The position numbers and the translations under genes were made by a program. The notes beneath the pieces are model-generated. The model did not search any database. It had not been told where the DNA came from and was given only the letters and a program-made list of their open reading frames with translations. Shown piece after piece: positions 1 to 64,000 of a stretch of DNA of 64,000 nt. How positions within the stretch are numbered: the stretch's first letter is position 1; every line of letters begins with the position of its first letter. This DNA comes from Mesorhizobium loti. Its GTDB lineage: Bacteria; Pseudomonadota; Alphaproteobacteria; Rhizobiales; Rhizobiaceae. The stretch is from positions 6,763,001-6,827,000 of the forward strand of contig CP050293.1 of the NCBI GenBank assembly GCA_014189435.1, given 5' to 3'.

Positions 1-677
1 CCGAGGCCATCAAGGTCGGCACGGAAGGCACCTATGCGCCATTCACCTATCATGACACGTCCGGCGCACTGGTCGGCTTCGACGTCGAAATCGCCAAGGC
101 GATCGCCGACAAGCTCGGCGTCAAGGCCGAGTTCCTCGAAGGCAAGTGGGACGGGCTGATCGCCGGCCTCGATGCCAATCGCTATGACGCCGTCATCAAC
201 GAAGTCGGCATCACCGACGCCCGCAAGGCCAAGTACGACTTCTCCGATCCCTACATCGCCTCCAAGGCGGTGCTGATCGTGCGCGGCGACAACACCGACA
301 TCAAGAGCTTCGCCGATCTCAAGGGCAAGAAGTCGGCGCAGTCGCTGACCTCGAATTTCGGCAAGCTGGCCGAGACGAACGGCGCCGAGCTGGTCGGCAC
401 CGATGGCTTCGACCAGTCGATCCAGCTGCTTCTGACAGGCCGTGCCGACGCCACCATCAATGACAGCCTGTCATTCCTCGACTTCAAGAAGCACAAGCCC
501 GACGCCAATGTGAAGATCGCCGCGCAAGAAGAAAACGCCGACTATTCCGGCGTCATCGTGCGCAAGGGCGATCCGGAACTGGTTGCGGCGATCAACAAGG
601 CGCTGGCCGACATCAAGGCCGACGGCACCTATCAGAAGATCGCCGACACCTATTTCGGCCAGGACGTTTCGAAGTAA
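1..677 (+). CDS. Polar amino acid (possibly L-cystine) ABC transporter substrate-binding protein, 5' end missing
   Basis: Periplasmic solute-binding protein of the SBP_bac_3 family, which delivers an amino acid to the membrane permease encoded next. The reading frame enters at base 3 and runs about 224 codons to TAA. The signal peptide and true start lie outside the window. Visible family features are GTEGTYAPF near the start of the mature lobe, GFDVEIAKAIADKLG, KWDGLIAGLDANRYD and FSDPY. These closely resemble the cystine-binding FliY/TcyA type, so cystine is the best guess but is not proven. A strong hairpin follows the stop before the permease gene, as is common when the binding protein must be made in excess. 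Confidence 0.9.
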   Translation, partial: EAIKVGTEGTYAPFTYHDTSGALVGFDVEIAKAIADKLGVKAEFLEGKWDGLIAGLDANRYDAVINEVGITDARKAKYDFSDPYIASKAVLIVRGDNTDIKSFADLKGKKSAQSLTSNFGKLAETNGAELVGTDGFDQSIQLLLTGRADATINDSLSFLDFKKHKPDANVKIAAQEENADYSGVIVRKGDPELVAAINKALADIKADGTYQKIADTYFGQDVSK

Positions 678-718
678 TCTTGCGAGGTGGGGCCGGTCTC
701 CGGCCCATGAGAGATATC

Positions 719-753
719 AAGCGGCGAGCCGTCTTTGACGGCCCGCCGCTTTT
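719..753 (+). terminator. GC-rich hairpin with T-tail between binding-protein and permease genes
   Basis: The sequence reads AAGCGGCG, a bulged base, GCCGTC, loop TTT, GACGGC, a bulged base, CGCCGCTT, then a short T-run. This is the shape of an intrinsic terminator, but it sits inside an apparent operon. It probably acts as an attenuator, or as a 3' stabiliser of the binding-protein transcript. A smaller perfect hairpin (GGCCGG-TCT-CCGGCC) lies just upstream at 691-705. Confidence 0.65.
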
Positions 754-810
754 GTCGTGATATGGCTGGCGCTTCGCGCCTCGACAATGCGACCATCTGG
801 AGGGTCTTAC

Positions 811-1491
811 GTGCCGCACTGGCTGCAATTGATGCTGGAGTCGCTGCCTTCGCTCCTGTGGGCGGCGCTGATCTTCACCGTGCCGCTGACGCTGCTGTCC
901 TTCGCCCTTGGCTTGACGGTTGGCCTCGGCGCAGCGCTTGCCCGGCTGTTCGGGCCGAAGCCGCTGGTCGCGTTTGTGCGCTTCTATGTCTGGATCTTCC
1001 GCGGCACGCCACTTTTGGTGCAGCTGTTCCTGATCTTCTATGGCCTGCCGTCGGTCGGCATCCTGCTTGACGCCTTCACGGCGGCGTTGATCGGCTTCAC
1101 GCTCAACATCGGCGCCTACACATCGGAAATCATCCGCGCGGCGATAGGCTCGGTGCCGAAAGGCCAGTGGGAAGCCGCCTATTCGATCGGCATGACCTGG
1201 AGCCAGGCGATGCGGCGCACCATCCTGCCGCAGGCCGGGCGGGTCGCGGTGCCGCCGCTCTCCAACACCTTCATCTCGCTGGTCAAAGACACGTCGCTGG
1301 CCGCTGCCATCACCGTGCCGGAGATGTTCCAGGCAGCGCAGCGCATCGTTGCCACCACCTATGAACCGCTGATCCTTTATGTCGAGGCAGCGATCCTCTA
1401 TCTGGCGCTGAGTTCGGTGCTGTCGGCGTTGCAGACGCGGCTGGAAACACGGCTCAACCGCTATGGCGGCTTCCTGGAGGCGCGCTCATGA
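811..1491 (+). CDS. Amino acid ABC transporter permease (His/Glu/Gln/Arg family; cystine-type)
   Basis: Inner-membrane channel subunit of the transporter. I chose the GTG at 811 because TGGAGGG lies about six bases upstream; an in-frame ATG at 757 has no such site and would add an unlikely leader. The protein starts with PHWLQLMLESLPSLLWAAL, has several hydrophobic segments and carries the permease EAA loop (GQWEAAYSIGMTWSQAMRR, about residues 125-145) that contacts the ATPase. It is similar to the YecS/TcyL cystine permeases. The stop overlaps the next start as ATGA, so translation is probably coupled to the ATPase gene. Confidence 0.9.
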   Translation: MPHWLQLMLESLPSLLWAALIFTVPLTLLSFALGLTVGLGAALARLFGPKPLVAFVRFYVWIFRGTPLLVQLFLIFYGLPSVGILLDAFTAALIGFTLNIGAYTSEIIRAAIGSVPKGQWEAAYSIGMTWSQAMRRTILPQAGRVAVPPLSNTFISLVKDTSLAAAITVPEMFQAAQRIVATTYEPLILYVEAAILYLALSSVLSALQTRLETRLNRYGGFLEARS

Positions 1492-2255
1492 TCGGCCTCA
1501 GCAACATCGAAAAGCGCTTCGGCGACAATCTCGTGCTGAAGGGCGTGACGGTCACCATTGCCGAAGGCAGCGTCACGGCGCTGGTCGGCCCGTCGGGCGG
1601 CGGGAAAAGCACCCTTCTGCGCTGCATCAACCTCCTGGAGATCCCGACCTCGGGCACGGTGCGGATCGGCGACGAGACGCTCGAATTCCACCCTGGCGGC
1701 AGGGTTCCGGCCAGGGATATCCAGCGCCTGCGGCTGCAGACCGGCATGGTGTTCCAGAACTTCCAGCTGTTTCCGCATCGCACCGCGATCGAGAATGTCA
1801 TGGAAGGGCTGGTGACGGTGCTGAAATGGCCGCCTGAGAGGGCACGCGAGCGGGCGCAGGCCCTGCTGGAGAAGGTCGGCATGGCGCACAAGGCCGACGC
1901 CTGGCCGGCGACGCTGTCGGGCGGCCAGCAGCAGCGTGTGGCGATCGCCCGCGCCCTGGCGCCGTCGCCGAAAGTGCTGCTCTGCGACGAACCGACCTCG
2001 GCCCTCGACCCGGAACTGGCGCAAGAGGTGGTCGATGTGCTCGGCAAGCTCGCCAGCGAAGGCACGACCATGGTGATGGCGACGCATGATCTGCGACTCG
2101 CCTCCAAGATCGCGCAGGAAGTGGTGTTCCTGGATGCCGGCGTCATCGTCGAGAAGGGGCCGGCCGCGGTGCTGTTCAACAACCCTGAGCAGCAGCGGAC
2201 GAAGCGCTTCATTGCGACGCTGAAGCAGGAGGCGATGAAGGAAGGTGGCGGCTGA
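1488..2255 (+). CDS. Amino acid ABC transporter ATP-binding protein
   Basis: Cytoplasmic ATPase that powers the transporter, 255 residues, a normal length for this family. Walker A is GPSGGGKST (about residues 34-42), the Q-loop region is VFQNFQLFPH, the ABC signature is LSGGQQQRVAIARAL and Walker B is VLLCDEPTSALDPE. A switch histidine lies in MATHDLRLA. It overlaps the permease gene by four bases and is the last gene of the operon. A palindromic repeat and a bidirectional terminator follow. Confidence 0.95.
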   Translation: MIGLSNIEKRFGDNLVLKGVTVTIAEGSVTALVGPSGGGKSTLLRCINLLEIPTSGTVRIGDETLEFHPGGRVPARDIQRLRLQTGMVFQNFQLFPHRTAIENVMEGLVTVLKWPPERARERAQALLEKVGMAHKADAWPATLSGGQQQRVAIARALAPSPKVLLCDEPTSALDPELAQEVVDVLGKLASEGTTMVMATHDLRLASKIAQEVVFLDAGVIVEKGPAAVLFNNPEQQRTKRFIATLKQEAMKEGGG

Positions 2256-2261
2256 GCCCTT

Positions 2262-2404
2262 TACCTCCCCCTTGTGGGGAGGTCGGACCGAAGGTCCGGG
2301 CGGGGGTCGGCGCCGCCCCCACCCCGCTGCTTCGCAGCGACTTGCCAGGGCGAGCCACGGGTCTCGCCCGTCCTTCGGACCCCCACAAAAGGGGGAGGGT
2401 AAAA
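2262..2404. repeat. Palindromic intergenic repeat, about 143 bp (rhizobial type)
   Basis: Two imperfectly complementary arms begin TTACCTCCCCCTT and end AAGGGGGAGGGTAA, and each contains a GGTCCG/CGGACC-type segment. The middle holds smaller GC-rich hairpins. A related element occurs inside the helicase gene at 4892-5035, so this is a dispersed family. It lies downstream of the ABC operon, next to a terminator. Confidence 0.75.
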
Positions 2405-2406
2405 GC

Positions 2407-2434
2407 AAAAAACCCGGCGCGAGGCCGGGTTTTT
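2407..2434. terminator. Bidirectional terminator between ABC operon and carD
   Basis: A-run, CCCGGC stem, GCGAG loop, GCCGGG stem, T-run. The A/T tracts on both sides allow use on either strand, which suits the convergent ABC ATPase gene and carD gene. Confidence 0.85.
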
Positions 2435-2457
2435 CATGAATTCAAAGGCGAAAAAGC

Positions 2458-3039
2458 TCAGGCAGCTTCTTCCTGCTCGGCTTCCTCATTGTCGGCCTTG
2501 GCGCCACGCTTAGGGCCCTTGTTGAGGTTGACCTCGATCAGGCGCACGGCTTCGGTTTCCGACATGCGGTTGACGGCCGCGATCTCGCGGGCCATGCGGT
2601 CGAGCGCCGCCTCATAGAGCTGACGCTCGGAATAGGACTGCTCCGGCTGGTTGTCGGCGCGGTAGAGGTCGCGCACGACTTCCGAGATCGAGATCAGGTC
2701 GCCCGAATTGATCTTCGCATCATATTCCTGGGCGCGGCGCGACCACATGGTGCGCTTGACGCGGGCGCGGCCCTGCACGACCTTCAGCGCGCGCTCGACA
2801 TAATCCTCTTCCGACAGCTTGCGCATGCCGATGGAGGTCGCCTTGGCGACCGGCACCTTCAGGCGCATCTTGTCCTTCGAGAAGTCGATCACGAACAGTT
2901 CCAGCTTGTGTCCAGCAACTTCCTGCTCGTCGATCGAGACGATCTGGCCGACGCCATGCGCCGGATAGACGATGTATTCGCCGGTCTTGAAACCGTGACG
3001 CGCAGCGGTGGACTTCTTCTGCGGGGTGATCGTTGCCAT
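2458..3039 (-). CDS. CarD family transcriptional regulator
   Basis: RNA-polymerase-binding regulator (CarD_CdnL_TRCF family), 193 residues. The N-terminal Tudor-like RNAP-interaction domain spans about residues 15-75 (GEYIVYPAHGVGQIVSIDEQ, then ELFVIDFSKDKMRLKVPV). A helical C-terminal DNA-binding domain follows, with the typical RRAQEYDAKINSGDL segment. The tail is acidic (EEAEQEEAA). CarD proteins bind the RNAP beta subunit and stabilise open promoter complexes, especially at ribosomal promoters. Its place beside fdxA and an S4-domain gene is a frequent arrangement in Rhizobiales. The ATG start gives the standard N terminus. Confidence 0.92.
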   Translation of the reverse strand: MATITPQKKSTAARHGFKTGEYIVYPAHGVGQIVSIDEQEVAGHKLELFVIDFSKDKMRLKVPVAKATSIGMRKLSEEDYVERALKVVQGRARVKRTMWSRRAQEYDAKINSGDLISISEVVRDLYRADNQPEQSYSERQLYEAALDRMAREIAAVNRMSETEAVRLIEVNLNKGPKRGAKADNEEAEQEEAA

Positions 3040-3406
3040 TACGCCCTGAACTCCTTGTTGTGGTACCGGCGTCCTGCCGGCCCGAACTCGCGCGATCGGG
3101 GAAACCGATCGTTAGCCGCACAACAGATGAACCCATCGGAAAAGCCGGACCGGCAAACGCAATATTGCGGCCGCCTGGCCCAGATCGCTCTGGTCCGGAA
3201 TGGGATTTTCACCTTTCAGTGATTTTGGGCGTCTGCGCCATCAATCGACGTTGTGTCACCGGCATGTTTCGCTGATGTAACACAAAAAGTCGGAAGAATC
3301 AAGGTTTTGCTGCATACGCGAAGGCCACAACCCGGCGCCGGCTGTCAAGCCGGTTAATGTGACGTGCCTCTTACCTTGCGTAATACCGGCCTTTGCGGCG
3401 GTGTTG
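3040..3406. other. Intergenic region upstream of carD, no gene seen
   Basis: This 367-base gap holds the carD promoter region and the downstream side of fdxA. I see no conserved protein on either strand. A TTGACA lies on the minus strand near 3345, inside a CCGGC/GCCGG hairpin, but no convincing -10 box follows at 17 bases, so I make no promoter call. Confidence 0.5.
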
Positions 3407-3745
3407 TCAATCGCCTTCGCCGGGCTCGGCGGAGAAGTATTTCTCGAACTTGCCGGCCTCGCCGTCGAAGGATTTGGCGTCTGCCGGCGGTTCCTTCTTG
3501 GCGGTGATGTTGGGCCATTTGTCGGCGTATTCGGTGTTGACCTGCAGCCATTTGTCGAGGCCAGGCTCGGTGTCGGGCTTGATCGCGTCGGCCGGGCATT
3601 CCGGCTCGCAAACGCCGCAGTCGATGCACTCGTCGGGATGGATGACGAGCATGTTCTCGCCTTCGTAGAAACAGTCGACCGGACAGACCTCGATGCAGTC
3701 CATATATTTGCATTTGATGCAATTGTCGGTCACGACATAGGTCAT
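3407..3745 (-). CDS. fdxA: 7Fe ferredoxin FdxA
   Basis: Small soluble electron carrier of 112 residues with one [3Fe-4S] and one [4Fe-4S] cluster. Cluster cysteines are visible at residues 9, 12, 17, 21 and 25 and in the classical CxxCxxCxxxCP array at 40, 43, 46 and 50. The C-terminal extension ([15 protein letters not shown] and beyond) is typical of alphaproteobacterial and Azotobacter-type FdxA. It lies between carD and the S4-domain gene, all on the minus strand. The physiological partner cannot be told from this window. Confidence 0.95.
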
Positions 3746-3980
3746 CGGTCGGCTCCGGGACGTCCCATTTTTGTTGGGCTTTTTCCGTCAGGTAACGCCT
3801 TTATCGGCCGCTTGCAAGGGTGGCCATTGCGGGAGGTGCCGGTGTTTCCGGAATGGAATTCCAGACAGCAGGCCTGGCGGAAGTCAGCCATGTCCCGCAC
3901 AGCGTCTTGTTTGCCGGGTTCAGTGTTTGCCCCAGGCGTGCCGTTGCCCCAAATCGCTGCGCATTTTGGGACGACATGCG

Positions 3981-4367
3981 TCAGTCTTCGCCAAGCAAAC
4001 GGTCGGTCTGGCGACGTTCCCTCTTGGTCGGGCGGCCGCTGCCGGCCTCGCGCAGCCCCGGAATTGCATCCGGAGGGGCCTCGCCCTTCGGTGCCGGCGG
4101 GGGCGACATATCCTCGTAGAGCGTGCGGGCCTCCTCGGCCGGGCCGCGTCGCGCACCGGCGCCGAGCACCTTCCAGATGAAGATGCGCCGCTCTAGCGTG
4201 ATGGTCAGCACGTCGCCTGGCTTGACCTGATCGGAGGCCTGCGCTGCTTTGTCGCGATTGATGCGAACCCTGCCGGCGACGACCAGCTTTGCCGCCAGCG
4301 AGCGCGATTTCACGGCGCGAGAGAAGAACAGCCATTTGTCGATACGCTGGCGGCCTTCAGCAACCAT
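3981..4367 (-). CDS. S4-domain RNA-binding protein, HslR (heat shock protein 15) family
   Basis: RNA-binding protein of 128 residues. The S4 domain covers about residues 8-70 (RIDKWLFFSRAVKSRSLAAK, AGRVRINRDKAAQASDQVKPGD). A charged C-terminal tail follows. HslR-like proteins recognise stalled 50S subunits that still carry nascent chain-tRNA. It lies 17 bases downstream of the helicase stop and on the same strand, so the two are probably cotranscribed, giving an RNA-related pair. Confidence 0.88.
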   Translation of the reverse strand: MVAEGRQRIDKWLFFSRAVKSRSLAAKLVVAGRVRINRDKAAQASDQVKPGDVLTITLERRIFIWKVLGAGARRGPAEEARTLYEDMSPPPAPKGEAPPDAIPGLREAGSGRPTKRERRQTDRLLGED

Positions 4368-4383
4368 CGAAGCGAGCCGGGTT

Positions 4384-7300
4384 CTACTTCTTCAGCTGGT
4401 CGCGCAATGCGGCGAGCTTGGCGAAGGGCGAGTCCGGGTCGAAGCGCACCGGGCGCTCCTCGCGCGGCTTCGGCTGGAAGGCAGGCTTGCCGCCCCCTGG
4501 GCCTCGATCGGGACCACCCTTGCCATCGGGCCTGCCGCCCTTCCAGTCGGGACGGCCTTCGCGGCGGTCGGGACGCTCGCCTTGCGGTCGGCCGTCGCGC
4601 CGCTGTTCGCCTTCGGCCTGCGGCTTGGGTTTGAACTTCGAGCGGTCGAAGCGCGGCTTGCCGGCTCCATCGCGCCGTCCTTCATGGGCCGGACGTTCTC
4701 CGGGTGCAGCTGCGGCCGGTGCGCCGGCGGCATCCGCGGGCGCATCGCTTCGGCCGCGCGCTTGTCCGTTGCGTGGGCGATTGTTCCTGCGGTTGTCGTC
4801 GCGGTTGCGCGGGCGCTGCTCGAAACGACCCTGACGCCACAACAGGATGGGTTTTGGCGCTTCGGCTTCCGCAGCTGGTTCGCCGGCTCCACCCTCCCCC
4901 TCGTGGGGAGGGTCGGCGCGCAGCGCCGGGGTGGGGGCAGCGCCGGCGTCGTCGGTTGTAACTGCATCGTCGGCGCCATCATCCCCACCCGCGTCGCTTC
5001 GCGCCGCGACCTCCCCCATCGAGGGGGAGGTGAGGGCGTCGGCGCTTTCGGTGACAGTGACGTCAGCGATGGCTTCCGCAACGAGCGGAACCTCTTCCGT
5101 GGCCCCGGCCGGTGCTTCGGCTTGCTCTTCCACGACAGGCTCCGCTGCCGCTTCCGCGGTGGCTTCGACCGGAGCTTCGACGGAGGCTTCGACAGCTGAC
5201 TCCGGCTCCGACCCTTCGACGGCTGCCTCTGCCGCGGCATCGGCTGCCGCGGCTTCGGCCGCTTTGGCCTGCTCGGCCTTTGCAGCCTCTTCCGCCGCCA
5301 GCTTCGCCGCCGCTGCTTCGCGCGCGGCATTGTCCTGCGCTTCGAGCCGCGCCTTGACCTCGATGGCCGGCTTCGGCTCGGCACGGTAGCCAAGACCTTT
5401 CAGGATTTCTTCCATGTCGTCGGCGGTGGCGCCGAGGATCGACATCATCGGCGGCGTCACCATGAAGGACTGGCCGTCATAGGCGCCGTCAGGGCGCTGG
5501 CCGAGGCCGGGCTTCCAGTTGGTCGCCGGACGGATCAGATCGGCCAGCCGTTCCAGGATGTCGATACGCACGGCGCGGCGGCCGAGATTGCGGTAGCCGG
5601 CGAGCTTGTAGAAGGTCTTGTCGAAGGCAGGATCGATGACCACAGAGGTGCGGCCAGAGGCGAGCGCATGGACCACGTCGCCAAAACCTGGCTTGTCCTT
5701 GCCGTCATTCTTCAGCGCCCACAGCAGCGTCACCAGTCCGGCAGGCGCCGGCTTGATCAGAGCCGGCACGAAGACATGGTAGGCGCCAAAGCGCACGCCA
5801 AGCCGGCGAAGAGCGGCGCGGCCTTCCTGGTCGAGCGACTTCATCTCCTCGGCGATGTCGCGGCGGTTGATGAGACCGAAATTCTCGACCAGCTGGAAGG
5901 CGATGCCACGTCCGATGCCGGAAATCTGATCGGCGTTCTTCAGGTCGACCAGCGGCTTCAACAGCGACTCGATCTGGAAATTGACGAAACGCTCGGCACG
6001 CGCGGCGACCTTGTCGCGCGCCGGGCCGGTCAGTTGTTCGTCGGCCAGCAGCACCAGGCGCGGCTTCAATGCGTCTTCGCCCGAGACCAGCGTCCCGATC
6101 GGCGCGCCGATCCAGCGCAGCGTGCCGTCCGAGCCAAGCGCGATGTCGCCATTGGCCGAGGCGCCGAAGCGTTCGGCGCGCGCCTCGAACTCGGCGGCCA
6201 GCGCCTTCTGGGCCGCGGTGCGCACCGCCTTGGCGTCTTCACCGCCGGCGGTCTGGTCAGCGGTGAAGCGGAACCCTTGCAACTCGCCGACATGGTGGCC
6301 TTCGACAAGGACGGTTCCGGTAGGACTAATTTCGGCTTCAGGCATGGTATTTTCTCTAAGGCGCCGCATGAGGACGGAAGTCCTGCGGTCTACGAAGCGT
6401 TTCGTCAACCGCTCATGCAGCGCATCCGACAATCTGTCTTCGATTTCGCGCGTCTTTTCCTGCCAGTGTGCCTGATCGGCCAGCCAGCCGGGCCGGTTCG
6501 ACACGAATGTCCAGGTGCGGATCTGGGCAATGCGATGCGACAGCGTGTCGATATCGCCCTCTGTGGTGTCGGCGCGGCGCACCTGCTCGGCCATGTAATT
6601 CTCGTCGACATGGCCGTGGCGTGCGAGGTCCGTGTAGATCGAGGCAATGAGGTCGGCATGCTGGGCCGGCGCGATCTTGCGGTAGTCGGGCAGCGCGCAG
6701 GCTTCCCACAGCAGCGCCACCCGTTTGGCGTTGGTGGCGAGTGCGCGGATGTCCTCGTCGCGCGACAGATGCTCAAGCGCCTGCGCGTCGACGGCAGGCA
6801 ATGCCCGCGTCAGCCCCTCGACCGGTGCGTTGGTTTCGATCGAGCGCTTCAGCGCGTCGAGGCTGGCAAAGTCGAAATGCGCGGTGCGCCACTGCAGCAC
6901 CTTCACCGGATCGAAATCATGGCCTTCGATCCTCTTGATCAGCTCTTCGTCCAGCGGGTCGACCTGGCCGGTGACGCCAAAGGTGCCGTCGCGCAGATGC
7001 CGGCCGGCGCGGCCGGCGATCTGGCCAAGCTCGGCCGCGGTCAGGTTGCGATACTGGAAGCCATCGAACTTGCGGTTCTGGGCGAAGGCGACGTGGTCGA
7101 GATCGAGGTTGAGACCCATGCCGATGGCGTCGGTGGCGATGAGATAGTCGACATCGCCGGACTGGAACAATGCCACCTGGGCGTTGCGGGTGCGCGGCGA
7201 GAGCGCGCCAAGCACGACGGCGGCACCGCCCTGCTGGCGGCGGATCAGCTCGGCGATGGCGTAGACCTCGTCGGCCGAGAAGGCGACGATCGCCGTGCGC

Positions 7301-7824
7301 CGCGGCAGGCGTGTCAGCTTCTTCGAACCGGCGTAGGCAAGATGCGACAGCCTCGGCCGCGTCACCACCGAGACACCCCTCAGCAGGCGCTGGAGGATGC
7401 CGTGCATGGTGGCGGCACCGAGCAGCAGCGTTTCCTGGCGGCCGCGCAGATGCAGGATGCGGTCTGTGAAGATGTGGCCGCGCTCGAGGTCGCCGGCGAG
7501 CTGCACCTCGTCGATGGCGACGAAGGCGGCGTCGGTCTCGCGCGGCATGGCCTCGACGGTGCAGACCGAATATTTGGCGCCCGCCGGCTGGATCTTTTCC
7601 TCGCCGGTGATCAGCGCGACCTTGTGGGCGCCGACCTTTTCGCAGACGCGGGCGTAGACCTCACGCGCCAGCAGCCTGAGCGGCAGGCCGATGATGCCAC
7701 TCTCATGCGCCACCATGCGTTCGATGGCGAGATGGGTCTTGCCGGTGTTGGTCGGCCCCAGCACGGCGGTCACGTCGCGGCCCGACAGGATCAGCGGCTC
7801 GGTGTGTTTGGGCTGGATGTTCAT
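4384..7824 (-). CDS. SUV3-like DEAD/DEAH-box RNA helicase with long disordered C-terminal tail
   Basis: Superfamily 2 RNA helicase related to mitochondrial SUV3, about 1146 residues from the chosen ATG (MNIQPKHTEP). Walker A is GPTNTGKTH (about residues 23-31), the Walker B variant is AIDEVQLAGDLERG, and motifs V/VI are ATDAIGMGLNLDLD and QIAGRAGRH. The C-terminal third (about residues 840-1146) is low complexity: Ala/Glu-rich, then Arg/Gly-rich (RPRNGQARGR, DRGPGGGKP). This suggests non-specific RNA binding or degradosome contacts. A palindromic DNA repeat (4892-5035) is translated within this tail. An upstream in-frame ATG at 7896 would add 24 residues without obvious homology. Confidence 0.9.
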   Translation of the reverse strand: MNIQPKHTEPLILSGRDVTAVLGPTNTGKTHLAIERMVAHESGIIGLPLRLLAREVYARVCEKVGAHKVALITGEEKIQPAGAKYSVCTVEAMPRETDAAFVAIDEVQLAGDLERGHIFTDRILHLRGRQETLLLGAATMHGILQRLLRGVSVVTRPRLSHLAYAGSKKLTRLPRRTAIVAFSADEVYAIAELIRRQQGGAAVVLGALSPRTRNAQVALFQSGDVDYLIATDAIGMGLNLDLDHVAFAQNRKFDGFQYRNLTAAELGQIAGRAGRHLRDGTFGVTGQVDPLDEELIKRIEGHDFDPVKVLQWRTAHFDFASLDALKRSIETNAPVEGLTRALPAVDAQALEHLSRDEDIRALATNAKRVALLWEACALPDYRKIAPAQHADLIASIYTDLARHGHVDENYMAEQVRRADTTEGDIDTLSHRIAQIRTWTFVSNRPGWLADQAHWQEKTREIEDRLSDALHERLTKRFVDRRTSVLMRRLRENTMPEAEISPTGTVLVEGHHVGELQGFRFTADQTAGGEDAKAVRTAAQKALAAEFEARAERFGASANGDIALGSDGTLRWIGAPIGTLVSGEDALKPRLVLLADEQLTGPARDKVAARAERFVNFQIESLLKPLVDLKNADQISGIGRGIAFQLVENFGLINRRDIAEEMKSLDQEGRAALRRLGVRFGAYHVFVPALIKPAPAGLVTLLWALKNDGKDKPGFGDVVHALASGRTSVVIDPAFDKTFYKLAGYRNLGRRAVRIDILERLADLIRPATNWKPGLGQRPDGAYDGQSFMVTPPMMSILGATADDMEEILKGLGYRAEPKPAIEVKARLEAQDNAAREAAAAKLAAEEAAKAEQAKAAEAAAADAAAEAAVEGSEPESAVEASVEAPVEATAEAAAEPVVEEQAEAPAGATEEVPLVAEAIADVTVTESADALTSPSMGEVAARSDAGGDDGADDAVTTDDAGAAPTPALRADPPHEGEGGAGEPAAEAEAPKPILLWRQGRFEQRPRNRDDNRRNNRPRNGQARGRSDAPADAAGAPAAAAPGERPAHEGRRDGAGKPRFDRSKFKPKPQAEGEQRRDGRPQGERPDRREGRPDWKGGRPDGKGGPDRGPGGGKPAFQPKPREERPVRFDPDSPFAKLAALRDQLKK
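4892..5035. repeat. Palindromic repeat element carried in frame inside the helicase gene
   Basis: Arms ACCCTCCCCCTCGTGGGGAGG and ACCTCCCCCATCGAGGGGGAGG bound a GC-rich centre, like the intergenic element at 2262-2404. On the minus strand it is read through without a stop and encodes about 48 residues, including LTSPSMGEVAARSDAGG and ALRADPPHEGEG, at about residues 930-977 of the helicase. Confidence 0.75.
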
Positions 7825-8550
7825 TGACCTAGAATAAGGCTTCCGGGACCTGGAAATAAGGCTTTCTGGCCTCTGGTTGTCGGGAGCGTGCCTCAAGTGG
7901 CGCGTATGACAGCCGACACATAGGGATTTCGGGCGCGAAGCGAAAGCGGAATGTTCCGCCGACGGCCAGAAGGTGTTTTTGTCAAGCTCTCAACCGGCTG
8001 CGGATTAACGGATAGAACGAGTCTGGAACGAATCAGCGACGAATCGGTGACTCCTGCAGATTCAGCTTTTGTTCACGGCTACATGTGGATTTTGCGACTG
8101 GGAGTCGCACCACATGCTGAATCGCTGAACTGGCCCGTTTCATGCTAAGAGGGCGTTGCTGTTAATCTTTGCCGATAAACGATCACAATGGCTTTGCGTG
8201 CCTCGGCCAAGATTATGAAATTGTTGATCTTTCTTAATCGGCGTTAAGGAATTGGCAGGTGATTCCGGCCGTCGGCGTTAACGTTCCGCTCAAAGCCGGA
8301 ACGAATCGGCGACGAATCAGCGATGCCGGAATCTTCTTGGTTTGTTCACCCCAATATCTTGTGTTGTGAACAGCTTATCCACCGAGAATCCACAGGCTTG
8401 GGATCAGGTTTCGCACAGGGCGGCCGGCCGCTGTTAACCTCTGCGTGCCGGATTGGGTCAGCAGCCGGCGCCGGCACATCGAAGGGACCGTGCCAGCAAA
8501 ACGGACCGGTGTGCCGGCCCGTCGATCTCTTTGCCTACACCGCCGCGTCG
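7825..8550. other. Gene-free region with dense GANTC sites, direct repeats and DnaA-box-like sequences
   Basis: About 725 bases with no convincing gene. It contains twelve GANTC motifs between 8019 and 8390, two copies of a 23-base direct repeat (8025-8047 and 8298-8320, each holding two GAATC sites 11 bases apart) and the octamer TTGTTCAC twice (8069, 8342) with GTGAAC near 8366. DnaA-box-like TTATCCACC is at 8375, with weaker matches at 8386 and 8084 (reverse). Five TTAA sites include the pair TTAA-N6-TTAA at 8234-8247. It also carries the helicase promoter region. Confidence 0.6.
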
Positions 8551-9276
8551 TCAGGCGAAGTATTGGCCGCCATTGGCCGTGATGGTCGAGCCCGTGATGA
8601 AGCCGGCATCTTCGGAAGCGAGGAAGACGACGCAGCGCGCGATCTCCTCGGGCTCGCCGAGGCGGCCGACAGGGATCTGCGGAATGATGCGCTCGTTGAG
8701 CACCTTCTCGTCGATCGCCTTGACCATCTCGGTGGCGATGTAGCCGGGGCAGATGACGTTGACGGTGATACCCGCGCGAGCCCCCTCCTGAGCGAGAGCT
8801 TTGCTGAAACCGATGTCGCCGGCCTTGGCGGCGGAATAGTTGACCTGGCCGGCCTGACCCTTCTGGCCGTTGATCGAGGAGATGGTGATGACCCGGCCGA
8901 ACTTGCGGTCGCGCATGCCGCTCCACAGCGGATGCGTCATGTTGAAGACGCCGGACAAATTGGTGTCGATGACCTCTTTCCACTGTTCGCGCGTGATCTT
9001 GTGGAACATGGCGTCACGGGTGATGCCGGCATTGTTGACCAGCACCGAGACGGGGCCGAGATCGGCCTCGACTTGGCGGATGCCGGCGGCGCAGGAATCA
9101 TAATCGGCGACCGACCATTTGTAGACCGGAATGCCGGTTTCGGCCTTGAATTTCGCCGCCGCCTCGTCATTGCCGGCATAGTTCGCGGCAACCGAATAGC
9201 CGACGGTCTTCAATGCGATCGAGATCGCCGCGCCGATGCCGCGCGATCCGCCTGTGACGATTGCTACCTTGGTCAT
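8551..9276 (-). CDS. phaB: Acetoacetyl-CoA reductase PhaB
   Basis: NADPH-dependent reductase that turns acetoacetyl-CoA into (R)-3-hydroxybutyryl-CoA, the monomer for polyhydroxybutyrate synthesis. Classical short-chain dehydrogenase of 241 residues. The cofactor motif is TGGSRGIG near the N terminus, then NNAG, the catalytic serine in SSINGQ, YSAAK and the PG motif ICPGYI. The start is the ATG of MTKVAIVTGG; a longer frame adds 16 non-conserved residues. phaA lies 93 bases upstream on the same strand, the usual thiolase-reductase operon. Confidence 0.95.
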   Translation of the reverse strand: MTKVAIVTGGSRGIGAAISIALKTVGYSVAANYAGNDEAAAKFKAETGIPVYKWSVADYDSCAAGIRQVEADLGPVSVLVNNAGITRDAMFHKITREQWKEVIDTNLSGVFNMTHPLWSGMRDRKFGRVITISSINGQKGQAGQVNYSAAKAGDIGFSKALAQEGARAGITVNVICPGYIATEMVKAIDEKVLNERIIPQIPVGRLGEPEEIARCVVFLASEDAGFITGSTITANGGQYFA

Positions 9277-9369
9277 GCATTTCCCCTTTTTTGATATCGC
9301 CCTGTTGTCGGGCTTGGCAGGCACTGGATACAGAGCGGGCGGCTCGCGCCGCCCGGTTAGTGACTTTCT

Positions 9370-10548
9370 TCAGAGTGCTTCGACGCACATGGCGACGCCC
9401 ATGCCGCCGCCGATGCAGAGGGTGGCCAGCCCCTTCTTGGCGCCGCGCCGACACATCTCGAAGACCAGCGTGTTGAAGACGCGGGCGCCCGAAGCGCCGA
9501 TCGGATGGCCGATGGCAATGGCGCCGCCATTGACGTTGACGATCGAGGGATCCCAGCCCATGTCCTTGTTGACGGCGCAGGCCTGCGCGGCAAAGGCTTC
9601 GTTGGCCTCGACCAGGTCGAGATCGCCGACCGACCAACCGGCCTTTTCCAAGGCCTTGCGCGAGGCGGGAATAGGTCCGGTGCCCATGATCTGCGGATCG
9701 ACGCCGGCGGTCGCCCAGGACACGATGCGCGCCAGCGGGGTGATGCCGCGTCTCACCGCTTCCGCCTCACTCATCAGCAGTGCGCCGGCGGCGCCGTCAT
9801 TGATGCCGGAGGCGTTGGCGGCGGTCACCGTGCCGTCCTTGTCGAAAGCCGGCTTCAGCTTGGTCATGGCGTCGATCGTGGCGCCATGGCGGATGTATTC
9901 GTCCTGGTCGACAATGGTGTCGCCCTTCTTGCCCTTGATGGTGACGGCGACGATCTCGTCCTTGAACTTGCCGGCCTTCTGTGCGGCCTCGGCCTTGTTC
10001 TGGGAGGCCAGCGCAAACTGGTCCTGGTCGTCGCGGGTGATCTGGAACTGTCGCGCGACGTTTTCGGCGGTGTTGCCCATGTGATAGCCGTTGAAGGCAT
10101 CCCACAGTCCGTCCTTGATCATGGTGTCGATCAGCTTGAAGTCGCCCATCTTGACGCCGGCGCGCAGGTGCTGGGCATGCGTCGAAAGCGACATCGATTC
10201 CTGGCCGCCGGCGATGATCACCTTGGCGTCGCCGGTGGCGATCTGCTGCATGCCGAGCGCAATGGCGCGCAGGCCCGAGCCGCAAACCTGATTGAGGCCC
10301 CAGGCGGTGGTTTCCTTGGGCAGACCGGCATTGATCGATGCCTGGCGGGCCGGGTTCTGACCCTGAGCCGCGGTCAGCACCTGTCCGAGGATGACCTCGT
10401 CGACCTCGCCTGGTTCGACGCCGGCACGCGACAGCAATTCCCTGATGACGACGGCACCGAGCTCATGCGCCGGGGTGGCGGCGAAGGCGCCGTTGAAGGA
10501 GCCGACCGGCGTGCGCGCAGCACTGGCAATGACGATGGAAGCGGACAT
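9370..10548 (-). CDS. phaA: Acetyl-CoA acetyltransferase (beta-ketothiolase) PhaA
   Basis: Condenses two acetyl-CoA into acetoacetyl-CoA, the first step of polyhydroxybutyrate synthesis. It has 392 residues, the normal length for a biosynthetic thiolase. The acyl-accepting cysteine is Cys89 in NQVCGSG. The general-base histidine is in [11 protein letters not shown] and the second catalytic cysteine in LCIGGGMG near the C terminus. It is the first gene of the phaA-phaB operon and is divergent from phaR across about 300 bases that hold TGC-rich dyads. Confidence 0.96.
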
Positions 10549-10632
10549 TTTCTTCTCCAGACTTCAAGGGTGTTGTTCTGTCGTTGAGGACTTTTCTTGC
10601 CCTTTCCCAACCCCAAGTCAAACCGGAAATGG

Positions 10633-10724
10633 GCATGGCGCCCATGCGCGGCAAGCAGGTCGCGCCTTGCCGTGGCGGCCGTTCGTCCATTGCTGCGCAG
10701 CATATTTTGCCCGCTATGCAGCAT
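10633..10724. promoter_or_regulatory. phaA-phaR intergenic region with probable PhaR operators
   Basis: The divergent spacer has a perfect 12-base palindrome TGCTGCGCAGCA at 10691-10702, a second TGC-rich dyad ATGCAGCAT at 10716-10724 and further TGC repeats to about 10752. Another dyad, GCATGG-CGC-CCATGC, is at 10633-10647. PhaR proteins (Paracoccus, Rhodobacter) bind TGC-rich sites of the CTGC-N3-GCAG type, so autoregulation and control of phaAB from here is likely but inferred. Confidence 0.55.
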
Positions 10725-10847
10725 TTAGTGATCCCGCACTGCACAAACTGCTTGGAATTGTGCGGCTTTTGCGCATATCCTCAAAAAAGGCACAATCGTT
10801 ACCGGCCGCTTACTCAGAGGCGCACCGGTGTCCCCGGGAGGATGTAG

Positions 10848-11459
10848 ATGGCCGCTAAAGACGATCCGATCATCATCAAGAAATACGCCAATCGCCGCCT
10901 CTACAACACCGGCACCAGCACCTATGTGACGCTCGAGGACCTCGCCGAGATGGTCAAGAAGGGCGAGGAGTTCACCGTCCAGGACGCCAAGACCGGCGAC
11001 GACATCACGCATCCGGTGCTGACCCAGATCATCTTCGAACTGGAGAACAAGGACGGGCAGAACATGCTGCCGATCCCGTTCCTGCGCCAGCTGATCGCCT
11101 ATTACGGCGACCAGATGCAGATGATCGTGCCGAGCTTCCTCGAACAGTCGATGCTCGCCTTCTCCAAGGAGCAGGAGCGCTTTCGCGAGCAGATGAAGGG
11201 GGCGATCGGCAAGTCGCCGCTCGACATGATGAAGATCACCACGCCGATCAAGGCGCTGGAGGAACAGACACGCCGCAACATGGAAATGTTCCAGAACGCG
11301 ATGCGGTTGTTCACGCCGTTTCCGCCGGCCGGCACCGCGCCAGCCGCTGCGGCTGCGCCCGAGCCGGCCAGGAAGGAAACGCCTGACAAGCCAGACGATC
11401 TTCAGGAATTGAAGGACCAGATCGCGGCCATGCAGCGCAAGCTCGACACGATGTCGTGA
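10848..11459 (+). CDS. phaR: Polyhydroxyalkanoate synthesis repressor PhaR
   Basis: DNA- and granule-binding repressor, 203 residues. The N-terminal PHB/PHA accumulation regulator DNA-binding domain is unmistakable: IIKKYANRRLYNTGTSTYVT (residues 8-27). The polymer-binding middle domain follows (HPVLTQIIFELE, LIAYYGDQMQMIVPSFLEQS). The end is Pro/Ala-rich with a short heptad-like helix (LKDQIAAMQRKLDTM). PhaR represses phasin genes and its own gene and is titrated off by growing polymer. SD GGGAGG precedes the ATG. A small dyad GAGCGC-TTA-GCGCTC overlaps the stop. The rhizobial name AniA is also used. Confidence 0.93.
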   Translation: MAAKDDPIIIKKYANRRLYNTGTSTYVTLEDLAEMVKKGEEFTVQDAKTGDDITHPVLTQIIFELENKDGQNMLPIPFLRQLIAYYGDQMQMIVPSFLEQSMLAFSKEQERFREQMKGAIGKSPLDMMKITTPIKALEEQTRRNMEMFQNAMRLFTPFPPAGTAPAAAAAPEPARKETPDKPDDLQELKDQIAAMQRKLDTMS

Positions 11460-11480
11460 GCGCTTAGCGCTCTCGCGATC

Positions 11481-12620
11481 TTACGGCAGCATTCCCTCAT
11501 AGCGGCCGCGCGGCCTGATGACACTTCCGCTTGTTATCTGTTCGACCGTGTGCGCGGCCCAGCCGACGCTGCGTGCGAGCGCAAACAGGCGGAACGGTGC
11601 ATCACGCGGCAAACCCAGGCTACGCGTCAGCGCCGCCAGCCCAAAGTCGATGTTGGGAAGCGCGCCGGTCGCCGCAAGGGCAGCGTCGCGCAGCGACGAT
11701 AGTGTGCCGTCAACCTCAATCACCGACAGCAGCGCGGCGCCCCGGGGATCGCCGTCGGGATAGAGCTGATGGCCGAACCCCGGCAGCGGCCGGTCATGGC
11801 TGAGCCAGCGCCGGATCGTCGCATCGGCGCCATGCCGCGCCGCATCCTCGGCCAGTTGCATCACCGCCTCGCCGGCGCCGCCATGGCGAGGGCCTGACAG
11901 TGTCGAGAGCCCAGCGAGCAGGCAGGCGGCCAGCGGTGCGCCGGTCGAGGCCGCGACGCGCGCGGCGAAGGTCGACGCGTTCAGTTCATGATCGGCAAGC
12001 AGGACGAGCGCGCGGCGGATCGCTTCGGCGCCGCCGGCATCCAGCGACCAGTCCCGCGCCAGCCGCTGATGGACCGGATCCGGTCCTGCCGGTGCGCCCA
12101 GCGCGCCGGCCAGCACGCTGACCGCGTGCGCGGCGTCGGCATGCAGCGAGGTGGCGCTGCGCCCGAGCGATGGGCGCCCCTGGCCGGCAAGCATGGCAAG
12201 TTGCGCAAAGGCCGCGGCCCGGCCAGCTTGATGGGGCACATCCGGCGAGGGTGCTTCGAAAGCCACCGGTTCCGGCAGAGCCCAGAGAACGGCGGCGGCT
12301 TCTTCCAGTGTGGCGTGCCCGGAGAGCGCCGCGGCGTCCTGCCCGCGATAGACGAGCCGGCCGTGCGAGACGGTCGAAATCGCCGTTGCGATCGAGGGCT
12401 CGCCCCAGGCAATGGCGCTTTCAGCGATGACTGACGGACTGCGGCCGCGTGCCCGGCGGATCGCCAGCGCGGCAATGTCGTCGGCACGATACTGGCTGCG
12501 GCGCGGATCGGCGCGGTCGGGCCGCATGCCTATGCGGCCACGGCTGACATAGGCGTAGAGCGTCTGCGCCCGCACCTTGAGCCTTTCCAGCGCCTCTTCC
12601 CGCGACAACCACTCGGACAT
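11481..12620 (-). CDS. Citrate synthase family protein with N-terminal helix-turn-helix domain
   Basis: 379 residues in two parts. About residues 1-60 look like a MerR-type winged helix (WLSREEALERLKVRAQTLYA, then YRADDIAALAIRRARG). The rest is a citrate synthase fold with catalytic-type residues: His in SGPRHGGAGEA, His in PGFGHQLYPDGDPRG and Asp in NIDFGLAALTRSLG. Such proteins could bind DNA, act as an enzyme, or both; the role is unproven. It is divergent from a second citrate synthase gene 93 bases away, which points to shared control. Confidence 0.82.
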   Translation of the reverse strand: MSEWLSREEALERLKVRAQTLYAYVSRGRIGMRPDRADPRRSQYRADDIAALAIRRARGRSPSVIAESAIAWGEPSIATAISTVSHGRLVYRGQDAAALSGHATLEEAAAVLWALPEPVAFEAPSPDVPHQAGRAAAFAQLAMLAGQGRPSLGRSATSLHADAAHAVSVLAGALGAPAGPDPVHQRLARDWSLDAGGAEAIRRALVLLADHELNASTFAARVAASTGAPLAACLLAGLSTLSGPRHGGAGEAVMQLAEDAARHGADATIRRWLSHDRPLPGFGHQLYPDGDPRGAALLSVIEVDGTLSSLRDAALAATGALPNIDFGLAALTRSLGLPRDAPFRLFALARSVGWAAHTVEQITSGSVIRPRGRYEGMLP

Positions 12621-12713
12621 ATCGGGCTCTGATATTGATTCTGTTGATCAAGATTGATGGATGTGTTGCCCAGCCTTATCTCGGATCCGGAAATGCTTCA
12701 AGGAGACAAGGCT

Positions 12714-13802
12714 ATGGCGAATGGGCTCGATGATGTGGTGGCGGCGGAAACCGTGCTTTCCGACGTGGATGGTCTTGGCGGCCGTCTGACGATCCGAGGT
12801 CATTCGCTGCCGGAACTGGCCGGCCGCTGGAACTATGCCCAGGTGGTGCGCCTGTTGCTCGACGGCTTCTTCGACGACCTTCCCGATGATGCGGAGCTGA
12901 CGCGGGCGCTCGGACAGGCACGTGCGGAAGTGTTTGAGCGGCTTTTGCCCTCACTGTCCCTGCTGTCATCGCTCGATGTCTACAGCGCGATGCGCGCCGG
13001 CATGGCGCTGCTGCCGGATGGCGACACGCTGACGGACGCCTTGCTGCTGATCGCGGCACCCGCCGTGCTGACGCCGGCCCTGCTGCGCCGGCAGCGCGGC
13101 GAGGAGCCGATCGCGCCGGACAGCCGCGCCGACCATGCCGCCGACATGCTGAGGATGCTCAACGGCGCCGTCGCTTCACCGCCGCTGGCGAAAGCGCTCG
13201 ACACCTATCTGGTGACCGTCTGCGACCATGGCCTCAACGCATCGACCTTCGCCACCCGTGTGGTCGCCTCGACACTGGCCGGCCTGACATCGTCCGTGCT
13301 GGCCGGGCTCGGCGCGCTCAAGGGGCCGCTGCATGGCGGCGCGCCCGGCCCTGTCATCGAGATGCTGGATGCAATCCAGGTGCATGGCGATGCGGCCGGC
13401 TGGCTGCGCGACGAGATCGCGCACGGAAGGCGTATCATGGGCTTCGGTCACCGCATCTACCGTGTGCGCGATCCGCGCGCCGATGTGCTGAAAGCGGTCG
13501 TGCGGCAACTCGGCGGTGAGGGTGAAACCGGCCGCCGGCTGGCCTTCGCCGAGACGGTCGAGCAGACGGCGCTCGAGGTGCTGCGGATCGCCAAGCCGCA
13601 GCGCTCGCTGCAGACCAATGTCGAGTTCTACACCGCGCTCGTGCTGGAAGCGGCGGGTTTTCCGCCACAGGCTTTCAGCAATGTCTTCGCCGCCGGGCGC
13701 GTTTCCGGCTGGATCGCGCATGCGCGCGAGCAGCAGACGACCGGGCGGCTGATCCGGCCGCAATCGCGTTATGTCGGGCCGGTGCCGGACCTCGTCGCCT
13801 GA
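12714..13802 (+). CDS. Citrate synthase / 2-methylcitrate synthase-type enzyme
   Basis: Condenses acetyl-CoA (or propionyl-CoA) with oxaloacetate. The ATG of MANGLDDVVAAET was chosen because AAGGAGA lies seven bases upstream, giving 362 residues. Catalytic histidines are in KGPLHGGAPGP and MGFGHRIYRVRDPRAD. The position that is Asp in classical citrate synthases (NVDFYSG) is Glu here (NVEFYTALVLEAAG), as I recall for actinobacterial CitA-like enzymes. The substrate is uncertain. It is divergently paired with the HTH-bearing homologue, between the phaR and bdhA genes of acetyl-CoA storage metabolism. Confidence 0.85.
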   Translation: MANGLDDVVAAETVLSDVDGLGGRLTIRGHSLPELAGRWNYAQVVRLLLDGFFDDLPDDAELTRALGQARAEVFERLLPSLSLLSSLDVYSAMRAGMALLPDGDTLTDALLLIAAPAVLTPALLRRQRGEEPIAPDSRADHAADMLRMLNGAVASPPLAKALDTYLVTVCDHGLNASTFATRVVASTLAGLTSSVLAGLGALKGPLHGGAPGPVIEMLDAIQVHGDAAGWLRDEIAHGRRIMGFGHRIYRVRDPRADVLKAVVRQLGGEGETGRRLAFAETVEQTALEVLRIAKPQRSLQTNVEFYTALVLEAAGFPPQAFSNVFAAGRVSGWIAHAREQQTTGRLIRPQSRYVGPVPDLVA

Positions 13803-13949
13803 GGCTTTTTCGCTTTCGCTGGGGAGGGCGGCACCCCCCAAAGACTCCGACCCATGTCCTTCAGGTGAGCGGCTGCGCGGCCGCTCATGACGAAAATTTC
13901 ATCTCGCCGCAAATTCTGGCCGCTGTTATTGCGTCGCATTGAGCCTATA

Positions 13950-13964
13950 TGCTGCACTGCAACA
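13950..13964. promoter_or_regulatory. Probable PhaR-type operator upstream of bdhA
   Basis: The 15-base site TGCTGC-ACT-GCAACA lies about 40 bases before the bdhA start. It matches the CTGC-N3-GCA pattern of known PhaR sites and resembles the palindrome in the phaA-phaR spacer. Confidence 0.4.
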
Positions 13965-14000
13965 TAAGCCCGCTCTTGCCGCAACCAGAGGATTTCGCCC

Positions 14001-14783
14001 TTGGCCGCCAGAAAAACCGCAGTCATCACCGGCTCCACATCAGGCATTGGCCTGGCCATCGCCCAGGCGTTGGCGGCCGAAGGCCATAACGTCGTCCTCA
14101 ATTCCTTTTCCGACACGGCCGCCGACCACGCCATTGCCGATGCGATCGCCGGACAGCACAAGGTGAAGACTGCCTACATCAAGGCCGACATGTCGAAGCC
14201 GGCCGAATGCCGGGCGCTTGTCGCCAAGGCGGCCGAGACATTCGGGTCGGTCGATATTCTCGTCAACAATGCCGGCATCCAGCATGTCGCGCCGGTGGAG
14301 GAGTTTCCAACCGAGAAGTGGGACGCCATCATCGCCATCAACCTGTCGTCGGCGTTCCACACCATCGCAGCCGCCATCCCGCTGATGAAAAACGCTGGCC
14401 GCGGCCGGATCGTCAACATCGCCTCGGCGCATGGCCTGGTCGCGTCGCCGTTCAAGTCGGCCTATGTCGCGGCCAAGCACGGAATTTTGGGGCTGACCAA
14501 GACGGTCGCGCTCGAATTGGCGCGTGACAAGATCACCTGCAACGCCATCTGCCCCGGCTATGTGCTGACGCCGCTCGTCGAGGCGCAGATCCCCGACCAG
14601 ATGAAAGCCCATCAGATGGACCGCGAGACCGTCATCCGCGAGGTCATGCTGGACAAGCAGCCGACCAAGGAATTCGTCACGGTCGAGCAGATCGCGGCAG
14701 CGGCGGTGTTCCTGTGCTCGGACGCGGCAGCGCAGGTCAACGGCACGCATCTCTCGGTCGATGGCGGCTGGACCGCCGCGTGA
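14001..14783 (+). CDS. bdhA: 3-hydroxybutyrate dehydrogenase
   Basis: NAD-dependent oxidation of D-3-hydroxybutyrate to acetoacetate, the mobilisation side of polyhydroxybutyrate metabolism. Short-chain dehydrogenase of 260 residues: GSTSGIG cofactor loop, NNAGIQHV, IASAHGLVASPFKSAY with the catalytic Ser and Tyr, YVAAKHG, CPGYVLTPLVE and the C-terminal VDGGWTA. The HGLVASP and QIPDQ segments are typical of BdhA rather than general reductases. The start is TTG with AGAGGA nine bases upstream; no in-frame ATG fits better. A patatin-like gene follows on the same strand. Confidence 0.93.
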   Translation: MAARKTAVITGSTSGIGLAIAQALAAEGHNVVLNSFSDTAADHAIADAIAGQHKVKTAYIKADMSKPAECRALVAKAAETFGSVDILVNNAGIQHVAPVEEFPTEKWDAIIAINLSSAFHTIAAAIPLMKNAGRGRIVNIASAHGLVASPFKSAYVAAKHGILGLTKTVALELARDKITCNAICPGYVLTPLVEAQIPDQMKAHQMDRETVIREVMLDKQPTKEFVTVEQIAAAAVFLCSDAAAQVNGTHLSVDGGWTAA

Positions 14784-14832
14784 GGCGCAGAATTTTTTCA
14801 TCGACCCAAACAGACAGATCAAGGACGACGCC

Positions 14833-15963
14833 ATGACCAAAAACGGCAAGGCGGAGGAGACGAAGAAGATCAACATCGCACTTCAGGGCGGCGGCTCGCA
14901 CGGGGCCTTTTCCTGGGGTGTGCTCGACCGGCTGCTGGAGGACGGACGGCTAGAGATATCGGCAGTGTCCGGCACCAGTGCCGGCGCCATGAACGCGGTG
15001 GCGCTGGCCGACGGTTTTGTGCGCGGCGGTGTCGAAGGCGCGCGGCAAAAACTCGACGATTTCTGGCGTGCGGTGGCGGCCAAGGGCCGGTTCAGCCCAG
15101 TCCAGCGCATGCCGTGGGATGTCGCCTGGGGCAACTGGTCGATCGAGAACACACCGGGCTACGTCTTCTTCGACACCATGTCGCGGGTGTTCTCGCCCTA
15201 CGTTGCCAACCCGCTCGGCCTCAACCCGCTGCGCGACGTGGTGCAGCAGGAGATCGATTTCGACAATGTGCGCGCCTGCAAGTCGATGGAACTGTTCATC
15301 TCGGCGACCAATGTCGAGACCGGACAGTTGCGCGTCTTTTCCGACGGCGAGATCGACCTCGACACGGTGATGGCCTCGGCCTGTCTGCCGCAGCTGTTCC
15401 GCGCCGTCGAGATCAAGGGCGTGCCCTATTGGGATGGCGGCTATGGCGGTAACCCGGCGCTCTATCCGTTCTTCAAGACGGCGGCGACCGAGGACGTGCT
15501 TCTGGTGCAGATCAATCCGGTGGTGCGGGAGGGAACGCCAAGGAGCGCCAACGAGATCCAGAACCGCATCGACGAGATCACCTTCAACGCCGGGCTGCTG
15601 CGCGAATTCCGCTCGATCGCCTTCGTCAAGGAGTTGATCGCCGCTGGCCGTCTGCCGCATGGCGAATACCGCGACATCCGCATGCATCGCATCGATGCCG
15701 ACGAGGCGTTCAAGGATCTGTCGGCGTCGTCGAAGGTCAATGCCGAATGGGCGTTCCTGAGCTATCTCAGAGATCTCGGCCGCACCGCCGCCAGCGACTG
15801 GCTGGAAGAGAATTACGACGCCGTCGGCAAGCGGCCGACACTCGATCTCTCCGGCGAACTCGACGACGGTTTCAAGCCGGTGCGCGGCCCGGCACCTGGC
15901 CGGCGGGTCAAGGAATTCCTTGCTGCGCGCAAGAATCCGGAGGCGGAGCGCCGCCGGGCCTGA
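14833..15963 (+). CDS. Patatin-like phospholipase (DUF3734-type C terminus)
   Basis: Serine-aspartate acyl hydrolase of 376 residues. The oxyanion hole glycines are in LQGGGSHGAFSWG, the nucleophile is in SGTSAGAMNA (GxSxG) and the catalytic Asp is in WDGGYGGNP. The C-terminal part past about residue 220 follows the pattern seen in patatin proteins of Rhizobiales (PRSANEIQNRIDEITFNAGL, ELIAAGRLPHGEYRDIRMH). The gene is 49 bases downstream of bdhA and probably cotranscribed with it. That suggests a link with storage-polymer or lipid turnover, but this is inference; no depolymerase activity can be claimed. Confidence 0.9.
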   Translation: MTKNGKAEETKKINIALQGGGSHGAFSWGVLDRLLEDGRLEISAVSGTSAGAMNAVALADGFVRGGVEGARQKLDDFWRAVAAKGRFSPVQRMPWDVAWGNWSIENTPGYVFFDTMSRVFSPYVANPLGLNPLRDVVQQEIDFDNVRACKSMELFISATNVETGQLRVFSDGEIDLDTVMASACLPQLFRAVEIKGVPYWDGGYGGNPALYPFFKTAATEDVLLVQINPVVREGTPRSANEIQNRIDEITFNAGLLREFRSIAFVKELIAAGRLPHGEYRDIRMHRIDADEAFKDLSASSKVNAEWAFLSYLRDLGRTAASDWLEENYDAVGKRPTLDLSGELDDGFKPVRGPAPGRRVKEFLAARKNPEAERRRA

Positions 15964-15978
15964 GCCGAACAATTGGCT

Positions 15979-16578
15979 TCATCCGGCCTTTAGCGTCAGG
16001 TCGATCACCTGGATCAGGGCGGCGGCGGCTTGCCGCTGCCCCTCGGGATCGCTGATCCGCGCCTTCATGCCTTCCAGTCCGTCGAGCAGCATGTCGGCAA
16101 GCAGTTGCGCCGACAGGCCCTTGGCTGTGAGATCGACGCCGTTCCTGGCGGCCTCGCCCTCGATCGCGGCGGCGATATGTCCGACAAGGCCGTCGCGCCA
16201 GCAGCCGACCAGATCACTGACGCTCGATTTCATGTCCAGCAATTCGGCGCCGTGCGGTGAGGCAATGACGGCGCCCATCATTGAGATGAATGCCTCGTCG
16301 ATGGCTCGCATCATGCGTTCACCGAAAGCGCCGTCGCCGGCCAGCGCCATTTTTGTCGCCTCGACCGAGCGTGACAGCACCATCATGGCGATGGCGCGGA
16401 AAATGTCGGTCTTGTTCTTGAACAGGAGATAGAGCGCCGGCCGCGACATGTCGGCGGCGCGGGCGATGTCGTCCATGGTGGTGCGCGAGAAGCCATAGGC
16501 CAAAAACACCTTCATCGCCCCATCCAGGATACGGACGCGTTTGGGGTCGGCGGTGGCGACGTCTTCGATCTGATTCAT
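15979..16578 (-). CDS. TetR family transcriptional regulator
   Basis: 199 residues. The N-terminal TetR helix-turn-helix is clear: ILDGAMKVFLAYGFSRTTMD, DIARAADMSRPALYLLFKNK. The ligand-binding C-terminal domain is variable. It is divergent from the molybdenum hydroxylase genes, and a perfect 9-base inverted repeat lies between them at 16606-16632, so it most likely represses that operon and itself. Its ligand is probably a substrate of the oxidoreductase, but this is inference. Confidence 0.92.
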   Translation of the reverse strand: MNQIEDVATADPKRVRILDGAMKVFLAYGFSRTTMDDIARAADMSRPALYLLFKNKTDIFRAIAMMVLSRSVEATKMALAGDGAFGERMMRAIDEAFISMMGAVIASPHGAELLDMKSSVSDLVGCWRDGLVGHIAAAIEGEAARNGVDLTAKGLSAQLLADMLLDGLEGMKARISDPEGQRQAAAALIQVIDLTLKAG

Positions 16579-16605
16579 GGAGCAATTCTATCCTGCAAAA
16601 TCCTA

Positions 16606-16632
16606 ATTGACAAAATGACGTAATTTGTCAAT
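16606..16632. promoter_or_regulatory. Probable TetR operator: 9-9-9 inverted repeat
   Basis: ATTGACAAA, nine-base spacer, TTTGTCAAT. Both arms are perfect, and the site lies 28 bases from the regulator start and about 60 bases before the 2Fe-2S subunit gene. TTGACA appears on both strands and could double as -35 boxes, so bound repressor would block both promoters. Confidence 0.7.
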
Positions 16633-16691
16633 CTGTTTGAGAACGAAATGACCAGTTGGCCATTTCGCCTCGGGCAACAAAGGGTATCCCC

Positions 16692-17153
16692 ATGCGCCTC
16701 ACCGTCGACGGTCAGTCATTCGATATCGATGCCGATCCGGATATGCCGCTGCTGTGGGCGCTGCGTGATCTCATTGGCAAGACCGGACCGAAGTTCGGCT
16801 GCGGCATCGCCGCCTGCGGCGCCTGCACGGTGCATGTCGATGGTCAGCCGGTGCGTTCCTGCTCGCTTCCGGTCGGCCAGGTCAGCGGCGCCGTCACCAC
16901 CATCGAAGGCATAGGCACGGCGGGCAGGCTGCATCCGGTGCAGCAGGCATGGCTGGAGGAACAGGTCGCGCAATGCGGCTACTGCCAGGCCGGCCAGATC
17001 ATGAGCGCGGTGGCGCTGCTCGACGAGGTCGCCGACCCGAGCGATGCCGACATCGATAACGCCATGGGCGGCAATCTCTGCCGCTGCGGCACCTATCCCA
17101 GGATCCGCTCGGCCATCAAGAAGGCCGCTGCGCTCAAGACGGCGGGGCTCTGA
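16692..17153 (+). CDS. Molybdenum hydroxylase 2Fe-2S subunit (isoquinoline 1-oxidoreductase alpha-like)
   Basis: 153 residues with two [2Fe-2S] clusters. The plant-type cluster motif is [17 protein letters not shown] with a further cysteine in VRSCSLP. The second, helical domain carries [12 protein letters not shown] and [11 protein letters not shown]. This is the small electron-transfer subunit of xanthine oxidase-family enzymes of the Ior/aldehyde dehydrogenase type. The ATG at 16692 gives the standard start MRLTVDGQ. It is two bases from the large-subunit gene. No FAD subunit is present, in line with IorAB-type two-subunit enzymes that pass electrons to a cytochrome. Confidence 0.93.
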
Positions 17154-17155
17154 CC

Positions 17156-19429
17156 ATGGCCAGTGTCGGAAAGATCGCCCGCCGCACGTTTCTGATCGGC
17201 GCCGCCGCTGTCGCGGGCGGCGTTGCCGTCGGCTATTACTACTATCGCAAGCCGTTCCCGAACCCGCTCGAGGCGGAACTCGGCAAGGGCGAGGCGACCT
17301 TCAACCCCTATGTGAAGATCGGCGCCGACAACACCATCACCATCGTCGCGCCGCGCGCCGAGATGGGGCAAGGCATTTCGACGACGCTGGCCGTCATGGT
17401 GGCCGAAGAACTCGATGTCGGCCTCGATCGGGTCAAGGTCGAGCATGGACCGGCCTCCCATGCCTATTACAACGCCGCGATCCTTGAAGAGGGCGGTCCG
17501 TTCGCCTTCTTCGACGAGAGCATGACCGCGCAAGCGGTGCGCTCGGGTCTCGGCGTGGTCGGCAAGCTCCTTGCCCTGCAGGGCACGGGTGGTTCGGCTT
17601 CGACACGCGATGGTTTTGACAAGATGCGGCAAGCGGGTGCAGCCGCCCGGCAGATGCTGATCGCGGCTGCGGCGCAAAAACTGGGTGTCGCCGCCGCCGA
17701 TCTGGAAACGGCTGACGGTTCGATCCTGCACAAGGCGTCTGGCAAGTCGCTGACTTATGGCGCGGTCGCCGCGGCCGCCGCCGCGATGGCGCCGCCGGCC
17801 GAAGTCAGGCTCAAGGACCGGGCCGACTGGAAACTGCTGGGAAAGCCGCAAAAGCGCATCGACATGCTGGCCAAGGTCACCGGGGCGCCGATCTTCGGCA
17901 TCGATGTCCGGCTGCCGGACATGCTCTGCGGCACGGTCAAGATGAGTCCGCGCTTCTGGTCGAGGCCGGTCAAGGCGGACCTCTCCAAGGCCGAGAAAAT
18001 GCCTGGTGTGATCAAGATCGTGGCGCTCGAGACGAATTACGGCCATGGCTTCGGCATCATCGCCGACAACACATGGGCGGCGTTCAAGGCGGCTGAGGCG
18101 ATCGACGCCCAGTGGTCCGATCCCGAATACCCGCTCAGCAGCGCCGCCATTTCAGATGTGCTGAAGCAGACGCTTGGCACCAAGGGCTCGGTGATGCGCG
18201 ACAATGGCGATGTCGATACCGCCTTCGCCGACGCGCCGCGTGAAAGGATCGTCGAAGCAGATTATGCGGTGCCCTATCTGGCGCATGCGACGATGGAGCC
18301 GATGAACGCAACGGCGCAGTTCAGGGACGGCGCGCTCGACATCTGGTGCGGCAACCAGGCGCCGACCCTGGTGCGGCAGCTTTGCGCCAACGCGGTCGGC
18401 ATCGAGCAGGACAAGATCACCGTCCACACCACCTTCATGGGCGGCGGTTTCGGCCGGCGCGTCGAGATGGATTACGCCCTGTGCGCCGCGCTGATGGCGA
18501 AGGAGACAGGCGGGCGTCCGATCAAGGTGACCTGGACGCGTGAAGAAGACATGCGCCACGACGCCTATCGACCGGCCGCTATCGGCAAGTTCCAGGCGCG
18601 GCTCGGTGATGATGGCATGCCGGTCGCGGTCGATATGAAGATGGCCTCGCCATCGGTGATTGCCGGCACGCTGCGCCGGCTCTTTCCCTCGATATCGCCG
18701 CTCGGTCCCGACAAGACCATCGTCGATGGCGCCTACGACCAGCCCTACACCATCCCGAATTACCGGGTCAGTGGTGTCGCGGCGCCGGTCTCCATCCCTG
18801 TCGGCTCCTGGCGCTCGGTCGGCAGTTCGGTCAACGGCTTCTTCCACGAAGGCTTCATGGACGAGATCGCCGTTGCCGGAAAAATCGATCCGGTCGAGAT
18901 GCGCAAGAGACTGATGGCCGCCTATCCCTCGGCGGTGAAGGTGGTGGAGAAAGTCGCCGAGATGGCGAAATGGGGCGAGGCTCTGCCCGCCGGCAGGGCC
19001 AAGGGCATGGCCTTCACGCTGTCCTTCGGCAGTTGGGTCGGGGAGATCGTCCAGGTGGCGGACACGCCGGCCGGCATCCGTATCGAGAAGGTGTGGATCG
19101 CCGCCGATGTCGGCACCGCGCTCGATCCCGGCATCATCGAGGCGCAGCTGATTTCCGCCGCCATCTACGGTCTTTCGGCGGCTATGGGTCAGGAAATCAC
19201 CTTCGCCGACGGCATGGTCGAACAGTCGAACTTCCACGATTTCGACGCCATGCGGATCTTCCAGTGCCCGGTCTTCGAAGTCGCCATCCTGGAGAACTTC
19301 CACAAGATGGGCGGCGTCGGCGAGGTCGGTACGCCGCCGGCGGCGCCGGCGCTTGCCAACGCCATCTTCGCGCTCACCGGCAAGCGCATCCGCACGCTGC
19401 CGCTGTCGAAAACGGTGGCCTTCGCATGA
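17156..19429 (+). CDS. Molybdopterin-binding subunit of xanthine dehydrogenase family (isoquinoline 1-oxidoreductase beta-like)
   Basis: 757-residue catalytic subunit that binds the molybdenum cytosine dinucleotide cofactor. The N terminus (ARRTFLIGAAAVAGGVAVGYY) has the twin-arginine/hydrophobic pattern of a Tat signal or anchor, so the enzyme probably works in the periplasm. Family motifs include RAEMGQGISTTLAVMVAEEL, ATMEPMNATA, MGGGFGRRVEMDY and GGVGEVGTPPAAPALANAI, where the Glu of GEVGTPP is the expected active-site base. The substrate cannot be told from sequence (N-heterocycle or aldehyde). The stop overlaps the next start by four bases. Confidence 0.92.
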   Translation: MASVGKIARRTFLIGAAAVAGGVAVGYYYYRKPFPNPLEAELGKGEATFNPYVKIGADNTITIVAPRAEMGQGISTTLAVMVAEELDVGLDRVKVEHGPASHAYYNAAILEEGGPFAFFDESMTAQAVRSGLGVVGKLLALQGTGGSASTRDGFDKMRQAGAAARQMLIAAAAQKLGVAAADLETADGSILHKASGKSLTYGAVAAAAAAMAPPAEVRLKDRADWKLLGKPQKRIDMLAKVTGAPIFGIDVRLPDMLCGTVKMSPRFWSRPVKADLSKAEKMPGVIKIVALETNYGHGFGIIADNTWAAFKAAEAIDAQWSDPEYPLSSAAISDVLKQTLGTKGSVMRDNGDVDTAFADAPRERIVEADYAVPYLAHATMEPMNATAQFRDGALDIWCGNQAPTLVRQLCANAVGIEQDKITVHTTFMGGGFGRRVEMDYALCAALMAKETGGRPIKVTWTREEDMRHDAYRPAAIGKFQARLGDDGMPVAVDMKMASPSVIAGTLRRLFPSISPLGPDKTIVDGAYDQPYTIPNYRVSGVAAPVSIPVGSWRSVGSSVNGFFHEGFMDEIAVAGKIDPVEMRKRLMAAYPSAVKVVEKVAEMAKWGEALPAGRAKGMAFTLSFGSWVGEIVQVADTPAGIRIEKVWIAADVGTALDPGIIEAQLISAAIYGLSAAMGQEITFADGMVEQSNFHDFDAMRIFQCPVFEVAILENFHKMGGVGEVGTPPAAPALANAIFALTGKRIRTLPLSKTVAFA

Positions 19430-20034
19430 AGAAGCTTCTCATCATGCTGACGCCTGCTGCCATGCTCGTCCTGGCAGTGCCGTTCGCGATCGCGCAAGAG
19501 AACCAGACGCCGGCACCAGTGACGGTCGATGCGGCGAAAAGCCTGTCCGAATGGGACAAGATCTATGCGGTGTTCTCGCATCCGCGCTGCGCCGACTGTC
19601 ATGTCGCGGACGACCGGCCGCGCTGGTCCGGCGCGCATTATGGCGGCACCCGCATTCATGCCTTCAATGTCCAGCGCGGCGCTGACGGATCGGGCTTCGG
19701 CAATCCCGGCCTGCGCTGCACGACTTGCCATTTCTCCAGCAATTCCAATGCATTGCACGGGCCGCCCGGAGCCGATAGCTGGCATTTGGCGCCAGCCGAA
19801 ATGGCCTGGTTCGGCAAATCCTCGGCCGAGATCTGCGCTCAGATCAAGGATCCCCTGCGCAATGGCAACCGTAGCTTGAAGGATATCGCGCTGCATGTTC
19901 GCGACGACAAATTGGTCGCCTGGGGCTGGGCGCCGGGGTCGGGGCGTGAGCCGGCTCCGGGCTCTGCCGAAGCAACCTATCAAGCGATCGAAAACTGGGC
20001 GGCGGCGGGCGCATCTTGTCCGGTGGCGCAATGA
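19426..20034 (+). CDS. Diheme cytochrome c-like protein, probable electron acceptor of the Mo hydroxylase
   Basis: 202 residues. A clear signal peptide (KKLLIMLTPAAMLVLAVPFAIAQ) is followed by two CxxCH haem c sites: CADCH around residue 60 and CTTCH around residue 100, plus histidines and methionines that could act as distal ligands. The gene starts inside the stop of the large-subunit gene (ATGA), so production is coupled. Both haem sites and the absence of an FAD subunit suggest that electrons leave the Mo enzyme through this periplasmic cytochrome to the respiratory chain. The family name is not certain; the pairing is inferred from gene order. Confidence 0.8.
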   Translation: MKKLLIMLTPAAMLVLAVPFAIAQENQTPAPVTVDAAKSLSEWDKIYAVFSHPRCADCHVADDRPRWSGAHYGGTRIHAFNVQRGADGSGFGNPGLRCTTCHFSSNSNALHGPPGADSWHLAPAEMAWFGKSSAEICAQIKDPLRNGNRSLKDIALHVRDDKLVAWGWAPGSGREPAPGSAEATYQAIENWAAAGASCPVAQ

Positions 20035-20188
20035 TCCCGCAACTTTCGCACTATATTGCGGTGCAACTTTGATGTAGAAGCGCGCTTCGCCGATCACGGC
20101 AAATTGAACACGGCCCGGCGCGCACCCATATCGGCGACGCGCCCGCGTTATGAGGACGCTGGCCGAACCCGCAGTGGAAAAAACGACG

Positions 20189-21364
20189 ATGCCGAGAATC
20201 AGGTTTCACAAGCTTGCAGCCATTGTTGTGCTCATTGGTTTCGCGGCGTGGATGGCGACAGGCGAGTTTTCGTCGGTCGGCAGCGTAGCCGCCAATAAGG
20301 CCAAGGCAGCCGAAGTCGAGCAGGCCAAGGCGCCGGACGCGGCCAAGCCCAAGACGGCGGAAGCCGAGCCGAAGGCACCGCTGCGCACCGTTGCGGTGGT
20401 GACGCCGCCGCGCAAGACCTATGCTCGCGCCATCCGCATTTCCGGACTGACCGAAGCCGACAAGCGCGCCGTGCTGGCAACGCGCGTCGCCGGCGTCATC
20501 GACAAGCTGCCGGTCAAGCAAGGCGATCACGTCAAGACCGGCGATCTGGTGCTGATGCTTGCGGCGGAAGAAAAGATCTCGATGGTCGACAACGCCAGGC
20601 AGCTCGTGGTGCAGCGCCAGGCCGAGCTGGACGCGTCGCTACGGCTGATGAAATCAGGCAATTTGCCCAAGCTGCAGCTCGACACCGCCCGCTCCAATCT
20701 GACCCTGGCGCAATCGCAACTGGATACCGCGCAGGCCGAACTTGACCGCAACGAAGTCAAGGCGCCGTTCGACGGCGTCATTGACCGGGTGCCGGTGGAA
20801 CTCGGCAGCTCCGTCATGCAGGGCGGCGAGGTGGCGACCATCCTCAAGCTCGATCCGGTGATTGCGCGCGGCGAGATCAGCGAGCGCGACCTCGGCTATC
20901 TCAAGATCGGCGACAAGGCCAATGTTCGGCTGGTCAGCGGCCAGACCGTCGAAGGTACCGTGCGCTATATCAGCCGCGATGCGTCGTCGGCGACCCGCAC
21001 CTTCCGTGTCGAGGTCGCCATCCCCAATGCCGATGGCTCGGTGCCGGCCGGCATGACGGCGGAAATCCAGCTCAGCGCGCTGCCGACCGACGCGGTCCTA
21101 CTGCCACGCTCGGTGGTGACGCTCGGCGACAAGGGCGACCTCGGCATTCGCGCCGTCGACAAGGACAACAAGGTGGCGTTCTTCCCGATCGACCTCGTCG
21201 ACGACACGCCGACCGGCCTCGTCCTTGGCGGCATTCCGGCCGATGCGCGCATCATCGTCGCCGGCCAGGAGCTGGTGAAGGAAGGTGACGTCGTCAAGCC
21301 GGTCGAGGCTGACCAGGCGACCATCCAGAAGCTATTGGGCGAAGCGACCGCCGGCACGCAGTAG
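20189..21364 (+). CDS. RND efflux transporter periplasmic adaptor (membrane fusion protein)
   Basis: Adaptor that links an inner-membrane RND pump to an outer-membrane channel. About 391 residues from MPRIRF; an ATG at 20150 would add 13. It has an N-terminal membrane anchor (LAAIVVLIGFAAWMATG), a Lys/Ala-rich linker, a biotinyl-lipoyl-like hairpin (VIDKLPVKQGDHVKTGDLVL, KAPFDGVIDRVPVELGSSVM) flanking an alpha-helical coiled hairpin, and a beta-barrel domain (VAIPNADGSVPAGMTAEIQL). The pump gene follows after 87 bases. No dedicated outer-membrane protein or regulator gene is adjacent. Confidence 0.9.
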   Translation: MPRIRFHKLAAIVVLIGFAAWMATGEFSSVGSVAANKAKAAEVEQAKAPDAAKPKTAEAEPKAPLRTVAVVTPPRKTYARAIRISGLTEADKRAVLATRVAGVIDKLPVKQGDHVKTGDLVLMLAAEEKISMVDNARQLVVQRQAELDASLRLMKSGNLPKLQLDTARSNLTLAQSQLDTAQAELDRNEVKAPFDGVIDRVPVELGSSVMQGGEVATILKLDPVIARGEISERDLGYLKIGDKANVRLVSGQTVEGTVRYISRDASSATRTFRVEVAIPNADGSVPAGMTAEIQLSALPTDAVLLPRSVVTLGDKGDLGIRAVDKDNKVAFFPIDLVDDTPTGLVLGGIPADARIIVAGQELVKEGDVVKPVEADQATIQKLLGEATAGTQ

Positions 21365-21451
21365 CAAGAGCAAGAGATAGTGACGGACTAGCCCTGGGCG
21401 GGGACAATCGGCTGCGACGCAGCTCCTGAAATTCAAGAACAGGCGTTAGCC

Positions 21452-24400
21452 ATGGATATCGTCAAACTTGCGATCAACAATGCTCGCCTGACCATCTCGG
21501 TCCTGGCCTTCCTGCTGCTCGCCGGCTGGGTCGCCTATCAGTCGACGCCGAAGGAAGCGGAACCCGACGTTCCGATTCCGATGATGTATGTCAGCCTGAT
21601 CTATCAAGGCATTTCGCCCGAGGATTCCGAGCGGCTTTTGCTGCGGCCGATGGAAAGCAAGCTGAAGAGCCTGAAGGGCCTCAAGGAGATGCGCTCGGCT
21701 GCCTTCCAGGGCGGCGGCTATGTGCTGGTCGAGTTCCAGCCGCAGACAAACCTGGCGACGGCACTGCAGGACACGCGCAGCAAGGTGCAGGACGGCAAGG
21801 CCGACCTGCCGCAGGCCGCCGAAGAGCCCGTGGTCACCGAAGTCAACATCTCCGAATTCCCGGTCCTCGTCGTCACCCTGTCGGGCGAATTGCCCGAGCG
21901 CGTTCTGACCGCGGCCGCTCGCGAATTGCGCGACCGCATCGAGGAAGTGCCCGGTGTTCTCGAAGGCTCGCTGCAGGGCTCGCGTGACGATCTCGTCGAA
22001 GTCGTCATCGATCCGATGAAACTGTCTTCCTACGGCCTGCAGCTCGATCAGCTGATCGGCGCCGTCGGCGCTTCGAACAGCCTGGTTGCCGCCGGCAACC
22101 TCGAAGGTTCGCAGGGCAAGTACGCGGTCAAGGTGCCGTCGTTGATCGAGACTCCGGAAGATGTCGCCAACCTGCCGGTTGTCGCCGGCCCCAATGCCGT
22201 GGTCCACGCCAGAGACATTGCCACGATCCGATCGACCTTCGCCGATGCCGAAACGATCACCCGCCTCAACGGCAAGCCGGCCATCGCCATCGAGGTCAAG
22301 AAGCGCATCGGCGCCAATCTGATCGACACGCTCACCAAGGTGCGAGCCGTATCGGATGCGTTCCTCAAGACGATGCCGGAAGGCATGAACGTCACCTACA
22401 CGCAGGACAAGTCGGTCTTCGTCAACCAGTTGCTCGGTGACCTGCAGAACCACGTCATGATCGCCGTGATCCTGGTGTTCGTCGTCATCCTCTATGCGCT
22501 GTCCGGCCGTGCCTCGCTGCTGATCGGCCTCGCCATTCCATCATCCTTCCTGATGGGTATCCTGTTGCTGGCGATGATGGGCTACACGATCAACATGATC
22601 GTGCTGTTCAGCCTCATTCTGGCCGTCGGCATGCTGGTCGACGACGCCATCATCGTCACCGAGTTCGCCGAGCGGCGGATGAGCGAGGGCATGCCGAAGG
22701 CGGAAGCCTTCGCGCTTGCCGCCAAGCGCATGGCCGGTCCGGTCATCGCCGCGACGATGACGCGCATCGCGGCGTTTTCGCCGCTGCTGTTCTGGCCGGG
22801 CATCATCGGCGACTTCATGAAATACATGCCGATCACCCTGATCGTCACGCTGTCGGCCTCGATGCTCTATGCGCTGGTCTTCGCGCCGACGCTGGGGGCG
22901 ATCTTCGCCAAGGCGCCGCAGCACCATGAGGACGACAATCGCGACGGCTGGTACATGGCCATCGTCAAGCAGGCGGTGCGGTTCCCGATCACCGTGGTTC
23001 TGCTGACCGTCGCGCTGCTGTTCGGCGTCGGCTACGCCTATTCGAAATATGGCGCCGGTGTCGAGTTCTTCCCCAGTGTCGAGCCCGACTATGGCCTGCT
23101 CTACGTGCACGCACGCGGCAATCTTTCGCTGGCCGAAATGGACACCGCGACCAAGATCGCCGAAAACCGGCTGCTCGGCTGGCCTGGCGTCAAATCCGTC
23201 TACACCCGTGTCGGCAAGACGCAAGGCGGCGGCCAGGACGTTCCGGAAGACGTTGTCGGCGTCATCCAGTATGAATTTGTCGACTGGCGCGAGCGCAAAT
23301 CGGCAAACCATATCCTGGACGAGTTGCGTGGCGTCATGGCTGGCATTCCCGGCGTCGATGTCGAGGTCCGCGTGCCGGAGGCCGGCCCGCCCACCGGCAA
23401 GGCTATCCAGATCAGGCTTTCGGCCATCGATCCGGCCGGCCTGGACGAGAACGCCCGCGCCGTGGCGGCGCGCATCGCCAAGGTGCCTGGCGTCATCGAC
23501 GTCTCCGACGGCCTGCCGCCGCCCGGTGTCGACTGGGCGCTGGAAGTCGACCGCGCCAAGGCAGCACAGTACGGCATCAGCCCGACCGCGGTCGGAACGG
23601 TCGTGCAGTTGGTGACCAACGGCCTGAAGCTGAGCGAATACCGCCCGGCCGGCGCCGACAAGGCGGTCGACATCAGGCTGCGCCTGCCGGAAGACCGGCG
23701 CACGCTGTCGACGCTCGACGAACTGCGGGTGCAGACCTCGCAAGGCTCGGTGCCGATCTCGAACTTCGTCGTGCGCAAGGCGAAGCCCAGCGTCGGCGTC
23801 CTCAACCGCATCGATGGCGCACGCACCGTGGTGGTGCAGGCCAATGTCACGGCCGGTGCGCAGGTTGCGGCCGTGCAACAGGAGGTCACCCAGGCGGTCA
23901 CCGATATGAAGCTGGACAGCGGCACGCGCTGGAAGCTGGCTGGTTCGAACGAGGACAGCGCCGAGGCCAGCGCCTTCCTCGGCAAGGCCTTCGGGGCCGC
24001 GATCTTCCTGATCTTCCTCGTGCTTCTGATGCAGTTCAACAAATTCACGAGTGTGCTGATGGTGCTGTCCTGCGTTGTCATGGCGACGATCGGCGTGTTC
24101 CTGGGGCTGCTGTTGACGGGAGAGGCGTTCGGCATCGTCATGTCGGGCATCGGCGTCATCGCGCTGGCCGGCGTGGTGGTCAACAACAACATCGTGCTGA
24201 TCGACACCTATGACCGGCTGCGCGAAGAAGGCTGGGACAAGATGGACGCGGTGCTGCAGACCTGCCGCGAGCGCGCCCGCCCGGTCGTGCTGACGGCGGT
24301 GTCGGCGATCCTTGGTGTGCTGCCGATCGCCTTTGGCCTCGGTCTCGAAATCTTCCATCACGAGACGACGATCAATGCGCCGTCGACGCAATGGTGGATT

Positions 24401-24625
24401 TCGCTGTCGTCGGCGATCGTCTTCGGTCTGTCCTTTGCCACACTGCTGACGCTGGTGGTGACGCCGTCGATGCTGATGATCTTCACGCGCAGCAAGGACA
24501 GCCGCTTCTACGCGTTTTTCCGCCGGGTGTTCCGGCGCGGCAAAGGCACGGTTTCGTCGACCGAAACGCCAGGCCGGGATGCGGGCGCCGAGCCGGCGAT
24601 CGCCTTTCCAAAAGCAGCCGAATAG
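21452..24625 (+). CDS. RND efflux transporter permease (AcrB/HAE1-like)
   Basis: Proton-driven inner-membrane exporter of 1057 residues, the normal RND length. The first transmembrane segment is in LTISVLAFLLLAGWVAYQS. The TM4 proton-relay motif is ILAVGMLVDDAIIVTEFAER, with the adjacent Asp pair. The TM10-11 region shows GVIALAGVVVNNNIVLIDTYDR. Two large periplasmic loops separate the halves. The substrate is unknown; the divergent periplasmic loops do not identify a drug, metal or lipid. It is the second gene of a two-gene operon that ends in a strong terminator. Confidence 0.93.
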   Translation: MDIVKLAINNARLTISVLAFLLLAGWVAYQSTPKEAEPDVPIPMMYVSLIYQGISPEDSERLLLRPMESKLKSLKGLKEMRSAAFQGGGYVLVEFQPQTNLATALQDTRSKVQDGKADLPQAAEEPVVTEVNISEFPVLVVTLSGELPERVLTAAARELRDRIEEVPGVLEGSLQGSRDDLVEVVIDPMKLSSYGLQLDQLIGAVGASNSLVAAGNLEGSQGKYAVKVPSLIETPEDVANLPVVAGPNAVVHARDIATIRSTFADAETITRLNGKPAIAIEVKKRIGANLIDTLTKVRAVSDAFLKTMPEGMNVTYTQDKSVFVNQLLGDLQNHVMIAVILVFVVILYALSGRASLLIGLAIPSSFLMGILLLAMMGYTINMIVLFSLILAVGMLVDDAIIVTEFAERRMSEGMPKAEAFALAAKRMAGPVIAATMTRIAAFSPLLFWPGIIGDFMKYMPITLIVTLSASMLYALVFAPTLGAIFAKAPQHHEDDNRDGWYMAIVKQAVRFPITVVLLTVALLFGVGYAYSKYGAGVEFFPSVEPDYGLLYVHARGNLSLAEMDTATKIAENRLLGWPGVKSVYTRVGKTQGGGQDVPEDVVGVIQYEFVDWRERKSANHILDELRGVMAGIPGVDVEVRVPEAGPPTGKAIQIRLSAIDPAGLDENARAVAARIAKVPGVIDVSDGLPPPGVDWALEVDRAKAAQYGISPTAVGTVVQLVTNGLKLSEYRPAGADKAVDIRLRLPEDRRTLSTLDELRVQTSQGSVPISNFVVRKAKPSVGVLNRIDGARTVVVQANVTAGAQVAAVQQEVTQAVTDMKLDSGTRWKLAGSNEDSAEASAFLGKAFGAAIFLIFLVLLMQFNKFTSVLMVLSCVVMATIGVFLGLLLTGEAFGIVMSGIGVIALAGVVVNNNIVLIDTYDRLREEGWDKMDAVLQTCRERARPVVLTAVSAILGVLPIAFGLGLEIFHHETTINAPSTQWWISLSSAIVFGLSFATLLTLVVTPSMLMIFTRSKDSRFYAFFRRVFRRGKGTVSSTETPGRDAGAEPAIAFPKAAE

Positions 24626-24648
24626 GCAGGCTTCCCGATTTGAATGGC

Positions 24649-24680
24649 AAAGGCCGCCCGGAACAACCGGGCGGCCTTTT
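24649..24680 (+). terminator. Intrinsic terminator of the RND operon
   Basis: AAAGGCCGCCCGG, loop AACAA, CCGGGCGGCCTTTT: a perfect 13-base stem ending in a T-run, 24 bases after the pump stop codon. Confidence 0.93.
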
Positions 24681-24720
24681 GCATTGTCCCTGAGCAAAAC
24701 GTCAATGCGGGGAATTTCTC

Positions 24721-24879
24721 ATGCCGATCACCACCATTCTCATTATCGTCCTGATCCTTGTCCTCATCGGCGCGATGCCGGCCTGGCCGCATTCGCGCTC
24801 CTGGGGTTATGGGCCGTCGGGCAGTGTCGGCGTGGTGCTGGTCGTGCTTCTGGTGTTGCTGTTGATGGGGCGGCTTTGA
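24721..24879 (+). CDS. DUF3309 family small membrane protein
   Basis: A 52-residue protein: two hydrophobic helices (about residues 4-19 and 36-50) separated by WPHSRSWGYGPSG. The WPHS/WGYGPSG signature and length match the DUF3309 family, common in alphaproteobacteria and of unknown function. GGGGA lies about ten bases before the ATG. It stands alone behind the RND terminator, so it probably has its own promoter. Confidence 0.8.
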   Translation: MPITTILIIVLILVLIGAMPAWPHSRSWGYGPSGSVGVVLVVLLVLLLMGRL

Positions 24880-24963
24880 GCTGCCTGTCAGTCCGTAAAG
24901 AGACTTTTCGGTTTGCGGAGAAACGGGGGGGCGAGCCGTAGCAGTGCCCGCCGACGTCACAAA

Positions 24964-25923
24964 TCAGGCAGCTTTCGCAACGCTATTCACTGTGGCGACG
25001 CCGATATCCTCGAGAGCTTCAATGACCGCCTGATCCAGCGGCGTATGCGGGATCTCGCCGATGATGCCTTGCAGCCGCGTCGAAACCAGCTGATGCGGCT
25101 CGAAGCGCAGATAGGACATCGACACGATCTCGCGCCACATCGCCACGAACGGGCTGCCGGCGCGCAGCACCCACCAGGGCATCGAGGTCATCTTGAGCGG
25201 ACGACCAACAGCCTTCTCGGCAGCGGCCTTGATCTGCGGATCGGTGACCGCGTGGCCCGGGAAGTTCAGCGCTTCATAGAAGCCGAGCTTGTCCAGATTG
25301 CGCGCCAGCGCGACGAAGCCAACAGCGAAGTCCGGCAGATAGGCCCATTCATGCACCAGGTCGACCGGGCCGGGCGCGGTATAGATGCCCTTGTTGATCT
25401 TGGCGGCGACGACCAGATCGAACCACGATCCGCTGCCGGTGCCGCCGAAGAAGTCGCCGGCCCGCAGCAGAATGGTGCGGACCCGGCCGGCTTCGGCCTC
25501 GCGGCGAAACAACTCCTCCATGGCGCAGCGGATGCGGCCCTTTTGCGTGGTCGGGTGGAAAGGTGTGTCTTCTGATATCACCGCCGGCATCGGCGATCCG
25601 TAATTGTAGACGGTGCCGGGGAAGAGATGCAGCGTGCCGTTCGCATGGCAGGCGGCCATGACGTTCTCGGCCATCGGCAGGCATTTGCCCCAGTCGGTGT
25701 AGATCGGGTTGAGGCCGTTGAAGATGATGTCGACGCCTTGCGTGGCACGGATCAGCCCCTCGCGGTCGAGCGCGTCGCCGGCGACGGCGGTGGCCCCCTT
25801 GAGTTCATCCGGCACCTTGCCGCTGCGGGTGATTGCCCGGACATCATAGCCGGCATCGATGAAGGCCTTGGCGACAACGCGGCCGAGCCGGCCATTGGCA
25901 CCCAGAATTGCGATCTTGGTCAT
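24964..25923 (-). CDS. NAD-dependent epimerase/dehydratase-type (extended SDR) protein
   Basis: 319 residues. The Rossmann cofactor loop is at the N terminus (ILGANGRLGRVVAKAF). The pattern then follows atypical/extended short-chain dehydrogenases (VDIIFNGLNPIY, PGTVYNYGSPMPAV, LRAGDFFGGTGSGSWFD). The YxxxK pair is not in its classical place, so the substrate and even the reaction are unclear. The start was set by AGGAGT about eight bases before the ATG. Upstream on the same strand is the DUF680 gene, 93 bases away with a 22-base tandem duplication between them. Confidence 0.82.
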   Translation of the reverse strand: MTKIAILGANGRLGRVVAKAFIDAGYDVRAITRSGKVPDELKGATAVAGDALDREGLIRATQGVDIIFNGLNPIYTDWGKCLPMAENVMAACHANGTLHLFPGTVYNYGSPMPAVISEDTPFHPTTQKGRIRCAMEELFRREAEAGRVRTILLRAGDFFGGTGSGSWFDLVVAAKINKGIYTAPGPVDLVHEWAYLPDFAVGFVALARNLDKLGFYEALNFPGHAVTDPQIKAAAEKAVGRPLKMTSMPWWVLRAGSPFVAMWREIVSMSYLRFEPHQLVSTRLQGIIGEIPHTPLDQAVIEALEDIGVATVNSVAKAA

Positions 25924-25975
25924 TTCGAGTACTCCTGATCTGGAATTTTCATGGTCGGCCCGGGAGGCCCGATCC

Positions 25976-26019
25976 GCGACAAGCGCGATCGGGATCAGCG
26001 ACAAGCGCGATCGGGATCA
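25976..26019. repeat. Perfect 22-base tandem duplication
   Basis: The unit GCGACAAGCGCGATCGGGAT plus CA is repeated twice without change. The second copy supplies the stop codon of the DUF680 gene, so the duplication is recent. Confidence 0.9.
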
Positions 26020-26226
26020 GCGGTTGCCGAAGAGTTCGCGGTTGCTGCCCTGGGCGACCGGCTTCTTGGCGGTCGCGTCCATCTTCTCGATCGAACTTGT
26101 GTTGGTGTTGTCGGTGCTGGTGACAGCCGGCTGGCTGGCATTGTTCGAGCCGAACTTGTCGCTGCCGGCAAAAGCGGTGCTGGCGGAAATGAGGATGGCG
26201 GCGGCGATGAGGGCGATCTTGGCCAT
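26017..26226 (-). CDS. DUF680-type small secreted protein
   Basis: 69 residues with a clean signal peptide (KIALIAAAILISASTAFAGS) and a short polar mature part (SDKFGSNNASQPAVTSTDNT, ending NRELFGNR). The pattern (AFAGSD, Asn/Gln/Pro/Thr-rich core, short conserved end) fits DUF680, a family expanded in Mesorhizobium with no known function. The last codon and stop lie within a tandem duplication, so the C terminus may vary among strains. Confidence 0.75.
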   Translation of the reverse strand: MAKIALIAAAILISASTAFAGSDKFGSNNASQPAVTSTDNTNTSSIEKMDATAKKPVAQGSNRELFGNR

Positions 26227-26341
26227 TTCATGTTCTCCTGGTTGGTGGCTGCAGTCCGTGTTGGTGTCTGCATCGGGAATATCGTCGCTACGAATACGAA
26301 TGGAAATTGACTATGAACGGGGTTTCGATATTCATTATTGA

Positions 26342-27250
26342 ATGGCTGAAATCGACTGGAACCTGATCAAAAGCTTCGTCACCGTGGCGGAAACCGGCAG
26401 TTTGTCGGCCGCCGCGCGAAAGCTCTCGGCCAGCCAGCCGACACTTGGCCGTCACATCGGCGAGCTCGAACAGGCACTGGATATCACGCTGTTCCGGCGT
26501 GGGCGGCGCGGCTATGAGCTGACGGAGGCCGGCAGCACGCTGTTCGAACGCGGCAAGGCGGTCAGCGAGCAGGCGAGCGCCTTCTCACTGTTGGCGCTGG
26601 GGTCGGTCGAGGCCATCGAAGGCACGGTGCGCATTGCCGCCAGCGAGGTGGTGGCAGCCTATGTGCTGCCCGAGATGATGATGCGGCTGGGGATCGAGGA
26701 GCCCGGCATCGAGGTCGAGATCGTTGCTTCCAACCAGGTCGAGAACCTGTTGCGGCGCGATGCGGATATCGCCATCCGCATGGTCAAGCCGGCGCAGAAT
26801 GAGCTGACGGCGCGCAAGGTCTGCGACATCAAGCTCTGCGCCTGCGCCGCCAGGTCCTATCTCGACAGGCGCGGCCACCCGCTGAAGCCCGCCGACCTTG
26901 TCGACCACGATCTGGTCGGCTTCGACCGCAGCGACGAGATCATCAGAGGCTTCACCCAGTATGGCATTCCTGTCACCCGGAGCAGTTTTCGCTTCAGGGC
27001 CGACAACCAGATCGTTTTGTGGGAGGCGGTGCGGGCGGGAAACGGCATCGGCCTCGGCCAGGAGCCGCTGGTCGACCGTGACCCATCGGTGGAGAAATTG
27101 CTGCCCGGCCTGCCTTTGCCTGTCCTGCCGGTGTGGCTGGCCATGCACCGCGACGTGCGCACCAGCGTGCGCATCCGCCGGGTAGTGGATTTTCTCTACG
27201 AGGAGCTGAAACGCTATTCCGCGGGTGCTGCCGCGAATTCGGCTCGGTGA
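26342..27250 (+). CDS. LysR family transcriptional regulator
   Basis: 302 residues. The N-terminal LysR helix-turn-helix is clear (WNLIKSFVTVAETGSLSAAA, SASQPTLGRHIGELEQAL), followed by a periplasmic-binding-like effector domain from about residue 90. The gene is divergent from the DUF680 gene and convergent with an MFS gene, whose 3' end it overlaps by 37 bases. The likely targets are one or both neighbours; the effector is unknown. Confidence 0.92.
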   Translation: MAEIDWNLIKSFVTVAETGSLSAAARKLSASQPTLGRHIGELEQALDITLFRRGRRGYELTEAGSTLFERGKAVSEQASAFSLLALGSVEAIEGTVRIAASEVVAAYVLPEMMMRLGIEEPGIEVEIVASNQVENLLRRDADIAIRMVKPAQNELTARKVCDIKLCACAARSYLDRRGHPLKPADLVDHDLVGFDRSDEIIRGFTQYGIPVTRSSFRFRADNQIVLWEAVRAGNGIGLGQEPLVDRDPSVEKLLPGLPLPVLPVWLAMHRDVRTSVRIRRVVDFLYEELKRYSAGAAANSAR

Positions 27251-28389
27251 GCGAGCCCGGCCATCAGAAACACGATGACCAGCAACCCCGACAAGGCAAC
27301 GAAGATCGGACCGAAGCTGGAATGCTCGGCAACGAAGCCGATCGCCGACGGCGCCACCAGTATACCGGAGTAGCCGATGGTGGTGACCACGCTCATGCCG
27401 GTGCCCGACGACATGCCTTCCTGGTTGCCGCCGGCCGAAAAGATGATCGGCACCATGTTGGCGATGCCGAAGCCGCAAAAGGCGAAGGCTGCTATGGCAA
27501 GCCAGGGCGAGGGCGACAGCCCGGCCGCCAGCATGCCGGCGGCGGCGACTATGGCCGAGCCGCGAAGCGTCGTTACCGCGCCGAAGCGGTTGCGCACACC
27601 GTCGCCAAAAAAGCGCACGATCGCCATGACTCCGGAAAAGCCGGCATAGGCAAGACCCGCAACGGCAAGGTCGGCGCCGAGCTCCTGGCGCAGATACAGT
27701 GCCGCCCAGTCCAGCACCGTGCCTTCGGAGACCATCGTCAGCAGCGCCATCAAGCCGACGAGATAGACCAGCGGGTTGGCCGGCAATGCGAATTTTTGAT
27801 GCTCGGCCACCTGCGGTCGGTCTTCGGCGACCAGATGGCGGACCGCCACCGCGATCACCGTGAAGGCGACCGCTGTTACCGCTGCCGCGTGGGCGAGGTG
27901 CCCGTAGTGCTGGATGGCGAAGCCGCCAATGCCGCCGCCGGCGAACCCGCCGAGGCTCCAGAAGCCGTGCGACGAGGACATGACGGCGCGGGAGAGCCGC
28001 CGTTCCACCACCACCGCATTGGCATTCATGGCGACATCCATGCCGCCGATCGAGCCGCCGAAGATGAACATGGCAACGGCGGCCAGCGGAACATTGGGCG
28101 CCAGCGCCACGACCAGCAGGCCAACGCTGCCGCAAAGGCCGGACCAGCGAAGCACGGTGCGCGAACCGTGCTTCGAGATCAGATGACCACACCAGGTCAT
28201 GGCGGCGATCGCGCCGGCGCCGAACAGCAGGATCAGCAGGCCGAGCGTGAATTTCGAAATGTCGAGCCGGGTCAGGAACACCGGGATCTGCGGAGCCCAG
28301 CTACCGGTCAGGAAGCCGTTGGCGAGAAAAATGGCCGCAACGGCCCATCGTCCGCGAATGGCGGTCTGCATGGCGTTCGATGCGTTCAT
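27214..28389 (-). CDS. MFS transporter
   Basis: 391-residue major facilitator with about 12 predicted hydrophobic segments (for example AVAAIFLANGFLTGSWAPQI, LGLLILLFGAGAIAAMTWCG, GLMALLTMVSEGTVLDWAAL). The WAPQIP motif after the first helix and the EGTVLDWAALYL motif resemble the sugar/FucP-like or YbjJ-type MFS group. The substrate is unknown. It overlaps the 3' end of the LysR gene tail to tail. Confidence 0.88.
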   Translation of the reverse strand: MNASNAMQTAIRGRWAVAAIFLANGFLTGSWAPQIPVFLTRLDISKFTLGLLILLFGAGAIAAMTWCGHLISKHGSRTVLRWSGLCGSVGLLVVALAPNVPLAAVAMFIFGGSIGGMDVAMNANAVVVERRLSRAVMSSSHGFWSLGGFAGGGIGGFAIQHYGHLAHAAAVTAVAFTVIAVAVRHLVAEDRPQVAEHQKFALPANPLVYLVGLMALLTMVSEGTVLDWAALYLRQELGADLAVAGLAYAGFSGVMAIVRFFGDGVRNRFGAVTTLRGSAIVAAAGMLAAGLSPSPWLAIAAFAFCGFGIANMVPIIFSAGGNQEGMSSGTGMSVVTTIGYSGILVAPSAIGFVAEHSSFGPIFVALSGLLVIVFLMAGLAHRAEFAAAPAE

Positions 28390-28550
28390 AAAGCGAATCC
28401 GCTCAGAAAATGGCCTCGCGGGGCAAATTAGATCGATTCAATTTTCAGTCAAGCGCCGGTTTTGTGAAAGTGGTTGGACCAAAGGGAGAAATGAGACCGT
28501 GTCGTTCGTGCGGACTTACCTACGTTGGAGAGTAGCGGAAACGCTTCTCT

Positions 28551-28762
28551 CTTCGTCATCCACGGGCGGAGCAAGGAGCGTAGCGACGCGGCGCAGACCC
28601 GAGGATCCATGCCGCGACTTCTGAGCGATGCTACGGTGCAAAGCCAGCTCCGGTGAGCGCGACCTTCATTCTGAGCCGCTGTGCTCTTGGCGACCGTCGC
28701 GGCATGGATCCTAGGGTTTCCGCGACGTCGCTTCGCGACTGCTCCACCCTAGGATGACGAAG
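28551..28762. repeat. Long inverted repeat in the gene-free stretch 28390-28822
   Basis: The left arm 28551-28618 and right arm 28696-28762 are about 67 bases each and mostly complementary. They start CTTCGTCATCC and run inward to GGATCCATGCCGCGAC at the loop side. The spacer is about 77 bases. No transposase or protein is encoded. The rest of the 433-base gap shows no gene. It looks like a dispersed rhizobial palindromic element. Confidence 0.75.
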
Positions 28763-28822
28763 TCGGAGAGCCTCGCCTATCGCAGATACCGTGGCCGGAG
28801 GCCGCTCGCCGTATCAGGCTCG

Positions 28823-29149
28823 CTAATGGTCCTTGGGGCGCCTTGCCTCGAACTCGGCCTTCTTGGCGTCGGACGCCTCGGTCTGGTTGAGCGCCTGCCA
28901 CTGCGCATAAGGCATGCCGTAGACGATCTCGCGCGACTGGTCCTTGCTGAGGTCGACGCCGTCGGCATTCGCTGCCTCGCGATACCAGTTCGACAAGCAG
29001 TTGCGGCAGAAGCCGGCGAGGTTCATCAGGTCGATGTTCTGCACGTCGTTACGCTCGCGCAGATGCTCGACCAGCCGCCGAAAGGCGGCGGCCTCGAAAT
29101 CGCGTTGCTGCTCGTCACTGAGTTCGGTCATGGTCACAGCCTCCGTCAT
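28823..29149 (-). CDS. DUF1244 family protein
   Basis: 108 residues. It is a short helical protein with the family segments FEAAAFRRLVEHLRERNDVQ, NIDLMNLAGFCRNCLSNWY and DQSREIVYGMPYAQWQ. The CRNC pair may bind a metal or be redox-active; function is not known. The ATG at 29149 overlaps the stop of the upstream amidohydrolase gene (ATGA), which favours this start over the internal ATG at 29131. Confidence 0.88.
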   Translation of the reverse strand: MTEAVTMTELSDEQQRDFEAAAFRRLVEHLRERNDVQNIDLMNLAGFCRNCLSNWYREAANADGVDLSKDQSREIVYGMPYAQWQALNQTEASDAKKAEFEARRPKDH

Positions 29150-29943
29150 ACCGGCCCGGTGCGGGAGCCGAATTGCTTGACCACATGTATATCGGGACGG
29201 CGGTCGATGGCGTCAACGATCGGCGCCAACCGTTCGGCCCAGGCGAGCGCACCCTTCTGGTCTGATATCAGGTCCTGGCGGATCTCGATCAGCGCATGGG
29301 CGAAACCGTTGACGATGGCGTGCTTGTACATGGTGTCGCCACGCAGCGCGCCGTCATAGGGCTCGTTGTCGCCGACAACGAGATTGTTGTCGGCGGCCAG
29401 CATGTCGATCAGCGGCCGCGCCACCCGGTCGTCGAGGTCCCACAGGATGCCGACATGCCAGGGTCGCTTGATGCCTTGCATGGCAGGGGTGAAGGAATGC
29501 ACCGAGAAGATGAAGGGCGCTTGTGCCGAGGCCTGAGCGACCGAGGCAATCATGGCGCCGACCGCATCGTGATAGGGCCGGTAGAAGCGGTCGAGCCGCC
29601 TTTCGCGCTCCTCGGGAGCGATGGGGTAATTCCCGGGCACGACGGTGCCGTCATAGAGCTGGCGAATGAGCGTCGGATCGTCTTCGCCACGGTTGGGATC
29701 GATCAGCAGCCGCGAAAAATTGGCGAGCACCGCCGGCACGCCAAGCAGGGCGGCAAGCTCGCGCGTCACCGTCTCGACGCCGATGTCATAGGCGATGTGG
29801 CGCTCGAGTTCCGCTGAGGGCAGGCCGAGGCTGCCATAGTCGTCGGGCAGGTCTCGGCGGGCATGATCGCCCAACAGCACGATGCCTCGCTTGCGGTCGC
29901 CTTCGACAACATCGAAAGGCGCGAAAACTGTGGATCGGGTCAT
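29146..29943 (-). CDS. N-formylglutamate amidohydrolase family protein
   Basis: 265 residues from MTRSTVFAPFDVV; an upstream extension in frame lacks family features. The FGase fold is recognised from LLGDHARRDLPDDYGSLGLP, LIDPNRGEDDP, IFSVHSFTPAM and GDNEPYDG. The enzyme class removes the formyl group from N-formylglutamate in histidine breakdown, but many rhizobial members have unknown substrates and no hut genes are nearby. It is coupled to the DUF1244 gene. Confidence 0.88.
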   Translation of the reverse strand: MTRSTVFAPFDVVEGDRKRGIVLLGDHARRDLPDDYGSLGLPSAELERHIAYDIGVETVTRELAALLGVPAVLANFSRLLIDPNRGEDDPTLIRQLYDGTVVPGNYPIAPEERERRLDRFYRPYHDAVGAMIASVAQASAQAPFIFSVHSFTPAMQGIKRPWHVGILWDLDDRVARPLIDMLAADNNLVVGDNEPYDGALRGDTMYKHAIVNGFAHALIEIRQDLISDQKGALAWAERLAPIVDAIDRRPDIHVVKQFGSRTGPV

Positions 29944-30188
29944 TGGCGGGAAATGGTCTGTTCGCTGGCTTCCGGGGAGGGTGCTATCGTCATTCCACGA
30001 AGGCGACGCTTGCGCAATGCCGTTGTTTGGCCAAGGTTTCCCGGGAAATCTGGCAGAAGTCGGCGAATTGTGCGCCGGAGCCTTTCTAAATCGATTGGAA
30101 TTGAACAAAACGGTGCGTTGACATGCGCCCGGACTTTTCCGAAAAGGGGCGCAGAGAGATGCTGATGTGGTTCTTGAGGGGTTTTCGG

Positions 30189-30677
30189 ATGAGTTCCGCC
30201 GGCGGGCAGCGCATGCGCTCTGCCTTTGCCATGCCGCTCCTGAGCCTTGCGGTCAGCCTGTCGGCGCTGGTCATGGCCTCGCCGGCGCGTGCCGATTTCC
30301 GCGTCTGCAACGCCACGCAGAACCTGGTTGGCGTCGGTATCGGCTATCGTGCCAAAGCCGGCTGGATCACCGAGGGCTGGTGGCACATCGAGGGATCGAG
30401 CTGCAAGACGCTGATCGAAGGGCCGCTGTCATCAAGGTTTTACTATCTTTATGCAGAAGACGCCGAGCGCGGTGGACGCTGGGACGGCCCGATCAACATG
30501 TGCGTGGCTGAAAAAGAGTTCAAGATCGCCGGCGTAACCGACTGCGTCGCCCGGGGCTTCCAGCGCGCCGGATTCCAGGAATATGACACGGGCGAGCAGG
30601 CAAGCTGGATGGTCCAGCTGACCGATGAGTCCACAACGGGAGGCGCTCCAGCCGCCCCGGGAACAAACAGTCAATGA
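30189..30677 (+). CDS. DUF1036 family secreted protein
   Basis: About 162 residues. A signal peptide ends near SPARA-DF, followed by the DUF1036 core (FRVCNATQNLVGVGIGYRAK, WITEGWWHIEGSSCKTLIEG, RFYYLYAED, CVAEKEFKIAG). The start is uncertain: ATG 30189 has TTGAGGGG upstream, while ATGs at 30123 and 30159 would lengthen the leader. The stop overlaps the pyruvate kinase start, an arrangement seen elsewhere in Rhizobiales. The function of DUF1036 is unknown. Confidence 0.85.
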   Translation: MSSAGGQRMRSAFAMPLLSLAVSLSALVMASPARADFRVCNATQNLVGVGIGYRAKAGWITEGWWHIEGSSCKTLIEGPLSSRFYYLYAEDAERGGRWDGPINMCVAEKEFKIAGVTDCVARGFQRAGFQEYDTGEQASWMVQLTDESTTGGAPAAPGTNSQ

Positions 30678-32110
30678 GACGCAGCCGCAAGGTCAAGATC
30701 CTCGCCACCATCGGTCCGGCCTCCTCGTCGGAGGAGATGCTGAAGAAATTGTTCGAAGCGGGCGCCGATGTGTTCCGCATCAATATGAGCCATACCGATC
30801 ACGAATTGATGCGCACGCTGGTCGGGCGCATCCGCGCCGTCGAGGAAGCGGTCGGCCGGCCGATCGGCATCCTGGCCGACCTGCAAGGTCCCAAGCTGCG
30901 CGTCGGCAAGTTCGCAAATGGCAAGGAAGTGCTGACGCAAGGCCAGACCTTCACGCTCGACGACAATCCCGAGCCAGGCACCTCGACCAGGGTCTATCTG
31001 CCGCATCCGGAAATCCTGAGCTCGGTCGAAGCCGGTCACCGCCTGCTGATCGACGACGGCAAGCTCGAGCTGAAGGCGGTGAAGAGCGACGGCAAGTCGA
31101 TCGTCTGCACCGTCGTCGCCGGCACCACGATTTCCGACAAGAAAGGCGTCAGCCTTCCCGACACCGACCTGCCGGTCGGTGCGCTGACCGAGAAGGACCG
31201 CAAGGATCTCGATGCCGTGCTGGCCACAGGCGTCGACTGGGTCGCGCTGTCCTTCGTGCAGCGACCGGAGGATCTGGCTGAGGCGCGCAAGATCGCGCGC
31301 GGCCGGGCGCTGATCATGGCCAAGATCGAAAAGCCGCAGGCCGTTGCCAGGCTGGCCGAGATCATCGAACTGTCCGACGCGCTGATGGTCGCCCGCGGCG
31401 ATCTCGGCGTCGAGATGCCACTCGAGGCAGTGCCCGGCATCCAGAAGCAGATCACGCGCGCCGCGCGCCGCGCCGGCAAGCCGGTGGTGGTTGCAACGCA
31501 GATGCTGGAATCGATGATCACGGCACCGGTGCCGACCCGCGCCGAGGTGTCCGATGTCTCGATCGCCGTCTTCGAAGGCGCGGACGCCATCATGCTGTCG
31601 GCGGAATCCGCAGCCGGCGCCTATCCCGTCGAAGCGGTGGCGATGATGAACCGTATCGCCACCAAGGTCGAAACCGATCCGACCTATGCCGGCATCATCA
31701 ATGCCCAGCGCTCCGAGCCGGAAGCGACCGGCGCCGATGCCATTTCGCTGGCCGCGCGCGAGATCGCCGAAACACTGAAGCTGTCGGCGATCATCACCTA
31801 CACGGCGTCCGGCACTACAGGCCTGCGCGCCGCCCGTGAGCGGCCGCAAGTGCCGATCATCGCGCTATCGCCGATCCTCAACACGGCGCGACGGCTATCG
31901 CTGCTGTGGGGCACGCATTGCGTCGTCTCACCGGATGCAAGCGATCTTGACGACATGGTCAACCGCGCCTGCCGCATCGCCTTCGACGAAGGCTTCGGCA
32001 AGCCGGGCGACCGCGTCATCATCACCGCCGGCGTACCGTTGAGAACGCCGGGTTCGACCAACATGCTGCGCATCGCTTATATCGGGTCGGACACGCAAGC
32101 CAGCCACTAA
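30674..32110 (+). CDS. pyk: Pyruvate kinase
   Basis: Converts phosphoenolpyruvate and ADP to pyruvate and ATP, the last step of glycolysis and of the Entner-Doudoroff route. It has 478 residues with all domains: KILATIGPASSS at the N terminus, FRINMSHTDHE, DLQGPKLRVG, the signature IMAKIEKPQA with the catalytic Lys, MVARGDLGVEMP, VVVATQMLESMI, VFEGADAIMLSAESAAGAYP and a C-terminal regulatory domain. The ATGA overlap with the DUF1036 gene indicates coupled translation. Confidence 0.97.
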   Translation: MRRSRKVKILATIGPASSSEEMLKKLFEAGADVFRINMSHTDHELMRTLVGRIRAVEEAVGRPIGILADLQGPKLRVGKFANGKEVLTQGQTFTLDDNPEPGTSTRVYLPHPEILSSVEAGHRLLIDDGKLELKAVKSDGKSIVCTVVAGTTISDKKGVSLPDTDLPVGALTEKDRKDLDAVLATGVDWVALSFVQRPEDLAEARKIARGRALIMAKIEKPQAVARLAEIIELSDALMVARGDLGVEMPLEAVPGIQKQITRAARRAGKPVVVATQMLESMITAPVPTRAEVSDVSIAVFEGADAIMLSAESAAGAYPVEAVAMMNRIATKVETDPTYAGIINAQRSEPEATGADAISLAAREIAETLKLSAIITYTASGTTGLRAARERPQVPIIALSPILNTARRLSLLWGTHCVVSPDASDLDDMVNRACRIAFDEGFGKPGDRVIITAGVPLRTPGSTNMLRIAYIGSDTQASH

Positions 32111-32114
32111 CCCT

Positions 32115-33182
32115 CTAGGTCGGCGCCAGTTCGGCGGCCGGCACCTTGAGGTCGGCGCATTTGCCGGCACCGAAGGCGTCGTGGGCAATGCGTGCTTCCA
32201 CCGCCTTCGCCATCGCCTGCAGGTCGATATCCCTGCCGGCGATCTTTCCGATCGCGCCGACAACGAGATCGGATGCGATCCAGTCCGGCTTGTGGCCGAG
32301 ATTGTGCACCCAGACCAGTTCGGCACCGGGGATATCGCGCACCAGGCCGACCGAATGGATCGTGGCATAGACCACCTTGTCGCGGTCACCGGAGATGACA
32401 ATTGTCGGCGCCTTGATCTCGCGGTAGTGCGGCGAGGCGTCGAGTGCATAGCGGTAAAGCCCCGCGACATCGGTGGCGTTGGCGCGAAAGGCTTTGGGCC
32501 TGAGCACCAGGGGTATAGAAGCCTCGCCGGCATAGTTGTCCGGCACCTTGTTTGGCGCAAAGACGCAGGTGGTGGCGTCTGCCATCTGCAGCGTTCCTGC
32601 CGGGTAGGTCAGCGTTTCGGAAAACAACCAGCCGACCACCGGCGTGGTGGTCAGATTGTAGTACCAGGACGTTGCGCCGCCCGGCCATGGGTGGGTCGCG
32701 GGTGCGAGGAAGACCAGGCCGAGTGTCTTGTCGGGATGCTCGCGGCCAAAGGCTGATGTCACCGCGCCGCCGAAGGAATGGCCGACGATGACAGCTTTCT
32801 TCATGCCGAGACGGTCCATCAGCGCGGCAATGGTGTTGGCCTGCGCCGACGGGTCTTCGTTGTTGCCGGGGCCGCGCCCCGACCAGCCGTGACCTGGCCG
32901 GTCGAAGAACAGCATTTCGGCGCGCCCTTCGAGCAAGGGACGCAGCGGCAGCATCTGATCCCTGAGATTGGCGCTGGCGCCGTGGATGAAGACGATCGGC
33001 GGCAACTCGGCATTGGCGGGTGCCGGAACATGGACATAGTGGATGCGGGCGCCGTTGATGTCAGCGAATTCGCCGATCGGCGGATTGCGGCGCTCGATCA
33101 GCCATGAGCCGACGCGGGTGACGCCAACCAGGCAAAACACAAGCGCCATCAGGAAGGCGAGGACGGCGTAGATGAGGTTCAT
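32115..33182 (-). CDS. Alpha/beta hydrolase with N-terminal membrane anchor
   Basis: 355 residues. One N-terminal hydrophobic helix (LIYAVLAFLMALVFCLVGVT) anchors a soluble alpha/beta hydrolase domain. The oxyanion region is VFIHGASANL, the nucleophile elbow GHSFGG, the acid probably SGDRDKVV and the histidine in HNLGHKPDW. The substrate is unknown. It is convergent with pyk, with only four bases between the stop codons. Confidence 0.87.
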   Translation of the reverse strand: MNLIYAVLAFLMALVFCLVGVTRVGSWLIERRNPPIGEFADINGARIHYVHVPAPANAELPPIVFIHGASANLRDQMLPLRPLLEGRAEMLFFDRPGHGWSGRGPGNNEDPSAQANTIAALMDRLGMKKAVIVGHSFGGAVTSAFGREHPDKTLGLVFLAPATHPWPGGATSWYYNLTTTPVVGWLFSETLTYPAGTLQMADATTCVFAPNKVPDNYAGEASIPLVLRPKAFRANATDVAGLYRYALDASPHYREIKAPTIVISGDRDKVVYATIHSVGLVRDIPGAELVWVHNLGHKPDWIASDLVVGAIGKIAGRDIDLQAMAKAVEARIAHDAFGAGKCADLKVPAAELAPT

Positions 33183-33218
33183 GGGGAGATATACGGGGGT
33201 GGAGGGGGATAAGTTGTG

Positions 33219-33251
<33 letters not shown>

Positions 33252-33306
33252 TGTGTGTTCCGCAGCGCGATCTGCACCTACTGCCTAATCCCTGCTGCCT
33301 ATTCCC

Positions 33307-33912
33307 TTAAATTCCCTCGCCGGCAAGCTCTTCCGAAATCGTGCCGACCTGGTCCTGGGCGCTGCGCATCATCGGATAGATGGCCAGCACCTTCTGCCAC
33401 GCCTCGAGCGCCGATTGCTTGTGGCCGGTCAGCGCCATGATCTGCGCCAGGCCGGACAGCGCACCGAAATGGCGTGGCTCGAGCTGCAGCGTATGGTCGA
33501 TGTCGGACATCGACTTACCGTAGTTCTTCATCATGAAATGCACCGTGGCGCGCCGGTTCCAGCCTTCGGCATAGGTCGGCTGCAAGGTCACCACCTGGTC
33601 GAGGAAATCGAGCGCGACGTCGAACTTCTGGCCTTCGACGGCCTTTTGCGACCATTGCATCATCAGGTCGATCGAGGCGCTGCCGGATTGCGACCACTCA
33701 TTCCAGATGTTGCCGGCAATGCGCTCGGCAGCCTTTTCGTTGCGCTCGCGTTTCAGGTCGCTGAACAGCTGGTCGAGACGGGCCTGTTTCGTCGTTGCCA
33801 CCGGCGGCGCGTCCTGGGTGGCCGGCGGCACGACAGCATCATCCGCCCATGCCGGGCCATAAATGACCCCGGAAACAAGCAGAGATGTCAAAAATGCAAA
33901 AAGAATCCGCAT
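33307..33912 (-). CDS. Secreted tetratricopeptide repeat protein
   Basis: 201 residues: signal peptide (LFAFLTSLLVSGVIYGPAWA), then an acidic/Thr linker and at least three TPR-like helix pairs (DVALDFLDQVVTLQPTYAEG, KSMSDIDHTLQLEPRHFGAL, QSALEAWQKVLAIYPMMRSA). TPR proteins are protein-interaction scaffolds; the partner is unknown. It lies downstream of rpmJ, separated by a terminator. Confidence 0.87.
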   Translation of the reverse strand: MRILFAFLTSLLVSGVIYGPAWADDAVVPPATQDAPPVATTKQARLDQLFSDLKRERNEKAAERIAGNIWNEWSQSGSASIDLMMQWSQKAVEGQKFDVALDFLDQVVTLQPTYAEGWNRRATVHFMMKNYGKSMSDIDHTLQLEPRHFGALSGLAQIMALTGHKQSALEAWQKVLAIYPMMRSAQDQVGTISEELAGEGI

Positions 33913-33960
33913 CGCCGGACTCTAGTCCCGGGCGGCGGAACGTCAAACTGAATTTGGCGT

Positions 33961-33980
33961 GAAAAGGCCGGCAGGCCGGC
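33961..33980 (-). terminator. Probable rpmJ terminator
   Basis: On the minus strand: GCCGGC-CT-GCCGGC followed by CTTTTC, about 50 bases after the rpmJ stop. A second hairpin (GGAGGC-GCGTT-GCCTCC) lies between the stop and this one. Confidence 0.6.
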
Positions 33981-34026
33981 AGCAAGCATCAATTGGGCGG
34001 AGGCAACGCGCCTCCGGCCGAAAACC

Positions 34027-34152
34027 TCAGCCCTGGCGTGCCTTGTAGCGCGGGGCGGTCTTGTTGATGATGTAGACGCGGCCCTTGCGGCGAACCAGCT
34101 GGTTGTCGCGGTGACGCGCCTTCAGCGCCTTGAGCGAATTCTTGATCTTCAT
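34027..34152 (-). CDS. rpmJ: 50S ribosomal protein L36 (cysteine-free form)
   Basis: 41 residues, starting [20 protein letters not shown] and ending PRYKARQG. The basic composition and the [10 protein letters not shown] core are those of alphaproteobacterial L36. It lacks the four zinc-binding Cys/His ligands of the standard type, so it is the C-minus form. The gene stands alone, as is usual in Rhizobiales, rather than in the spc operon. Confidence 0.95.
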
Positions 34153-34393
34153 GGTCTTGCCTGTCGGTGTGGACCCGGTCCGGGTCGAAATCTTAAGGCG
34201 CGCCAGAAGACGCGCCTTTGAACTGTGGGTGGCTCATAAACGAGGAGCCTTGTCCGTGTCAACCGCAAGCGTGCTCCATAGCGGATGTGAATCATCCCTA
34301 TCATCAAATATCCGCCAAGTCGGCCTCGCGGCATTGCGCGGCCTCTGGCCGGCTGGGATGATGCGGCTGCCGCGAAGTGATTTGGAGATGACC

Positions 34394-34816
34394 ATGCGCC
34401 GAATGTTCCTGTCCGCCTGCCTTGTCCTGCTGGCGGGAGCCTCGGTTGCCCATGCGCAGGAATGCGACCGCAGCGACGACAGCCAGCAGATGATGAACAT
34501 CTGCGCCGGCGAGGATTACCAGGCGGCCGACGCCAGGCTCAACACGGCCTATCAGGAGCTCATCAGCTCGGATGATGCCGGCGGCAAGCGATTGCTGCAG
34601 GTGGCGCAACGCGCCTGGATCACCTTTCGCGATGCCGAGTGCGCGCATTCCACCGCCGCCAGCGACGGCGGTTCCATCCATTCGATGGAGGTTTCGCAGT
34701 GCCTGACCAGATTGACCAATGATCGCATCAAGCAGCTCGCCGCCGCGGCCAATTGCGAGGAAGGCGATGTGAGCTGCGTCAGTCCCGACGAGGACGAGAG
34801 CGACGATTTGCAGTAA
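34394..34816 (+). CDS. LprI-like (DUF1311) secreted protein
   Basis: 140 residues. The start at ATG 34394 is favoured by TTGGAG six bases upstream; another ATG lies six bases before it. The signal peptide (MFLSACLVLLAGASVAHAQ) is followed by a DUF1311 domain with conserved cysteines (CDRSDDSQQMMNICAGEDYQ, AWITFRDAECAHS, ECLT-type QCLTRLTNDR) and an acidic tail. The family includes the Mycobacterium lysozyme inhibitor LprI; a similar cell-wall protective role is possible but unproven. Confidence 0.87.
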   Translation: MRRMFLSACLVLLAGASVAHAQECDRSDDSQQMMNICAGEDYQAADARLNTAYQELISSDDAGGKRLLQVAQRAWITFRDAECAHSTAASDGGSIHSMEVSQCLTRLTNDRIKQLAAAANCEEGDVSCVSPDEDESDDLQ

Positions 34817-34830
34817 GCGCGCCTCTCAGG

Positions 34831-35907
34831 TTAGACGCGACGGCTGATCCGGGTGAAATGACCCATCTTGCGGCCGGGGCGCGCCTCGGCCTTGCCATAG
34901 AGATGCAGCATCAGGTCGGGCTCGGCGAGAAGCTCCGGGACACGCAGCACATCGTCGCCGATCAGGTTCTCCATCACGCAGTCGGAATGGCGGTCCGGGC
35001 TGCCGAGCGGCAGGCCGGCGACAGCGCGGATGTGCTGCTCGAACTGTGAAACGATGCAGGCGGCTTCCGTCCAGTGGCCGGAATTGTGGACGCGCGGCGC
35101 GATCTCGTTGGCCAGCAGCGAGCCATCGGGCAGCACGAAGAACTCGACACCGATGACGCCGACATAGTCCAGCGCCGACAGGATCTTCGATGCCGCGGCT
35201 CGTGCGGCTTGCGCCGTTTCGGGCCTTACGCGGGCCGGCAAGGTCGACGTATGGAGAATGCCGTTGCGGTGGACATTCTCGGCCGGATCGTAGGCGACGA
35301 CCGCGCCGTCCGGCCCACGCGCTGCGATCACCGATATCTCGCGCTCGAACGGCACGAAGGACTCCAGGATCAGCGGCACGTTGCCCATAGCCTCGCAGGT
35401 GCCGGCAAAACCGCCGGCTTCCATGTGGCGGAAGACGCGCTGGCCCTTGCCGTCATAGCCCATGCGGCGCGTCTTCAGGATGCCGCTGCCACCGAACGCC
35501 TTCAGCGCCGCCGTCAACTGGTCATCATTGTCGACGGCATGGAAATCCGCGGTGGCAACGCCGATGCCATTGAGAAATGTCTTTTCGCTCACCCGGTCCT
35601 GCGCCACTTCCAGCGCGCGCGCCGGCGGATAGACCGGAACCTTGGCGACCAGCGCTTTTGCCGCCGCGACCGGCACGTTCTCGAACTCGTAGGTGACGAC
35701 GGAACTCGACGCCGCCAGTTCGGCAAGGGCAGCCTTGTCGTCATAGGCAGCCGTTATCTGACGGTTGGCGACCTGTGCCGCCGGGCAATCCGCTTGCGGC
35801 TCCAGCACCACGGTGCGGTAGCCGAGGCGGGCGGCAGCAACAGCCAGCATGCGGCCGAGCTGGCCGCCGCCAATGATGCCGATGGTCGATCCGGCGGGCA
35901 GGCTCAC
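34831..35907 (-). CDS. purK: 5-(carboxyamino)imidazole ribonucleotide synthase PurK
   Basis: ATP-grasp enzyme that carboxylates AIR to N5-CAIR in purine biosynthesis. 358 residues: N-terminal [20 protein letters not shown], the ATP-grasp loop [14 protein letters not shown], and the C-terminal metal site [30 protein letters not shown]. It overlaps the end of purE by four bases, so the pair is translationally coupled. Confidence 0.97.
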
Positions 35908-36422
35908 GGTGTATCCGTCGGTTCGGTCGCGACCTTGGCGGTCTGCGCGGCGCGCCAGGCATCCAGACGGACGGCAAGGCTGTCATCGTTCAGCGCCAGC
36001 ACGGCAGCCGCCAGAAGGGCTGCGTTGGCGGCGCCGGCCTTGCCGATGGCCAGCGTTCCCACGGGAATGCCGGCCGGCATCTGGACAATGGACAGCAGCG
36101 AATCCTGCCCGGACAGCGCCTTCGATTCCACCGGCACGCCGAACACCGGCAACGGCGTCATCGCCGCCGTCATGCCGGGCAAATGCGCGGCGCCGCCGGC
36201 GCCGGCGATGATCACCTGGTAGCCGGCCGCCTTGGCGCCCTTGGCGAACTCATAGAGCCGGTCTGGCGTGCGATGCGCGGAGATGATCAGCCGCTTGTGC
36301 GGGATGCCGAGTGCTTCCAGCGTTTCGGCGGCATGGCGCATCGTCGCCCAGTCGGACTGGCTGCCCATGATGATGGCGACGTCGGCGCGTTGATCGTCCA
36401 AGTCTGTGTTCCCCGGCGACAA
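35904..36422 (-). CDS. purE: N5-carboxyaminoimidazole ribonucleotide mutase PurE
   Basis: Converts N5-CAIR to CAIR, the step after PurK. 172 residues with the PurE class I signatures [27 protein letters not shown] and [15 protein letters not shown] with the catalytic His. It is the first gene of the purEK operon. Confidence 0.97.
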
Positions 36423-36500
36423 AGGCGCGCCTTAGCGGAATTCGCGCGAAGCCGCAAGGATAGGTGGCCACCGCAGCGGCTTGGTGAGACTGAAATCGGC

Positions 36501-37433
36501 CTAAACAGCCGCCTTGCGGAAGCGGGCGACGAAGTCGTCGAGTTCGGGCCGCTCCATGTCGGAGATCGCCCAGTAGGAGAAGGCGCCGTCGCTCCAGTGC
36601 ACCAGCGAGAAGCCGCCCGACGAGAGATCAGCCGGCGCGGTGAGGCCGCCGCCCTGCTGCGGTTCGGCGACCAGCGTGATCAGGTGCTCGCGGTGGCGAT
36701 AGACCAGCGCCGGCACCGGTCGATCTGATATCACCTCGACCCGGCCGCCGATGAGCGCATAGCCGTCCTGCGCAAGGTCGGGCGCCGGCGGCGACACGCC
36801 GATCCGGGCGTCGAGCCACGGCTTGACCGTGTGGCGGTCGGACGAGACGATGTCGATCGGGCTGGCGGCAAGCAGGCTGCGGCGATGGCCGCTGGCGACT
36901 CCAGCTGCGAAACTATCGGACGCGTTGTCGACCATCACCCACTGCGTCGCTCCGCTGGCCAGCACCGCACTGACCACGATCGACGCCGCCAGCGCACGCC
37001 AATCGAACGAGCCGAAGCGGCGCGCCCTCGGCAGCGCCCGCGCCTGGGACGGACGTGTCTCGGCGTTTCGTCTCTGGCCGCCCCCGACGGGTGCACCCGC
37101 GATCAATCCCGGTTGTGGCGACGGCGTGCCCCGCTGCGGCCCGGCCGCTTCGTCCTGCGCCGGCACGTCTTGCGCCGGATGTGCCGTGGCTGTCGCACCA
37201 ATCGCCGCGATGCGTGCCCGAAAGGCATCGCTGACATCGGGGCGCGGCAAACGGCCGAGTGCGCCCCGCAAGGCAATGATGCGGGCATGTTCGGCGGCAA
37301 GCTGCGGGTCGGCGGCGATGCGCCGCTCCACCGCGAGTGCGGCCGCCGCGTCGAGTTCGCCATCGATGAGGGCATGGATCATCAGCCTGATACCCTCGGG
37401 ATCGTTGGGCAGTCCGTCGTCATGCATGGTCAT
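36501..37433 (-). CDS. Membrane anti-sigma factor
   Basis: 310 residues. The N-terminal ~75 residues are the cytoplasmic anti-sigma region (MIHALIDGELDAAAALAVER, no clear zinc HxxxCxxC). A Pro-rich linker, one transmembrane helix (about residues 147-167) and a periplasmic sensor domain follow. Its start overlaps the sigma factor stop (ATGA), the usual coupling. It probably holds the ECF sigma factor at the membrane until an envelope signal arrives. Confidence 0.87.
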   Translation of the reverse strand: MTMHDDGLPNDPEGIRLMIHALIDGELDAAAALAVERRIAADPQLAAEHARIIALRGALGRLPRPDVSDAFRARIAAIGATATAHPAQDVPAQDEAAGPQRGTPSPQPGLIAGAPVGGGQRRNAETRPSQARALPRARRFGSFDWRALAASIVVSAVLASGATQWVMVDNASDSFAAGVASGHRRSLLAASPIDIVSSDRHTVKPWLDARIGVSPPAPDLAQDGYALIGGRVEVISDRPVPALVYRHREHLITLVAEPQQGGGLTAPADLSSGGFSLVHWSDGAFSYWAISDMERPELDDFVARFRKAAV

Positions 37434-37990
37434 GGCGCTCTCCCCAGTGCAGATACAAGCAGGCCGCGGGCGCGGGCCAACCGCGACATCACGGTGCCCA
37501 TCGGTACTCCCAGCATGGCCGCGATCTCGCGGTAGCTGAGGCCGTTGATGTCGCGCAGCACCAGCGTCTCGCGGAACGGCTGCGGTAGTGCTGCGATCGC
37601 CACTTCCAGGGCTGCAGCATCGGCCCTGGCGATCAGGCTCGCTTCCGGTCCGTCCTCTTCGGGCAGGCTGGTGCCGTGCGCTGCCGCCATCTCGTCGAGA
37701 TCGCCGAGGTCGCCGACGGCGAGCATGCCGCGCGGCCGGTTGCGCGACATCCAGGTGTAGGCGGTGTTGCGCACGATGGTCAGCAGCCAGGCGCGGGCAT
37801 TGCCGCCGGCATAGCCTGATATGCCGGCATGCGCCTTCACGCAGGCTTCCTGCACCACATCCTCGGCGTCGGCGGCGTTGCCGGTCAGCCAGCGGGCGAG
37901 CGCAAGCGCATCACCGAGATGGGGCAGCACCACCTCGCCGAAGCGCTCGGCCAAGGCCTTTTCGCTCAAGTCAGCACCATGATCCGGCAC
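37430..37990 (-). CDS. ECF sigma-70 family RNA polymerase sigma factor
   Basis: About 186 residues. Region 2 is visible as LARWLTGNAADAEDVVQEAC and AWLLTIVRNTAYTWMSRNR, and region 4 as LPQPFRETLVLRDINGLSYR followed by EIAAMLGVPMGTVMSRLARA. The start is uncertain: GTG 37990 avoids overlap with the cupredoxin gene, while an upstream ATG in frame (38122) would overlap it by about 100 bases and a TTG lies at 37969. Together with the membrane anti-sigma gene it forms a classical signalling pair. Confidence 0.88.
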   Translation of the reverse strand: MPDHGADLSEKALAERFGEVVLPHLGDALALARWLTGNAADAEDVVQEACVKAHAGISGYAGGNARAWLLTIVRNTAYTWMSRNRPRGMLAVGDLGDLDEMAAAHGTSLPEEDGPEASLIARADAAALEVAIAALPQPFRETLVLRDINGLSYREIAAMLGVPMGTVMSRLARARGLLVSALGRAP

Positions 37991-38015
37991 TCCGGGCAGG
38001 ATTTGCCGCGCCCGC

Positions 38016-38360
38016 TCAGGGAGCGACGGTGATTTTGCCCTGCATATGCGGGTGAAGCCCGCAGAAATAGGCAAAGTCGCCTGCTTTGGTGAAGGTGAAT
38101 TCATAAGTGTCACCGGTGTCAAGCGCCTTGGAGCGGAAGGAGGAATCGTTGGCGACGACCAGATGCGGAATATCGTCGTCGTTTCTGAAGGTCACGGTGG
38201 TGCCGGGCTTGACCGTCAGCACCGGCGGCGTGAAGGCAAAATTCTCGATTCTGACCATCGGCGCGTCGGCCGCGCGCAGCGGCTGGCAGGTTGCCGTGGT
38301 CAAGGTGAAGGCGGCGAGGATCGCGGCCATATGCCGGGCCGGAAGGCGTATGCAAAGCAT
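38016..38360 (-). CDS. Periplasmic cupredoxin
   Basis: 114 residues with a signal peptide and one cupredoxin domain. The type 1 copper ligands are all visible: His66 in PHLVV, then Cys100, His103 and Met106 in CGLHPHMQG. The pattern is amicyanin/pseudoazurin-like. It is encoded between a metallophosphoesterase gene and the ECF sigma gene on the same strand, so its expression may be controlled by that sigma factor. Confidence 0.9.
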   Translation of the reverse strand: MLCIRLPARHMAAILAAFTLTTATCQPLRAADAPMVRIENFAFTPPVLTVKPGTTVTFRNDDDIPHLVVANDSSFRSKALDTGDTYEFTFTKAGDFAYFCGLHPHMQGKITVAP

Positions 38361-38384
38361 GGTGATTTCCCTTGCTGTTCCGGC

Positions 38385-39332
38385 TCAAGCCAGCGTCGAG
38401 TCGATGATGGCGAGATCCTGCCCGCCTTGCTTGACGGTGACGCTGCTGGTGCCGAGCAGGCCGCGCAGCTGCCCAGCCGGCACAGTCATCGGTCCGGGCG
38501 AGGCGGCGGTGCCTGGCGCCGGCTGCGGGAAGGCGGTCGAGCGCGCGGTGTGGAAGGTGACGTTGCCTTCCACCTTTTGCATGATCTGGTGGATGTGGCC
38601 GTTGAGCACGGTGACCGAGCCGAAGCGCTTGAGCAGGCCGAGCGCCTGTGCCGCGTCGTCGGTGCCCCAACCCCATTCGGGATAGACCGCCCACAGCGGG
38701 ATGTGAGCGAAGACGACGATCGGCATCGAGGCGCTGACCGCCTTCAGATCGTCGGCCAGCCACGCCAGCTGTTCGGCGCCAAGATTGCCGAGCCCGCCCG
38801 CCTTGAGGTTGACGACATTGACCAGCGCCACGAAATGCACGCCGTTCTGGTCGAACGAATACCAGCCGGCGCCCTTGGTGCCCTTGCCGTAGCGCTCGAG
38901 ATAGGCCTTGCCGTTGCCGTCGTCGATCAGATCGTGCTCGCCCGGCACGTAATGCACGTCGAAGCCGGCACCGCCGATGATCTCAGCCGCATTGTCGAAC
39001 TGTGCGGCCTTGGAAAGATGGGTGATGTCGCCGGTGTGGATCATGAAGGCCGGCTTTTGCGGCAGCGCCTGGATCTTGCCCATCGCTTCCTTCAGCGTGT
39101 CGATGGCATGCGGGTTGGCCGCCTTGTCGAAGCCGATATGGCTGTCGGATATCTGCAGGAAGGTGAAGCCAGTGGCCGTGGCTTCGGCAGCTTGTGCTTC
39201 GCCGAGCAGGTTGAGCGACACCGGTATGCCGCCTGAAATCGTCCACAGCACGCCGGTGCCGGCCCAGATCATGCATTCCAGCGCATGGCGGCGGCTGATG
39301 TGCCCGTTCTCGTCGTCGTGATGATGGGTCAT
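38385..39332 (-). CDS. Secreted metallophosphoesterase with Tat-type leader
   Basis: 315 residues. The N terminus has a His-rich start and a twin-arginine motif (SRRHALECMIWAGTG). The calcineurin-like domain follows: ISDSHIG, IHTGDITH, VPGEHD, VFAHIPLW and LNGHIHQ, the usual metal-binding set, although the classical GNHD is GEHD. The substrate is unknown. It is the first gene of a four-gene leftward cluster with the cupredoxin and the sigma/anti-sigma pair. Confidence 0.9.
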   Translation of the reverse strand: MTHHHDDENGHISRRHALECMIWAGTGVLWTISGGIPVSLNLLGEAQAAEATATGFTFLQISDSHIGFDKAANPHAIDTLKEAMGKIQALPQKPAFMIHTGDITHLSKAAQFDNAAEIIGGAGFDVHYVPGEHDLIDDGNGKAYLERYGKGTKGAGWYSFDQNGVHFVALVNVVNLKAGGLGNLGAEQLAWLADDLKAVSASMPIVVFAHIPLWAVYPEWGWGTDDAAQALGLLKRFGSVTVLNGHIHQIMQKVEGNVTFHTARSTAFPQPAPGTAASPGPMTVPAGQLRGLLGTSSVTVKQGGQDLAIIDSTLA

Positions 39333-39485
39333 ATCGGTCTCCTCAACGCCAGGAGCGGCGTATACTGAGGAGACCCGGGGCGGCAGCGGTTTATTCCCGG
39401 CTGGCGCGAGTCCAGCCGTTCACGGTCGCGTGATGGCGTGCCGATCGCGACCGGCGCATCTTCAGGCAGTGGTCCGCCCGGTGTT

Positions 39486-40691
39486 TCAATCCGGCCAGTG
39501 CAAGGCGCCGGACGAATCCTTGCGCGGAGCCTTCATGGCGTCGGCGGGCCGCTCGGCCGCGGTTAGTACGGCCCGCAGCCGTTCGGCAACGATCTCGGCC
39601 TCGCCGGGATGAAGATTGCAAGGGTCGAGGAAGAAATGGCCGCGCTCCACCTCATGGTTGCGCACGATGATCGGCGGCGAGCCGGCGGCTAGCGCAGAGG
39701 CGAGGCCGGCGGCGGTGAACCGGCTCTCGGGCGAGACGAAAATCTGCAGCCGGTCGAGCGGATTGGACGTCGGGTCGGGAATGATTTGCGCGACAATGCC
39801 CGGCAAACCCCTCAACGCGTCTTGCCACAGGTTCAGCGCTGCCTCTTCGCGCTGGCGGATGCCGGCGTGGTCGCGCTTTTCCCAGGCTTCCAGTGCGGCC
39901 ATGGTGCCGGCAATGCTTTCCTTGCCGACCTTCATGGCGCGCGCGACGCCGCGGTTCTGCAGATAGGCGGCTCGAACCAGGTCCTTGCGCCCGGTGACGA
40001 TGCCGCTGGTCGGCCCGCTCAGGAATTTGTGTCCGCTGTAGATGACAATGTCGGCGCCGCGCGCGAGGAAGCCGCGCAAATCATATTCGGAAGCCGCGTC
40101 GACAATCACCGGGACGCCCCTGGCGTGGCAGATCTCGCAGAATTCCTCCAGCGACAGCATGCCGTACTGCACGGTGTGGTGGGCGACGACATAGAGGCCC
40201 GCCGCCGTGCGGTCACGGATCGCGTCGCGGACGTGATAATCCTGGGTCACGCTGACCGTGCCGGCCGCCACGACCCTGGCGCCCGCCAGCCGGATCGACT
40301 GGTCGATCGGCGCGCCATAGTTGACGATGTGGCCGAGCTGGACGATCACCTCCGATTTGAGGCCCTCTGTATCGTCCGGCAGGCGTTCGATGGCGAGCAG
40401 GTTGGTTCCTGTCATCGCGCCGGCGATCGCCATGGTGATGCCGCTGGCGCAGCAGGCGGTGATGAAACCCGCCTCGCCGCCGGTGAGGCGCGCAACGATC
40501 GTGCTTGCGGCACGCTGCAGATCGTCCATCTCCACCCATTGCGAGGCCATTTCCGCCATGGCGCTGATCGCTTCCGGGACGATGATCGACGCGCCGAGCG
40601 CGGTCATCGTGCCGGAGACGTTGATGATCGGGCGAAGGCCGAGCCGTTCGCGGATCGTGGTGTTGGAGCCGTTGGCGGAAAAGGTTTTCAT
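39486..40691 (-). CDS. SelA/DgaE-like PLP-dependent enzyme
   Basis: 401 residues, fold type I PLP enzyme of the selenocysteine synthase-like family (SelA, DgaE). The PLP lysine is in [20 protein letters not shown]. Other features are [34 protein letters not shown] and [11 protein letters not shown] with the Asp that contacts the cofactor ring. DgaE-type members degrade amino-sugar acids or amino acids by elimination. With an ABC importer and a RidA protein in the same operon, an ammonia-lyase or aldolase acting on an imported amino compound is likely; the substrate is not identified. Confidence 0.87.
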
Positions 40692-40717
40692 CTCTGCGAT
40701 CCCATTTTCTCAAGAGG

Positions 40718-41179
40718 TCAGGCGGCGATCTCGACGACCGCCTCGATTTCGACGGTGATGTTTCCGGGCAAGGAGCCGACGCCGATCGCCGAGCGGGCAT
40801 GGCCGCCGATACTGTCGAACACAGCGGCGAACAGGTCGGAGCAGCCATTGACCACCTTCGGGTGGTCGCTGAAGGTCGGTATCGCGTTGACGAAGCCAAG
40901 CAGCTTGACGATGCGCACGATCCGGCCAAGGTCGCCAGTGGCCGCGTGCATGACGGCGAGCAGATTGAGGCCGGTGAGGCGGGCATGGCCATAGGCCTCC
41001 TCGACGGTGACATCGTCTCCCACCTTGCCGGTGAACAGCGTGCCGTCGGTCCGCAGCGGCCCCTGGCCGGACAGGAAGATCAGCCGGCCGCTTTCGGCAT
41101 GGGTGACGAAGTTGGCGATCGGGGTCGGCGGCTCGGGCAGTGTCAGGCCCAACGCGGCGAGCCGGATATAAGGCGTCAT
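40718..41179 (-). CDS. RidA family protein (enamine/imine deaminase-like)
   Basis: 153 residues of the YjgF/YER057c/UK114 family, longer N-terminal variety (LTLPEPPTPIANFVTHAESG, LIFLSGQGPLRTDG, HATGDLGRIVRIVKLLGFV). RidA proteins hydrolyse reactive enamines and imines formed by PLP enzymes. The gene lies 26 bases upstream of the SelA-like gene, which supports that role here. The C terminus (SLPGNITVEIEAVVEI) is the family end. Confidence 0.88.
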   Translation of the reverse strand: MTPYIRLAALGLTLPEPPTPIANFVTHAESGRLIFLSGQGPLRTDGTLFTGKVGDDVTVEEAYGHARLTGLNLLAVMHAATGDLGRIVRIVKLLGFVNAIPTFSDHPKVVNGCSDLFAAVFDSIGGHARSAIGVGSLPGNITVEIEAVVEIAA

Positions 41180-41217
41180 GAAAGAAGGCTCCTTGCGACA
41201 GCGTTGGCTGTCCCGTT

Positions 41218-42012
41218 CTAGAAATGCGAGGCGCGGAAGCGTGCCAGAAAGGTGCGCAGGCGCTCATTGTCGGTGTCCGCCGCCAGGATTTCGGCGGGTG
41301 GACCCGCCGCGCTGACGCCGCCATCGGCCATGAAGATGATGCGGCTCGAGGCATCGCGGGCAAAGGCCATTTCGTGCGTGACCATCACCATGGTCATGCC
41401 GTCCTCGGCCAGGCTGCGCACAACCTCGAGCACCTCGCCGACCAGTTCCGGGTCGAGCGCGGAGGTTATCTCATCGAGAAGCAGGATCTTCGGCCCCATG
41501 GCCACGGCACGGGCAATGCCGACACGCTGCTGCTGGCCGCCGGACAGTTCGGCGGGCAGGCTGTCGGCCTTGTGGGCGAGGCCGACCCGGCCGAGCCAGT
41601 GTTCGGCGATGGTGCGGGCCTCCGCACTGCTCTTGCCGCGCACCTTGGTGAGGCCAAGCATGATGTTGCCGGCGGCCGTCAGGTGCGGAAAGAGGTTGAA
41701 GCTCTGGAACACCATGCTGGTCTCGGCACGCATCGCGGCGAGGTCGCGTTCGCTGCGGCGTTGACGGGCTCCGGTTTCGCGAAAGCCGACCTCCTTGCCG
41801 TCGATGCGGATCGAACCGCTATCATAGCTTTCGAGGAAATTGACGCAGCGCAGCAGTGTGGTCTTGCCGCTGCCCGAGGGGCCGATGACCGTCACCACTT
41901 CGCCACGCGCCACCTGCAGGCTGACCGAACGCAGGACCTGGACGGTTCCAAAGGATTTGGAAACATCGGTGACATCGAGAAGGGCCGGGATGTTGGTCGA
42001 ACTGGTGGACAT
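41218..42012 (-). CDS. Amino acid ABC transporter ATP-binding protein
   Basis: 264 residues with Walker A GPSGSGKTT, LSGGQQQRVGIARAV signature, Walker B LLLDEITSALDPE and the switch histidine in VTHEMAF. It is the GlnQ/HisP type. A Glu-Ile after the Walker B Asp-Glu (DEITSALD rather than DEPTSALD) is a small variation. It is part of the IclR-linked operon, four bases from the permease gene. Confidence 0.93.
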   Translation of the reverse strand: MSTSSTNIPALLDVTDVSKSFGTVQVLRSVSLQVARGEVVTVIGPSGSGKTTLLRCVNFLESYDSGSIRIDGKEVGFRETGARQRRSERDLAAMRAETSMVFQSFNLFPHLTAAGNIMLGLTKVRGKSSAEARTIAEHWLGRVGLAHKADSLPAELSGGQQQRVGIARAVAMGPKILLLDEITSALDPELVGEVLEVVRSLAEDGMTMVMVTHEMAFARDASSRIIFMADGGVSAAGPPAEILAADTDNERLRTFLARFRASHF

Positions 42013-42016
42013 CTTG

Positions 42017-42667
42017 CTATTCCCGGATGAAGGAGAAACGCCGCTCTAGCCGCCGGCTGGCCAGCGAAAGCGCGTAGTTGACCGCGAAGTAGATGAGCGC
42101 GCCGAGGATATAGAGCGGCATGGCTTCGTAGGTGCGGCCGATGACCTGGTTGATGGCCTGCATCAGGTCGGTGATGCCGAGCAGCGAAACCAGCGCGCTG
42201 CCCTTGACCGCGTCGGTGACGCCATTGATCCAGGGCGGCAGGAAGCGCCTGAACGCTTGGGGGAAGATGACGTAGGCGAGGCGCTGGCGAAAGGTCAGTC
42301 CGATCGCCATCGCCGCCTCGGATTGCCCTCTCGGAATGGAGCCGACCGCACCTCTGAGATATTCGACGACCTGCGCCGTCTTGAACAGGGTCAGCGCCAG
42401 CACCGCCGCCCAGAAGGACGGCAGATGAAGCCCGACGGCCGGCAGGCCGTAATAGACAAAGAAGATGAGCACGAGGATCGGGATGCCGCGGATGGTGTCG
42501 CTGAAGATGCGCACGGCCCATTGCAACGGTATGGGGCCATAGACGAGACCGACGCCCAAGATCACGCCGGCGATCAGGGAAAACACCACGACCAGCAGGG
42601 ATACCCACAGTGTCAGGGCAAAGCCCTGGGCGAGGAAAGGCAAGGCATAGGCGATCTGGGTGAGCAT
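42017..42667 (-). CDS. Amino acid ABC transporter permease
   Basis: 216 residues from MLTQIAYALP; a longer frame upstream overlaps the preceding gene. Transmembrane helices and the EAA loop (GQSEAAMAIGLTFRQRLAYV) mark it as the His/Glu/Gln/Arg/opine family. It is paired with a second permease gene one base upstream, giving a heterodimeric channel. Confidence 0.92.
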   Translation of the reverse strand: MLTQIAYALPFLAQGFALTLWVSLLVVVFSLIAGVILGVGLVYGPIPLQWAVRIFSDTIRGIPILVLIFFVYYGLPAVGLHLPSFWAAVLALTLFKTAQVVEYLRGAVGSIPRGQSEAAMAIGLTFRQRLAYVIFPQAFRRFLPPWINGVTDAVKGSALVSLLGITDLMQAINQVIGRTYEAMPLYILGALIYFAVNYALSLASRRLERRFSFIRE

Positions 42668-42668
42668 G

Positions 42669-43334
42669 TCAGCGCGCCGCCCTGAACCGGCGCTCGACAA
42701 GCCGAAGCGCAAAAAGCATGATGTAGCCGGTCACCAGATACATCGCCGTCACCACGAGATAGACCTCGACGATGCGGAAGGTGTTGAAGTTGATCCACTG
42801 GGCGCCATAGGTCAGCTCAGGCACCGAGATGACCGACGCGACGGACGTGTCCTTGAACAAAGATATGAAGGTGTTGGACAGTGCCGGCAGCGTGATGCGC
42901 AGCATGGTCGGCAGGCGCACGTTGAGCAGCCTTTGCCATGGCGTCAGGCCGATTGCCTTGCCGGCATCCAGCTGTCCGCGCGGAACGGCTTCGAGCCCGG
43001 AGCGAAACACCTCGACCAGATAGGCGCCGCTGTAGAGCGACAGCGTGACGACGAACGAGGTCGGCGCGCTGTAGGCGATATCAACCACCGTCGGCAGGCC
43101 GTAGAAGACGAGATAGACGAGCAGGATCAGCGGCACGTTGCGGATGAATTCGACATAGGCGGCGATGATTGTGCGCACGATGCGTCCGGCAGACACATAC
43201 CAGACCGCCAGAACCAGGCCGATGACGATGCCAATGGCGATCGATATGACGGCAAGCTCGAGACTGAGCAGCAGGCCGCCCCATAGCTTGTCGAAGTGCC
43301 GCCAGATCAGGTTGAAATTAAGGGCATAGCCCAT
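42669..43334 (-). CDS. Amino acid ABC transporter permease
   Basis: 221 residues, the partner of the next permease. EAA loop GQLDAGKAIGLTPWQRLLNV and the segment VEFIRNVPLILLVYLVFYGL are typical. Upstream lies a large hairpin repeat (43347-43490) that separates it from the binding-protein gene. Confidence 0.92.
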   Translation of the reverse strand: MGYALNFNLIWRHFDKLWGGLLLSLELAVISIAIGIVIGLVLAVWYVSAGRIVRTIIAAYVEFIRNVPLILLVYLVFYGLPTVVDIAYSAPTSFVVTLSLYSGAYLVEVFRSGLEAVPRGQLDAGKAIGLTPWQRLLNVRLPTMLRITLPALSNTFISLFKDTSVASVISVPELTYGAQWINFNTFRIVEVYLVVTAMYLVTGYIMLFALRLVERRFRAAR

Positions 43335-43346
43335 GCGTCCGCCTTA

Positions 43347-43490
43347 AAGGCTCGTTGATATTCAGGTGATGCCGGCCTGCAAACGCCGGTTTTCGGCGCT
43401 TCCGGTGCTCACGTACTTTAAGTACGCTCCGCTCCGGTTCTCGAAAACCACCGTTTTCGACTCGGCCTGACCTGAATCTCAACAAGCCTT
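43347..43490. repeat. Large hairpin repeat between binding-protein and permease genes
   Basis: Arms of about 49 bases (starting AAGGCT.GTTGA.ATTCAGGT) fold on a core that contains GCGCTTCCGGTGCTCACG and the perfect palindrome GTACTTTAAGTAC, then GCTCCGCTCCGGTTCTCG. The core also occurs at 58229-58371, where the arms have different sequence but again pair with each other. Because it directly follows the binding-protein stop, it may protect or terminate that transcript. Confidence 0.75.
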
Positions 43491-43549
43491 GGTGCCGAGG
43501 GCCGTCGGAGGCGGAAGGGCGCTGGATGCGCCCTTCCGCCCGATGCAGG

Positions 43550-44422
43550 TCAGATGGCTGGGAAGCCGGGATGGCGCGCCGGCGGCTCCTGTCCGAAATA
43601 GTCCTTGAAGGCGGCATCGTAGAGTGCGTTTTCGTGGCCGAACATGGCGATGGTGAAGGTCGCGTTGACGAAGGTCAGCCAGTCGAGGTCACCTTGCCGC
43701 AGTGCTGCGCCATAAAGCATGCTCAGCCAGCTCTTGCCGGCGTCGAAATATTTGTCCGGATTGCGCGAGGCAAGCCAGCGCACCGTGGACAGATCGACGG
43801 CAGCGGCATCGACGCGTTTCGATTCCAGCGCCTGCAGGACGTTGGCCTGGGTATCGATCTGCATGACCTGGCACTGGGGCAGGACCGAATGCACCTGCGC
43901 CTCGGCATCGACATTCTGCAGGATGGAGATGCGTGTCGCCGCGCCGCCGGCAAGCAGCTTGTCGAAGGTCTTGTTCTCGGCGGTCGGAAGGCTCAGCAGG
44001 GCGACGCCCTCGACATAGTAAGGCCGGGAAAAATTGACCAGCTGCGAGCGCTGGGCGCTCATCGTCATGAACTGGATGGTGATGTCGACCTTGTTGGTGG
44101 TCACGTTGGGAATGCGCTGAGCCGGATCCTGCATGACGAATTCGACCTTGGTCGGATCGTCGAAAAGGCCCTTGGCGAGAATGCGCCCCATGGTGATGTC
44201 CATGCCGACGAGTTCGCCGGCATCGTTCTCGAAGTGCCAGGGTGCGTTGGTGCTGCCGGTGCCGACGATCAGCTTGCCGCGATCGAGCACGGTGCGCAGC
44301 AAGCTGTCGGGTGCTGCCTGGGCAGCGGCCTTCTGGGCATCGACGGTTGCCAGCACGCCAGCCGTGGCCAGCCCTGCCATTCCCAATTTCAGAAAATCAC
44401 GTCTTCCGGATGTGTCGTTCAC
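43550..44422 (-). CDS. Amino acid ABC transporter substrate-binding protein, Tat-type leader
   Basis: 290 residues from GTG 44422, chosen because AAAGGAGG lies just upstream. The leader GRRDFLKLGMAGLATAGVLA is a twin-arginine signal. SBP_bac_3 features follow: GKLIVGTGSTNAPWHFENDA, GMDITMGRILAKGLF, TNKVDITIQFMTMSAQRSQ and LVNFSRPYY. It is the first gene of the six-gene leftward operon and faces the IclR gene across paired operators. Confidence 0.9.
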   Translation of the reverse strand: MNDTSGRRDFLKLGMAGLATAGVLATVDAQKAAAQAAPDSLLRTVLDRGKLIVGTGSTNAPWHFENDAGELVGMDITMGRILAKGLFDDPTKVEFVMQDPAQRIPNVTTNKVDITIQFMTMSAQRSQLVNFSRPYYVEGVALLSLPTAENKTFDKLLAGGAATRISILQNVDAEAQVHSVLPQCQVMQIDTQANVLQALESKRVDAAAVDLSTVRWLASRNPDKYFDAGKSWLSMLYGAALRQGDLDWLTFVNATFTIAMFGHENALYDAAFKDYFGQEPPARHPGFPAI

Positions 44423-44483
44423 GGCGACCTCCTTTCGTGTTGTGTTCCCCTTGTGCACAGGCAAGACACGCGTCGGTGATTTT

Positions 44484-44519
44484 GTCTCTTACAAGAGACG
44501 CATGTATCCTATACGAGAC
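44484..44519. promoter_or_regulatory. Paired IclR-type operators between SBP and iclR-like gene
   Basis: Site 1, GTCTCTT-AC-AAGAGAC at 44484-44499, is a perfect inverted repeat. Site 2, GTATCCTATACGAGAC at 44504-44519, matches site 1 at 12 of 16 positions. The two are spaced 20 bases start to start, about two helical turns, which suits side-by-side binding of dimers on one DNA face. The pair ends 25 bases before the regulator start. Confidence 0.7.
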
Positions 44520-44543
44520 AGATACTAACACCAGGAATCGACA

Positions 44544-45332
44544 ATGCAAGATGGCAATGCCTCGGCAGTTTCAGCCGGCGAGAAGATTTCGGGCTCCCGT
44601 GAAAAGGGGCTCAATCGGGTGCTCGAGATTCTGGAGTTTCTTCACACGACCCAGCGGGCGATCGGCATTGGCGACCTTGCCAAGGGCGTGAACGCGCCCC
44701 GCTCGACGACCTACACGCTGGTGCGGTCGCTGGTCGATGCGGGACTGCTGGAAATGGAAGGCGACGGCAATCGCGTCTATTTCGGCAAGAAGCTCTATCT
44801 CTATGGAATGGACTATGTGCGCGGCAACGACCTGTTGAGGCGGGGGCGCCAGGAGGTCGACAATCTGTCACGCGAGACCGGCGAGACCTCAGAACTGTGC
44901 ATGCTGCAAAGCGGCCGTTACACGATCGTCCACGCGAGTCCCGGCACCAGGCCGTTCCGCATCAGCTCCGCCACCGGCCTGCAGATACCGCTGCCCTGGA
45001 CGGCCTCGGGGCGGCTGCTTCTGGCGGGGCTGGAGAGGGTTGAGATCGAAGGCATGGTGTCGGACGACGATCTTGTGCTGCCCGACGGGCGCAAACTGCG
45101 GCTCGACGATTTCGTCGCCGACATCGCAAAAGCGCAGGTCACCGGCTATTGCGTCACCTCGGGCCTTGTCGATGCTTATACGAAATGCCTTGCCGCGCCG
45201 GTGTTTTCAGCCCCCGGCAAGGTCGAGGCGACGATGTGCCTGGTGGTCCCCATCGATACGTCCGAGGAGCGGACCGGCGAACTCATCGGCCTGCTGCGCA
45301 ACCGCGCCGCGAAGCTTTCGATCGCGGCCTAG
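44544..45332 (+). CDS. IclR family transcriptional regulator
   Basis: 262 residues. The N-terminal winged helix is seen in LNRVLEILEFLHTTQRAIGI and GVNAPRSTTYTLVRSLVDAG, followed by the effector domain (GETSELCMLQSGRYTIVHAS, LPWTASGRLLLAGL, CLVVPIDTSEE). It is divergent from the ABC/RidA/SelA-like operon and very likely controls it. The stop lies in the stem of a following hairpin. Confidence 0.93.
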   Translation: MQDGNASAVSAGEKISGSREKGLNRVLEILEFLHTTQRAIGIGDLAKGVNAPRSTTYTLVRSLVDAGLLEMEGDGNRVYFGKKLYLYGMDYVRGNDLLRRGRQEVDNLSRETGETSELCMLQSGRYTIVHASPGTRPFRISSATGLQIPLPWTASGRLLLAGLERVEIEGMVSDDDLVLPDGRKLRLDDFVADIAKAQVTGYCVTSGLVDAYTKCLAAPVFSAPGKVEATMCLVVPIDTSEERTGELIGLLRNRAAKLSIAA

Positions 45333-45369
45333 ATCAGGATGACGTTTGATTGAATCGTCATCCTGATCT
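45331..45369 (+). terminator. Hairpin terminator of the IclR gene
   Basis: A perfect 14-base stem AGATCAGGATGACG / CGTCATCCTGATCT with an 11-base loop overlaps the stop codon and is followed by ATTTCTTTGTT. Confidence 0.75.
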
Positions 45370-45381
45370 ATTTCTTTGTTG

Positions 45382-45430
45382 GAGCATGATCTTTTCCGAA
45401 AACCGGTTCCCACTTTTCGGGATCATGCTC
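45382..45430. repeat. Rhizobial palindromic repeat (GAGCATGATC type)
   Basis: GAGCATGATC at one end pairs with GATCATGCTC at the other, with inner CCGAAAA/TTTTCGG. The centre reads CCGGTTCCC. I recognise this as a repeat that is very common between genes in Rhizobiales; its role is unknown. Confidence 0.8.
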
Positions 45431-45457
45431 TAAGCGCGCCAACGAGTGAATGCTGCC

Positions 45458-45661
45458 TCAGGCAATGATGTCGGGAATGATCTTGTCTTCCAGCGCCATC
45501 AGCCGGTCCTTGAGGAACAGCTTTTTCTTCTTCATGCGCTGGATCTGCAGCGGATCGCAGGCCATGGCGATCATCGCGTTGATGGCCGCATCGAAATCGG
45601 CGTGCTCCTGCTTCAGCCGGGAATATTCGAGGCGGATATCAGCCTGTTCCTGATCGGACAT
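45458..45661 (-). CDS. DUF465 family small protein
   Basis: 67 residues, one helical hairpin: IRLEYSRLKQEHADFDAAIN, then PLQIQRMKKKKLFLKDRLMA. The KKxKLxLKD motif is the DUF465 (YdcH-like) signature. Function unknown; probably a cytoplasmic coiled coil. A paralogue lies 240 bases away on the other strand. Confidence 0.85.
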   Translation of the reverse strand: MSDQEQADIRLEYSRLKQEHADFDAAINAMIAMACDPLQIQRMKKKKLFLKDRLMALEDKIIPDIIA

Positions 45662-45902
45662 TATCTACCGTCTGCACGTCTGCGGCGCCCAAGAATGGGC
45701 CTGATTGGGCGGGGCCGGCGGGATTTTGCAACCGGCGCGCAGCCCATATCACATTTCACATTGTCGTGGAATGCTACCACGGATCATTCGACATCGTTGC
45801 CGGAAGGTGGCACACTGTCACCGTGCCGTCACAGAAAGCGAACCTGCGGTGGACGCGCCGTGACGGTTGCAATCGAGGAAACCATGAAAGGGAGAACCAA
45901 TC

Positions 45903-46082
45903 ATGTCTCTTGCTTCCCATCTTGATGAGTTGCAGCGGAAACACGGCGACATCGAACGTGAAATCGATGACGCGATGAACCATCCATCGGTCGACGACCT
46001 CGAAATCGTGAATCTCAAGCGACGCAAGCTGGCACTCAAGGATGCGATTGAAAAACTGAGGGCACATCCGACCACGCATTGA
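45903..46082 (+). CDS. DUF465 family small protein
   Basis: 59 residues: MSLASHLDELQRKHGDIERE, then VDDLEIVNLKRRKLALKDAI. The LKRRKLALKD motif and two-helix layout match DUF465 and the neighbouring paralogue. AAGGGAGA lies about nine bases before the ATG. Divergent from its paralogue. Confidence 0.85.
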   Translation: MSLASHLDELQRKHGDIEREIDDAMNHPSVDDLEIVNLKRRKLALKDAIEKLRAHPTTH

Positions 46083-46094
46083 CGCTCTGCTGAC

Positions 46095-46313
46095 CTAGCC
46101 GCTTACGATCCGCGGCCTCTTTTCCCGGCGGTACCCGCCGCCGGTGCGGTGGGTTTTGATTTCCAGCACTGGGCTATCGGCCGAGGCTGGACTGCCACCT
46201 GGCTCAATTTCCGCTTCGGCCGTCGCCAGCTTTCGCCAGATCATCGATTGTTTCTGGCCCCTGGCGGCGGGTCGATTCCAGCCAGTGGCGACCTGTCGCC
46301 ATTGACAAGCCAT
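46095..46313 (-). CDS. Possible small hypothetical protein, weak
   Basis: An open frame of 72 codons ([12 protein letters not shown] start, ending [11 protein letters not shown]) fills most of the 334-base gap between the DUF465 gene and ispG. I recognise no family, signal peptide or membrane segment, and the basic, mixed composition could arise by chance in GC-rich DNA. The gap otherwise must hold the ispG promoter; I see nothing else in it. Confidence 0.25.
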
Positions 46314-46416
46314 CTTTGCTCCTCCACCTCATGCCCGGACTTTAGCGCATCGGCCCCGGGAAGCGTTCGTGCGTCCAAGTGGACGCACGAGGCTCCAGAG
46401 ACAAAAGGCTGCCGGC

Positions 46417-47667
46417 ATGACCGGATATTTTTCCTCTCCTTTTCCCCGCCGCACCTCGGTCGGCGTCGATGTCGGCGGCGTGGTCGTCGGCGGCGGCGCA
46501 CCCGTTGTCGTGCAGTCGATGACCAACACCGACACGGCCGATATCGACCAGACCGTGGCGCAGGTTGCAGCACTCCACCGTGCCGGCTCGGAGATCGTGC
46601 GCATCACCGTCGATCGCGACGAGAGTGCTGCCGCCGTGCCGCGCATTCATGAGCGGCTTCAGCGGCTTGGCATCAACGTGCCGCTGGTCGGCGATTTCCA
46701 CTATATCGGCCACAAGCTTTTGGCCGATCATCCGGCCTGTGCCGAGGCGCTGGCCAAATATCGCATCAACCCCGGCAATGTCGGCTTCAAGGACAAGAAG
46801 GACCGGCAGTTCGCCGCGATCGTCGAGATGGCGATCAAACACGACAAGCCGGTGCGCATCGGCGTCAACTGGGGCTCGCTCGACCAGGAGCTTTTGACCC
46901 GGTTGATGGACGACAACCAGGACAAGGGTTTTCCGCTGACCGCGCAAGAGGTGACGCGCGAGGCGATCGTGCAGTCGGCGATCCTGTCGGCCGAGATGGC
47001 GGAAGAGATCGGCCTTGGCCGCGAGAAAATCATCCTGTCAGCCAAGGTCAGCGGCGTGCAGGACCTGATCGCCGTCTATACCGAACTCGCCACCCGTTCC
47101 AACCATGCGCTGCATCTCGGCCTCACCGAGGCCGGCATGGGTTCGAAAGGCATCGTCGCTTCGTCGGCCGCCATGGGCATCCTGCTGCAGCAAGGCATCG
47201 GCGACACCATCCGCATCTCGCTAACGCCGGAGCCGAATGGCGACCGCACGCGTGAGGTGCAGGTGTCGCAGGAATTGCTGCAGACCATGGGCTTCAGGCA
47301 GTTCGTGCCGATCGTTGCCGCTTGCCCCGGCTGCGGCCGCACGACCTCGACCGTGTTCCAGGAACTGGCCCAGAACATCCAGGCGGATCTGCGCAAGAAC
47401 ATGCCGGTGTGGCGCGACAAATATCCCGGCGTCGAGAACCTCAAGGTGGCGGTGATGGGTTGCATCGTCAACGGCCCGGGCGAGTCCAAGCATGCCGACA
47501 TCGGCATTTCGCTGCCTGGCACCGGCGAGACGCCGACCGCGCCTGTCTTCGTCGACGGCAAGAAGGCGGCGACGCTGCGCGGGCCGTCGATCGCGGCGGA
47601 TTTCGAGAAAATGGTCGCAGACTATATCGAGCAACGGTTTGGTCGCGGCAAAGCCGCGGCCGAGTAG
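46417..47667 (+). CDS. ispG: 4-hydroxy-3-methylbut-2-enyl diphosphate synthase IspG (GcpE)
   Basis: [4Fe-4S] enzyme of the MEP isoprenoid pathway that turns MEcPP into HMBPP. 416 residues from [12 protein letters not shown]; the upstream frame is not conserved. Family features are [39 protein letters not shown], the cluster ligands in ACPGCGRTT and the third cysteine in [21 protein letters not shown] lytic transglycosylase gene follows five bases after the stop. Confidence 0.96.
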
Positions 47668-47672
47668 ATCAG

Positions 47673-48527
47673 ATGCAGCGTTTCCTCTGGGCGACGCTGA
47701 TCCTACTGTGTGGGCTGGTCTGGTCGACGCTGGCCCAGGCGGATCCGCCGCAATCCGCCAAACAGCGGCTGATCGACAGGGTCTGCACCCTGATCCAGGC
47801 CCATGCCGATCAGAATGGCCTGCCCCGGGATTTCTTCGCCCGGCTGATCTGGAAGGAAAGCCGTTTCGATCCCAACGCCATCAGTCCGGTCGGCGCCGAA
47901 GGCATCGCCCAGTTCATGCCGGGCACCGCCAAGATGCGCGGACTGGCCAATTCCTTCGACATCGACCAGGCGATCCCGGCCTCGGCTAGATATCTCGCTG
48001 AAATGAAAACCGGCTACGGCAATCTCGGCCTGGCGGCGGCCGCCTACAATGCCGGCGAGAGCCGGGTGTCGCGCTGGCTCAGCTCCGGCGGCTTCCTGCC
48101 GATGGAAACCGAAAGCTATGTCTTCGACATCATGGGCGAGCCGGCCGACAAGTTTACCGACCGGGCCTATGCCGGAAAGATCGAGCCGCTCGATGCAAAG
48201 ACGGATTTTACCGTCGCCTGCCGCAGGCTGCCGGTGATCATGTCGCGGACCGTGGCGATGGCCTCGATCAACATTAAGCCGTGGGGCATCCAGGTGGCCG
48301 GCAATTTTCGCCGCAGTGCCGCGATCAGCCAGTGGGTCAGGGTAAGGAGCCGGTTCCCGGCCCTGCTCAACGGGCATGATCCGGTGGTCAGCCGGGTGCG
48401 CACGCCGATCGGCCGGCGCGGTATCTACGCAGTCAGGATCGGTGTCGACCGGCGCGCCGATGCCAACGTCATCTGCCAGAAATTGCAAAGTGTCGGTGGG
48501 GCATGCGTGGTGGTGCGCAACCGGTAA
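47673..48527 (+). CDS. Lytic murein transglycosylase (SLT domain)
   Basis: 284 residues, periplasmic. Signal peptide (FLWATLILLCGLVWSTLAQA), then the SLT lysozyme-like domain: LIWKESRFDPNAISPVGAEG with the catalytic Glu, IAQFMPGTA and GLAAAAYNAGESRVSRWL. The C-terminal ~60 residues (YAVRIGVDRRADANVICQKL, GGACVVVRN) look like a SPOR-type peptidoglycan-binding fold. It cleaves glycan strands to anhydromuropeptides. The start is just after the ispG stop, so cotranscription is likely. Confidence 0.92.
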   Translation: MQRFLWATLILLCGLVWSTLAQADPPQSAKQRLIDRVCTLIQAHADQNGLPRDFFARLIWKESRFDPNAISPVGAEGIAQFMPGTAKMRGLANSFDIDQAIPASARYLAEMKTGYGNLGLAAAAYNAGESRVSRWLSSGGFLPMETESYVFDIMGEPADKFTDRAYAGKIEPLDAKTDFTVACRRLPVIMSRTVAMASINIKPWGIQVAGNFRRSAAISQWVRVRSRFPALLNGHDPVVSRVRTPIGRRGIYAVRIGVDRRADANVICQKLQSVGGACVVVRNR

Positions 48528-48574
48528 TTTGACCCCTGCCGGCATGATGTTCTGCCTGAGAGAGGCGTCTGAAG

Positions 48575-49141
48575 ATGAAAGCCAGGATCATTTTGCTCAA
48601 TGGCGTCGGCAGTGCGGGCAAGTCTTCGATCGCCAGGGTCCTGCAGACAATAACCGCCGAGCCCTTCCTGCATGTGCAGATGGACACTTTCATCGCGATG
48701 CTGCCCGACGCCTTGCAGGACCATACGGATGGTTTTTCCTATGAAACCATCCAACGGGACGGCAAGCCTTCGGTGGTGATCAGGACCGGGCCGGTTGGCG
48801 CGCGAACCCTGCGTGGCATGCGCCACGCCATCGCCGCCATGGCCGGGCAGGGCAACAATCTCATCGTCGACGACGTGCTCTGCAACGGCGAAATATCAGA
48901 CTATCTCGAACTGCTGTCGGCTTTCGATCTCCATCTGGTCGGCATCATGGCACCGCTGGAAGTCCTGGAAGCGCGGGAAGCTCGGCGCGGCGACCGCATG
49001 CCGGGACTGGCGCGCTGGCAATATGAGCGCGTGCACGCGAATGTAGATTACGACCTCGAAGTCGACACCAGCGTCCTCACGCCGCTGGAATGTGCCCGTC
49101 GCATTCAGCAAAGATTTCAGCTATTGGGGCGGCCATCTTGA
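48575..49141 (+). CDS. Chloramphenicol phosphotransferase-like P-loop kinase
   Basis: 188 residues. P-loop LLNGVGSAGKSSIARVL near the N terminus, DTFIAMLPDAL, the LIVDDVL segment with a likely catalytic Asp, VGIMAPLEVLEAREARRGDR and GLARWQYERVH. These match the chloramphenicol 3-O-phosphotransferase (CPT) family. In soil bacteria most members have no proven resistance role, so a kinase for another small hydroxyl compound is equally possible. It precedes a sulfotransferase gene. Confidence 0.8.
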   Translation: MKARIILLNGVGSAGKSSIARVLQTITAEPFLHVQMDTFIAMLPDALQDHTDGFSYETIQRDGKPSVVIRTGPVGARTLRGMRHAIAAMAGQGNNLIVDDVLCNGEISDYLELLSAFDLHLVGIMAPLEVLEAREARRGDRMPGLARWQYERVHANVDYDLEVDTSVLTPLECARRIQQRFQLLGRPS

Positions 49142-49174
49142 CTAGGGGCGACAGCCCTGCCTTTGACGAGCAGC

Positions 49175-49939
49175 ATGGGCCGTAACATGTTCGATGGATA
49201 CATTATCTGCGGCACGCCGAGGACCGGAAGCACGCTGCTGTGCAAGCTTCTGGCATCCACGAAGACGGCTGGCGATCCGCACTCATTCTATCGGCGGCAG
49301 GATGTGTCGGAGTGGGCCGAAGAGTGGAAGGTGCCTGATCGCGGCACGATGAGTGAGCGCGAATTCAATGTCGCCTATCTCAACGCGGCGATCGCGGCGG
49401 GCAAGGGTGGGACCGGCATCTTCGGCCTTCGTTTGATGCGCGAAAATCTGGATGAGCTTTCGGCAATCCTCGACCAGATTTTCCCAGGGCTTTCATCCGA
49501 CAGAGCGCGTCTTGAAAAGGCCTTTGGCCGCATTCTCTACATACACCTCTCCCGGGAGGACAAGCTTGCGCAGGCTGTCTCCCTGATCAAAGCCGAGCAG
49601 ACCGGTCTTTGGCATATCGCTCCTGACGGCACCGAGATCGAAAGGGTGGCCCCGCCGAAAGAGCCCCAATATGATTTCGAGCGGATCAGACGTGAGGTCA
49701 CGGAACTCGAGACCTATGATGCGGCCTGGAACATCTGGTTCGAGGAGCAAGGCATTTCCCCTCTGCGGGTCGGCTATGAGCGCCTTGCCGTGAACCCGGC
49801 TGCGACATTGCTAGGCATCTGCGAAGCCCTGGGGGTCCGAACCCCTGACGCCGAGGATGTTAGCCCCGGCGTTGCAAAGCTCTCCGACGAGACGAGCCTC
49901 GACTGGATGCGCCGCTATTGTCTGGACGCAGTCGTCTGA
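49175..49939 (+). CDS. Stf0-type sulfotransferase
   Basis: About 254 residues; start at ATG 49175 or 49187 (TTG 49163 also possible). The PAPS 5'-phosphosulfate loop is ICGTPRTGSTLLCKLLAST, and FGRILYIHLSREDKLAQAVS holds the 3'-phosphate-binding Arg/Ser. GLRLM and TGLWHI segments match Stf0, whose founding member sulfates trehalose in mycobacteria. In rhizobia related enzymes modify surface or secreted sugars; the acceptor here is unknown. Confidence 0.87.
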   Translation: MGRNMFDGYIICGTPRTGSTLLCKLLASTKTAGDPHSFYRRQDVSEWAEEWKVPDRGTMSEREFNVAYLNAAIAAGKGGTGIFGLRLMRENLDELSAILDQIFPGLSSDRARLEKAFGRILYIHLSREDKLAQAVSLIKAEQTGLWHIAPDGTEIERVAPPKEPQYDFERIRREVTELETYDAAWNIWFEEQGISPLRVGYERLAVNPAATLLGICEALGVRTPDAEDVSPGVAKLSDETSLDWMRRYCLDAVV

Positions 49940-49957
49940 CGCATCCCTGGATGCAGG

Positions 49958-52297
<2,340 letters not shown>

Positions 52298-52345
52298 GCG
52301 CAACCCCAACACATACGCACCATTTTAATGGTCGGGATTACGCTT
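52298..52345. repeat. Repeat copy A at the 5' side of the histidine kinase gene
   Basis: About 48 bases starting GCGCAACCCCAACACATACG and containing CATTTTAATGGTCGGGATT. It recurs at 53643-53690 with few changes, so a piece of the kinase upstream region was duplicated. Confidence 0.85.
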
Positions 52346-52450
52346 CATTTACATTAAAATTTCGTGTGGATAGACGAACCACGCGAACCGCCGGATGGAT
52401 GACAGCTTTTGAACGCCCCCTTCGCAACAGCGTGTCGCGTCTGAACGGAT

Positions 52451-53257
52451 TCAGGCCGCCACCACGACGAGGGCGCGGATGCGGCCACTCACCGGGCCTT
52501 CCCCGAACCGTTTCCCCATGGCATTCGCCACGTATCGCGTCGCCTCCTCCAGCGAGCCGCCGCGCGCCTCGATCTCGGCACGCAGCGGTGTGCCCTGGCA
52601 ATAGGCCGCGGCCGCATCATGCGGCGACGGAGCTGCGCTCACGGCATCCAGAGGCTCGATGGCGACGTCGTGGAAGCCGGCGGCATGCAGGTCGGCGCGG
52701 ATGGTGTCCGCATTGTGATAGCCGTGCGGCGTCCTCGCCATGAAGCGCGGCGGATCGGTGGGAAAGAGATGGCCGAGCGCCCGTGTCACTTCCTCGGCGA
52801 ACTCGTTCTCTTCGATGGCACTCCAGACGTTGAACAGGAAATGCCCGCCCGGCCGCATCACCCGCCGAGCTTGCCCGTAGGCGGCCACTCGATCGGGGAA
52901 GAACATCGCGCCAAACTGGCAGACCACGGCATCAAACTGTGCGTCCTCGAAGGGCAGCGCCTGAGCATCGGCCTGCCGCCAGATGATCCGAGGATCGTCC
53001 GCCATCCGGGTGCGCGCGTGATCAAGCATGGGCTGGTTAAGGTCGGTGGCCACGATGCGTGTCTGCGCCGGCAGCCTCGCTGCGAGCGCCCGTGTCACCA
53101 CGCCGGTGCCCGCCGCCACTTCGAGCACTGATTGCGGCCCGAGCCTCGACACCCGCTCCGCCAGATCCCGCGCATATGGCTCGAAGATCAGCGGCACCAT
53201 CGCCCGGTCGTAGACCTCGGGAATGGAACCGCTGAACAGCTTGTCGGTGGTCGACAT
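52451..53257 (-). CDS. Class I SAM-dependent methyltransferase
   Basis: 268 residues from the ATG preceded by GGAGGG. Motif I is VLEVAAGTGVVTRALAARLP, motif II VATDLNQPMLDHA, then ADAQALPFEDAQFDAVVCQF and a motif III-like RVMRPGGHFLFN. It belongs to the UbiE/Methyltransf_11-like group; the substrate is unknown. It stands alone between two duplicated sequences (52298-52345 and 53462-53690), which suggests an inserted gene. Confidence 0.9.
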   Translation of the reverse strand: MSTTDKLFSGSIPEVYDRAMVPLIFEPYARDLAERVSRLGPQSVLEVAAGTGVVTRALAARLPAQTRIVATDLNQPMLDHARTRMADDPRIIWRQADAQALPFEDAQFDAVVCQFGAMFFPDRVAAYGQARRVMRPGGHFLFNVWSAIEENEFAEEVTRALGHLFPTDPPRFMARTPHGYHNADTIRADLHAAGFHDVAIEPLDAVSAAPSPHDAAAAYCQGTPLRAEIEARGGSLEEATRYVANAMGKRFGEGPVSGRIRALVVVAA

Positions 53258-53482
53258 GGCATCCCTCCAACTCTGTCCGCACCGCGTGGTTGCCGTGTGG
53301 ATGGCAAAGTCGGATCGATCCTCTGCTTCGGCAGGCTTCCGCTCAAGTTCTATTTCTGAATTGGCCGGCGGAGGGCGAGCGGGCTCTGACCGACCCATGG
53401 ACAAAGAATACGAGCAGTTTTGCCGATCGCCATTGCGCCCGGAAATGCTCGTGACGCGCTGGGCGCCGTTGGTTGGCCAATC

Positions 53483-53640
53483 TCAGCTGTTACGCGCCGC
53501 CACGAATGTCGCCGCTTCTTTCAGCAATTGGGCGTCGTCACCATAAGGCTCGAGCAGTGCATGCGCCTGGTCAACGAGGCCGTGCCCAATTTGCTTCATG
53601 CGGCGCGACCAGTGTTGCCTTACTGGCGGCGACGCCCTAG
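53483..53640 (-). pseudogene. Remnant of polyprenyl synthetase gene 3' end
   Basis: The minus strand encodes the last 33 residues of the intact gene at 57243 without any change (HGLVDQAHALLEPYGDDAQL through VAARNS). Upstream it is broken by a deletion of about 13 bases relative to the intact gene, then homology continues with many substitutions to about 53637. DNA similarity also runs past the stop to GGCGCCGTTGGTTGGCC at 53462. The rest of the 53258-53718 gap has no gene. Confidence 0.88.
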
Positions 53641-53642
53641 CC

Positions 53643-53690
53643 GCGCAATCCCAACACGTGCGCATCATTTTAATGGTCGGGATTGCGCTA
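53643..53690. repeat. Repeat copy A' abutting the polyprenyl synthetase remnant
   Basis: GCGCAATCCCAACACGTGCG followed by CATTTTAATGGTCGGGATT; a close copy of 52298-52345, with weaker similarity continuing to about 53709. It ends just before the stop of the metallo-beta-lactamase gene. Confidence 0.85.
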
Positions 53691-53718
53691 TATGAAATCC
53701 CGTTCGTGGATGTTGTGC

Positions 53719-54894
53719 CTAGAAATCGATCTTTATCGGTGTTCCGTCCGAAACCGTGATGCGGTTGCCTTGTTGCCAGCGTTGGATGATCGGCGTGATC
53801 GAGTGGATCGCGGGATCGAACTTGACTTTCTGGTTGCGGCGCCAGGCCTCGTGCTGGATGTCGCAGTCCTGCGCCGCCACGGTCAGGTAGACCTTGATCT
53901 TGCGGTTGCCGGTGCCCTGTTCCAGCATCTCAAGCGAGGCACGGTCGGGGTTACCGAAATTGCCGTTGGCCGAAATGATATAGTGCTTGGCCTCGATAAT
54001 CTGGAAGAAGCTCGTCTCAAGGTCGCGGTCCGAGCCATGATGAGGCACTTTCAGCACGTCGATTTTCAGCTTGCCGTTCCTGATCAGGCCGGCATTGTCG
54101 CACGCCTTGACGATCAGATCGCCTCTCGCATCGCCTGTCAGCAGCATCGTGGTGCCGTTGTATTCGAGCAAAGCGACGATGCTGGCAAGGTTCGGGATTG
54201 AAGTGTCGAGGTATTCCGCGAGCGCTGCGGGGCCAGCGCCGGTGGGATCGAGCTTCTCTCGCCACTCTTTGCGGAACTCCTCGACCTGCTCAACGAGCGG
54301 GCCAAGGATGCGCAGGGTCGCGTCGCCGACGGACATAGGCGGGCGATCGCCGGTGAGGAGGGACTGGTCGGGCGGGTTCCGTGTCACTTGCAGGAACGAG
54401 GCAAGCGACCCCAGCTTCAGCGCTTCGGGGTAGCTCTGCAGCACAGCCGCGGCCACAGGATCCGGCTCCGTTGCCAGTGCGAATGGTCCGGGCCCGCCGA
54501 AACTGGCAAGCGAGGCTGGACCACCCACATCGCGTGCTGCGGTTCCCTCCCCTTCGCCCAGGATGGCGTCAAAGCCATTGTGCAGCAGCCATATCGGCTT
54601 GTAAGGCCTGGGGATGTTGCGTTCATCCGCGTCGCGCATGGCCTCGAGAAGCTGGATGATGCCGTTGATATGGTCCTGGTCGATGTGGCTGACCATGACA
54701 ATGTCGAGCTTTAGTGGAACCTCGTCCGGGAAGGCCTGCTGCTCCTTTTTCAGCCTGACCTTGAGCGATGCGTTGAACACGCCGGGCGGACCACCATCGA
54801 CGAGGATGCGGGTAGGGCGATCGTTGCCATTGCCAAATGTCAGGAAAAGGCAGTCACCGTATTTGGCGGGTAGTGCCTCGATGTGAAATGCCAC
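53719..54894 (-). CDS. ComEC/Rec2-type soluble metallo-beta-lactamase fold protein
   Basis: 391 residues from GTG 54894, set by AGGAGG that overlaps the protease stop. The MBL fold is seen in KYGDCLFLTFGNG, ILVDGGPPG, the metal motif SHIDQDHING (HxDxDH, as in ComEC), LLTGDARGDL and VPHHGSDRDLETSF. Unlike ComEC it has no membrane domain and no signal peptide, so it is probably cytoplasmic. An insert of about 130 residues sits between the first metal motif and the TGDA motif. It is translationally coupled to the subtilase; function unknown, a nuclease or phosphodiesterase is plausible. Confidence 0.85.
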   Translation of the reverse strand: MAFHIEALPAKYGDCLFLTFGNGNDRPTRILVDGGPPGVFNASLKVRLKKEQQAFPDEVPLKLDIVMVSHIDQDHINGIIQLLEAMRDADERNIPRPYKPIWLLHNGFDAILGEGEGTAARDVGGPASLASFGGPGPFALATEPDPVAAAVLQSYPEALKLGSLASFLQVTRNPPDQSLLTGDRPPMSVGDATLRILGPLVEQVEEFRKEWREKLDPTGAGPAALAEYLDTSIPNLASIVALLEYNGTTMLLTGDARGDLIVKACDNAGLIRNGKLKIDVLKVPHHGSDRDLETSFFQIIEAKHYIISANGNFGNPDRASLEMLEQGTGNRKIKVYLTVAAQDCDIQHEAWRRNQKVKFDPAIHSITPIIQRWQQGNRITVSDGTPIKIDF

Positions 54895-54904
54895 TCTATG
54901 CCTC

Positions 54905-56773
54905 CTACGGGGTTTGCAGTGCACGCAGGGCATCGACCAGCCCGGCGCCCTGGAAGTGCCGCTCACGTTTCAGGTCGGTGGCGCTGCCGACAATCACCGC
55001 CTTCACGTCGCGCGGCTTGCCGATCAACTCCGCGTTGCGGGCCATCAGCAAGGCCGCCACCCCCGAGACGTGCGGCGCCGACATGCTTGTGCCATCCAGT
55101 CTGCCATAGCCCAGATCGGGCAATGGCCCGTCGATGCGCTCGCCGGGGGCCACCACGTCGGGCTTCAAGCGACCATCACCGGTAGGGCCGCGCGATGAGA
55201 AAAAGCTGACCCCATATTCGTGCGGACGGTCGCGATGCGTCGAGCCCACCGTGATCACCGATTCGGCGTTGCCGGGGTCGGCGATGGATGCGTCGGCATA
55301 GCCGTCGTAAATGTCGCCACCATCGAGCACGAACTTCTGCGTGCCCCAGTTGCCGGCGGCGGCCACGACGACGACACCGCTGTTGACTGTGGCTTCGCAC
55401 GCCAGGCACACCGGCGTCCGGCCGCAGGCATAGTTGGCCTTGTCGTGCACCAGCCCGATCGACAGGTTTACGCCGTGGATCGTCATGTAGCGGTTGCGGG
55501 TGTTCAGCCAGCGCACGAACTCCAGCGCGCCAATGACGGCGAATTCGGTGTCTTCGATCGTTTCCGCAATAACCCTCAGGTCGTACAACATGAGGTCCGG
55601 GCAGACGCCCTGGAAGAAGACGTCGTCGCCGTTGCGCCAATCGGCCGCGAGGACCCCCGCCACATGCGTACCGTGACCGATGGGACGGTCGCCCTGGCGC
55701 GGGGTCGGAAGACGATCGGGACTCGTCAAGAGCAACCGAGACAGGACTTCCCAGTCGTAGGGACGTCCATTATCCGCGGCCTCCCACAGCCGTTGCACCG
55801 CCGCGCTCGCCACTGCCTGCGGCAGGCCGAGCTTGTTCACCATGATTCCGGTGAGGTAGTCGCGGTGTTGCGGCAGTATCATTGCATCATAGGCGACGAG
55901 CGAGCGGAGTTCGGCGAAATCATAAGCCTTCTTGACGCGGATGGAGAGATCGCCGGCAGCATGGTCGATGAATGCGGGGTGTGCGCCGTCGATGCCGGAA
56001 TCGATCACGGCCCAGGTCACGCCTCGACAGTTGATATCGAACACACGGCGCGCCGCATCGGCCTTGATGGTGTCCACCGACGCAGCCATCATGGGGTGAA
56101 CATCGCGATTGCGGGAGATCCGGTAGATCATGGGCTCCACACGACGCGTCAGATCATCGAGCAAGGCGTCGAGGTTGAGAGCAGTTCGTGATCGGGCGCC
56201 GCGAGATGTCGTCGGCTCCGGCGCCAGAATGAGCAAGACCAGCAAGGCAGTTCGCAGGTCGGGGGCGAGCCTCCCGAGGGTTCTCTTCTTGAGGTCGTCC
56301 AATTGGGCAAACGTCACCGTCTGGACGGGGGAGGCGCGAGACCCGGGCCCCGGCAGTGTATCAAGCTCCGACAGAGCCAGGGGCAACCCCGATATATCCT
56401 TCAGTTGGCGCACGGCCTGGTGGATGTCGAGCCCGGTGCAGGGCACGACCGTGGTCAGGAAATCCATGAACGTCAGCCTGACCGCGACGACGCCTTCGAG
56501 CGGTGCGATGCGACGTGCCGGGCGCCAGCGCCCATCGTCCTCGCCCGGATAGGCCGCGGTCGAGCGCTCGGCGAGCGTCGTAAGGAGATGCCTCGCGATC
56601 ATCGATGCCTCGATACTGTCCATCGGCGTCAGCAAAAGGTCGACCGGCGCGCCGGGGTCGGCCGCGTAGGCTCTCCAGACATCGAGTTGTATAGCGGTCT
56701 CGTTCAACTGGCGCCGGCCCGCTCGCCCGGACAAGAGGATGTCGTCGACAGTTGAAAAGGCAAGAGTAGCCAT
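54905..56773 (-). CDS. Subtilisin-like (S8) serine protease, apparently cytoplasmic
   Basis: 622 residues from MATLAFSTVDD. The catalytic triad is intact: Asp in AVIDSGIDGAHPAF, His in GHGTHVAGVLA and Ser in DGTSMSAPHVSGVAALL, with the oxyanion Asn in VVVAAAGNWG. The first ~270 residues are an N-terminal region that I do not recognise (segments such as TPMDSIEASMIARHLL and RLTFMDFLTTVVPCTG). No signal peptide is visible. An insert of ~100 residues separates the Asp and His motifs. It is followed at once by the MBL gene. Confidence 0.88.
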   Translation of the reverse strand: MATLAFSTVDDILLSGRAGRRQLNETAIQLDVWRAYAADPGAPVDLLLTPMDSIEASMIARHLLTTLAERSTAAYPGEDDGRWRPARRIAPLEGVVAVRLTFMDFLTTVVPCTGLDIHQAVRQLKDISGLPLALSELDTLPGPGSRASPVQTVTFAQLDDLKKRTLGRLAPDLRTALLVLLILAPEPTTSRGARSRTALNLDALLDDLTRRVEPMIYRISRNRDVHPMMAASVDTIKADAARRVFDINCRGVTWAVIDSGIDGAHPAFIDHAAGDLSIRVKKAYDFAELRSLVAYDAMILPQHRDYLTGIMVNKLGLPQAVASAAVQRLWEAADNGRPYDWEVLSRLLLTSPDRLPTPRQGDRPIGHGTHVAGVLAADWRNGDDVFFQGVCPDLMLYDLRVIAETIEDTEFAVIGALEFVRWLNTRNRYMTIHGVNLSIGLVHDKANYACGRTPVCLACEATVNSGVVVVAAAGNWGTQKFVLDGGDIYDGYADASIADPGNAESVITVGSTHRDRPHEYGVSFFSSRGPTGDGRLKPDVVAPGERIDGPLPDLGYGRLDGTSMSAPHVSGVAALLMARNAELIGKPRDVKAVIVGSATDLKRERHFQGAGLVDALRALQTP

Positions 56774-57242
56774 TGTACCCACAGACCTTTGCGCAAACCC
56801 CAGTCGAGTGCAAATCTAGCTACATTGCCTGTCACACTCAATTGTCATTTTGATTTCAGCCGCGCGAATCAAAATGAGCTCGGTACGTGCCTTGTACAGG
56901 TGACAGAAATATTTCCTCGAGCGGCGCAATTTCCTGCATCCTCAAGACGCGTCCGGATATCTACTCCAGCATCTGCCTGATGTTGGTGCCATGGACCGTC
57001 TTTCACTATCTGGCGTGCGATACATTGATGAGGGCGCTGTCGGCGGCTGCAAAACCTCGAGCGCGGGTGTAGGGATGCGGATCATCTGTGCAAGAATTGC
57101 AGATCCCATTGATGCGAGGCGGCTGATGCGAGGCGGCCCGGCAGGCGCATAGCCGGGATCAGTCGGCCGCGAAAATGTTTGGGTGCAAAACAGGCGAAAA
57201 TTGGCACCCCGATCGAAGTGGCGCCGTTGGTTGGCCCCAACC
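56774..57242. other. Gene-free stretch between subtilase and polyprenyl synthetase genes
   Basis: 469 bases with no supported gene. It must hold the protease-operon promoter. A 14-base tandem duplication (GATGCGAGGCGGCT/C) lies at 57111-57138. From 57220 the sequence is shared with the remnant at 53462. The base composition looks less GC-rich near 56820-57000; I did not measure it. Confidence 0.6.
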
Positions 57243-58160
57243 TCAGCTGTTACGCGCCGCCACGAATGTCGCCGCTTCCTTCAGCAATTGGGCGTCGTCG
57301 CCATAGGGCTCAAGCAGCGCATGCGCCTGGTCGACGAGGCCGTGCAACTGGCTGCGCGCCCAATTGGCGCCATGCAGAGCGACCAGCGTCGCCTTGCCGG
57401 CGGCAGCGTCCTTGCCGGTCGCCTTGCCCATCTGGCTGGCATCGGCGGTCAGGTCGAGCAGGTCGTCGGCAAGCTGGAAGGCAAGGCCGATCGCGGAGCC
57501 GAATTCGGCCAGCCGCTCGCGATCCTCGGCGGCAGCGCCGGCGATGAGGGCGCCGGCCTCGCAGGCAAAGCGGATCAGCGCGCCGGTCTTCATCGCCTGC
57601 AGCCGGATGATGCCGGCCTCGTCCGGTGGCGCCTGTTCGGCTTCGAGGTCGAGCTTCTGGCCGCCGACCATGCCGCCCGCCCCGGCCGCGCGGGCAAGCG
57701 CCAGCACCAGGGCTGCCCGCCGCTCCGCCGGCAGGGTGGTCGCCTCGCTGGCGATGATGTCGAAGGCCAGCGTCAGCAAGGCGTCGCCTGCCAGGATGGC
57801 AGTCGCCTCGTCGAAGGCCTTGTGCACGGTCGGCTGGCCACGGCGCAGGTCGTCGTCGTCCATGGCGGGCAGGTCGTCGTGGATCAGCGAATAGCAATGC
57901 ACGCATTCAAGCGCTGCGGCGACGCGCAGTGCCGCCTCGCCGTCGGCGGAAAAAAGCGCCGCACTTTCCATGACCAGGAAGGGACGCAGGCGCTTGCCGC
58001 CGTTCAGGACGCCATGCCGCATCGCGGCCATCAAACGGTCGGGCCGAGCGATCTCGCCCGAAAGCGCGCGGTCGTCGAGCAATCGCCGCAGCAGCACCTC
58101 GACGGCGGCTGCCCGTCTGATGAGCGCCATTTCGAACGCCATTTCGTCGTCATTCGTCAT
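57243..58160 (-). CDS. Polyprenyl (farnesyl/geranylgeranyl) diphosphate synthase
   Basis: 305 residues from MTNDDEMAFE. Condenses isopentenyl diphosphate with allylic diphosphates. The first Asp-rich motif is DDLPAMDDDD, with GGKRLRPFL before it and AFQLADDLLDLTADA carrying the second. The chain-length region before the first motif (ALECVHCYSLIHDDLP) fits the IspA group, so farnesyl diphosphate is the likely product. Its 3' end is duplicated at 53483-53640. It is divergent from mtgA. Confidence 0.92.
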   Translation of the reverse strand: MTNDDEMAFEMALIRRAAAVEVLLRRLLDDRALSGEIARPDRLMAAMRHGVLNGGKRLRPFLVMESAALFSADGEAALRVAAALECVHCYSLIHDDLPAMDDDDLRRGQPTVHKAFDEATAILAGDALLTLAFDIIASEATTLPAERRAALVLALARAAGAGGMVGGQKLDLEAEQAPPDEAGIIRLQAMKTGALIRFACEAGALIAGAAAEDRERLAEFGSAIGLAFQLADDLLDLTADASQMGKATGKDAAAGKATLVALHGANWARSQLHGLVDQAHALLEPYGDDAQLLKEAATFVAARNS

Positions 58161-58228
58161 GGCCGGGACCGGTAGCCGACACTCAGACGTTGCGCAAGAA
58201 GGCAAGCGCCATTATGCCGGAGCAGTAA

Positions 58229-58371
58229 GAGCCCGTTTGGAAACTCTACTCCTGCGGTCATCTGAAGGCGTTTTCTGCGCTTCCGGTGCTCACGTACTCT
58301 CATGTACGCGCCGCTCCGGTTCTCGAAAACACCGTCATATGACTCACAGGAGCGAGTTTCAAAACGAGCTC
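58229..58371. repeat. Large hairpin repeat, second copy of the 43347 family
   Basis: The arms (GAGCCCGTTTGGAAACTC on the left, GAGTTTCAAAACGAGCTC on the right, with inner CTCCTG/CAGGAG and GTCAT/ATGAC) pair with each other. The core GCGCTTCCGGTGCTCACGTA, a short loop, GTACGC.CCGCTCCGGTTC and TCGAAAAC matches the element at 43347-43490, but the arms do not. It lies between the divergent polyprenyl synthetase and mtgA genes. Confidence 0.78.
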
Positions 58372-58433
58372 CCTGGTACGGGTTGGGCGGCTTGGCGGAA
58401 CCGATCGTCGATCATGAAACCGAAAAGCTGGAC

Positions 58434-59144
58434 ATGGCGACGAGATCGCGGGGCGTAAACCGCCGCGGTCTCAAGCGCTGGGTCCGGCGCGGCATCGTCG
58501 TGTCCGCGGTGCTGGCTTTGATTCCGGTCGTACTGACGTTCCTCTATTTGCCATCCTTCGTGCATCCGGTCTCGACGCTGATGCTGAAGGACCTGGCGAC
58601 GTTCTCCGGCTATGAGCGCCGCTGGGTGTCGATCGACGATGTCGCGCCGGTGCTGGCCAATTCCGTCATCATGTCGGAGGACGGGCAATTCTGCTTCCAT
58701 CGTGGTGTCGATCTCGGCGAGCTGCGGGGCGTCGTCGACGACGCGCTGGCCGGCGAAGCGACGCGCGGCGCCTCGACCATCACCATGCAGACGGTCAAGA
58801 ACCTGTTTCTCTGGTCACGGCCGCTGGGCTCGGTGCGCAAGGTGGTCGAATTGCCGCTGGCCGTCTATTTCGATGCGGTGATGTCGAAACGGCGCATCAT
58901 GGAAATCTATCTCAACATCGCCGAGTGGGGGCCGGGCATCTACGGTATCGAGGCCGCGGCACAGCACCATTTCGGCGTTTCGGCAAAACAGCTGTCGCGA
59001 CGGCAGGCCGCGCTGCTTGCCGTCTCCTTGCCAAATCCGATCGCCCGCAATCCGGCCAAGCCCGGTCCGGGCCTGAGAAGACTCGCCAACCTTATCGAGC
59101 GGCGTGCCGGCCGCTCGGGCGCCTATGTCGGTTGTCTCCGCTAG
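58434..59144 (+). CDS. mtgA: Monofunctional biosynthetic peptidoglycan transglycosylase MtgA
   Basis: 236 residues. One N-terminal membrane helix ([19 protein letters not shown]) and a GT51 glycosyltransferase domain: [19 protein letters not shown] with the catalytic Glu, [35 protein letters not shown] and [14 protein letters not shown]. It polymerises lipid II into glycan strands. Start at ATG 58434 (MATRSRGV); the longer frame runs back into the hairpin repeat. Confidence 0.95.
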
Positions 59145-59285
59145 CCGACTCAAAAAAATTCGCGCCAGTGCTGGCCAAAACGGCACAGGGCGTGTATAGG
59201 CACCCGACTTTCTCAGATTCCGGCCCCGACACGGCCCTTTCACGAGGGCGGGCGGGGCTTTTTGACCATGTAATGGAGCATATCC

Positions 59286-59468
59286 ATGGCCGTTCCGAAA
59301 CGAAAAACCTCTCCGTCCAAGCGCGGCATGCGCCGCTCGGCCGACGCTCTCAAGGCCCCGACCTATGTCGAGGACAAGAATTCCGGCGAAATGCGCCGTC
59401 CGCACCACATCGACCTGAAGACCGGCATGTATCGCGGTCGCCAGGTGTTGACGCCCAAGGAAAGCTGA
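59286..59468 (+). CDS. rpmF: 50S ribosomal protein L32
   Basis: 60 residues, starting [20 protein letters not shown] and ending LTPKES, the standard alphaproteobacterial L32. GGAG lies about ten bases before the ATG. A terminator follows, so it is a single-gene unit here; plsX and fabH are not adjacent. Confidence 0.97.
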
Positions 59469-59496
59469 GACCAGCTTCCCCAAAGGTTTGAGTTAC

Positions 59497-59525
59497 AAAA
59501 GGACCGGCCAGTCGCCGGTCTTTTT
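59497..59525 (+). terminator. rpmF terminator
   Basis: GACCGGC, loop CAGTC, GCCGGTC, then TTTTT, with an A-run before the stem. Lies about 30 bases after the rpmF stop. Confidence 0.9.
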
Positions 59526-59713
59526 GCGTTTGGGGGCCAGGTAGCGCGCATTTCGAAGCGCAGGCGGCAATTGTTGCAGTTCTCGAGCCGGGCAACCGGC
59601 TGACATGGTTGTTGCGTGCGGTCTTCGACCGTGTTCAGCGCCGCCGCCGAAACATCTTGACGACGTGCCTGTGGCGCATTCTACAAAGGATTGCCCCCAC
59701 ATGGAGACGCCAG

Positions 59714-60115
59714 ATGTTCGGTGCCATTCCGCTGCTGATCGTGCCTTTCGTGCTCTACAATCTCGGACTGCTGGGAATATTCGGCAGCGGTGACGATCCG
59801 TGGGCGAGCGAGGTCTTCTCCTTCAGCATGATGTCGGGCGGCGTGTTTTCGATGACGCTTGGCGATCTGATGGTGCTGATCGGGCTGATCTTTCTGTTCC
59901 TCGAAATGGCGAAATCGGTGCGCACGACCAATGCCTCGATCATGGACCACCTTCTGTCGACGCTGGTCTTCGTGGCGTTCCTGGTCGAGTTCCTGCTGGT
60001 GAAGGGCGCCGCCCACTCCGTCTTCTTCACGCTGATGGTCATCGCGCTGTTCGATGTGCTGGCCGGATTCGCGGTGTCGATGCGGTCGGCCAGCCGGGAT
60101 ATCAACCTAAATTAG
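59714..60115 (+). CDS. Small membrane protein of unknown function
   Basis: 133 residues from MFGAIPLLIV. Four hydrophobic segments are visible (IPLLIVPFVLYNLGLLGIF, GDLMVLIGLIFLFLEMAK, LSTLVFVAFLVEFLLVKG, VFFTLMVIALFDVLAGFAV). I do not recognise a named family with certainty. Similar four-helix proteins occur widely in Rhizobiales. A TTG-started longer frame upstream is basic and not needed. Confidence 0.75.
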   Translation: MFGAIPLLIVPFVLYNLGLLGIFGSGDDPWASEVFSFSMMSGGVFSMTLGDLMVLIGLIFLFLEMAKSVRTTNASIMDHLLSTLVFVAFLVEFLLVKGAAHSVFFTLMVIALFDVLAGFAVSMRSASRDINLN

Positions 60116-60124
60116 ACTGACGCC

Positions 60125-60556
60125 TCAGCCCGGATCGGCGGTGAAGCCGGCTGCCTCGATGCCGGCGATTGCCGCGGCTTCGTCATTGTCCGACGTGTCG
60201 CCGGAGATGCCGACGGCGCCGATGATGGCGCCGGCCTTGTCGCGGATCAGCACGCCGCCGACGACCGGCAGCACGCGTCCGCCCGAGACGTCCGAGATGC
60301 CGGCGACGAGATGCGGGCGCTCCTTGGCGAAGGCCTCGACTTTACGCGAGCCCATGCCGATGGCCAGCGCGCCATAGGCCTTGCCGGCCGACATTTGTGG
60401 GCGCAGGAACGAGGCGCCGTCCTGGCGCTGGAAGGCGACCAGATGCCCGCCGGCATCGAGCACCGAGACGCCGAGCGGCTTGAGCTTGAGATCGGCGCCC
60501 TTGGCAAAGGCGGCATCGATGATTTGCCTGGCTTTTTCGAGCGGCAGTGCGGTCAT
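60125..60556 (-). CDS. GlcG/HbpS family heme-binding protein
   Basis: 143 residues from MTALPLEKAR. Family features: VSVLDAGGHLVAFQRQDGAS, KAYGALAIGMGSR, VVGGVLIRDKAGAIIGAVGI and SGDTSDNDEAAAIAGIEAAG. Members bind heme or small molecules; GlcG itself has unknown function. No glycolate genes are adjacent. It is tail-to-tail with the membrane protein gene. Confidence 0.88.
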   Translation of the reverse strand: MTALPLEKARQIIDAAFAKGADLKLKPLGVSVLDAGGHLVAFQRQDGASFLRPQMSAGKAYGALAIGMGSRKVEAFAKERPHLVAGISDVSGGRVLPVVGGVLIRDKAGAIIGAVGISGDTSDNDEAAAIAGIEAAGFTADPG

Positions 60557-60721
60557 GGCAGTCTCCTGTTTGAAAACGCGTCGATCATTGACCGTCGACG
60601 GGCGAGATAACATCCCGGTTTCGGTTGAAATTGCTTCGCGTGAAGAGGCGGGATGGAAAGCGGCCTTCGCCGACACCATCCGGGCATGCCGTTGTGTGGC
60701 TCCAGACGTGCCTGGGGATGG

Positions 60722-60967
60722 CTATTTTTTCTTGGCGCGGGCCGGCTTCTTGGCGGGTGCCGCCGGCGCGTTGGCGAGGTCTTCCGCTTCCTTGGCGAGA
60801 CGCAGCGCCCGCAGCTTGTTGGTCTTGGCCTGGCGGGCGTCGCTCTCGGCGACGTATTCGGCCATCGCTTTCTGGCGGACGGTTGCCGCCTCTTCCTGCT
60901 TCTTGAAGCGCAGGTCGGCGCGCGCGCGGGCAGCATCCCGAGAGTTTTCAACCAAGACCTTATCCAA
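60722..60967 (-). CDS. Small highly charged coiled-coil protein (DUF6481-like)
   Basis: 81 residues, almost wholly helical with heptad-like charge pattern (RADLRFKKQEEAATVRQKAM, DARQAKTNKLRALRLAKEAE) and a Lys/Ala/Pro tail. It resembles proteins assigned to DUF6481; I am not certain. Function unknown. Confidence 0.65.
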   Translation of the reverse strand: MDKVLVENSRDAARARADLRFKKQEEAATVRQKAMAEYVAESDARQAKTNKLRALRLAKEAEDLANAPAAPAKKPARAKKK

Positions 60968-61032
60968 TCCCGTAAATTGTGATTTTCCGCCTCTTCTAGC
61001 AGAGCCGGCCCCAAAACGGGAAAATAAGTTGG

Positions 61033-61551
61033 TTATGCGGCCGTGCCGGCGGCGAGGGCTTTGCCGGCAACCATCGCCTCATAGGCGGCCTGCAAGGTCG
61101 CGCGGACAGAAGGGCCTGTTGTATCGAGCGGCATGCCGAGATGCTCGTGGCGCAACTCATCCATGAATTTGTCCCACATCGGCTGTCCGCCCTTTTCCAG
61201 AAGTTCGGCGCGGATCGACAGTTCGTCGCTGACCGGCAGCCAGACGCGGCCCCAGGCGCCGAGATGGGCCAGGATCGGCACCAGCGTGATCGCCATCTCG
61301 GTCAGGCTGTAGATCGCCTTCTGCTTATGTGAGGGGTCGTCGGCTTTGGTCAGCATGCCCAGCTCCATCAGGCGCTTCAGCCGGTCGGCGAGGATGTTGG
61401 AGGCGATGCCTTCCATCGATCCGTTGAGTATCTCGCGAAAATGGCGCCTGCCGCCGAAGATCATGTCGCGAAGGATGATCAGGCTCCAGCGGTCGCCGAA
61501 CACTTCCAGCGACAGGTTGATCGGGCATCCGGACCGGCGATCCATGCTCAT
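61033..61551 (-). CDS. HxlR family transcriptional regulator
   Basis: 172 residues. The HxlR winged helix is clear: CPINLSLEVFGDRWSLIILR, RHFREILNGSMEGIASNILA, DRLKRLMELGMLTK. It carries the Cys near the N terminus typical of redox- or aldehyde-sensing members. The C-terminal ~70 residues are an extension beyond the usual ~110-residue core. Divergent from the alpha/beta hydrolase gene with paired dyads between them. Confidence 0.9.
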   Translation of the reverse strand: MSMDRRSGCPINLSLEVFGDRWSLIILRDMIFGGRRHFREILNGSMEGIASNILADRLKRLMELGMLTKADDPSHKQKAIYSLTEMAITLVPILAHLGAWGRVWLPVSDELSIRAELLEKGGQPMWDKFMDELRHEHLGMPLDTTGPSVRATLQAAYEAMVAGKALAAGTAA

Positions 61552-61571
61552 GAGATTTTTTCTCCAAAACC

Positions 61572-61625
61572 GGTTGCATTATCGTATCGGTTTTATTATC
61601 GTGCAACCGATTGCAAAATGCAATC
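61572..61625. promoter_or_regulatory. Dyads between HxlR gene and alpha/beta hydrolase gene
   Basis: GGTTGCA (61572-61578) is matched by TGCAACC (61602-61608). Directly next comes GATTGCA-AAA-TGCAATC (61609-61625), a perfect 7-3-7 dyad. All share the half-site TTGCA. These are probable HxlR operators and overlap the promoter region of both genes. Confidence 0.6.
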
Positions 61626-61651
61626 AGTTTTATGAAACGGGAGACTGCGTC

Positions 61652-62488
61652 ATGACGACCACCGAACGACCCAAGATCATATCCGAAGCCTTTGGCGATC
61701 CGGCGAACCCGCCGCTGTTGCTGATCATGGGGGCGATGGCGTCCATGCTCTGGTGGCCGGAGGCGCTGTGCCGGAAACTGACTGAGGCCGGCCTGTTCGT
61801 GATCCGCTATGACAATCGCGATACCGGCCGGTCGACCAAATATAGACCGGGAGAGCCGCCCTACACATTCGACGACATGGCGGACGATGCAATGCAGGTT
61901 CTCGACGAGCACGGCATCGGCAAGGCGCATGTTGTCGGCATGTCGATGGGCGGCATGGTCGCGCAGCTTGTGGCATTGAAACATCCCTCGCGTGTTATTT
62001 CCCTGACTGTGATCAGCAGTTCGCCGGTGGGGTTGGATACCTCGCATCTGCCCGGGACGACCGAGGCCTATATCAAGCATTCGGCCGAGGGGGCCACAGT
62101 CGATTGGTCGGAGCGTGGCCAGGTGGTCGATTTCATCGTCCGGGATGCGCGCGCGATTGCCAGCATCGCGCATCCCTTCGACGCGGCTGGGATGCGGGCT
62201 TTCATCGAGCGGGATTACGACCGCTCCGGCGGTTTCCTGAGCGCGACCAACCATTTCATGCTCAAGGGCGGCGCCGCCTGGAAGGGCCGCCTGCACGAAA
62301 TGGCGGCGCCGCTGCTGGTCATTCACGGCACGGCGGATCCGATCTTTCCGGTCGAACATGGCGAGGCGCTGGCCGAGGCGGTTACTGGCGCGAAACTCAT
62401 CCGCATCGAAGGCGGCGGCCATGAGCTGCATCCGAACGATTGGACGGAGATATCCGCGGCAGTTGTCGCTCACATCCAAGCCAATTAA
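61652..62488 (+). CDS. Alpha/beta hydrolase
   Basis: 278 residues from MTTTERPKII. Oxyanion region LLIMGAMASMLWWPEALC, nucleophile elbow GMSMGGMVAQL, acid in HGTADPIFP and His in GGGHELHPN. Similar to aclacinomycin-methylesterase-like and haloperoxidase-like hydrolases. Divergent from the HxlR gene, which probably represses it. Substrate unknown. Confidence 0.9.
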   Translation: MTTTERPKIISEAFGDPANPPLLLIMGAMASMLWWPEALCRKLTEAGLFVIRYDNRDTGRSTKYRPGEPPYTFDDMADDAMQVLDEHGIGKAHVVGMSMGGMVAQLVALKHPSRVISLTVISSSPVGLDTSHLPGTTEAYIKHSAEGATVDWSERGQVVDFIVRDARAIASIAHPFDAAGMRAFIERDYDRSGGFLSATNHFMLKGGAAWKGRLHEMAAPLLVIHGTADPIFPVEHGEALAEAVTGAKLIRIEGGGHELHPNDWTEISAAVVAHIQAN

Positions 62489-62606
62489 AGCGGCACAGGC
62501 GGGTCTTGACGGACGGCGCGGGTCGCAATAGTTAAGTAAATGCTTCAGTGTTTGGCAAGCAGAACAGCGCCGGCCACCGACGAACGACGAAACAGACGAG
62601 CAAAAA

Positions 62607-63263
62607 ATGTCCCTGACGCTTCATTTCCATCCGCTGGCCTCCTTCTGCTGGAAGCCGCTGATCGCGCTGTATGAGAACGCCACGCCGTTTACGCCTGTCA
62701 TCGTCGATCTCGGCGACGCCGAGTCGCGCGCGACCTTCCTGGAGATTTCGCCTACCGGCAAGATGCCGGCTCTGCGCGACGATGCGCGCGACCGCACGGT
62801 GCTGGAATCGACCATTGTCGTCGAATATCTGGCTGCGCACTATCCCGGACCGCTCGACCTCGTGCCCGCCGACATCGACCTTGCACTGGCAGTCCGTCAG
62901 GCCGATCGCTTCTATGACTTCTATGTGCAGGAGCCGATGCAGAAGATCGTCGGCGACCGGTTGCGCCCCGACGACAAGACCGATCCATTCGGCGTCGAGC
63001 AAGCCCGCGATCAGCTGCGCAATTCTTACGCCATCATCGAGCAGGATATGCAGTCGAAGATTTGGGCGATGGGCGACAGCTTCACCATGGCCGATTGCGC
63101 GGCGTCCCCCGCACTATTCTATGCCAACAAGGTCGAGCCGTTCGGCGACAAATATCCGGCCGTGAAGCGCTATCACGACCGCCTGCTGCAGCGGCCGGCC
63201 TTCGCCCGGGTGATCGAGGAGGCGCAGCCCTACTTCAAGTTCTTCCCCTACAACAACGGTTGA
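62607..63263 (+). CDS. Glutathione S-transferase family protein
   Basis: 218 residues. N-terminal thioredoxin-like domain with the active-site region HPLASFCWKPLIALYENA, then the cis-Pro loop GKMPAL and ES (Glu-Ser) glutathione-binding pair in VLESTIVVEYLAAHYPG. The C-terminal helical domain has FTMADCAASPALFYANK. First gene of a likely GST-ArsR-SRPBCC operon (five bases to the next start). Confidence 0.92.
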   Translation: MSLTLHFHPLASFCWKPLIALYENATPFTPVIVDLGDAESRATFLEISPTGKMPALRDDARDRTVLESTIVVEYLAAHYPGPLDLVPADIDLALAVRQADRFYDFYVQEPMQKIVGDRLRPDDKTDPFGVEQARDQLRNSYAIIEQDMQSKIWAMGDSFTMADCAASPALFYANKVEPFGDKYPAVKRYHDRLLQRPAFARVIEEAQPYFKFFPYNNG

Positions 63264-63268
63264 CCCTG

Positions 63269-63604
63269 ATGCTGCACGATCCCGCTCAGCTCGATCGGAT
63301 GTTCCAGGCGCTCGCCGACCCGGCGCGGCGACAGATGGTCGACCGGCTGTCGCGCGGCCCTGCTTCGGTCAGCCAACTGGCCGAGCCGCTGGCGATGTCG
63401 CTTTCGGCCGTCGTCCAGCATTTGAACCTTCTGGAGGCAAGCGGCCTCGTGCGTACGCAAAAGCTTGGCCGGGTGCGCACCTGCCAGATCGAGCCCACGG
63501 CATTGAGAGCGGCGGAACACTGGATCAATGAGCGGCGTCTGGCCTGGGAGCGCCGGCTTGACCGGCTCGGTGATTTTCTCGCGGAAACCAAGGATGAGAC
63601 CTGA
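63269..63604 (+). CDS. ArsR family transcriptional regulator
   Basis: 111 residues. Winged helix: [60 protein letters not shown]. No CxC metal site in the recognition region, so metal sensing is unlikely. The pattern with an adjacent SRPBCC/AHSA1 gene is a very common pairing; its ligand is unknown. Confidence 0.92.
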
Positions 63605-63615
63605 AGGAGGCAATC

Positions 63616-64000
63616 ATGACCCAACGTTCCGTCGTCCATTCCACCTTTGTCATCGAGCGCTTCTATCCTGCGTCGCCCGCAAGGGTCTACTTCGCGCTGA
63701 GCGATCCGGCCGCCAAGCGACGCTGGTTCGCCGACCCCGACAACCCGATGCCGAGCCGGCACGAGATGGACTTCCGCGTCGGCGGCAAGGAGATCAATGC
63801 CGGCTGCCCGAGCGACGGTCAGATGCATTTTTACAACGCGGTCTATCAGGACATCGTGCCGGACCAGCGCATCGTCTACAGCTACGAGCTGCTGTTTGGC
63901 GAAACCCGTGTCTCGGTGTCGCTGGCCACGATCGAGCTTCTTGCCGAGGGCGAAGGCACGCGGCTGGTGCTGACCGAGCAGGGCGCTTTCCTCGACGGCC
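63616..64000 (+). CDS. SRPBCC (AHSA1-like) domain protein, 3' end missing
   Basis: Starts [20 protein letters not shown] with AAGGAGG seven bases upstream and runs off the window after about 128 residues. The Bet v1-like pattern is clear: [45 protein letters not shown] and [11 protein letters not shown]. Members bind hydrophobic ligands. Coupled to the ArsR gene, eleven bases apart. Confidence 0.9.

Follow-up and report, generated by a model that had tools for sequence, protein, structure and literature searches.

We analyzed a stretch of 64,000 nucleotides from Mesorhizobium loti (contig CP050293.1, positions 6,763,001 to 6,827,000; hereafter the window), in which two neighboring genes on the minus strand code for a subtilisin-family (S8) protease and a stand-alone ComEC-like metallo-beta-lactamase (MBL) protein. 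The features of the pair, in positions of the window, are:

54905..56773, minus strand: S8 (subtilisin-family) protease gene, 622 aa, ATG at 56773, stop TAG at 54907-54905
56105..56650, minus strand: N-terminal region of the S8 protein, predicted from structure as an I9-like prodomain with a helical insertion, residues ~42-223
55730..55918, minus strand: helical insertion between the catalytic Asp258 and His367 of the S8 protein, residues ~286-348
54895..54904, minus strand: S8-MBL junction, 10 nt; an AGGAGG Shine-Dalgarno sequence overlaps the S8 stop TAG (54905-54907)
53719..54894, minus strand: ComEC-like MBL protein gene, 391 aa, GTG start at 54894, stop at 53719
54670..54687, minus strand: HIDQDH metal motif of the MBL, residues 70-75
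54442..54558, minus strand: putative gating insertion 1 of the MBL, residues ~113-151, 10-residue confidence blocks 73-81
54499..54510, minus strand: candidate protease site LASF in insertion 1, residues 129-132
54202..54258, minus strand: putative gating insertion 2 of the MBL, residues ~213-231, confidence blocks 77 and 80
54211..54222, minus strand: candidate protease site LAEY in insertion 2, residues 225-228
54031..54042, minus strand: HHGS metal motif of the MBL, residues 285-288

The MBL gene can be read as a 415-aa ORF, which we consider an over-extension; the GTG start was chosen because the nearest relatives are 391 aa in length. The overlap of translation signals bears out the coupling of the two genes proposed in the first-pass annotation of this DNA.

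The S8 protein matches the Pfam Peptidase_S8 model (4.2e-40), and its nearest PADLOC profile is 'subtilase' (3.2e-43). Its residues D258, H367, N475 and S563, counted from the ATG at 56773, are invariant across 27 aligned sequences, window included, in agreement with the intact catalytic triad described earlier; a signal peptide, likewise reported as missing, is not visible by eye, and the protease is probably cytoplasmic. The catalytic aspartate and histidine lie 109 residues apart, as against 32 in subtilisin BPN'. The first-pass annotation could not assign the N-terminal ~270 residues. Pro-form subtilisins superpose on the structural model from model residue 44 (residue 42 of the protein), propeptide included, and 341 residues align to the model for the pro-form 2zwp versus 270 for the mature-only 2z30. 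By structure, some 225 N-terminal residues can thus be assigned to a predicted subtilisin prodomain with a helical insert, the Pfam I9 model matching 0 of the 27 aligned members; a reading of this region as a death-like adaptor was dropped after the structural match.

The MBL protein matches the Pfam Lactamase_B model (7.9e-07), and its top matches, both by sequence and by fold, are ComEC proteins, the PDB sequence alignment being significant on its own for the second motif block only. Residues H70, D72, D74, H75, D255 (in a TGD motif at residues 253-255) and H285 are invariant across 35 aligned sequences, window included, which upholds the earlier description of a stand-alone ComEC-like protein with metal motifs of this kind. 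The model indicates a ComEC-type nuclease fold with two insertions amounting to ~88 extra positions; compared with the nuclease domain of ComEC itself, the protein is soluble by sequence and lacks the channel domain. Confidence of the model is lowest within the two insertions, where it is moderate (73-81) rather than at the level of disorder, and these sit where Avs1a-like and caspase-linked relatives have theirs, as far as their presence is compared. The nearest PADLOC profiles are LmuA (3e-46), RTasMBL (6.7e-31) and Avs1a (1.6e-26), so that by sequence similarity the defense profiles closest to this protein are those of protease-linked MBLs. Neither protein of the pair reaches the NCBIfam cut-off with any model. 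Membership in Avs1 (AVAST type 1) was rejected at 120.4 bits against the Avs1a cut-off of 420. IetAS, an anti-phage pair, consists of an AAA ATPase and an S8 protease; the window pair shares with it an S8 protease in a pair but differs in having an MBL partner and no ATPase beside it, and membership was likewise rejected at 19.6 bits against the IetS cut-off of 900.

A comparison of gene neighborhoods, as the first-pass annotation had suggested, established the pair as a real, conserved unit. A close MBL (E < 1e-70) was present in 22 of the 37 loci (designated here by L numbers) that were examined by profile, and in 22/22 an S8 ORF lies directly upstream on the same strand; with two loci added later the count is 24/24, window included. 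Because some of these were fetched through the S8 protein, a fairer count is that of loci fetched through the MBL, namely 15/15: 8/8 genomes (L115-L120, L206, L207) and 7/7 plasmids (L088, L090, L091, L127-L130). Of the 19 plasmid records that match the MBL, 8 were fetched through it, the eighth being L089, which has a more distant MBL (4e-51) and a caspase gene two genes upstream. In L115 (2927-4956) and L126 (7296-9267) the S8 gene is split over two frames next to an intact MBL gene, possibly through decay or sequencing error. Five further genomes contain distant MBLs only (7.6e-21 to 2e-30), none with S8 directly upstream: a caspase gene lies directly upstream in L121 and two genes upstream in L122 and L125, while the MBL of L123 adjoins a Tle1-like gene and that of L124 a sub-threshold trypsin-like match. 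In L125 (157-8438) the caspase and MBL genes enclose an unknown gene, and another unknown gene separates the MBL from an S8-like gene (2e-12) two genes downstream; a patatin gene is nearby.

Searches begun from the protease gave a graded picture. Where the whole profile including the N-terminus was matched, the MBL was found in 8 of 9 S8-first loci (L005 being the exception), and where the match began only at profile position 125 or later, in 0 of 8; 9 of the 22 S8-first plasmids were fetched. By tblastn, an MBL was found in 2 of 80 S8-first loci (8 of the 80 were examined further); most of the 80 match only the protease core, at ~30%, and look like generic subtilases. Additionally, 32 of the best 73 S8 clusters could be tied to one of the best 76 MBL clusters by their equally long longest contigs. 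The association is more than chance, since the home genome contains a single match to each protein while further genera and plasmids carry the pair as well.

The S8 proteases that accompany this MBL clade are of two kinds. One comprises close relatives of the S8 protein in the window, the other a divergent group (L088, L090, L091, L117, L118, L120, L127-L130), recognized as S8 by Pfam in all 8 scanned of these 10. For the close kind, protein distances of the S8 and MBL partners are correlated with r 0.917 over 41 pairs (30 tied by equally long longest contigs, 2 of the 32 tied pairs having been dropped for length, and 11 tied by locus), the highest value among 2000 permutations being 0.447; plain joint inheritance alone could give such a correlation. 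In a tree of 32 MBLs, with several long end branches and a root placed by midpoint only, a branch (96/97) separates all 22 S8-linked members from the caspase-linked (L089, L121, L122, L125) and Avs1a-like ones.

These findings can be set against the 'gated pro-nucleases' of Hachiman, Avs1 and caspase-nuclease (canu) loci, which are activated by trypsin-like or caspase proteases (main text of Tuck et al., PMC12799240). There, Hachiman's trypsin-like protease domain cleaves an MBL pro-nuclease in two insertions to yield a DNase, AVAST provides matching cleavage and mutation data, and a canu locus defends against phage T4; the authors also mention nuclease homologs with 'other diverse' protease families, mapped in their fig. 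S2, and foresee 'other proteolytically activated enzyme classes'. In that main text the S8 version does not appear, 'subtil' occurring only in Bacillus subtilis. The earlier view of the pairing as uncharacterized is in this way narrowed: the logic is published for trypsin-like and caspase proteases (PMC12799240), while the S8-MBL pair was not found described in the literature searched, mostly openly readable papers. As these systems are presented in that text, HamM/HamA, Avs1a/Avs1b, Lamassu and DRT variants have in common with the window pair a ComEC-like MBL with two insertions between metal motifs, a neighboring protease, patchy spread and some defense context in relatives; the window pair differs in that its protease is S8 rather than trypsin-like, stand-alone rather than sensor-fused and encoded upstream, that a sensor gene is lacking, and that its nuclease forms a clade of its own. 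With canu (CanABC) as outlined there it shares a stand-alone protease upstream, a related MBL downstream and a common strand, but it is a two-gene locus with S8 instead of caspase upstream of the MBL, on which ground membership was rejected, without a CanB-like middle gene and with a separate nuclease clade. The window pair thus has the intact metal ligands, two insertions and linked, co-diverging protease of the pairs in PMC12799240, with Peptidase_S8 in the place of a trypsin-like or caspase-like protease, and appears to fit the pro-nuclease logic, a functional analogy supported by the homology of the MBLs. L089 (4310-12848) encodes DUF2235-caspase-unknown-MBL, a canu-like order plus a phospholipase gene, and beside it a convergent S8 and AAA ATPase pair that is IetAS-like by annotation only.

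Subtilisin-like motifs recur in the MBL insertions. The pattern L-A-[SGE]-[LFY], picked after the data were seen, occurs at register 129 in 58/86 MBLs (rank 2) and at 225 in 45/86 (rank 3), and A130 of insertion 1 is present in 80/86; against a reading as cleavage sites, the best register is 236 (84/86), in a core strand outside the insertions.

In the genome of M. loti the pair occupies an interval bounded on one side by a histidine-kinase gene (49958-52312) and on the other by a prenyl-synthase gene (57243-58205), names read from sequence, and this interval is marked by partial duplications:

53469..53642: 3'-terminal part of the prenyl-synthase-like gene in a degenerate second copy, adjoining the repeat below
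53643..53689: 5'-terminal part of the histidine-kinase-like gene, also present at 52298-52344 (47 nt, 89%)
57237..57345: 3'-terminal part of the prenyl-synthase-like gene in its intact copy; right-hand boundary of the module

The framing duplications noticed earlier are thus real, with a 109-nt core (53477-53585 versus 57237-57345) that is 94% identical; the degenerate synthase end is 80.5% identical to that of the relative L163. The inner kinase and synthase ends abut exactly at 53642/53643, giving the order kinase end - methyltransferase - synthase end / kinase end - MBL/S8 - synthase, and the duplications are present because two cargoes are stacked. A degenerate second synthase end in L175 (12720-12837) indicates that stacking at this site may recur. 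Among 32 same-genus genomes read (~11-16 kb each), the kinase is present in 29, the interval is nearly empty (71-167 bp) in 5 and holds only the methyltransferase in 3, and none has the S8-MBL pair there; cargo in the 22 called intervals is mostly dehydrogenase-, transporter- and regulator-like by reading of the sequences. The duplications, which had been counted toward the layout of a conflict or stress-response module, show acquisition and not defense, as part of a genus-variable, mostly metabolic-looking interval. PADLOC found only weak or generic matches among 10 window neighbors, the best being mad2 methyltransferase (2.3e-22). A defense island in this genome is not supported, given the mostly metabolic-looking cargo of relatives and the absence of a convincing PADLOC neighbor. 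An integrated element with its own recombinase was also rejected, there being no such ORF in the module and the repeats being ends of flanking chromosomal genes, as was a phage-borne origin, with 8 distant MBL matches only in viral contigs and 4 weak partial ones in phage records. A promoter/terminator scan gave one promoter-like match, not above shuffles.

Gene contexts in relatives bear on what the pair does. Strong PADLOC neighbors occur at 3 of the 11 pair loci scanned (of 24, window included, chosen by eye). On the Methylorubrum plasmid pCMU01, genes for PycC (2e-220), an E2 protein and PycTIR (4.5e-92) are followed 288 nt on by the pair on the same strand; in L004 the pair has two ThsB genes on one side (1.1e-123 and 5.2e-74) and one on the other (6.3e-59), with ThsA (2.8e-178) near; and in L091 SduA (4.6e-138) is ~1.2 kb away. 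The earlier proposals of a conflict or stress-response module, and of islands next to defense genes, are in part sustained: the coupled pair is conserved, its interval here is variable, conflict genes accompany it in some relatives and an activation of one part by the other, as suggested earlier, is plausible, but no defense gene lies beside the window pair. The lack of such a neighbor, the metabolic look of the interval in relatives and the lack of a separate sensor such as Avs1 or Hachiman possess argue against a conflict module. Several other pair loci (e.g. L130) lie among metabolic genes, and with the site here being one of general plasticity and several S8 relatives annotated as 'serine protease AprX', the pair might be metabolic or housekeeping, an exported or intracellular AprX-like subtilase plus a hydrolase outside any conflict; the patchy spread, the many plasmid copies, the Pycsar, Thoeris and Shedu neighbors and the phospholipase partners make this very unlikely. 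Those phospholipases invite another explanation, in which the pair belongs to a larger membrane-attack module, controlling or accompanying a phospholipase (of the patatin or the Tle1-like DUF2235 type) or some other effector, and the window copy is a reduced remnant minus the third gene: a patatin gene is directly upstream of the pair in L084 and one gene off in L085, Tle1-like phospholipase genes adjoin it in L004, L086 and L116, and by annotation a phospholipase gene follows the MBL in L127, with others in the vicinity of related MBLs in L089, L123 and L125. We regard this as unlikely, as annotation or ORF lists revealed no phospholipase at other pair loci and the accompanying gene differs from locus to locus (Pycsar TIR, FRG, XendoU, aldo/keto reductase). 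In L087 (3063-6003) a second, distant MBL (LmuA 2.9e-17) follows a 580-aa gene just upstream of FRG and the S8-MBL pair.

The MBL could alternatively be a phosphodiesterase acting on a nucleotide signal or small phosphodiester, with the S8 protease regulating or removing it in a stress-signaling pair; its ComEC matches in sequence and fold, and the protease-linked MBLs behind its nearest defense profiles, render this improbable to a high degree. We instead consider the locus to be probably a two-gene conflict module, presumably anti-phage, with an S8-activated ComEC-type pro-DNase, for which an S8 variant of the published protease-MBL logic is by analogy the most likely form. Under this proposal, the MBL would be made as an inactive pro-DNase, its active site closed by the two flexible insertions, and the S8 protein as a cytoplasmic zymogen held by its I9-like prodomain. 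An infection cue might be sensed by the protease itself, through the enlarged prodomain or the Asp-His insert, or be relayed by neighboring systems; active S8 would then cut the MBL within its insertions, the L-A-[SGE]-[LFY] motifs being the probable sites, and the DNase released in this way would destroy DNA, so that the cell is killed or arrested.

While the MBL is the downstream effector candidate in the window and at 23 other loci, related S8 genes have other partners. In L010, L011, L092, L131 and L132 an alpha/beta-hydrolase-like protein takes the MBL's place, these hydrolases being mutually similar; the fold was read from an LxGHSFG motif, because Pfam was sub-threshold for L010 and gave no match for L092. 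Such pairs (e.g. L092:7482-10496) come from plasmids of rhizobia, from Mycobacterium colombiense and from a Gemmatimonadetes MAG. In L006 (7297-10004, a Bryobacterales MAG) S8 is followed by a calcineurin-like phosphoesterase (6.2e-17), and in L005, L008 and L009 no hydrolase partner was recognized. Such a choice of partners suggests that S8 is a switch whose hydrolase can be exchanged. More tentatively, and with doubt prevailing, S8 proteases might make up an independent third branch of bacterial protease-gated immunity, in which a self-inhibited cytoplasmic subtilisin is both sensor and switch for exchangeable pro-hydrolases; the non-MBL partners would then be the 'other proteolytically activated enzyme classes' of PMC12799240.

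If the proposal is true, S8 would be a third protease family unlocking a DNA-destroying pro-enzyme in bacteria, besides the trypsin-like and caspase families. The two-gene form, having no separate sensor, would therefore be the simplest such switch, in which one protease might both sense infection and activate, and the exchange of hydrolases in related S8 pairs would widen proteolytic activation past nucleases.
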